From NCBI GenBank assembly GCA_030267965.1, contig BRYA01000493.1:2974-40060 (forward strand): a DNA stretch of 37,087 nucleotides, in the 5' to 3' direction. The stretch's first letter is position 1; every line of letters begins with the position of its first letter. The position numbers were made by a program, and so were the translations under genes. The notes beneath the pieces are model-generated. The model searched no databases. It was not told the origin of the DNA and saw nothing but the letters and a program-made list of their open reading frames with translations. Positions 1-37,087 of the stretch are shown piece after piece. This stretch comes from Triparma columacea. Its lineage: Eukaryota; Sar; Bolidophyceae; Parmales; Triparmaceae.

Positions 1-65
1 ATCAAAAACCACTCTCTCCCAACCTATACCTCCCCCCCTCCCCCCCCCCCCACTCCCGGGTCTCT

Positions 66-3000
66 CTATGGTAATTCATCTTCCTCGTCGCTGCTGAATT
101 CCAGTTCCTTCTCACCCTCCTCCCTCCCCACCTCCTCGATTTCTCCAAGTTCAGACGTCCCTACACTCGATGGAGAAGCCAGCATCTCGACTTCCTCGAA
201 CTCCCCTGCGGGGGGAGATGATGGCAAGGATAGACTAGGAGGTGACGTCGGTTTAACCACCGCCTTCTCCTCTTCCTCCTCCTCTACTTCTTCCTCCTCT
301 ACTTCTTCCTCCTCTACTTCTTCCTCCTCTTCCTGCTTCTCCTCCCCCTCCTCCTCTTTCCCCTCCTCTTCCTCAGCAGATTCCTCCTTCTTGAGAGGCT
401 CCACCGCAGGCTCCTTCTCCACCACCACCTCCTGCTCTTCCTTCAACACCTTCTCCTCCTCCTCCTCCTCCCCCACCACCTCATCCTCCTCCTCCTCCTC
501 CTCTGCCCCAAGGTCGATAGTCTCGCTCCTTCTCGTGAAGTCTTCCTTCTTAAAAAGGCCCTTAACCGCATCTCCAATTCCCCCCACCCCCTCCTCCTCT
601 CTAACCTCTTCCATCCCCCCAACCACCTTCTCCCCCTCCCCTATCCTCCCGTCATAGTCCTCGCGCTTGGGGAGATCATTCATGGCGAGGGAAATCTGCT
701 TCCGGGCACCCTCCATGTGCACGTCGCTCAAGGTTGAACTTACCCCGCGACGGGATGAAAGCCCTGACATGGTTCAACGGGGACGGGTGAGGGGGGTGGT
801 GGGGGGGGGTGAGCCGATCTTTGCTACTAATTACAAAGGCCAGCATCATTCTGCTTCTTCTCCCCCCCTCCCCCCCCCTCTTTCTTACCTTTAACAAGCC
901 TCTCCTTCGCCACAACCTTTGCCTTCTCTCGTCCCTCCTCGCTGTCCAGGTCCATCCCGTCAACCTCTCCCATGACCTCACTCATCTCCACCCCAAGCGC
1001 CCCCCTTATCCTCCTCGCGTCCTCCCCCATATCCTCCCTCCTGTTCTCAAGCATCTTCATCTTCTTCTCCAATTTCCTCCCCGCCAACCCGGCGTTCTCA
1101 CCGACACCAAAACGGGAAACCTTATCACGGAGTTCCCTCTTACCCTCCTCTTTCTCCATCGCCAGAGTCTCTACGTCGTGTACGAACCTCGCCCCCATTT
1201 CAAGGACAGGTTTATCCCCGGCCTCAAGTCCTGACTTGGCGACCCTTGAGTCAGCCTTGGAGGAAATCTGCTTACCGAACTTGTCCATCTTTATCTCGAG
1301 GGCACTCTTGGTACGTACTCCCCCCAAACCGGACGATACATCGTCCCCTGGAGCCGCCGATCCAAAGCTGAGATTGTTGGTGAAAAAATCGTGAAGGTTT
1401 CGACGTGGTTAGCTCCTCATATCCCACGTAGACCTTCCCGTAACCCCCCAACCCCTCCTGCCTTCCTTCACACACTCACCTCTGAGCAACCTTTCCTCCC
1501 CCTCCCCCGCCCCCACCCTCGAATTCCGAAAGTACCGAAGCAGCAGCAGGTGGTGCTTTCCCCTGCTTGGACTCAATGGCCCCCCCGCTGAGGCTCCCCC
1601 CTCCCCCCAGTGAGAACTCCCCCGGTATCTTATCGCTAACATTGACCCTCTCCGCCTCCCCGTAATTCGGCGTATTTATGTCCTTCGGGAAGCACGGGTA
1701 CTTGGTCTCCATCCCGTTCTTGAGTTTCCCGTACCTAGTCTCGCTCCCCCAGAACGTGAGTACGACGTGTATGCTCCCGGATGGTGTTTTCTTCTTCCCG
1801 TTCGTAATATTAAGCCACGTGTCAACGACGCCCTTCCTGTATACTTCCTCCAAGCTGTACTCAACGTCACCGACAATGTCGTCGCTGAGGGTGTCCTGGT
1901 CCATTACGGAGAACTTTAAGGTCTGGTGGTCGCAAGGCGAGAAGACGAGCTCCGCGTCCCATTCTGGGTTGTTGCTACCGCTAACGACCTAAGTAATAGT
2001 GATGCGGGCGGATCGCGGACATTGTTAGTGTAGGACGAAGGGTTTATGGCCTAAGCATTTTTCGCAGGTACGTCACTGCTTGCTTCGCTCCTCCCTTATC
2101 ACCCCCTCCCTCACCTGAGTCTCCTGCTTGTCATCACCCTCCTTACCCCCCTGGCACCCCTTCATTTCCACTACGACGTAAGGGTCGTTCTTGCCTACCA
2201 ACTCCGTGCTCCTCAGGTCCTTCCCGCAAACAACGTTAACGACCAGGGTACCGGCAGCGTAGAAGCTCGGGATGACCTCGATGTGTCCCTTGAAGACCTC
2301 CTTCCCCTTCTTCCCGGTAGACAAGTGGTACGTCTTCTTGTCATGCGCGACCCCTTGAGCCATGATCTGCATGAGGTTAACGGTCTTCTCGCCGAGCAGG
2401 CCGTCGGTCCCTATGTTCTCGTCGAACACCTGCAGGACAATGTCGTCGAAGTAGTTGGAGGGGTTGCACCAGCATACGAGCTTCTTCTTGTGGTCGCTCT
2501 CCTTGAACTCGAACGTCTGATCCATGTCCTTGTACGTCTTGCCCCTGACCTTCGTCTTCCCCACCTTGATCCTCACGTAGGGGTCAATCTTCTTGTCGAA
2601 GATCGCGAAGCCTGGGCCCTTCAAGTCGATGCACCTCTGCAGGTTCATGACGAGCAGTCCCGTTCTGGCCTCCTCGAACCATATTTCAAGCCTGATCCTT
2701 CCGTTGTCGTCGTCATCTCCGGCCATGTTCAGCCCGAACCAGCCCCCCGAGGTCCCGTCATCCCCTTCGAGAATTGTTCCAGGGTTCTCCAAGCACTTCT
2801 TGACGCTAATACTCTTCTCCGCAACAACTTCCTTGGTACTAAAAACCGACCCGACCTTCTCTGCAACCTCAACGACAAGCACGAGGTCATCCTCGCTTAT
2901 GAGGCTCTCAGGGTTGAAGCAATCGAACTCAAACTCCTCAGGTTTCTCCCAGAGCAGACCTCCTTCCGTGGCTCCGAAGCTCTTTGTCTTTTGGGGGTCC

Positions 3001-6000
3001 TCGGCCGTCTCCTCACCGAGGTTCAGCCTGACAGAGAGCTTTAGGTTGCTCTTCTTACCCCTGATATCATCGAGCTCGTGAACCTGCGAAGACCGAACGA
3101 TATTAGTTATCCTTTCTCGCAATTCCAAATACTAACACTAATTATTCCTCACCTTGACCCTCAGAGTCCCCTTGTTCTCCTTCCAACTCTTTGTAGGCAT
3201 CAGTGCACCTCCGTGGAAACCTTTCTGGGAGGGTGTCCTGGAGCCAGGGCTCTTTGGGCTGCCCACATCACCTCCAGTCTCCTTCGACTTAACGTCGGGA
3301 ATTACGTACGATTCCACGTTGGGGCGGAGAACTGGGTACTCCTCCTTGAGCTCATCAGGGATGCCCGCGGGGTTGCGAGCGTGGAAAGCCACGTGGACTT
3401 CGCCGGCGGGCTTCTTTTTCTTATCAGAGAGCTGGACCCACCTGTCCAAGTAACCTGCCTTGAAGACGTCAGCCAAACTTATCGTCCCCTTACCAATCAA
3501 GTCATCGCTCCCCATGTCATCATCCCAACAAGCGATTTCGATTTTCTCGTGGTCCGCCACCGATACAGTCAAAACTTCTCCTCCCCACTGCGGTGTCTTC
3601 CCCCCTCCGTTGTGGGTCTGCGAGCGGAGAAGCGAAAAACGACGAACCGAAGGGGTTAAACGTTTCTGATAAAAAGGACGGCAGCCGCGTGGTACACACA
3701 AAAAACACATCTCTCACCTTGCTCCTGACATCAATGTCTCCGTACTTCTCGATCAAGCTAGTGGACTCGAACTGAAGGTAAGGGTCCGCCTTCCCGAACA
3801 TGTTGGGGTTCTTAAGGTTCCTGCCCCCTTTCACGATAATGTCCAACTCAGCGGCAGGCTCGAACTCGACGATGGCAATTAGCTCGCCGCCCGGCTTTCC
3901 GTTGCACTGCAAAGGGTAGGATCTCATGATCGGTGCTACCTTGGGCGCCTTGGCGGCCTGTGCGGCCTGAGCAGCGTCCTCCTTGCCCCCGTCAGATACG
4001 TTCTTCACGCCGTCTCCAGGAGTTGCACCCATTGCCACGGCCGCATACTCAAGAATGTTGATCTCGCACGATCCGATGAGATCGTCCGACATTGCATCGT
4101 CGTCGTAGAGCTCAATCTTCAAGGGCTCCTGCCAGCTCTTAACTCCTTTGTCAGTGGGCTCATCGGCAAACCACATGAGCAGCTGCTCCCGCCCAAAGGA
4201 AGGGTTTACGCCGCCATTGTTGCAAGTTAGTCCCCGAACTTTTTGCTTCTTGGAACCCATTGGTACGGTGACGTAAACATATGGATCTTGGGTGTCCATC
4301 ATGCCGCCCTTGTTGGGCAAGTTCCTCCCCTCGAACAGAGTCATCTTGACGATTCCGCTGTAGCTCGCAAGGAACTGAAGGGTCATTGTGATGGTCCCCC
4401 CGTTGCCGTCCAATTGGAAGGGCATCTTCAAGCTCGTTGTAGGCCTTAGGAGAAGATCCCTGACATTGATGACAACCTTTCCGCACGACTTGTCCTTCAT
4501 GTAGTTGTCGTCGAAGATCTCGACAGACAAGTTGACAGTCTCTCCCTCGCCGGTCATGGACTTGAGCTTCGCAAGATCGACAATGTCGAACGTCAGCTTC
4601 TCGTCGGTAAACTGGGGGTCACCCTCCGTGACCTTGTTTGTGGTCTTGGTCTGCTTCTTGAAGGCCCCCTTTTTGGCGTTGCAGAGCTTCACCAGGGCGT
4701 AGCACTGCAGGTTAGAATCGTCGCCCTTGATATCCTTCCCCTCGTGGATAGTCACAGACAGCTGTCCGCGGCGAATGTCAGAGACGGTGGCAGGGAGAGC
4801 GGAGAGGGCGGCGAGCGATTCTACAGGGGTCTGATTGAGAACGTCGCCGGCTGGAGGAGCGAGGTCGGAGCGAAGGGTTAGGCGTCTCATATATTGCATT
4901 GCGCGCTTGTCCCATGCATGCATGCATGCATGCATACATTCTTACCTTCCTGGACGCCACCGACAGCGTCGACTCCATCCATTCCCGCACTGTCTCCAGT
5001 GATGGTGGGGCGGTAGAGAGGGTAGGTCGTCCCAGCAGCGCCGACGAAGTAGAGGACCAGGTGAACGTCCCCAGCGGGTTTGCGCTCGTTATTCTTTGAG
5101 TACGACAGCGGTAGCCAGACATCGAGCGAGGCAGAGTTGTTCTCCGAAGCAGCTGCTTCTTTGAAGAGATCGAGCAGGGACAGCTCCGCATCTCCGATTA
5201 GATCCGAGGAGAGCATGTCCTTGTCCATGCACTCGACTTTGAGCTCGAACTGATCAATGATGTCAATCTCGCAGTCGAAGTTCCACTGGGGGTCCGTCCC
5301 TCCATCGGAGTGGGTGTTGGTGTGAAATTTCTTGTTGAGCTGCTGCATCTGCGAGTCAGCTGAAAGCTGAACGTAAGGGTCAGCGGTACCGAAAGAGTCG
5401 GGGTTGCGCAATTCCCTCCCAGCGATGCACTTCACGGTGAGCTTTCCTGCCGGTAGGAATCGCAATCCTGCTCGAAGCTCTCCAGCCATCTTGCCCTTGT
5501 GGGATAGAGACAAGCTTTGAGTCCCAGTCTCGGCATCGGCGTCGGCCGTGTCCTTGGGGTTCATGTAATTCATCAAGCCGAAGTTGTGCTTTCCGATGAT
5601 GGCGTCCACGCCGATGTTATCGTCGTAGACGGTGATCTCAACATCCTCCTTCCAGCTTTCCTTCTCATCGCAGAAGATGAGAAGTTCCTGGTTGTTGAAG
5701 TTGGGAGTCTTGCCTCCATTGTTGATGGTGCGGGAGCGAGCGGGCTTGGCCTTATTGACCTCGATCTGGACGTAGGGGTCCATAGACTTCGCGGAGGACA
5801 TGATGCCTGCGCGGTTGGCCAAGTTCTTGGCATCAACGAGGGTCACGAGGAGGGCGCCTAGCTGGGACTTGAGGAAGGTCGTCTTGAGCTTGAGGGTGCC
5901 AGCGCCAGCTCCACCAGAAATCTGGTACTCGGCTTCGACAGGTACGTTCGGTTTGGAAATGAAGTCGCCCTTAAGGGGGATGGTCACAGATCCGAGGTTG

Positions 6001-8930
6001 GTGTCCTTGAAGTTGTTGTCGTCCATCAAGTCAACGTAGAGGTTGATCTCTCCATTCTCTTCGAGCTTAAAAAGGTCACTAACGGGAATGTCCAGCTGCT
6101 CGTTGGACCAGTCTGCAGTTCCCGAGCCATCCGAGGACTTGCACTTGACGTTCTTCGTCTTCTTTGACTTGCCCTTCTTTCCAACCTTTGCTCTTACGTA
6201 CGCAAAGAGCTTGCTATCCTTACCCTTGATGCCGGACCCCTCGACAACTTCAACTTGGACTACGCCTGTGCTCTCCATGACTCCAGGCGCCGCCAAGTAC
6301 TTGGCGGAATCATGGACATCGAACGGAGCCTTTGCGGGGGGGAATGCGGTCCCAGCCCCCCACTGCCTCTCTGCATCGGCGAAGACACTCGTGGACGGAC
6401 CGGGGCGATGAGGGAAGGGTGTGCCAGGCTGTCCCCAGAAGTACATTTGAATCTTGACGTCGCCGGCGGGGACCGTCCCCTTCTTGGTGGTGTGCACGAG
6501 CGACACCCAGGCCTCGGACTTGCCGAAGTGGATCACCTCGGATAGGTCGACCTCAGCAGATCCAATGAGATCGTCCGAGCCGACGTCCTCGTCGTAGCAG
6601 ACAATCTTCAGTGTAGTCGCGTCGACGTAATCGAACGAGAGCTCTGCAAGCCACTCGGGATCCAACGTAGAGTCGATCGTCTGCGTCTGCTTCGTAATGG
6701 ACGCCTTCTTAGCGCACTCCCCGGTTTGCTTACGGGCGTCCTTGATGATCTTCTTCACCTCCTTTGATTTTTGGTCAACGGGGGATGGCAGGGCCTTCAG
6801 CGCAGCAGGCTGGCACTGGTCGAGGCTGAGCATGATGTACGGATCAGGCTTCCCCCAGCTGTCTGGGTTGCGCAGCGATTTGGCCGAGTGCACGATAACG
6901 TTGAGCTGCCCGAAAGGCAAGAAGTCGCAGTTGCAGTTGAATGTCCCCGCGTCCTTGCCCGACTGTGTGAGCAGTGGAATTGACGAGTAGGGGGCGGAGT
7001 TCTCGGCCATCATGTTGAAAAGGTCGAGAGTGTGGGACGCGATGAGGGAGTCGGAACCGAAATCATCGTCGAATATATCAAGCTTGAAAGGCTTATTCCA
7101 GTTCTTCTCGTCGACGAAAATGAGCAGCTCCTCCCCCTTCCAGTCGGGCTTTGCGCCGGCGTTACTGAGGGTCTCTGTGCGCGCCCTCTCCTCTCCGATG
7201 GAGAGGTAGACGTAAGGGTCCTGCTTGTCTAGCATGTTCGAGGTGTCGTTCAGGTTCGTGCAGTCATTGCAAACGACTCTGACGACCCCGAACTTGGCGG
7301 CCCAGAACTCCACCTTGACCTTGATGGTCCCGCAGTCCTCCGTAGTTCCCGGTTTGTGCAGGTCGACTTCGAGGACCTTCGGGCCGTCGTTGTAGAACAT
7401 CGGCCTCTCCATCTCGTCGGTAACGTCGACCTTTGCGACGCACACGCACTTGTCGGACATCCAGTTGTCATCGTAGAGAGCAATCTCCATGAAGACGACC
7501 CCGTCCTTATTCTCCACGCTGGTGGGGTCCTGGACGTCGAAGTAAAGCTTCTCGTTGCTGAACTCCAGTTTACCGCCTGCGGCGGCGAGCGAAGCGAGTC
7601 GCAAGATGGATTGTTAATGGTTTCGTGAATGTGGAGTGAGACGGTCGTTGATCGTTTGGTGCTTTTTCTTTTGTTTCTTGTCGTTTTTGCACTTCTAATG
7701 GACAATGTACAACTAAAATCTCAGCACCCTGGGGCACCCACACTTTGGCATTTTTTATTTATCATTCTCACCTGACTTGGCCGCCTTGGTCGTCTTCGTC
7801 TTCTGAGCCTTTGCCTTCGGGTTTGCAATATTGGCATCTCCAAGCTTGACCTTAAGGTAAGCTTGGAGGCTGGAGTCTTTCCCTTTGACGCCTTGTGCGC
7901 TTACGACTGTAAGCGCGAGCCGACCTCGCTGGAGAGGCTGGAGGGGACGGGGGCGAGTGTAAGGCCTGTCAGTGTCGGGGACCACAAGTGCGACAGGTTC
8001 GGGCACTGCCACGGGCTTGGGTGCTGGGGCTGGTGCTGGGGCTGGGGCTGGTGCTGGTGCTGGGGCTGGCGCTTCAACTGGAGCCGGCTTGGGGAGTGCC
8101 TTGTTGGCGCTCAGCGCCGTCCTGAGGCTAGAGATCTTGTCTACTATGGATCCAATTTCATCAGTCATGCCTGCGACATCCGGGTAGCTCGAGGCCGGGA
8201 CCTCTGACATGCATATGCGGGCCTCCTTCTCTAGGTTCTCGAGCGTCTTGGCTAGGCCCTCAGGCCTCTTGTGGCCCTTGTCGAAGGGGGCGGGGGGGTT
8301 CTTCCCGTAGTGGCCGGCCGAGGCACGGGCGGCGAGAAAGATCTCGGCGGAGTCGAGGCCGTAGTAGGTCAGCATGTTCTCGCACGTCTTAACGACGGCC
8401 TGGTACATTTTGAGCTCCCTCTTTAGCGACTTGTTCCTGTGATGAGGGAGCGGAGTGGAGGGGATCGGGGTTAGGGAGGGCACCAGACACGCGGATGAAT
8501 GTCGGCGTTAGGGTTTACATGAAAATCGAACTCGCTTCGTTCCTTATTCTGCCTTCCCATCCTCTCCTCACCTGGAGGTAACCCTCTCTAACTGCTCATC
8601 CAAGTCAGCCACGTGTCCCGCCGCCGCCCTGAGCTCTTGCTTAAGAGATCCCTCGCTCTTATTCATACTTTCCTGCACGTTGAGGAGGTATTCCGTAATG
8701 AGCTGCTGGACCATCATGCCTCGGACAGCCAGGCTCTCGCCTGTTGAGGAACGGGGGGGACTCTCCTGAGCGTTGAGCTTGCAGAACGTTAGATTGTCGA
8801 GGAGAGACTGTAAACAGTCAAGGTCGATGTCACGTATTACCCTATCTACGTCCAGGGACTCCAACCTCGACCAGGGCATGGGACCCGACCTCTGCCGGAA
8901 GAAGAAGGGGGTGGAGATGGCTGCATCCAT
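66..8930 (-). CDS. DZIP1-N / twelve-C2-domain giant protein (2635 aa, 9 exons)
   Basis: Exons 8930-8572, 8436-7772, 7576-4946, 4850-3718, 3617-3153, 3083-2115, 1988-1480, 1367-889, 763-66. All junctions are GT-AG, all phases agree, and the total is 7908 nt. Residues about 8-170 match the Dzip-like N-terminal domain: W-S-R-L, V-D-R-V-I-R-D-I-D, L-T-F-C-K-L, Q-L-I-T-E-Y-L-L, then a coiled coil ending L-K-R-E-L-K. A Pro-Ala run near residues 240-260 leads into twelve C2 domains (about 289-2165) in four A-B-C triads. Types B and C keep DPY and acidic DDD/DED loops expected to bind Ca2+ and phospholipid. Type A lacks DPY, and C2-10 is degenerate. The tail is Gly-rich, then coiled coil, then Glu-rich (about 2440-2600), with a 15-nt DNA repeat near 283-327. 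No membrane segment is seen. DZIP1 proteins act at basal bodies, so a ciliary-base or membrane-docking role is inferred. The structure is firm; the function is not. Confidence 0.85.
4913..4937. repeat. (ATGC)n microsatellite in a C2-gene intron
   Basis: About six tandem CATG/ATGC tetramers lie inside intron 4945-4851 of the C2 gene, just downstream of its donor on the minus strand. The run is self-complementary. Confidence 0.9.
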
Positions 8931-9685
8931 CTTGGGTCGTTGGGCGTTGAGTGAAAGGTAAGGGAGAGATTACGGGGGTAGGGCCGGGGAGGGATGATTT
9001 TACGGGTAGGAAGTGAGGAGGGGGGTGGGTTGATAAGGATGTTCAAAACTGCTCAATTCTTTCAAGGATTATTGAGAAAACTTAAAAAAATATTGGGAGA
9101 GACTACATATTGTGGAAGGGACGTGGGGGGAGAATTTCGGGGTCTGCGGGTGTGGAAGGCACGTGTACGATTGTTGCTTGATTCTTATCTGCCGGGGTCT
9201 GCCGTGGTTATTTAGTCCGTTGCATGATTTGACATGTTGAGATACAGTGGCCACTGTATTTTTCAAATCCAGATGATTTCTCTTTCTCTATTTCGTTTCG
9301 TGAGGCATCCTGTTAACAGTACCCAATTACGATCGTATCAATCACCCCTTCTCATCCTCCTGGCATCCCCCCCCTCCCCTCCCCGACGACATGACATATC
9401 CCTCCCAATAATACCACAGTGTCTTTACAACATCACATTCGAAATCCGTACGGAATGCCCTACAAAATGCCTAACAAGGTCCCCCAAAAGAGTATGTTCA
9501 TCCATAAAACCTCACGGCCTCTTAGTTTCATTACTAGCAGCGTAGCTCTGGGAGGTTTTCCCCCCCCCCCACGTGCGTAACCCTTATCACTTCGTTTTTT
9601 TATGTACACCCAGTGTCTCCTTCCATTCTCCCTTCGTTTTTTGTTTTGTTCATTTGTGGTGCCCCTTTCCTCACCCAATTCCAAT
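8931..9685. other. Intergenic region upstream of the C2-domain gene
   Basis: I see no convincing gene. It should hold the minus-strand promoter of the C2 gene next to 8930, but no clear TATA element is visible. It contains G-rich and C-rich tracts and one perfect palindrome (9242-9259). Confidence 0.5.
9242..9259. repeat. Perfect 18-bp palindrome
   Basis: ATACAGTGGCCACTGTAT is identical to its reverse complement. It stands alone in non-coding DNA about 310 bp upstream of the C2 gene start and could be a dimeric regulator site or chance. Confidence 0.6.
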
Positions 9686-10138
9686 TCACCATTCCATATC
9701 GAACACCCCTTCGTTCATCGCCTTTTCATTACTGTATATTTTCCCCCCTCCCCCCTGATGATTCTTCTCCCATGTTTCATTTTCCCCACCTGTAGCGGTA
9801 GTACGGTACATACCTGGACCGTCAATCATACGTTGACCACCATCAAGTACTCCACTTGATTCCCTTTTCCTTCTGATTATCCCTTCAACTCTCTCTCTCC
9901 CATCTTTGGTTTTCATCATCCCCTCAATAACAGTTTTATACATCCCCAAATCGTGGCAGTGTGCCGCGTGAAGCTGGGCCCGAAAGTCGTGCTCCGAGAG
10001 GGTAGTACGAACGTGGGTAGGGGGGAGAGGAATCTCAGAGGAAACTGCACGGAGAGTATTGAAACAGGAGTTGGTTGGGGAGTTGGATACGGGGGTAGCG
10101 GAGAGGGAGGAATTGCAGTCATCGGAGGAAGAACCCAT
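9686..10138 (-). CDS. Possible hypothetical protein, low confidence
   Basis: A 150-codon frame opens with a Ser/Asn/Pro-rich segment followed by a plausible charged helix (residues about 50-90, with E-H-D-F-R-A-Q-L and G-R-E-R-V-E-G-I-I-R-R-K-R). A good donor, CCAG|GTATGT near 9811, could end a first exon after about 108 codons, but I found no convincing next exon. I recognise no family. It could equally be a chance frame. Confidence 0.25.
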   Translation of the reverse strand: MGSSSDDCNSSLSATPVSNSPTNSCFNTLRAVSSEIPLPPTHVRTTLSEHDFRAQLHAAHCHDLGMYKTVIEGMMKTKDGRERVEGIIRRKRESSGVLDGGQRMIDGPGMYRTTATGGENETWEKNHQGGGGKIYSNEKAMNEGVFDMEW

Positions 10139-11350
10139 TTGATCGTACGAGAACTGAGGGGAGGGGGGCGAGGTGAAGGAGTGGATGTGAGAATTTGATG
10201 TAGATCGATAGCAACTCAGTATAATACTCTCAAGTGAAGGTCTTCAGACATCTTTCCAACAAAGCATCTCCCACATCTCCAAGCCATTTCCAAGTCATCT
10301 CCAAGTCAAGACTCCGATTTGAGTCGGCAGCAGTGAGTCATGCATGAAGTTTTCCTTCTCCCTTGCGGGAATTCCTCCGTTGAGTTTCATCCTAATGAAT
10401 GTTTCACCCCTTTTAATGGTTTTCTCATGTCGATATGTCCATTGTCCTTCTTAATCCTTAGTCATATCCCCAAAAATACTTGACGACCAGCAGCTGCTGT
10501 CCTTAAACTGATGACAACCCTCTCTATACACGCTTTCCGACATTCTTACCTCCCACGATGCCATTTTAGTGCCTGTATATTCCTAATTATTCAACTATGA
10601 GACAGAGAATTGGGTTAGAATGAGGTGAAATTGACCTTGAAATGCCTTTGGAGAGACGAGAGCCGGGGTTCAAGGAGAAAAAGGAAAATATTTTGGGAGA
10701 GATGGGGGCATATAAGAGATTATAAAGCTTTTCGAGATAATCTATGTATACATGGAGGGTATGCGACTTAAAAAAAGGGAGAACATACCTTAATTCAGAT
10801 TGAATTGGGTGCTTTTTGTGGTTGAGGTTGTTAAGTTGAACCTCTCAATTTTCTCGATTTTTTCCACTTTCTCCACTTTAACCACTTAACTACTTAACGC
10901 TTATTTCAGGAATACAACCATTAAAATAAAGGGAAACTACCGACATCAGCGCGTCATAATATGACCAGATTTGGGATCATCTTCTTGCCTCATTCTTCAG
11001 CCCCACTTGTCTCGTGTTGATTCTGGATCTGAGAGGGAATTTTCAGAAGAATTTGAGAATTGTATTCCGTTTTAACCCCCGAAAATCAGGGTTAAGACCA
11101 TTTTCAACATATTCAATCAATCATTCACACTTGAACACTCATATTACCGACAAAAACAGCGCAAGAGGGGAACATTTTGGGTAGGCTTGAAAAGACCTCG
11201 ATACTCACTCTTCTTTGGGTAGCCTTTTCATCCCTTTTCCTGAACTCCTTCATACATACATACACACACACACACAAAGTACTCATCATTTCACGTAATT
11301 GGTAACAAGAAAGAGAAAACAAGGTGAGATTGAGGAAATATAATGGAGAT
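10139..11350. other. Gene-free AT-richer DNA before the array
   Basis: No long frames and no tRNA or rRNA signatures seen. A short direct repeat of the type ATCTCCAAG lies near 10270-10310. The stretch ends at ATGGAGAT|GTAAGC (donor at 11351), taken as the start of the intron-like array. Confidence 0.5.
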
Positions 11351-11415
11351 GTAAGCAGGGGGACATCTCGCAGACAAATCCAGAATAGGGTAAATATTGC
11401 GAAGGGTTGTTGCTT

Positions 11416-11623
11416 GTTTGTTCCAATGATGTAAACTCATTTGCAAGGCTGGGCAGGTGGACGTGGAACTCGTCAGCAACACTCTCGGGTGTTGCTCTTG
11501 AGAGTGTTGCTCTTGTTGTTCCAGCATCAAAGCTAAGTTCATTCATTGATCGTCCTGCTGGCATCCATCCTGAAATTCATTTAAGAAAACACCCCCTTCA
11601 AACGACCATACTGAGGAACAAAC
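11416..11623 (+). repeat. U0 core: same ends, different interior
   Basis: It starts GTTTGTTCC followed by AATGATGTAAAC and ends CAAACGACCATACTGAGG then AACAAAC, as in the other cores. The interior (about 11440-11597) is unrelated and has its own internal repeat around AGAGTGTTGCTCTTG. No type V1 or V2 window is recognisable. Confidence 0.7.
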
Positions 11624-11814
11624 ACACGACAACAACAAGCTGTTATTACTTCACACTGTACCTTCCTGTGTAAGAGTCACCTAACACATATCTTCAATCG
11701 CACTCGATATCCGCTATCCCCCCTCTCCTCCTACACACACGCACACATTCGACGATGCAGGTAAGGAAAGAGAGAAGGAGTGGTATCACAAAGTTGTTTG
11801 AGATGTTGAATGTT

Positions 11815-11947
11815 GTTTGTTCCGCTGATGTAAATATACCACACAATCTCTCATCATATGATATGCGACGTGCATTTCGGAGACACGCGCAATGATATAA
11901 CGCCAGTTAAGAAAACGGCTGCCAAACGACCATACTGAGGAACAAAC
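11815..11947 (+). repeat. U1 core (candidate structured RNA)
   Basis: Reference core. The ends GTTTGTTCC and GGAACAAAC can pair as a 9-bp stem. Inside follow GCTGATGTAAAT, window V1, TATGATATGCGACGTG, loop CATTTCGGAGA, CACGCGCAATGATATAAC, GCCAG, window V2, AAACGGCTGCC and CATACTGAGG. GCGACGTG and CACGCGC form a hairpin with one bulged A. TGATGT and CTGA next to the terminal stem resemble C and D boxes, but the C box is imperfect. V1 is CAATCTCTCATCA and V2 is TTAAGA. Confidence 0.6.
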
Positions 11948-12136
11948 ACATGACAACAACAAGCTGTAGTAGGTTGACACTGTATCTCCCTGTGTAAGAG
12001 TCACCTAACACCAATCTTCAATCACACTCGATATCCGTCGTTATTCTCCCCTCCTCGCACACACATTCGATGATGCAGGTAAGGAAAGAAGGAAGTGCGG
12101 AGTGGTATTGTAAAGTTGTTGGAGATGTTGAATGTT

Positions 12137-12268
12137 GTTTGTTCCGCTGATGTAAATATACCACAAGTCATATAAAATATGATATGCGACGTGCATTTCG
12201 GAGACACGCGCAATGATATAACGCCAGTATGCAAAATGGCTGCCAAACGACCATACTGAGGAACAAAC
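12137..12268 (+). repeat. U2 core
   Basis: Same plan as U1. V1 is AGTCATATAAAA and V2 is TATGCA. Confidence 0.6.
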
Positions 12269-12457
12269 ACATGACAACAACAAGCTGTAGTAGGTTGACA
12301 CTGTATCTCCCTGTGTAAGAGCGACCTAACACCAATCTTCAATCGCATTCGATATCCTTTGTCTTTCTCCCCTCCTTATACACACGTTCGATGATGCAGG
12401 TAAGGAAAGAAGGAAGGAAGGGTTAACATCGCAAAGTTGTTGGAGATGTTGAATGTT

Positions 12458-12593
12458 GTTTGTTCCGCTGATGTAAATATCCCATAAGAATGCCAAGGTT
12501 TATGATATGCGACGTGCATTTCGAAGACACGCGCAATGATATAACGCCAGTAACCCATAAATGGCTGCCAAATGACCATACTGAGGAACAAAC
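12458..12593 (+). repeat. U3 core, followed by a type II tail
   Basis: Same plan. V1 is AGAATGCCAAGGTT and V2 is TAACCCAT (8 nt). The downstream tail switches to type II (CCCTAACACAATAC then ATGGGACTCAG|GTAAG). Confidence 0.6.
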
Positions 12594-12744
12594 AACAACA
12601 AGAACTGTGACAAGGACGATAAGAGCGATGCATTACACAGCCCTAACACAATACACTTTCGCCCTTCGCAACGGCTGACACTATGGGACTCAGGTAAGAA
12701 GAGAACAGAGAAATGAGACGGAGAGGTCTTGTTTTGTTGTGGAT

Positions 12745-12863
12745 GTTCCGCTGATGTAAATATACCACAGCATATGATATGCGACGTGCATTTCGGAGAC
12801 ACGCGCAATGATATAACGCCAGTTCCTCAAACGGCTGCCAAACGACCACACTGAGGAACAAAC
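12745..12863 (+). repeat. U4 core with shortened 5' stem
   Basis: The 5' arm keeps only GTTCC. V1 is only GCA and V2 is TTCCTC. The stretch after the donor differs from type I units. Confidence 0.6.
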
Positions 12864-13052
12864 ACGTGACATCAACAAGCCGTAGTAGGTTGACACTGTA
12901 TCTCCCTGTGTAAGAGCGACCTAACACCAATCTTCAATCGCACACGATATCCGTCGTCATTCTCCCCTCCTCGCACACACATTCGATGACGCAGGTAAGG
13001 AAGGAAGGAAGTGCGGAGTGGTATTGTGAAGTCGTTGGAGATGTTGAATTTT

Positions 13053-13184
13053 GTTTGTTCCGCTGATGTAAATATACCACATGTGATGACGTATGATATG
13101 CGACGTGCATTTCGAAGACACGCGCAATGATTAAACGCCAGCAATCGATAAATGGCTGCCAAACGACCATACTGAGGAACAAAC
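13053..13184 (+). repeat. U5 core
   Basis: Same plan. V1 is TGTGATGACG and V2 is CAATCGAT (8 nt). Confidence 0.6.
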
Positions 13185-13368
13185 ACATGACAACTAGAAA
13201 GCCGGTTGACACAGTATCTCCCTGTGTAAGAGCGACCTAACACCAATCTTCAATCGCACTCGATATCCGTCGTCATTCTCCCCTCCTCGCACACACATTC
13301 GATGATGCAGGTAAGGAAGGAATGAAGTGCGGAGTGGTATTGTGAAGTCGTTTGAGATGTTGAATGTT

Positions 13369-13500
13369 GTTTGTTCCACTGATGTAAATATACCAAACTT
13401 CACTAAATATATGATATGCGACGTGCATTTCGGAGACACGCGCAATGATTTAACGCCAGTTTTGCAAACGGCTGCCAAACGACCATACTGAGGAACAAAC
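13369..13500 (+). repeat. U6 core
   Basis: Same plan, with ACTGATG replacing GCTGATG. V1 is AACTTCACTAAATA and V2 is TTTTGC. Confidence 0.6.
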
Positions 13501-13688
13501 ACATGAACAGCAACAAGCCGGTTGACACTGTACCTTTCTGTGTAAGAGTGACCTAACACCAATCTTCAATCGCACTCGATATCCGTCGTCATTCTCTCTT
13601 CCTCGCACACACATTCGATTATGCAGGTAAGGAAGGAAGGAAGGAAGTGCAGAGTGGTATCGCAAAGTTGTTTGAGATGTTGAATGTT

Positions 13689-13824
13689 GTTTGTTCCGCT
13701 GATGTAAATATACCAAGACCCAAACAATTTCTATGATATGCGACGTGCATTTCGGAGACACGCGCTATGATATAACGCCAGCAAGGCTTAAATGGCTGCC
13801 AAACGACCATACTGAGGAACAAAC
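13689..13824 (+). repeat. U7 core
   Basis: Same plan. V1 is AGACCCAAACAATTTC and V2 is CAAGGCTT (8 nt). Confidence 0.6.
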
Positions 13825-14022
13825 ACACGACAACAAGAAGCTGTAGTAGGTTAACACTGTACCTTCCTGTTTAAGAGTGACCTAACACCAATATTCAACC
13901 ACACTCAATATCCGACTTTATTCTCCCCTCCTCACACACACATTCGATGATGCAGGTAAGGAAAGAAGGAAGTGCGGAGTGGATTGTAAAGTTGTTGGAG
14001 ATGTTGAATGTTGTTTGTTCCG

Positions 14023-14146
14023 CTGATGTAAATAGCCCACACTGCTATCCAGGTTTATGATATGCGACGTGCATTTCGGAGACACGCGCAATGATTAAAC
14101 GCCAGTATTGTAAATGGCTGCCAAACGACCATACTGAGGAACAAAC
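14023..14146 (+). repeat. U8 core, followed by a type II tail
   Basis: Same plan. V1 is CACTGCTATCCAGGTT, whose last bases resemble V1 of U3, and V2 is TATTGT. The type II tail ends in TAG|GTAAG instead of CAG. Confidence 0.6.
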
Positions 14147-14297
14147 AACAACAAGAACTGTGACAAGGACTATAACAGCGACGCATTACACAGCCCTAAC
14201 ACAATACACTTTTGCCCTTCGCAACGGCTGGCATTATGGAACGTAGGTAAGATGAGAACAGGGAAAGGAGATGGAGAGGTTTTGTTTTGTTGTGGAC

Positions 14298-14426
14298 GTT
14301 CCGCTGATGTAAATAGCCCACAACTCAGATATGTGTATGATATGCGACGTGCATTTCGGAGACACGCGCAATGATATATCGCCAGGAGGTGAAATGGCTG
14401 CCAAACGACCATACTGAGGAACAAAC
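14298..14426 (+). repeat. U9 core with shortened 5' stem
   Basis: The 5' arm keeps GTTCC only, like U4. V1 is ACTCAGATATGTG and V2 is GAGGTG. Confidence 0.6.
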
Positions 14427-14610
14427 ACATGACAACAACAAGCCGTAGTAGACTGTACCATCCTTGTGTAAGAATGACCTAACACCAATCTTCAATCGCA
14501 CTCGATATCCGTCGTTATTCTCCCCTCCTCACACACACATTCAATGATGCAGGTAAGGAAGGAAGGAAGTGAGGAGTGGTATCGCAAAGTCGTTGGAGAT
14601 GTTGAATGTT

Positions 14611-14745
14611 GTTTGTTCCGCTGATGTAGATATCCCACAAGATCATTATTAATTTGATATGCGACGTGCATTTCGGAGACACGCGCAATGATATAACGCC
14701 AGCAAGACTCAAATGGCTGCCAAACGACCATACTGAGGAACAAAC
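14611..14745 (+). repeat. U10 core
   Basis: Same plan. V1 is AGATCATTATTAAT and V2 is CAAGACTC (8 nt). TTGATATG replaces ATGATATG after V1. Confidence 0.6.
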
Positions 14746-14938
14746 ACATGACAACAAGAAGCTGTTATTACTTCACACTGTACCTTCTGTCGAAGAGTCA
14801 CCTAACACCAATGTTCAACCGCACTCGATATTCGCTATCCCCCCTCTCCTCCCACACACACACACACATTCGACGATGCAGGTAAGGATGAAAGGAAGGA
14901 AGGAGTGGTATCGCAAAGTTGTTGAGATGTTGAATGTT

Positions 14939-15069
14939 GTTTGTTCCGCTGATGTAAATATACCAAAATTGAGTAAACTATGATATGCGACGTGCATTTC
15001 GGAGACACGCGCAATGATATAACGCCAGTTTCAAAAATGGCTGCCAAACGACTATACTGAGGAACAAAC
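14939..15069 (+). repeat. U11 core
   Basis: Same plan. V1 is AAATTGAGTAAAC and V2 is TTTCAA. Confidence 0.6.
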
Positions 15070-15251
15070 ACTGACAACAAGAAGCTGTAGTAGACTTTAC
15101 CTTCCTGTGTAAGAGTGACCTAACACCAATCTTCAATCACACTCGATATCCGTCGTTATTCTCCTCTCCTCGCACACACATTCGATGATGCAGGTAAGGA
15201 AGGAAGGAAGGAAGGAGTGGTATTGCAAAGTTGTTGGAGAAGTTGACTGTT

Positions 15252-15384
15252 GTTTGTTCCGCTGATGTAAATAGCCCACAAAAAAGAACGCCATATGATA
15301 TGCGACGTGCATTTCGGAGACACGCGCAATGATTTAACGCCAGTAGGCCAAATGGCTGCCAAACGACCATACTGAGGAACAAAC
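15252..15384 (+). repeat. U12 core
   Basis: Same plan. V1 is AAAAAGAACGCCA and V2 is TAGGCC. Confidence 0.6.
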
Positions 15385-15573
15385 ACATGACAACAACAAG
15401 ATGTAGTAGGTTGACAATGTATCTTCCTGTGTAAGAGTGACCTAACACCAATCTTCAATCGCACTCGATATCCGTCGTTATTCTCCCCTCCTCGCACACA
15501 CATTCGATGATGCAGGTAAGGAAGGAAGGAAGTGCAGAGTGGTATTGTAAAATTGTTTGAGACGTTGAATGTT

Positions 15574-15708
15574 GTTTGTTCCGCTGATGTAAATATACCA
15601 CAACGATATTTAATTTATGATATGCGACGTGCATTTCGGAGACACGCGCAATGATATAACGCCAGTAAGGGCAAAATGGCTGCCAAACGACCATACTGAG
15701 GAACAAAC
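15574..15708 (+). repeat. U13 core
   Basis: Same plan. V1 is ACGATATTTAATT and V2 is TAAGGGCA (8 nt). Confidence 0.6.
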
Positions 15709-15901
15709 ACATGACAACAACAAGCTGTAGTAGGTTGACATTTTACTTTCCTGTGTAAGAGTGACCTAACACCAATCTTCAATCGTTTTTGATATCCGTT
15801 GTTATTCTCCTCTCCTCGCACACACATTCGATGATGCAGGTAAGGAAGGAAGGAAGGAAGGAAGGAGTGGTATTGTAAAGTTGTTGGAGATGTTTAATGT
15901 T

Positions 15902-16034
15902 GTTTGTTCCGCTGATGTAAATATACCAAACGTCTGAATTTCCTATGATATGCGAAGTGCATTTCGGAGACACGCGCAATGATTAAACGCCAGTACTAGA
16001 AATGGCTGCCAAACGACCATACTGAGGACCAAAC
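15902..16034 (+). repeat. U14 core
   Basis: Same plan, with GGACCAAAC in the 3' arm and GCGAAGTG in the hairpin. V1 is AACGTCTGAATTTCC and V2 is TACTAG. Confidence 0.6.
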
Positions 16035-16223
16035 ACATGACAACAACAAGCTGTTATTACTTGACACTGTATCTCCCTGTGTAAGAGTGACCTAACACCC
16101 ATCTTCAATCGCACTCGATATCCGTCGTCATTCTGCCCCTCTTCGTACACACATTCGATGATGCAGGTAAGGAAGGAAGGAGAGAAGGAAAGGATCACAA
16201 AGTTGTTTGAGACATTGAATGTT

Positions 16224-16355
16224 GTTTGTTCCGCTGATGTAAATATACCACAAAGCTTACCTTCTATGATATGCGACGTGCATTTCGGAGACACGCGCAA
16301 TGATTAAACGCCAGTAACAGAAAGGGCTGCCAAACGACCATACTGAGGAACAAAA
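16224..16355 (+). repeat. U15 core (last unit)
   Basis: Same plan, but the 3' arm ends GGAACAAAA. V1 is AAGCTTACCTTC and V2 is TAACAG. Its type II tail has ATGGAACAG then TGCCTCAG and no following GTAAG. Confidence 0.6.
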
Positions 16356-16477
16356 ACAACAACAAGAACTGTGACAAGAACTTTGACAAGGACGATACAA
16401 CAACGACGCATTACACAGCCCTAACACAATGCACTTTCGTCCTTCGCAACGGCCGGCACTATGGAACAGTGCCTCAG

Positions 16478-16653
16478 ATACCTTTGACGCGCTTGGAATG
16501 ACAATGAATTGCACCGCGTTTTAATTAGCAAAATACCTTCGTTTGCAATTCATCAACCTCTTTTTCCTTGTCACCAGCTCGGTGGTGGCCATCCAAATCT
16601 TTCATCCAAGCCTTGCCCAGCTCATTTCTTCATTATTTTTAGTTGTTTTGAAT
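16478..16653 (+). other. Leader between the array and the APS reductase start codon
   Basis: It contains several short upstream ATGs and T-rich DNA. If the array is spliced as modelled, this stretch would be the exon joining the array to the APS reductase start. Otherwise it is the promoter and leader of that gene. No TATA box is clear. Confidence 0.4.
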
Positions 16654-18885
16654 ATGAAGCTTCATCTCGCTCTCGTAAGTAACAGTGTTGTGTTGGTAGC
16701 TTATCTTGTGTATATCAGTACAGTTGTTGTGTTAGATAGGTATATTGTGTGTTGTGTGGGTAATTATTTAGGGGTTTGTTGATTGGAGGTGTGTTTCCGC
16801 AATTTCCTCCTTTCCTTTCTTTATTCAATTAACGCATTATTTTGAAGTAGACATCGCATTTTCATCCACTACATCATATGACTGTTCTATATATACGTCA
16901 TAATATTCAATAACACGGACTATTCATTCACTTTATGTCTCCACACAAAATACATGTCGAGATGGCTATGTGTGTGGCTGTGTGTGAGGCTGTGTGAGGC
17001 TGTGTAGGCTGTATAAGGGTGTGTGTGGGTATATATACACACACGTCACACACACACACACTCATACACATCCACACACCCCACCCACATACACACACAC
17101 TAACAATACACAACTCCACAACAACCACAGGCCCTCCTCCCCTTCACCTCAGCCTTCCTCCCCCCCTCCCCCAGCCGCACCTTCCTCCCCTCCTCCCCCT
17201 CCTCCTCTCTCTTTGCTTCAGATGTAGCGTTTGACCAGGAGACTTACATCAAGGACTCCAAGGAGATGCGCATGAAACATCTGGAGGAACAGGCTATGTA
17301 CGCACTTAAGATCTCCTGCGAGAACTACGGGAACGCAGGTGAGGAGGGGAGAGAGAGGGGATTGAGGGAGGGGACTGAGGGAGGGACTGAGGGATGTAAT
17401 GAGGGATGTAATGAGGGATATAATGAGGGATATAATGAAAAATATACTCTGAGGGATACAATACGTAAAGGAGAATACAAACGAAGCAAGAATACATATA
17501 TATATATATAGCTTCCCGGTGATATGTATGATGCTGCCACACTACAACAACACCTAACCCCCCCCCCTCCCACTAACACAACCCTCTACGCGACTCGCTT
17601 CGCTCGTCGCCCCACTCTGCTCGTCGCCCCACTCCGCCTTAGTCTTCCCCAACGCAATGATCGCCGGTGACGTCGTAATCACCCACCTCCTCGGTCGTCT
17701 CGGTTACCTCCAGAACGGCAAGGCTAAGATCATGGTAGTCGACACCTTCCACCTCTTCGACGAGACCATGCCCTTCCTCGCTTCCCTAGAGGAGCACTAC
17801 GGCTTCAAGGCAGAGGTATTCTGCGCAGAGGGCGTTTCTGTAGGGGACAAGGCAGGGTACGACGCCAAGTATGGAGGTGAGAATGGACGAGAAAACGGAA
17901 ATGATAAGGAAAGGCATTGAGAAGAAGAGTAATTATCCTGAAGCATTCGGAGTGCTCATCATGTCATCATGCGGTCCGATCTGATATATATATCTCTGCG
18001 AATGTAATAATTCTCCTAACTCACTCGCTCCGCTCGTTCGCAGCCGACCTATGGAAGGAGGACATCGAGCAGTACGACAAGGTCTGCAAGGTGGAGCCTT
18101 TCCAAAGGGGTCTCAAGACCTTAGGCACCGACTGCATGATCAACGGCAGGACCAGGTGGCAGGGTTTCGAGCGCGCCTACATCGACCAGTTCGAGAACGC
18201 CCCCATCGGAGGCGGCCTAGCCAAGTGCAACCCCCTAGCGTACTGGACACTCGAGGACACATTCGATTATATCGCGAAGTACGATGTACCGCACCACCCA
18301 TTGCACGCGAGGGGGTACCCGAGCCACGGGGATGCTAAGGATACTATACCCATACCATCTATGGACGAGAGGAACCCCGACCCCCAGGAGGGGGAGTGTA
18401 AGTTTGTCGACGGGAAGATTGTCGGTGATAAGAAGTTCTGGTTCGACTACGCCTCAGAGCGTAAGGGCCGCTTCGTAGGCCTCGCTAACAAGGACGGGTC
18501 GACCAAGACAGAGTGCGGCATTCATGTTGCGGGGGCGGAGAAAACCTTCGACAGAGACCTGTGGGAAGGAGGAGAGGTTCAGGAACTCAGCGTTGATAAC
18601 GCTATTGAAACTACCAAGGCTAACCCAGGCGTCGTCGTTGTCTATGCTCCGTGGTGCCAGTTCTGTCAGGGCATGGAGGATTCCTACTCCTCCCTTGCTA
18701 AGGAGCTGAACGTACCCGTTTACAAGTTAAGGGGGGACGAGGAGAGGGAGTTTGTTCAAAGCAACTTCAACACTCAAAGCTTCCCTACTATTAATGTGGT
18801 GGATAAGGAGGGGAAGGTTAAGAAGTATGACAGCGAGAAAAGAGACGTAGAGAGCATGAAGGCTTTCGTTGAAGCTAACCTCTAA
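16654..18885 (+). CDS. APR: APS reductase-thioredoxin fusion, plastid-targeted, APR-B-like (434 aa)
   Basis: Exons 16654-16674, 17131-17338, 17643-17876 and 18044-18885; phases agree and the total is 1305 nt. It should reduce adenylyl sulfate to sulfite in plastid sulfate assimilation. The 7-codon first exon plus exon 2 give MKLHLALALLPFTSAF, a signal peptide with S-A|F cleavage, then a Ser/Pro-rich transit peptide. The reductase domain has I-A-G-D-V-V-I, V-D-T-F-H-L-F, Y-G-A-D-L-W-K, K-V-E-P, L-H-A-R-G-Y-P-S-H-G-D and the catalytic E-C-G-I-H (Cys about 312). The Cys-Cys pair and CXXC of [4Fe-4S] enzymes are absent, as in the iron-sulfur-free APR-B class. A C-terminal thioredoxin domain carries W-C-Q-F-C (Cys 359 and 362) and cis-Pro S-F-P-T. 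The usual G-R-R-x-S-Q substrate loop reads G-R-T-R-W-Q. A PAPS substrate cannot be excluded, but the fusion and ECGIH fit APR. Confidence 0.9.
16970..17105. repeat. (TG)n-(CA)n inverted microsatellite in APR intron 1
   Basis: A TG-rich arm (to about 17035) is followed by a CA-rich arm (to about 17105) around GTATATATAC. The arms are complementary and could form a long hairpin in intron 16675-17130, bringing its splice sites closer. Confidence 0.8.
17339..17642 (+). repeat. APR intron 2 with GAGGGATRTAAT minisatellite and hairpin motif
   Basis: This intron holds about five copies of a 12-nt GA-rich unit (17385-17440), a (TA)n run near 17505, and near 17587-17635 a copy and a half of the motif CGACTCGCTTCGCTCGTCGC found in other introns here. 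Confidence 0.7.
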
Positions 18886-19032
18886 GTTAGGAGAAGACAA
18901 AGGGGAGAAAGGAATTTAAGATGAGGGAGAAGGAGGGAGAGGGGGGATGGGGGAAGGAGGGAGATGATTAATCGAATCGAGATATTTAAGCAACAACAAT
19001 ATGGTTTACCTCCACCTTTCTCAACACGTGTT
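18886..19032. other. Convergent spacer
   Basis: A purine-rich 3' flank of the APR gene facing the end of the zinc-finger tail. No other feature seen. Confidence 0.4.
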
Positions 19033-19270
19033 TCAACTTATGCCAATATCGTGAATATAAGCAAGGTGCCTCCTGATTGCACCTTTATGCTTCGTTTTAA
19101 ATTCACACCCCTCTCTTCCGCATGTATGCCAGGATTACACCAATACCGTGAATACCAGCAAGGTATTCCTTCATGTGGCTCCCCTTCTTCGCCTTATATT
19201 CACACCCGTCATGCGCGCACGTATGGAAGGTTACGCCAATGGAGTGAATACCAGATAGGTGCTGCTTGAG
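19033..19270 (-). pseudogene. Frameshifted continuation of the zinc-finger array
   Basis: In the next frame the array resumes as L-K-Q-H-L-S-G-I-H, then a fifth finger (C-A-H-D-G-C) whose first zinc His is replaced by Tyr. A second extra base at about 19134 shifts the frame again before a sixth finger (C-G-R-E-G-C with R-R-H-L-A-Y-I-H) that ends at a TGA at 19033-19035. Both lesions are one added A on the plus strand. They could be real decay or sequencing errors. Confidence 0.6.
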
Positions 19271-19982
19271 AATCACCTCTCTGCAGAGTCTTGAACGCAC
19301 ACCCTTCTGCAGGGCATGTATGCCAGGTTACCCCGATATCGTGAATGTTAGCAAGGTGGGGCTTGATATTGCCTCTCATCTTCGTCTTGTATTCACACCC
19401 TTCTTGCGGGCATGTATGCCACGTTACGCCAACATCGTGAATATTAGCAAGGTGTTGCTTGGTGCTTTTTCTCTCCTTCGCCTTATATTCACACCCTTCT
19501 TGCGGGCATGTGTACCAGGTTACGCCAATATCGTGAATGTGAGCAAGGTGGATCTTGAGGTGCTCTTTCTCCTTCGCCTTATATTTGCACCCCCTTTGTT
19601 TGCACCAGTAAGGCCTCTCGTCTATCTCTTTCTCATCGTACTCATACAACCTCGCAGTAGCCTGTCCATTCACCCCCACCACTCCAACGCCTCTGCTGTT
19701 AGTCTTCCTCTCAGCAACAACCTTCAAATCCTCATCACATGGTTGGCAAACAAGAAGATCATGCCGTACCACGTCGTCCAGTTTAACAATATGTTCGCTA
19801 CTCGATCCTCCTACACCACCCCCTGTCGATCTACCCTTTCTGCCTCCTTGTTTTCCCAGAAAGGATACCTGGTCCGCAGATACAACTTCTTCTACCACGA
19901 ATTCATCTGATGTGGTGATACTAGGCGCAAATATGCTAATATTCGACCTCAGCTCCCAGCAAGGTACCGAAACAAACGACAT
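19209..19982 (-). CDS. C2H2 zinc-finger protein, frame broken near its end
   Basis: A single open frame of 257 codons. The first 125 residues are of unknown type. Four tandem C-x4-C-x12-H-x4-H fingers follow with a 32-residue period and the linker D-I-G-V-T-W-H-T, and the fourth finger is interrupted. Finger starts read C-K-Q-R-G-C, C-P-Q-E-G-C (twice) and C-P-A-E-G-C. An extra base at about 19271 shifts the frame inside finger four, so the last 15 or so residues of this frame are not finger sequence. The protein probably binds DNA or RNA; no partner is evident. It is transcribed away from the membrane-protein gene. Confidence 0.65.
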   Translation of the reverse strand: MSFVSVPCWELRSNISIFAPSITTSDEFVVEEVVSADQVSFLGKQGGRKGRSTGGGVGGSSSEHIVKLDDVVRHDLLVCQPCDEDLKVVAERKTNSRGVGVVGVNGQATARLYEYDEKEIDERPYWCKQRGCKYKAKEKEHLKIHLAHIHDIGVTWYTCPQEGCEYKAKERKSTKQHLANIHDVGVTWHTCPQEGCEYKTKMRGNIKPHLANIHDIGVTWHTCPAEGCAFKTLQRGDSQAAPIWYSLHWRNLPYVRA

Positions 19983-20179
19983 GTAGGGTTATATTGTCTT
20001 CGTTGAAAATTGTTTGTGGTCGGATTTCCGGATGGTCCAGACCAAAATCCGGTTTACCAAACAAAACTGCCAAGCGGTTATCAAACCTTTGCGGAACTTA
20101 TCACCCTATCGTATAACAAAACAAACACGTGTGAGAGAGGCCGTTCCAGGTAACAGACCTGTCACATCCCGTCCTCAAC
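19983..20179. promoter_or_regulatory. Divergent promoter region
   Basis: This 197-bp gap separates two divergently transcribed genes and so must hold both promoters. It contains a near-repeat TCCGGATGGTCC / CCAAAATCCGG around 20030. No TATA box is clear. Confidence 0.4.
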
Positions 20180-22424
20180 ATGGATAAAAACAATCAGCCC
20201 GGAGCCCTATCGAGAGCTGGGTCCAGGAGGGGCAGTGCAAGTCAGGCTGCCATACTGAATGCATTAAGCGGCCTCAGCTTTGGCAAGTGAGTGCAACTGG
20301 TAGATGAAAATTTTCTAGTGACTTTAAGCTATGTGCGTCTTTGGCAAAACCCACCACCTGTTATCCCGGATGTAGCCTCAACAAGCTACTTCTTTGCAAG
20401 GTAGTCGGTAGTCGATTGCTTTGTCCATCACTGTCTTATGAATGCCGCTAAATTTCAGATCAACTGTTTGAATGCGACATTTAACCCACTCGCACCCCTC
20501 CGCCTGCGCCTCTGTCACAGGACCTTCTCAGGGTTTATGATAGAAACCGCTGCCGTGGCTTTGTTCATTTCTATCCTAGCATCGACGCTTCTCGTGCCTT
20601 TATTTCTGTCCACCCAGAGGGTGGCAGACATGTACTTTGCAGAAGATCGGATGTTTCTGCCCGCAGCATTCAAAGGGACGCATCCCTATTACCCTAACAT
20701 TACCGTTGCTCCGCTCGACTTTGGCAAGAACGAACTTTATTTCCTCGACTACACAACTTATCCGAGCGAATATTTCGTCCTTCAAGGGGTGGTCGTAACC
20801 GGCATGCTGCTGCCTCCGTTCTTGATCTCCGTAGGCATCTCCAAGCTGGACAGTCGAGGGCTATTTCTGACCACTCTTTTCTTTGCGGTCTACATGGCTA
20901 TGCTACAAAAATCAAACGCAACCGAATATATCATGTTGGCGAAGGGCGAGGACAATTCCATTATCATTTTGATCAACTTGCTACTCTACCTAACGTACCA
21001 TTTCTTCGCATTCGGTTTATCCTTAAGCTTATCAACTGAAGATTCACAGAGAAAGGCCAAGTGGAGAGCAGCTTGGTGTATCTTCAAGTTTGAGGTGAGT
21101 GATGCGAGAAAGATATGCAAATGAAGGCGTGAGGGGGCGACAGCGGTTCTGACTGCGTAGATAGAATGAGAGGCCCCGCTGGCTCCGATGGTATGCCTCT
21201 AAGCAACCGTTGCTCCTTCTAAACCACCCCACTAACTAACGCACCCCACTAACACACCCACCCCTTCCTCGACTCGCTTTGCTCGTCGCCCACCCCACTA
21301 ACGCACCCAACCCTTTCTCGACTCGCTTCGCTTGTCGCCCACCCCACTAACGCACCCACCTCTTCCGCGACTCGCTCCGCTCGCCGCCTTACTTCTCACC
21401 CTCCATCCATGTCTCAGTTTTTACAATTCTTTTGTAGCTTCCTGTTTGGCTTCATGCTACTTCCCCTTTTCTTCGATCCCGACACCACCACGATTATGAG
21501 AGCGATAATCCGGGGCGTACTCGTTGCTGGTTTCGTGTCCGCTTACATCGAGGCTGGCTCCAGAGCTTGCGTGTTTTTGGTGGGAAAATGCGGCCTCAGC
21601 CCGACTGCAGGTCACCTCATCATGGTCCGCCCGTTCATGGTGATGAGCGTATTGGGAAGGATCATGCAAGGTTCTGCCCCGTCCCTCGGCGAGAGTATAT
21701 TTTACGAAATCTGCGGGACGTTGGCGGAGCTCATGACCGCCGACCAGCTGCTTCGTGGCTACACTCCAGTCATGGCGACCCTAGAGCCGTTCAAAAAAAG
21801 GGGGACCAAGGGCAATACCGTGGCTGTCGACCCTGAACGTATAGAACGCAGATGGTCTGTCCGTCCGAATGATGGCCGAACGGCTGAGGAAAAGGTTGAC
21901 GCTGAACGCACCCACTTCTGCGCAAACGCCATGATCATCCTGACTATCACCGAGTCTGCTGCGATTGTGTGCACGAGCGTCTACTGGTACTTCGAGAACA
22001 TCAACCCTTCGGGCGTAGGCATTACGGCGGGAAAACTACCCAGCGACGTGGTGCTAATGAACTTTCTCATCCAGGTGATGGTGAATGGTAAGCAAAGAAC
22101 TGGCTGGACACGCACGCACTAACGCACACTAACAATAACTCGCAATGTAGGATCGTCAGCGACAGCATTATCGCGTACTTGAGCCATCATTTCAGCCGCT
22201 ACACCAACAACATCCCAATCTCGTGGGCAAGATTTAAGAAAGGAGCCCACTTTCGACCAGCCCTGGCGTCAATTGTCTTGATTGCTTGTTTATCTCCGGT
22301 CTTCTGCATTCCGACGATTGGAAATAGCATGTGCATAACTTCGACGCTTGAGGACGAGGGAAAGTGGATTATGGGCACGTGTCCTAAAGTTCCGTTAAAC
22401 ATAACGGAGCTGGTGGTGAGGTAA
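20180..22424 (+). CDS. Polytopic membrane protein of unknown family (about 542 aa)
   Basis: Exons 20180-20286, 20521-21094, 21418-22091 and 22151-22424. The first three join with GT-AG introns in phase. The last junction fits only if the intron starts GC (after GGTAA) and ends TAG; the nearby GT donor at 22088 would give a frame with an early stop. The protein has a hydrophilic Ser/Arg-rich N-terminus and about eight hydrophobic segments, starting at F-M-I-E-T-A-A-V, V-L-Q-G-V-V-V, L-F-L-T-T-L-F-F, I-I-I-L-I-N-L-L, F-L-Q-F-F-C-S, I-I-R-G-V-L-V-A-G, M-I-I-L-T-I-T-E and L-A-S-I-V-L-I-A. A soluble loop of about 70 residues follows the first segment. I do not recognise the family. Membrane location is clear; the substrate is unknown. 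Confidence 0.7.
21262..21388. repeat. Three tandem copies of an intron repeat of about 50 nt
   Basis: In intron 21095-21417 the block CGACTCGCTTCGCTTGTCGC plus CCACCCCACTAACGCACCCA occurs three times with small changes. Each copy carries a hairpin-forming half and a CTAAC branch-point-like site, so the intron has several candidate branch points. Confidence 0.85.
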
Positions 22425-22503
22425 TGCAACATTGCGTTACCGCAGGGGGAAAAAGGGGGGTTAATTATTACATACACATGATTTTTATGCAAGCAACATT
22501 ATT

Positions 22504-23974
22504 CTAGTCCCCGGCGGCGTCCAACGCCTCTCTAATAGTCCTCTTCAAATTTCCTCTAACCTCAGCCTTTTCAATCCACCCCCTCCTCATCATTTCCCTC
22601 ATCCTACTCCTACACCTTTCAAACGCCTTCCTACTAAAGTCCCCCTCCTCCCCATCCGCAACGTCAAGCAACGAAGCCCCCATCCTACCAGTAGCGCTCC
22701 ACTCAACTCCAGAACCAAACATTGTCGTTAATCTACCAGAGCTACCACCAACATCAAAACACTCAATCTCCCCCCCCCCACCTAACCCGTAGTCCTCATC
22801 ACCCTCAACGACCCCAACTCGTGATGTACGGTTTAAACCCATGGTTTCAGAGTATGTTGAAAGAGGGGACTCAAGTACTAGGATCTTACGACGTGCGTAC
22901 ATTACGTCTAAGAAGAGCGTGAACCTTCTCATGTCGTCCCTCGATTCAATTTTTGGCATCCCCTCAATCACGACGACATCGAAGTTTTTAGCTATACCCT
23001 CGTAACACGTACCACCCATGAAGGACGAAGGACCAGAAAGTGTATTGTAATCAAATTTACAAACATTGGAGGAAACTATTGCAAGGGGGATAGCGATTGT
23101 ACGGGTTAGGTTAGGGGAGGCAGGTATAGATGTTGGGGTGGGGGCGGTAGAGGATGATTTAACGAGGGCATCCCAGAGGGATTTAGGGGGGGAAAATAGA
23201 GACTGAGATGGAGAATTTAGTATGTCTGAGGGGGGAGGAAACGAACGGTAGTCATGGGGGCCGTTTAAGTCAACAACGTCGACCAGAGAGCGGAGACGGA
23301 TTGAAAAGGAGGGCTGGAAACGGGAGTAGTTAAGACCGCCTTTGTAGAGGTCCTCGGGTGCAAGGTTAGAAGTTAGGATAAGGATTGTACCCTGAGAACG
23401 GAGAGCCTAAAGAAGGAGCGGAGAAAGTGGAGGCAGGGTTAGGGTCAAAAGCAAACCTTTGGCAAACCTTTGGCCCCCTCTTCCTCACCTCGAGGAGCCT
23501 TGTCAGTATGCTCGCATCAGCAATATCAGTCACCTCAAGCTCGTCTAGGAAAAGCACCGGAACACCCCCGGCGATCACCCTTGCTGCCTCCTGGTACCTC
23601 TCAACCTGACCTTGCTTGGGTTGCCTTGGCCTTGAGTGTAGACAGTGGTGCACGTCAGACATGAAGTTAATGAAATGGTAACGGTGGACGGAGGGATGGG
23701 AGGACAGCAAATCTGATAGCATCGTCTTACCGCGACCGGGGGGGGAGTGGAAGTATACACCGCGGACGGGTGGGGTAGATTGTTGTGAGCTGGAGTGGGT
23801 GAGGCTCGTGTAAATTGCCTGGAGTTTTGTGACGGCGAGCTGCTGATTTGAATCTGGTAATATTGTACCGCTCTTAATGAGCGAATCGTACTGACATTGA
23901 GGGGATACAATATTCGACAATACAGAGGAGACAGAGGAGGAAAACCTTCTCGATGAAGGACAATGGACAAGCAT
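22504..23974 (-). CDS. AFG1: AFG1/LACE1-like mitochondrial AAA+ ATPase (462 aa)
   Basis: Exons 23974-23489 and 23406-22504, joined in phase 0 (C-T-C G-A-G then G-C-T). The N-terminus is Ser/Arg-rich and looks like a mitochondrial presequence. Family signatures in order: Y-F-H-S-P-P-G-R-G-K-T (Walker A; first Gly is Ser), H-F-I-N-F-M-S-D-V-H, V-L-F-L-D-E-L-E-V-T-D-I-A-D-A (Walker B), G-T-I-L-I-L-T-S-N-L-A-P-E-D-L-Y (sensor region), and a late V-V-I-E-G-M-P with R-R-F-T-L-F-L-D-V-M-Y. AFG1 proteins assist degradation or insertion of respiratory-complex subunits at the inner membrane. The length is usual for the family. The gene converges on the membrane-protein gene, 79 bp apart. Confidence 0.9.
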
Positions 23975-24569
23975 GGGGTGAAATGGGATGAATTGGAAAG
24001 TATTTGGAAAGGACTAAAGGGGCCGGATAGAGCCCGAAGAAAAGAAAAGTGCACGGCTCGGGAGAGAGAGACTTTCAAATTGTTTTGTTCTAAGAATTAG
24101 CCCATTTTTTGTTTGCAAAAGAAAATCTTCGAAATATAGGTAAGGCGGACAACAATGACAATAATACCCTTGTCAAGGCATTCACCAGATGTTATTTGTC
24201 GTGCTGTTGATTTTAATCTCCTATTCACGTCCAAGTTCAAGTTATTTCCCCTCTTCAATCGAGGTCGACTGACTGAGTGTTCATTGGGTTTGGATTATTC
24301 GTCTCATAGACAAGATAATACTACTTTCGTCCGTATTTCCGATACAGTTATATCATATTGAGGTTTATATCGGGCAGAGAACCGCCATTGACGCCGCAAA
24401 GAAGCATCCTTGTGGGTCTCACCAAAACCTCTCCCTTGTTCTTACTCCATCACACCACACTAACCCTCCTGATTCCCGTCAATAATGTAGGAATTCTTGA
24501 AGATTGAAGCTATTAACGACAAGACTGTATAATAAATCCAGGGTTAAGGTTAGGTTACCAAAAGGACGG
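23975..24569. other. Intergenic region between AFG1 and the LRR genes
   Basis: It holds the AFG1 promoter (minus) and the upstream part of the LRR promoter (plus). Only short frames are present, such as 24155-24361, with no recognisable content. Confidence 0.4.
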
Positions 24570-24576
24570 TATAAAA
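24570..24576 (+). promoter_or_regulatory. TATA box of LRR gene 1
   Basis: GGTATAAAAGAT followed by CTCTCCATCC is shared almost exactly with LRR gene 2. It starts only 26 nt before the ATG, so the transcript leader must be very short or absent if this TATA is used. Confidence 0.7.
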
Positions 24577-24595
24577 GATTCTCTCCATCCCTACA

Positions 24596-25720
24596 ATGAG
24601 TGAATTAGACTTTGCTTATGGTGATGACTATAGTGATGACGATGGTGATGAGTATGGTGATGACTATAGTGATGACGACGACAGTGATCACTATGAAGTC
24701 CCAGCTGGGTACTATCCCCTTCCCAAAACAGCAGTATACTCCGGAACAGTGGGCTTCGGAGGCAATCTTGAACTCATGGAAGTGACTTTTGCACAAGGAG
24801 TGACGTCGATTGGCGAGGGCGCCTTCTTCGAATGCTCCTCCCTCACGGCCATTACCATCCCAGATGGAGTGACGTCGATTGGTGGTGGGGCCTTCTGGGG
24901 ATGCTCCTCCCTCACGGCCATCACCATCCCAATTGGAGTGACAAAGATTGGCAAACACGCCTTCCAAGGTTGCTCCTCCCTCACTGCCATCGCCATCCCG
25001 GACGGAGTGAAGAAGATTGGCGAATGCGCCTTCAAAGACTGCTCCTCCCTCATGGCCATCACCATCCCGGACGGAGTGACAACGATTGGCAATTACGCCT
25101 TCTACCATTGCTCCTCCCTCACGGCCATCACCATCCCGGACGGAGTGACAAAGATTAGTGAGGGCGCCTTCTCTGGATGCTCGTCCCTGACGGCCATCAC
25201 CATCCCGGACGGAGTGACGATGATTGACGTTCTCGCCTTCTGGGGATGCTCCTCCTTCACAGCCATCACCATCCCGGACGGAGTGACGACGATTAGTAGC
25301 AGCGCCTTCAGAAGATGCTCCTCCCTCACGGCCATCACAATCCCAGACGGAGTGACGTCGATTGGCAATAATGCCTTCAGTGATTGCTCTGCCCTGACGA
25401 AGCTCATTCTATCTCCTGCTGTCTCCATCGGTGTAGACTGCTTCTTGAACTGCACCGCCCTTATCGCTGCCGCTGCTGATAAAAACATGCCGACTGTCTC
25501 GGACCTCCTCCATTACAGGTGGCACCGCAACGTCGCTGTGATTGAACGCGTCAACGCTCTGTTGTGCCTCAAGGGAACCTGGGATCACGTGGAGAATCAA
25601 CCCAGTAGACCAGATAGTCTGAAGAGGAAACGAACAGAAGTTGAAGCACCGCTTAAGGCAACTGAGACACGTCACAAGATCCCGAAAGTTTTGTGGAGAG
25701 TAATTCTGGAGTTTCTGTAA
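24596..25720 (+). CDS. BspA-type LRR_5 protein 1 (374 aa)
   Basis: Single exon. An acidic Asp/Tyr-rich N-terminus (residues 1-40) is followed by nine 23-residue repeats of the pattern V-T-x-I-G-x-x-A-F-x-x-C-S-S-L-T-A-I-T-I-P-D-G plus one degenerate repeat, the LRR_5 (BspA-like) family. Such repeats form a curved solenoid used in protein binding. There is no signal peptide, so it is probably cytoplasmic. The basic C-terminal tail ends I-P-K-V-L-W-R-V-I-L-E-F-L, resembling the start of an F-box; whether it works as one is a guess. It is a tandem duplicate of the next gene, with nearly identical N- and C-terminal parts. Confidence 0.9.
   Translation: MSELDFAYGDDYSDDDGDEYGDDYSDDDDSDHYEVPAGYYPLPKTAVYSGTVGFGGNLELMEVTFAQGVTSIGEGAFFECSSLTAITIPDGVTSIGGGAFWGCSSLTAITIPIGVTKIGKHAFQGCSSLTAIAIPDGVKKIGECAFKDCSSLMAITIPDGVTTIGNYAFYHCSSLTAITIPDGVTKISEGAFSGCSSLTAITIPDGVTMIDVLAFWGCSSFTAITIPDGVTTISSSAFRRCSSLTAITIPDGVTSIGNNAFSDCSALTKLILSPAVSIGVDCFLNCTALIAAAADKNMPTVSDLLHYRWHRNVAVIERVNALLCLKGTWDHVENQPSRPDSLKRKRTEVEAPLKATETRHKIPKVLWRVILEFL
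24799..25420 (+). repeat. 69-nt coding repeats of LRR gene 1
   Basis: About nine copies of a 69-nt unit with invariant TGCTCCTCCCTCACGGCCAT. High DNA identity between copies points to recent unit gain or gene conversion. LRR gene 2 has only four copies. Confidence 0.85.
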
Positions 25721-25972
25721 TCTTGTTGTTGTTGAATCAATCGTCGTTTTCTTTCACTTCTTCGTCACTTAAATGATGAATCCCATCACCCAATTTTCCA
25801 TTATTTAGTTCTTTGTGCTCCTCTTCCATTTGTGCCACTTGTTTCATCTTATTCCATTCTTTGTTCATACGTTGGTGTTTGAAGTCTACTGAATTAGCAC
25901 TCCATTGGTCTAAAATAGTTATAAACGTTAATAATAAGTAAATAACAGCCCTCTCTTCGACTGAAAGGGCGG

Positions 25973-25979
25973 TATAAAA
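25973..25979 (+). promoter_or_regulatory. TATA box of LRR gene 2
   Basis: GGTATAAAAGATC followed by CTCTCCATCC, 37 nt before the ATG. It matches the promoter of gene 1, so the duplication included the core promoter. Confidence 0.7.
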
Positions 25980-26009
25980 GATCCTCTCCATCCTGTTAGG
26001 GTTGGTACT

Positions 26010-26732
26010 ATGAGTGAGTTTGACTTAGCTCATGGTGATGACTATAGTGATGACTACGACGACCCAGATGATTGGTATCCCAAAACAGCAGTATACTCCG
26101 GAACAGAGAGCTTCGCAGGCAATCATGAACTCACAGAAGTGACTTTTGCACAAGGAGTGACGTCAATTGGCCATGAAACCTTCTACGAATGCTCCTCCCT
26201 CACGGCCATCACCATTCCGGATGGAGTGACGACAATTGGCGTTCGCGCCTTCTACGGATGCTCCTCCCTCACGGCCATCACCATCCCAGATGGAGTAACA
26301 ACGATTGGCGGTGGCGCCTTCTGGAGATGCTCCTCCCTTACGGCAATCAGCATCCCGGACGGAGTGACGTCGATTGGCCATGCCACCTTCTGGGATTGCT
26401 CCGCTCTGACGAAACTCATTCTATCTCCTGCCGTTTCCATCGGTGGAAACTGCTTCGAAGACTGCACTGCCCTAATCGCTGCCGCTGCTGATAAAAACAT
26501 GCCGACTGTCTCGGACCTCCTCCATTACAGGTGGCACCGCAATATCGCTGTGATCGAACGCGTCAACGCTCTTCTGTGCCTCAAGGGAACCTGGGATCAC
26601 GCGGAGAATCAACCCAGTGGACCAGATAGTCTGAAGAGGAAACGAACAGAAGTTGAAGCCCCGCTAAAGGCAACTGAGACACGTGACAAGATCCCGAAAG
26701 TTTTGTGGAGAGTAATTCTGGAGTTTCTGTAA
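26010..26732 (+). CDS. BspA-type LRR_5 protein 2 (240 aa)
   Basis: Single exon and a tandem paralogue of LRR protein 1. It has the same acidic start (M-S-E-F-D-L-A-H-G-D-D-Y), four 23-residue LRR_5 repeats plus the degenerate fifth (V-S-I-G-G-N-C-F), and an almost identical tail from A-A-A-D-K-N-M-P to W-R-V-I-L-E-F-L. It differs mainly by the loss (or the other by gain) of five repeat units. The function is presumably protein binding. Confidence 0.9.
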   Translation: MSEFDLAHGDDYSDDYDDPDDWYPKTAVYSGTESFAGNHELTEVTFAQGVTSIGHETFYECSSLTAITIPDGVTTIGVRAFYGCSSLTAITIPDGVTTIGGGAFWRCSSLTAISIPDGVTSIGHATFWDCSALTKLILSPAVSIGGNCFEDCTALIAAAADKNMPTVSDLLHYRWHRNIAVIERVNALLCLKGTWDHAENQPSGPDSLKRKRTEVEAPLKATETRDKIPKVLWRVILEFL

Positions 26733-26823
26733 CAATGGATCAAATACTAGATGACAATATTAAAACTCTTTGTTGTACACAATTAATCTAAAAAAATCAA
26801 AACTGCAATCTCATTTGAAAAAG

Positions 26824-29800
26824 TCACTCGTTCAAGAGTTGTGCTACAATCTGGTCCCCCGTCGACCCCCCCCTGAGCATTTCCAAGACCCTCTCCCTTT
26901 CCGCGCTCTGGAACATCTCGCATATGACATCAGCCTGGTTCTCGATCTCAGCCGGTGCCAGCCCGGTCCTCTCAATGACAGAGAAGCTGAACTGAGGGAA
27001 CCAAGTGGGGAGGGAGGACGTGGAAACTGTAAAGAGCGCGCGGGGCTGCCCCTGTCCTCCGGCCGCGAGGTTCGCTTGTTCGACTTGAGCCTGAGCTGGC
27101 GCGACACCCTTTAACGAGAAGTTGTAAGGGTTAGAAATGGTAGAACGTTCTCCGGATCGTCCTTCGCGGTGCTCTCGGGCTTCTAGTCATTCTCACCTGT
27201 CCCTCACCCTGCTCCTGGTTCCCTCCATCAGTCTGGTGATCCTCAACAACCTCGAAGTTATCGTTCACCTCGGCCCCGAAAAAGCCACCTCCGGCCTGCT
27301 CGTTCCCTTCATTCTCTATCCCCTCCCCTCTGTTAGGGTTATGGTTGCTCACCGCCGCCAATGCTGCTATATGCTCCGGCCTAATCGGAGTAAATGGCCT
27401 GCCCATCACCGCGGCGTTGACTGCGTTGCCGATTGGTCCGTTGTGTCCTCGCGTCCACTGCCCTCCCCCCCCCCCCCTGTTCCCCATGACGTTCGTCCTA
27501 CACATGGGGCACTTGGCCGTGAGGTACGTACCCCCGGACATCCCGGCCCTCTTCAGGATCTCCTCGAGGCACGCGCGGTGGTACACGTGCCCGCAGTGGA
27601 GCTTCTTGGTGGTTCCGGGGTGGCGGTTGAAATTCTTGAGGCAGATTGCGCAGACCTCACCACTGGTGATAAGCTGGGGGAGGTGTGGGGAAGGAGGGAA
27701 GGAGGGGAAGGTGAGAGGGGAGGGGCGTTTGGGCCACTCGGTCGTTGTTGTGGATTGTTCTTCAGCATTCTTTGGTGACAGTTTGGAGTTGTTGGCTTCA
27801 TATCATAACTCATGTCGGAGCAAACTCCTCCACCCTCTCACTCAAAACTCCTCCACCCGGCTCGCCGGACGTTCACCGTAGGCTTGCTTTCTCCTAATCT
27901 CCCTTTCTCCTTTCTTCTCTCCTCTCACCTTTTCCAATTCCTCCCCCCCCAGATCCTCAAACGCTTCATCAAGTTCCTCCCTAACCCTCTCCCCCGCAGT
28001 CCACTCCTTAAAAACCGCCGCCATATCGCACATGCACGCCCTCATGCTAAGCAGTACAAGCCCATCGAAGAACCCATAGTTGAACCCTAGGTCGTTCCAT
28101 ATCTTTATGTAGAACGTTAGCTGAACCACCAGGATCAGGACACTCAGCTGCCTAGCCACGTGGTCCGCTATCTTGTTTGCTTCGCTAACCTTATTCTGTA
28201 TCCTTTCGATCTCCGCGTACGCCTCCCCACTAATCTCTTCCTCATTTTCTCCCCCCCCCCCTAAACCCATGTCCCTAACAATCTCACTGACCCTTCTCTT
28301 ACATCCGTATGTCCTCATATGTGAACTATGCATAACCCATCCTTTCATCAACTCCATATACGTCGTCGCAACCTCTGCGTTTATGCAGTACGTTAACCTC
28401 ATAGGGTATACCCGCGCGACGAGGATGGTGAATAGGACACCGAGGAAGGACGTTGTTAGGTTTATTAGGAAGGTTATATCGTTGTAATAGGTGGGGTTTA
28501 TACCGGACATTCTGAGAGTTGATTGGAAGCGAGTATAGAAGGGAGGGTTAATAAGGTGCAGTTAGGATTATTGTCTGCCTCTCCTTCCCTTCCCCCCCTC
28601 CCTCCCCTCCCCTTCCCTCCCCCTCCCCCTCCCCTTAACTCTTCACGCTCCTCGTTACTCCCCTTAACTCTTCTAGCTCCATCCCCTTTCCTCCTCACCT
28701 GTTTCTTTCAACTCTCGCCACCCCAGTTTTCGCCATCATTTTCCCCAGCGCCAATGCCCCAAAAACCGCCGTATAAACCGCCATAGCTTTGTGTTCATCT
28801 TCCGATGTTTTGTTAGGACTCTGAAGAGAAGAACGGGAGAACGTCTGGGTTATTAATATGAATTTAAACGTCACCCAACCTAGGATAACGTTTGCGCAGT
28901 TATCTCTGTGAGTTTATTATAGGATAAGCGGGGAGAGGATAATGGGGGTATGAGACTTCAGGGTTAGAGACTTTGTAAAGAAGACTTTTCGTTGATCTTG
29001 GGCTTGTCTTGGAGATTCCCCCCCCCATTCCATACAAACATCTTGCGAAGATCTCACCTGTCCTCTACGTGTACTCTGTTAGTGATAGTTTTAACGACCG
29101 TGTTGTAAACGATGAGTATTCCCGCCGACATTAGGTTGAAAACGCACGCGTAGAAAAGCTTGGATTGGGTGGATGATTTAAGTATGGACATAAGGTTCAC
29201 CTCTGTGAGCTCAAGGTTGGCGTCAGCTATGAAAGGCGTCATGTCTGCCGTGATGAAAGGCTAATGGTAGGGTTTAGGTATTTAGGGTTGGCGGGGGGGG
29301 GTTAGTAATGTGTGTGTAGGGGGTAATTATTTAGTCCCCCTTTAGTTCCGTTATTCCGACCCTACTCAACACTCTCACCTTGTTACTGTTAGCAATCATC
29401 CCCCCATTCCCCATCTCCCCCCCCTCTCCTCCTAATTCCAGCATTTCCCTGGCCCTTAATACTCTGTTGTTATCCCTCTCGATCTTGCTCAAGCTCTGCA
29501 TAACGAGGCTAACGTTACAGAGTGCTAGTACGGACGAGAAGAAGAAGTATATTACGGGGTTGTAGAAAAGGGCGACCGGGTCGGAGGAGGTTGACGCCTG
29601 CTGTGGAGACGGGCCAGCGTAGTCGGGGTGGTGGGGAGCTAGGTTTGGGGTGGGCCCGAGATGGGAGTTTGAGGTGGTGGATGCAGGGGAAGGGGAGGAA
29701 GGATTAGGGGAGGAGGGGGAGGCGGTGGAGGAGGCAGCTTCCTGCTCCTCGGCCCAAGCGCGGGCGCGGCTGCGACTGGGGCGGTGTCTTCGGAGGCGTG

Positions 29801-30620
29801 ACCTGAATGTGGAGGGGGGAAGTTTGGGTTGGTGAGATGGGGGGGGCCCATAATACAATATTCAGTCCAACACCAACACCTAAGCCTCCTCGTTTCCATA
29901 CCCCCAAACTCACCTGGATCTGCCTTGCCTGCTACTCTGCGTTGTCGTGGTGGTGGTTGCCTCTGGCGTCCTGCTCTTGAAGAGTCTTCTGACCTTACTA
30001 AGTTTGAAGCTGCTGAATTTTATACCAGACCATTCCTCGGCTCTCATGGTTAAGTACTGCGGAAGGGGGGTTGGTTTGCGACGTTGAGGTTAGGAATTTG
30101 GAATTTGGAGTGCTGTGTTGTTGGGATTTTGACCCTCCTTACCTCCCGGAAATTCTTAGGGGACCCAGGGAGAAGTTCAAAGAGGGAGGGGAAGTCGCCT
30201 GGGTGGATAGGGTTGGGGGGCGGGGGGCGGGTGATTTCAGGTAAGTTAGAGTAGAGTTGGGGTTGTGGCAAGAAGATGGGAATGGAATGAAGGAATGGTG
30301 AGCAAATTTGACGGACAGTAGGATGGTGAGTGCAGGCATATTGGACACACGCTTCATACACACATACACACATATACACATCTACACATTTGCTCACCTT
30401 CCTTTATCTCATTTCCTTCCCATCCCATAACAAGTTTATCAAACCATTTCATGACTTCATTCTGTTTCAAATGAAGTAATAAGATCACTAGGAGTAAGGC
30501 ATTAGTCTGTGTGAAGCTTAGGATACTTCCACTTGGCAAGTTTGTCCTCATTGGAGGTTGATAGTTGATTGTTGTAAGAACAACAAAGACAGAAAAGAGC
30601 TTCAGAGGAACTGAGGACAT
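26824..30620 (-). CDS. Multi-pass membrane RING-H2 E3 ubiquitin ligase with CUE-like tail (869 aa)
   Basis: Exons 30620-30398, 30198-30143, 30056-29914, 29802-29379, 29260-29058, 28818-28699, 28511-27929, 27769-27197 and 27108-26824; all phases agree over 2610 nt. About seven hydrophobic segments lie between residues 1 and 560. A RING-H2 follows: C-A-I-C, then L-H-C-G-H-V-Y-H-R-A-C, then K-C-P-M-C after a longer than usual insert. The C-terminus (E-I-E-N-Q-A-D-V-I-C-E-M-F through I-V-A-Q-L-L-N-E) fits a ubiquitin-binding CUE domain. The order resembles gp78/AMFR and HRD1 of ER-associated degradation, so ER location is inferred. The acceptor before 27769 (ACCAAAG) is weak, but the RING frame has no ATG of its own downstream of an in-frame TGA at 27803-27805, which supports the join. 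The Arg/Ser-rich loop in exon 4 is not typical. Confidence 0.75.
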
Positions 30621-31361
30621 TTTAGCGATGTGATTTAGATAGAGGAGAGGGACAACACCCTAACAAAGACAATGTCCGATAATCTCCTCAATAAGTCTAC
30701 AAAGGGACAATTGAGGGGCAAATTAGGGCCAATTTGAGAGAGGGAATCAGTGTGGTGGCGTTTGCTTGAAGTGTGTCAACTTATCACTGCCTAAATTTGA
30801 CGTTGTAGTGATGGATATTGTTAGGGTTTGATGATTACACTGTGTAGCACTAAATTGATTGAGTATAACAGGAGTATGGAGGATATTTAGGGCTGGGGTG
30901 AGTTCCCAAATTTTTGTTCTCTTTTCCAGTCTGATTTTGGGATTTGGGCCCATTTTGCCTGAAAAATCGTTAAGAAGTGGTACGAGCCTCCCTCCCCCCT
31001 CCCAACGTACTACAAAATGTATTATGTCGCCATCAAGAACCACCGTACCTCATAACCCCCCTTGCTGCACCGCTATCTCCGTAAACCCTTATCAAAGTCC
31101 ATCACAACACAACCTAACCGCCCCACCCCGCCTTTGAAACCTCCTCTGTAATTAACCTCCCTCTTATGTTCGTGGAACGTACTTTCGCATGATACCTTAA
31201 TATGACTACTCTACGCACTTTGTGTCTTCAAAATTCCCCTGAAAGCCGTCCCAACATTCCAACCTCCCCTCTACCCTTCGAAACCCACCTTCCCAATTCT
31301 CTAACTCTCTCTCTCCCCCCCCCCCCCTTCCCCTCCTCCCTCCCCCCCCTGCCAGTTCTTA
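30621..31361. other. Divergent intergenic region between E3 ligase and CFAP53
   Basis: It must hold promoters for both flanking genes. No convincing frame or RNA gene seen. Pyrimidine-rich DNA just before 31362 ends in CTGCCAG, so a 5'-leader intron for CFAP53 is possible. Confidence 0.4.
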
Positions 31362-33661
31362 ATGAGTGGAAAGTCCGCCCAAGCCATGCTCGCCCGTCGT
31401 CGCGCTCGCGAGGACGAGATGTACTCCCAGCAGTTGAAAGTAATTGACAATGAGAATGTCATGGCCCTCGCGCGTTGGGAGCAGAGTACAACGGCCACTA
31501 TTAAGAGAAGGCAGATTGAGTTGAGGGCGAAACAATTGAGCGATGAAGCTGAGGATGATCTGGAGGATAGGAGGAGGAAATTGAAGGTGCTTTATAAGGA
31601 GGAGATGGAAGGGTGGAAGTACGCGCTTGCCAATCAGGCAGAGACGCTGGACGAGAGGAAGGAGAGGTGAGTGGTAGAGGGGCCGGGAGAATGTGGGTGG
31701 GGATTGGGGGGGAGGTGTGTGCTTGCTTGTTTTCCGATGATTATATATGTGGTGCTGATAACATCAGGGATTCTTGGTTCTTCATATCTTGTTCTTCTTC
31801 ACGCCGGAAAGCCCGAATATCTTGGGGAGGGATACAAACCACGCAGAGAACGAGCAGGATACATTCCTGTGCACCGACGACGTAATACCGCGAGAAGCAC
31901 ACGAAGATGCTGAGGTGCCGTGGCTCCACATAACCCCCAACAAACTAAAGGGTGGGATACTACAAAGAAACAACGCCGAGAAAACCGCACCTACAACGAC
32001 GACTTGATAGCATCTTTGGAGCACAAGCCGAGGTGAAGCGGTGGCAATATACATGTAAACTTATCCCCGACGACACCTGAAAGAAATATAGAAAGAAGAA
32101 CCAAAGATCACCATCAACAATATAAGGAACAAGCAATGCAAGCCGAGGGGGGCGAGGGACGGAGCGACGCGCCATTATGCTGTTACGACTTTCCCTAACA
32201 ATCCGTCCCCTCAATCTTCACCCCTCCTCCCCCTCATCCCCCCCCTTCCAGAATCCGCGCCCGCGCCCACATGCTGAAGGATCGTCGCGAGGGCGAGCGC
32301 AAGCAGTTCGTCTCCGAGATGTACTCCAAGCAGTGGCGCGACGCCAACGACGACGCCCGCACCCTCGATTCCCAGGCCATCATGGACAAGTTGTTGAGGG
32401 ATAGGAAGGCCGCGGTTAACTATAAGGAAGGTGATGGGAAGAAGAAGGAGGAAGAGGAAGCGAAGAGACAGGCGGAGATTTGGAAGAAACAAATGGACGA
32501 ACTTGATGCGAAGGAAAGAGCGGACCAGAAGAAGAGACATGATAGGTGAGAAGAGGAGAGAACACGAGCAAAGAGGAGAAAGCAACGAGCGAAGGCCGAT
32601 AATAAGAAGCGATGGGACGACACGGTGCTTCCATTGTTCGCTAACGCCCCCCCCCACCCCTTCTTGTCCTTCATCTTCTACTCAGGAACGTGGCTCAGAG
32701 GAATACTCTCGACGAGCAGTGCCGTATTCTCAACGGCAAGAAGGCATCTCTAAAGTCCAAGCAGCTCTCCGTCGAGCTCCAAGAACTCGAGACCTGGAAG
32801 CAAGAGGAAGAACAGGAGAGGGCCAAGCAGCAGAGACTACTGGAGGAGGCGTACGCGAGGGGCAAGGCGACGAGGGAATTCAACCAGGCTAACACGGGCA
32901 AGTTCGCGAAAATGAAGGTAAGTACGTCGTTGTTTGAGGGGGTGCATGAGAGGGAGAGAGAGAGATTTTGGGAGAGACGAGAGAGACTTGACGGTGTACG
33001 AGCTCACCCCCCTCCCCCCCCCTCCCCTCCCTTCTTCTCGTCCCAGGCCATCGAGCGTCAACAGGACGCTCTTCTGCTCGACTACGCGCTGGAGAAGGAA
33101 AAGGCCGAGATCCACGGCGAGTGGATGAAGAAGGAGAACGAGAAGCACCAGGCCCAAAAGTACAGAAAGTTCCTCGAGGAGCAAATGATCAAAGAGGCCG
33201 AAGACACAAGGGACGTCGACGAGTACAGGAGGAAGGAGAGCGAAAAAATATGGATCAAGAGGGACAATGACAAGAAGGCGGAGGACGATGCCAGGGCCAA
33301 GCTCATGCACGAGGTCGACCTCGGAAGGAAGGAACAGATTAGGCTCAACCAGGAGAAGGCCGAGGACGACCGGCGGTATTTCCTCGAGCAGGTAGCCCTG
33401 GACAAGGCCGAGTGGGACCGCCAGGAGAAGGCCGAGCAGGACAAGCTAGCCCGGATCAAGGCAGGCGTCCAGCACAACAACGAGACCTTCATGAACCAGA
33501 TCGCACTCCGGAAGAAACAGAAGGCCATTGAAGAGCAGCAGAAATTCCTACTTAACAAACAGATGGCACACATGGAGAAGGTACACCAGGCGAGGCTCAA
33601 GGCGGAGGCGGGGGTCGTGAGGGATTACCACCCTAGGAAGCACACCAACTGGTATACGTAG
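31362..33661 (+). CDS. CFAP53: CFAP53-like cilia/flagella protein (481 aa)
   Basis: Exons 31362-31666, 32252-32545, 32686-32917 and 33047-33661; phases agree and the total is 1446 nt. The protein is almost all charged coiled coil with the trichohyalin-plectin-homology pattern. Family landmarks are R-I-R-A-R-A-H-M-L-K-D-R-R-E-G-E-R, Q-W-R-D-A-N-D-D-A-R, A-R-A-K-L-M-H-E-V-D-L-G-R-K-E-Q-I and F-M-N-Q-I-A. CFAP53 lines the inside of ciliary doublet microtubules and helps attach dyneins, so its presence implies a motile stage. The length is close to that of animal CFAP53. The start ATG follows a CTGCCAG that could be an acceptor, so an upstream exon is possible. Confidence 0.85.
31667..32251 (+). 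other. Long first intron of CFAP53
   Basis: At 585 nt it is several times longer than the gene's other introns. The middle (31780-32140) is purine-rich and less biased than usual intron DNA, with short open frames on both strands. I recognise no element. Confidence 0.5.
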
Positions 33662-34381
33662 AGGGAAAATCCAGGGGAAGATTAAGGATTTTTTAAGGTT
33701 TGAGAGAGGACAAGGGAGAGGGGAGGAGGGGAGGCGAGCGAGATAAGAAAACATGGAGTGAGTTGCCAGTGAATTATTATGTTTAGTCTACCCAGGTGGA
33801 GGGGGGAGGGAATTAAAACGGAGGGGGGGGGGGAGGGGGGAAAGGGGGAAATCGCAGCGGTCGCATTGGTCGGAGCTTATAGAATGGGGATGGGGAAGAG
33901 AGGGGGGAGGGGAGAAGGAGAAATATAAATGAAGGGTGCAAAGGGGGAATAAAGGAAACACGCTTAATAAGGATAAGGATGTCTTCTTTATCCCAAAATA
34001 GAACTTGTTATTCTGGATGGAATTACAACGAAACTCGGATCGTAAACACTGTTGAGAGAAGAGGACATATGGACGGCGACTGTCGCGGCGAATGGTCGGA
34101 GGGAGTGTATAATTAATCAAACATGAAAAGCTGCTCCGATTTTTCGATATTTTTCTCTTTCTTCGCTACGCCAAACAAACCCTTAACATACAACTACACA
34201 ACTCTACACACAATACTACACACTTACCCATACCTACCACATACTTACCCCTATCTTTCGCCGTATCTCCAACGTACCCAATATCCCCCACTACTTAGAG
34301 AAACTTCCAAATTTCCTCGGACCCCCTCGAACCCTTGCCACCTTCTACCTCTCCATTTAAGGCCTAACCTTCACCATATAT
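33662..34381. other. Intergenic region with poly-G tracts
   Basis: G-runs lie at 33800-33850 and 33900-33920, followed by AC-rich repeats TACCACATACTTACCC near 34200-34260. No gene seen. The right end should carry the promoter of the DUF285 gene; CATATATATG precedes its ATG. Confidence 0.4.
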
Positions 34382-37087
34382 ATGAAAACCATGCTCTTCC
34401 TCATCCTGACCCTCTTACCAGGGATCGTTGTCCTTGGATTCCAACCTACGACCAAACAAGCATTGAAGTATGCCATCGATTCTCACCTTCGTGGATCTTC
34501 CGACAAGGGTCCCATTAACAATTGGGATACTTCATTGATCACCGACATGTCGTACCTGTTTTGTGGTTATAACACCGGAGATTGTGATTGTGGTAGTTTA
34601 TGTTCAGAGTACCAACAATTCAATGAGGATATCTCAGGATGGGATACGTCCCAGGTTACTTCTATGTCATACATGTTTTTCGCCGCCTACGACTTCAATC
34701 AGGATATCTCAGGATGGGATACTTCCCAGGTTACTTCTATGTCATCCATGTTTAGGAGCGCCTTCAACTTCAATCAGGATATCTCAGGATGGGGTACTTC
34801 CCAGGTTACTTCTATGATAGACATGTTTTACAAAGCCTCCAACTTCAATCAGGATATCTCAGGATGGAACGTATGTGCATGTACTAATTTCGACTATATG
34901 TTTGGAAACTCAGGATATTCAGGATCCTCCTTATCCACAGCAGGGTGCACGGGCTGCCCTTCCGGTAGGTACACGGAGGGAACTGGAGAATATGTCCAAG
35001 GAGGAAACCCATGCCAAGGTACGTTTGTTCCGTATGTGTGTTTGGGGGGTCTGTCCAAGTTTCTTTCTTCTCGAGAAGCGGGGTTTCTTCGATTTTGGTC
35101 CGTCCAAGGGGGGGTCCGAGGGGGGTCCGAGGGGGGTCCGAGGGGGGTCCGAGGGGTCAAGGGGGTGGAAAGAAACAAGGCACACACACACAGAAATCTA
35201 ACACCAAAGAAAAAACGCCAAAAACCACAGGATGTGAAGCAGGCAAATACTCATCCATAACTGCAGCTACAACATGTCAAGGTAAGTTTGTTTCTTCTTG
35301 AGAACCGGAGTTTCCTCGATTTAGGGAGGGGGGTCCGAGGGGGGTCCGAGGGGGGTCCGAGGGGGGTCCGAGGGGGGTCCGAGGGGGGTCCGAGGGGGGT
35401 CCGAGGGGTCAAGAGGGTGGGAGAAAAACGAGTCACATGCCAAAGACAAAATATCTAACACAAGAAAAAACGCGAAAAACCACAGGATGTGAAGCCGGCA
35501 AATACTCGGCCACAACTGCAGCTACGACATGTCAAGGTAAGTTTGATTCTTCTCGAGAACCGGAGGTTCTTTGATTTTTGGAGGGGGGTCGTCCAAGGGG
35601 GGTCCGAGGGGGGTCGAGGGGTCAAGGGGGTGGAAAGAAAACAAGCCACACGCCAAAGACAAAATATCTAACATGAGAAAAATGTGAAAAACCACAGGAT
35701 GCGAAGCAGGCAAATACTCGTCCACAACTGCAGCTACGTCAGAATCGACATGTCAAGGTAAGTTTGTTTCTTTTTGAGAACCGGGGGTTCTTCGATTTTC
35801 GGAGGGGGTCCATCTAAGGGGTCCGAGGGGTCAAGGGGGTGGAAAGAAAACAAGCCACACACCCAAGACAAAATATCTAACATGAGAAAAAATGTGAAAA
35901 ACCACAGGATGCGAAGCAGGCAAATACTCGTCCACAACTGCAGCTACGTCAGAATCGACATGTCAAGGTAAGTTTGTTTCTTCTTGAGAACCGGGGGTTC
36001 TTCGATTTTCGGAGGGAGGTCCGTCCAAGGGGGGCTCTGAGGGGGGGGTCCGAGGGGTCAAGGGGATGGAAAAAAACGAGGCACACACACACAAAATATC
36101 TAACACAAGAAAAACACCAAAACCACAGGATGCGAAGCCGGCAAATACTCGTCCACAACTGCAGCAACGTCAGAATCGACATGTCAAGGTAAGTTTGTTT
36201 TTTCTTGAGAACCGGAGTTTCCTCGATTTAGGGAGGGGGGTCCGAGGGGGGTCCGAGGGGGTCTGAGGGGGGTCTGAGGGGTCAAGGGGCTAGAAAAAAA
36301 ACGAGTCATGCACACACAAAATATCTAACACAAGAAAAAACAAACCACAGGATGCGAAGCAGGCAAATACTCGTCCACAACTGCAGCTACGTCATGTCAA
36401 GGTAAGTTCATTTCTTCTTGAGAACCGGAGATTCTTCGACTTTCGGAGGGGGGTCCGAGGGGAGAAGGGGGTGAAATAAAAACGAGTCACACGCTAGACA
36501 AAATAACTAACACAAGAAAATCACCAAAACCACAGAATGCGAAGTTGGCAAGTACTCTGGGAGTGCATCATCAACATGCGTCGAAGAATGTCCTGTGGGA
36601 ACCTACGTTTTTGCGTCAACCTCAGCATGCAACGAATGCCCAGCAGGAACCTATTCTGGAGTAGAGGGAGCCACTGCTGCCACAACATGTCAAGGTGGGT
36701 TTGTTTCTTTTGGAGAACCCGAATTTGTTTTGGTTTGTTCCTCTGTCAAACCCCTAAAATGACCCTCTGCATTTCCTCGACTCACATGCTTCATTCCCCT
36801 CTTTCACCACAGCATGCCCCTTGAGAACTTTCAACCCCTCAGCAGCTGCCACAAATGCCACAGCCTGCTTACAATGCGACCCCGGCAGCGCCCCCCTAGT
36901 TGCTGAAGCTGCCACATCGTGCCCTCAGTGTCCAGACGGTTTGATCTCTGAGAGCGGCGTGAATTGTGTTCTTGGCACTGCCTGTGCTCCGGATGAGTAC
37001 GAAGAAGGGGGAGATTGCAAGGCTTGCAACAACTTTATCAGCGGCTTGATAATTGCCGGCTCTTTCCTCTCCTTCGTTGCAGTTACC
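34382..37087 (+). CDS. Secreted or membrane DUF285 / cysteine-rich repeat protein, 3' end outside window
   Basis: Exons 34382-35018, 35231-35281, 35486-35536, 35698-35757, 35908-35967, 36129-36188, 36351-36401, 36536-36694 and 36813 onward; all internal junctions are phase 1. The signal peptide is [22 protein letters not shown]285 (BspA-like) repeats follow, with [17 protein letters not shown] as the core of a 25-residue unit. Then come cysteine-rich motifs of the G-C-x-A-G-K-Y-S and C-P-A-G-T-Y-S type, as in GCC2/GCC3 or TNFR-like ectodomains. The last exon has more Cys pairs and enters a hydrophobic segment ([10 protein letters not shown]) at the window edge. A cell-surface receptor or adhesion protein is inferred. 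Six near-identical mini-exons are notable. Confidence 0.85.
35108..36285 (+). repeat. GGGGGGTCCGA minisatellite blocks in introns
   Basis: Blocks at about 35108-35160, 35325-35410, 35580-35625, 35808-35835, 36010-36060 and 36235-36285. Copy number varies from one to about eight between otherwise homologous introns. G-runs of six may favour G-quadruplex RNA. Confidence 0.9.
35231..36401 (+). repeat. Six tandemly duplicated mini-exons with their introns
   Basis: Exons of 51, 51, 60, 60, 60 and 51 nt each encode about [17 protein letters not shown]. Introns between them are also homologous: GTAAGTTTG then TTCTTGAGAACCGG at the start, and ACAAAATATCTAACA then AAAACCACAG at the end. The duplication unit is one exon plus one intron, about 155-255 nt. 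Every unit is phase 1-1, so gain or loss never breaks the frame. Confidence 0.95.

Follow-up and report, generated by a model that had tools for sequence, protein, structure and literature searches.

The window analysed here, a 37,087-nt stretch of a contig from Triparma columacea, contains 16 intron-like units in tandem (positions 11351-16469), which lie downstream of a promoter region and first exon and upstream of an APS/PAPS reductase-thioredoxin (APR) gene (Table 1). T. columacea is a tiny silica-plated marine alga, and its order, the Parmales, is the sister group of diatoms. At all 15 unit junctions an acceptor abuts a donor directly (AG/GTAAG, the slash marking the splice site), an arrangement expected 0.19 times on average in dinucleotide shuffles of the stretch, confirming the first-pass annotation, which had described sixteen consecutive introns with zero-length exons between them. 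The sequence CCTAACAC occurs 16 times in the array, once in each unit, and the stretch from the last CTAACAC to the junction is free of AG at all 15 junctions. The annotated length of this AG-free stretch, 50-75 nt, is close to what was measured, a gap of 65-71 nt at 13 junctions and of 42 nt at two. As also described, the last unit has an acceptor (16469) and no donor; an alternative acceptor, CTCAG, lies ~8 nt beyond 16469. Two junction types alternate in the array, differing at the 3' ends of units 4, 9 and 16 and at the 5' ends of units 5 and 10. The claim of one core RNA per intron held for 15 of the 16 units, whose cores are of one family with CM scores of 124-150 bits, whereas the unit 1 core is divergent (21 bits). 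One homologue of this divergent C/D-like RNA was observed, in another array locus, L017.

Table 1. Features of the array and its surroundings (positions in the window)
Feature	Position	Strand	Details
Promoter region and first exon of host gene	11042..11323	+	probable first donor AAG/GTGAGA, GT at 11324
Unit 1	11351..11760	+	divergent C/D-like RNA 11420-11619; alternative first donor GAT/GTAAGC at 11351; CM 21 bits
Intron unit 2	11761..12078	+	core RNA 11819-11943
Intron unit 3	12079..12399	+	core RNA 12141-12264
Intron unit 4	12400..12693	+	core RNA 12462-12589; 3' end of second type
Intron unit 5	12694..12994	+	core RNA 12745-12859, variable window 1 shortened; 5' end of second type
Intron unit 6	12995..13310	+	core RNA 13057-13180
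Intron unit 7	13311..13626	+	core RNA 13373-13496
Intron unit 8	13627..13955	+	core RNA 13693-13820
Intron unit 9	13956..14246	+	core RNA 14017-14142; 3' end of second type
Intron unit 10	14247..14552	+	core RNA 14298-14422; 5' end of second type
Intron unit 11	14553..14881	+	core RNA 14615-14741
Intron unit 12	14882..15193	+	core RNA 14943-15065
Intron unit 13	15194..15515	+	core RNA 15256-15380
Intron unit 14	15516..15839	+	core RNA 15578-15704
N12 example, unit 14	15604..15615	+	directly upstream of TATGA (D' place); from 163-copy alignment
N5 example, unit 14	15669..15673	+	loop of GCC..GGC hairpin
Intron unit 15	15840..16166	+	core RNA 15906-16030
Intron unit 16	16167..16469	+	core RNA 16228-16351; 3' end of second type; final acceptor ACAG/TGCC, no donor directly after
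AG/GTAAG junctions 1-8, first base of GT	11761, 12079, 12400, 12694, 12995, 13311, 13627, 13956		
AG/GTAAG junctions 9-15, first base of GT	14247, 14553, 14882, 15194, 15516, 15840, 16167		
Exon after array	16470..16653	+	probably 5' leader of APS reductase gene
APS/PAPS reductase-thioredoxin gene	16654..18885	+	starts at its own ATG (16654, by eye); protein P0001 has matches to PAPS/APS reductase families

The core family has at least 337 copies in the T. columacea genome, and the arrangement seen in the window recurs in 23 further runs of at least two cores at other loci (24 including the window), two of which, of 22 and 17, share a contig. Across all fetched loci, AG/GTAAG was present in 123 of the 125 spacers between neighbouring cores (0.9 expected), and CTAAC lay 5' of the junction in 123 of the 125 as well. 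The stretch from branch point to junction was free of AG in 93 of 123 spacers (23.9 expected in shuffles); one spacer type was AG-free in only 12 of 37 cases, an earlier AG lying between branch point and junction in the other 25. Three spacer types were distinguished, every one of which keeps the junction, with identities (per longer length) of 0.82-0.87 within a type, 0.58-0.64 between types and 0.51-0.56 for shuffled spacers, 50 of the 125 spacers being untyped on at least one side. The splice signals of the array are the species' own: GTAAG and CTAAC are also used in APR intron 1 and in a coding-exon array at 35231-36401 of the same window.

Cores also occur between coding exons. A four-core array lies between two exons matching RlmN (RlmN_N positions 18-52, E = 8.8e-7; TIGR00048 positions 74-168, E = 2.7e-29), and because the reading frame joins across this array, recursive splicing that leaves no scar is its best interpretation. 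At another locus (L005) a single core copy lies between exons whose frame joins, as part of a complete family intron whose splice sites coincide with the exon boundary; the host exons are OMA1-like by eye, and the upstream exon piece gave no family match.

These arrays combine the two features expected of recursive splicing, an acceptor abutting a donor and a branch site upstream. Most likely the spliceosome would take the introns out one by one, with a fresh 5' splice site (exon...AG/GTAAG) formed at every ligation, until stepwise removal reached the final acceptor at 16469 and left the mRNA scarless. The first-pass proposal of stepwise splicing, in which every intron has one core RNA, fits the sequence and the 23 further runs, although removal in one step from first donor to last acceptor would yield the same mRNA. 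For that reason the run could instead be taken out as one intron, or some cores freed by an endonuclease, the inner sites being relics of tandem duplication; we regard this as unlikely, given that 123 of 125 junctions, across three unlike spacer types, have preserved both the donor and the acceptor.

Analysis of the core revealed an RNA of ~125 nt with a GUUCC/GGAAC stem, kink-turn boxes C and D, and AUGA and AUGAU at the D' and C' places. In box C/D RNAs the consensus is RUGAUGA for box C and CUGA for box D, and the guide lies directly upstream of D' or D; such RNAs are bound by Snu13, Nop56/58 and fibrillarin and accumulate as stable species. Of the 181 copies, 178 have CTGA (box D), and 174 of these 178 have a terminal stem (five or more pairs) at a spacing of 3 nt from GA(T/A)G, as compared to 10 of 178 other CTGA sites, so that both the terminal stem and the kink-turn of a box C/D RNA are present. 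The AUGA and AUGAU are near-invariant, although degenerate relative to CUGA/RUGAUGA, and boxes C, C' and D' are one or two bases off the consensus. These anatomical hallmarks suggest that the cores are box C/D-type RNAs. Scaffolds are ~95% alike between copies, as measured in pairs with right flanks at least 80% identical and with gaps ignored, some of the most similar pairs being heavily gapped and 8 of 181 copies being left out. A model search of 204 kb placed 153 of 156 matches at 124-151 bits, with the next at 34; these 204 kb are loci chosen for holding cores, and decayed copies elsewhere would escape the search. Covariation in the terminal stem was scarce (changes on both sides in 2 cases among 178), and extension of the stem into the flanks was not above permutation (p 0.84, 29 copies; 4 of 181 copies left out). 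Rfam gave no gathering-level match in the window and three weak matches (E 0.72-4) in 11300-16500, and a core 25-mer had no exact match in viral or prokaryote contigs.

Two windows within this scaffold, N12 and N5, have a nearly flat base composition. N12 carries 0.00-0.18 bit per position, as compared to 0.95-2.0 bits in the neighbouring columns, and N5 carries 0.03-0.09 bit in the 131 copies of common length, being less clean (0.03-0.47 bit) in the 31 copies with a shorter second window. Among 163 copies, the first window measures 12 nt in 107 and between 11 and 13 nt in 150, and the windows are distinct in 161. This set lacks 18 of the 181 copies, which were missed by the parser and on sight are intact apart from three: one has a shortened window, another is truncated by the stretch end and the third is rearranged; the N5 hairpin tally leaves out 4 of the 163. 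N12 was compared with the flanks in 1,399 pairs whose right flanks have an identity of 80% or more and whose alignments contain no more than 16 gap letters, with 8 of 181 copies left out. Across all flank-identity bins between 0.72 and 1.00, N12 identity stayed at 0.23-0.28 (0.26 expected). Two pairs of copies have an identical N12, and in both N5 is identical too; the pair at L021 has clearly different flanks. The family is a clean case of windows changing completely while their flanks stay alike, and the sequence hints at a large custom set of RNA guides with 12-letter and 5-letter addresses that hardly ever repeat. The first-pass annotation had missed the box C/D type of the core, the size of its family (at least 337 copies) and its two random windows, which are the larger surprise.

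Could the family consist of introner-like mobile introns, spread by transposon-like copying, with GTTCC/GGAAC as terminal inverted repeats, the tandems as by-products and no guide role? An introner spreads as copies of the whole intron at new exon sites, often accompanied by inverted repeats and target-site duplications. Introners are family introns spread through genes, some families of which have inverted repeats (PMC9860276, available sections), and the hundreds of dispersed copies and the whole family intron at L005 are what such copying would produce. Several observations nevertheless make this quite improbable. About 14 of 28 isolated copies, those for which the fetched DNA contains no further core within 450 nt, have by eye the core alone in common and lie in unrelated host introns; for L029-L048 ~350 nt per side were fetched, and L032, L038 and L048 in fact continue into arrays. 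Orientation is biased: of 144 array copies, 135 have CTAAY..AG in sense and 3 in antisense orientation (19 and 8, respectively, of the 28 copies without a fetched neighbour). In addition, the core ends fit a kink-turn, no half-decayed copies occur among the 156 model matches at loci chosen for holding cores, and two sharply bounded random windows have no reason in a transposon.

Guidance of rRNA modification is the usual job of intronic C/D snoRNAs, and N12 occupies a guide-like position beside the D' place, as expected if one C/D scaffold had been multiplied into ordinary rRNA or snRNA guides, each copy 2'-O-methylating a different ribosomal site. The constant stretch before box D also pairs over 10 nt with positions 1113-1122 of the yeast 18S sequence, a match with an estimated ~6% probability of arising by chance. 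We nonetheless consider such guides very unlikely, since a small target set would make windows recur, whereas 161 of 163 are distinct, and since N12 was not enriched for pairing with a yeast rRNA proxy: pairings of at least 10 nt were found for 7 of 181 copies, as compared to 8, 1, 3 and 4 in shuffles and 5 in the sense control. This proxy consisted of yeast 18S and 3,162 nt of 25S; a search for the alga's own 5.8S gave no match. The rRNA antisense match of a classical box C/D guide was thus not seen above background against the yeast proxy, and orphan C/D RNAs likewise have no rRNA or snRNA antisense match.

Searched genome-wide, two N12 words occurred at 2 and 4 places besides their own (4 and 38 for reversed-pattern controls), and none of the 6 extra places had an N5 complement within 60 nt. 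Because N12 lacks rRNA enrichment and its genomic places neither exceed controls nor carry an N5 complement, no target supports the guide reading. Targets in cis were rejected, with 45 matches of N12 11-mers outside cores in 230 kb, not clearly above the 36, 30 and 24 of shuffled words. Complementarity of N5 to its own, the next or the previous N12 (2, 2 and 1 cases) was the same as in shuffles, and pairing between the N12s of different copies was no different from column shuffles. Covariation of N12 with N5, measured as mutual information, was also discarded: the top column pair inside the two windows reached z 4.0 (of 180 pairs), yet formed Watson-Crick pairs in 25 of 131 copies versus 30.6 expected. 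Same-sense 8-letter words common to N12s numbered 15, as compared to 4-9 in shuffles, partly from the two duplicated pairs.

That N12 and N5 are neutral spacers, drifting while selection or gene conversion holds the scaffold, agrees with the flat composition and the negative target searches but is very unlikely, given the narrow length range of the first window, the 33 pairs with flanks at least 94% identical yet N12 at random identity (0.247), and the 16,290 N12 pairs, of which none share 10 or 11 of 12 positions and two share all 12.

We propose that the array is probably a host gene of exonless, recursively spliced introns, each giving a C/D-type RNA with a bipartite address for non-rRNA partners. 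The gene body would consist of complete spliceosomal introns placed head to tail with zero-length exons between them, and each excised intron would be debranched and trimmed to the ~125-nt box C/D-type RNA under the protection of kink-turn proteins, as the anatomy suggests. The constant scaffold would display a 12-nt strand just upstream of D', where C/D RNAs carry their guide, together with a 5-nt hairpin loop, and N12 and N5 would form a bipartite address pairing with many different non-rRNA RNAs, probably for placement of 2'-O-methyl groups or some other action on mRNAs. More tentatively, the genome may encode a library of several hundred box C/D guides with two-part addresses for many non-rRNA transcripts, made in bulk from exonless introns, in which each new copy would acquire an entirely fresh address through strong selection or an undescribed rewriting mechanism. 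If so, this alga stores RNA guides like a library, with one scaffold and hundreds of addresses, and has a host gene of nothing but introns, removed tracelessly even between coding exons. Serial recursive splicing could be tested in such arrays as a natural system, and so large a C/D guide set would open a statistical attack on the pairing of orphan C/D RNAs such as SNORD115/116.

Comparison with published systems indicated that there is precedent both for tandem C/D introns and, in yeasts, for snoRNA introns separated by a single zero-length exon. In Candida cluster II (snR57-55-61) and Debaryomyces cluster III (snR41-snR70), box C/D snoRNAs lie in adjoining introns with an exon size of zero, and splicing regenerates the site (PMC5033589, available sections). 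These clusters resemble the window array in having a zero-length exon between C/D introns and recursive splicing, but have single junctions and different snoRNAs, whereas T. columacea has 15 junctions in one row and one family with random windows. The remark in the first-pass annotation that a run of sixteen was not known therefore stands for the number sixteen, but not for the principle. SNORD115 and SNORD116 in human SNHG14 likewise occupy tandem introns with one C/D-like RNA each and have no known targets; this animal locus differs in having exons inside the clusters and copies that are "non-identical versions", and the available sections do not mention two hypervariable windows (PMC11608373). 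Ratchet points, with the consensus (y)nncag/gtaagt and a zero-length exon, belong to long animal introns (PMC2773006, available sections), whereas junctions in T. columacea occur every ~320 nt, each segment having its own RNA. Dictyostelium Class I RNAs, another protist family of many short RNAs, share the terminal stem and a constant motif with a highly variable remainder, but are 42-65 nt long, have an upstream DUSE and are mainly cytoplasmic, and the available sections mention neither box C/D nor intron origin (PMC7919456). For introners, the available sections of PMC9860276 mention neither an RNA scaffold nor random windows, and the words Triparma, snoRNA and tandem are absent from its main text. 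No arrays of this kind in Triparma were found in the openly licensed papers searched, and the strings intron, splic and snoRNA do not appear in the main text of the paper describing the T. columacea genome. No counterpart to the scale of the array or to the two random windows was found in the literature searched.

The promoter region and first exon are common to the window and three of the seven loci compared, L012(-), L014 and L017, with 330 of 373, 300 of 361 and 430 of 494 aligned bases identical, respectively, in alignments that extend into the first intron. The first-pass annotation had started the array at GAT/GTAAGC. This site is present, but its use as the first donor is uncertain: it is AAG/GTGAGATTGAGG, 27 nt upstream in the window, that is kept in L012(-), L014 and L017, whereas an insertion has shifted GTAAGC in L014, and L017 has GTAGGC in its place. 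At the other end of the array, the exon that follows, when joined to ATGGAGAT, would give a 20-codon reading frame by eye. Its position supports the earlier suggestion that the array may form the 5' leader of the APS reductase gene, as does, by analogy, the coding-looking sequence (by eye) 3' of five other arrays, L013, L014, L017, L021 and L026. The reductase protein P0001 was 99% identical over the 282 residues searched.

Analysis of the array upstream of the APS reductase gene revealed units that each begin with GTAAG, carry CCTAACAC close to the 3' end and terminate in AG. As the first-pass annotation had proposed, these units abut with zero-length exons, the junction AG|GTAAG occurring at fifteen positions compared to 0.19 expected from shuffles, and its description of an AG-free tract also held, no AG lying between the branch-like site and the junction in 15 of 15 cases. 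Six repeated exons elsewhere in the window provided a coding-type comparator: each is 51 or 60 nt long, in every case a multiple of three, and they share one frame reading C-E-A-G-K-Y-S (CEAGKYS..CQ), while the introns between them use GTAAGTT and CTAACA. This internal control shows both the splice signals of the species and how an array of tandem introns looks when genuine exons are present; the array has the same signals as these introns, with the exons absent.

Coordinates of the array and of other features discussed
Feature	Location	Strand	Description
Array	window 11351-16469	+	16 consecutive units of 291-410 nt each
Second, longer RNA	window 11420-11619; L017 about 2500-2710		C/D ends alike, interior different; first intron of two arrays
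Chimera	L012 6617-6728	-	5' half of core fused with the arrays' first-intron sequence
Stretch before core box D	window 15688-15697		example of conserved stretch, ten bases CGACCATACT
96-base tandem repeat	window 19038-19592		partly within a minus-strand zinc-finger-like reading frame (by eye)
69-base tandem repeats	window 24797-25368 and 26154-26402		in frame; proteins leucine-rich, BspA/LRR_5-like by eye
Repeated exons	window 35231-36401		coding-type comparator
U6 snRNA match	L049 (G000:C272:8399-8507)		sole match from family search of the searched genome

The same arrangement recurs across the genome. The sequence searched comprised 37.85 Mb in 789 contigs and is probably a partial copy, because the published assembly, in the available text of its description, amounts to 43.0 Mb in 1,858 scaffolds (PMC10328945). 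The gene models of T. columacea are described there as built from protein hints only (PMC10328945). A 40-base piece of the core, the box C/D-type RNA carried by 15 of the 16 units, gave 337 matches with at most 3 mismatches (193 and 144 by strand) and 0 for the reversed control. Among 181 copies read in detail, from 45 sources including the window, 125 stretches separated adjacent cores lying less than 450 nt from each other, and 123 of these contained AG|GTAAG, compared to 0.9 expected; one of the remaining two had CAG|GTAAAG and the other a true exon. The cores formed 24 runs of at least two; the two longest, of 22 and 17 cores, share a single contig, with runs of 15 in the window and at a second locus, L021. 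Spacers fell into three types, with identity per longer length of 0.82-0.87 within and 0.58-0.64 between types (shuffled, 0.51-0.56), and the halves on either side of the junction matched in 72 of the 75 stretches typed on both sides, 50 being untyped on at least one.

Both coding and dedicated genes appear to host these elements. At L009, an array of four cores is flanked by two exons matching RlmN, the first corresponding to RlmN_N positions 18-52 (E 8.8e-7) and the second to TIGR00048 positions 74-168 (E 2.7e-29), and the reading frame is continuous across the array. At L005, a single core copy lies between two exons whose frame joins across it; we read this host as OMA1-like, although the upstream piece has no Pfam or NCBIfam family match. 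Continuity of the reading frame is a direct observation for one array and one single copy. Further isolated copies lie within introns of a variety of genes, the majority in sense orientation. In promoter and first exon, the window array is homologous to the arrays at three of the seven loci examined in this comparison (L012, L014 and L017), indicating that a small family of genes dedicated to hosting arrays exists as well. By eye, several arrays are followed by sequence that looks coding, and the window APS reductase is 99% identical to the T. columacea protein TrCOL_g4748.

Alignment of forty cores gave the consensus GUUCC-NNN-GA[U/A]G ... CCCACAA-N12-UAUGAUAUGCGACGUGCAUUUCGGAGACACGCGCAAUGAUU.AACGCCAGCAA-N5-AAAUGGCUGCCAAACGACCAUACUGA-GGAAC, where N12 and N5 are variable windows. 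The GUUCC/GGAAC pairing, three-base bulge, GA opposite the GA of CUGA and G-C pair correspond to the kink-turn of box C/D RNAs, and this arrangement occurred in 174 of 178 CTGA-bearing copies, compared to 10 of 178 other CTGA sites that have GA[T/A]G at a comparable distance. When 159 cores were folded to a consensus, the result was a terminal stem, a hairpin at the apex (GCG.CGUGC/CACGCGC) and a further small hairpin (GCC/GGC) presenting N5, with N12 unpaired. AUGA and AUGAU flank the apical hairpin in the D' and C' places, which puts N12 at the position that a D' guide would occupy. Scores against a model built from 40 of the family's own sequences were bimodal over 204 kb (the window and L009-L028, loci chosen for holding cores), with 153 matches at 124-151 bits and 3 at 34 or below; no half-decayed copies were found in this set.

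The sequence anatomy, its recurrence and the randomness of N12 and N5 are directly observed. For 163 fully parsed copies, N12 held 0.00-0.18 bit per position, compared to 1.7-1.85 bit for the adjoining TAT; N5, between near-invariant A's, held 0.03-0.09 bit in 131 copies of common length and 0.03-0.47 bit in 31 shorter ones. N12 has 40% G+C and the window 50%. Distinct N12 sequences numbered 161 of 163, and across 1,399 pairs with few gaps N12 identity was 0.23-0.28 in every bin of flank identity (0.26 expected at random), including the 33 pairs whose flanks are at least 94% identical (0.247). No pair among 16,290 shared 10 or 11 of 12 positions and two shared all 12, both with N5 also shared; for one of these (L021), the flanks and the right-hand spacer differ. 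Most simply, this suggests that any given address is preserved as is, and that addresses of different copies are unrelated. Either of two processes would explain such a pattern: homogenisation of the flanks combined with selection on the addresses, or replacement of each address as a whole.

We propose that the units would be removed by recursive splicing, each intron releasing a C/D ribonucleoprotein, and that the released RNAs may serve as guides acting on many RNAs other than rRNA. With zero-length exons, the arrays would do no harm to the host message, which would account for their ability to grow inside coding genes. This kind of arrangement is already known from several systems, as far as the available text of each source describes them: recursive splicing with exon size zero, beside the classical and nested forms, detected by RNA-seq in a cluster of Candida snoRNAs, and an exon of zero size reported to separate snR41 from snR70 in Debaryomyces (PMC5033589); 29 tandem introns with SNORD116 and 48 with SNORD115, both described as lacking known targets, in human SNHG14 (PMC11608373); and ratchet points, whose junction consensus is common to the Triparma arrays (PMC2773006). 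As far as our searches reach, the literature offered no precedent for so long a series or for an address family with two windows.

Pairing of N12 with rRNA was at the shuffled level against a yeast proxy sequence, and neither 230 kb of flanking DNA nor a genome-wide search with two N12 words on both strands yielded N12 targets above chance. 5.8S rRNA was not found in the searched genome sequence, from which the family search returned one U6 snRNA match. The conserved CGACCATACT before core box D is complementary to 18S positions 1113-1122 of the yeast proxy sequence, which may be a chance match.
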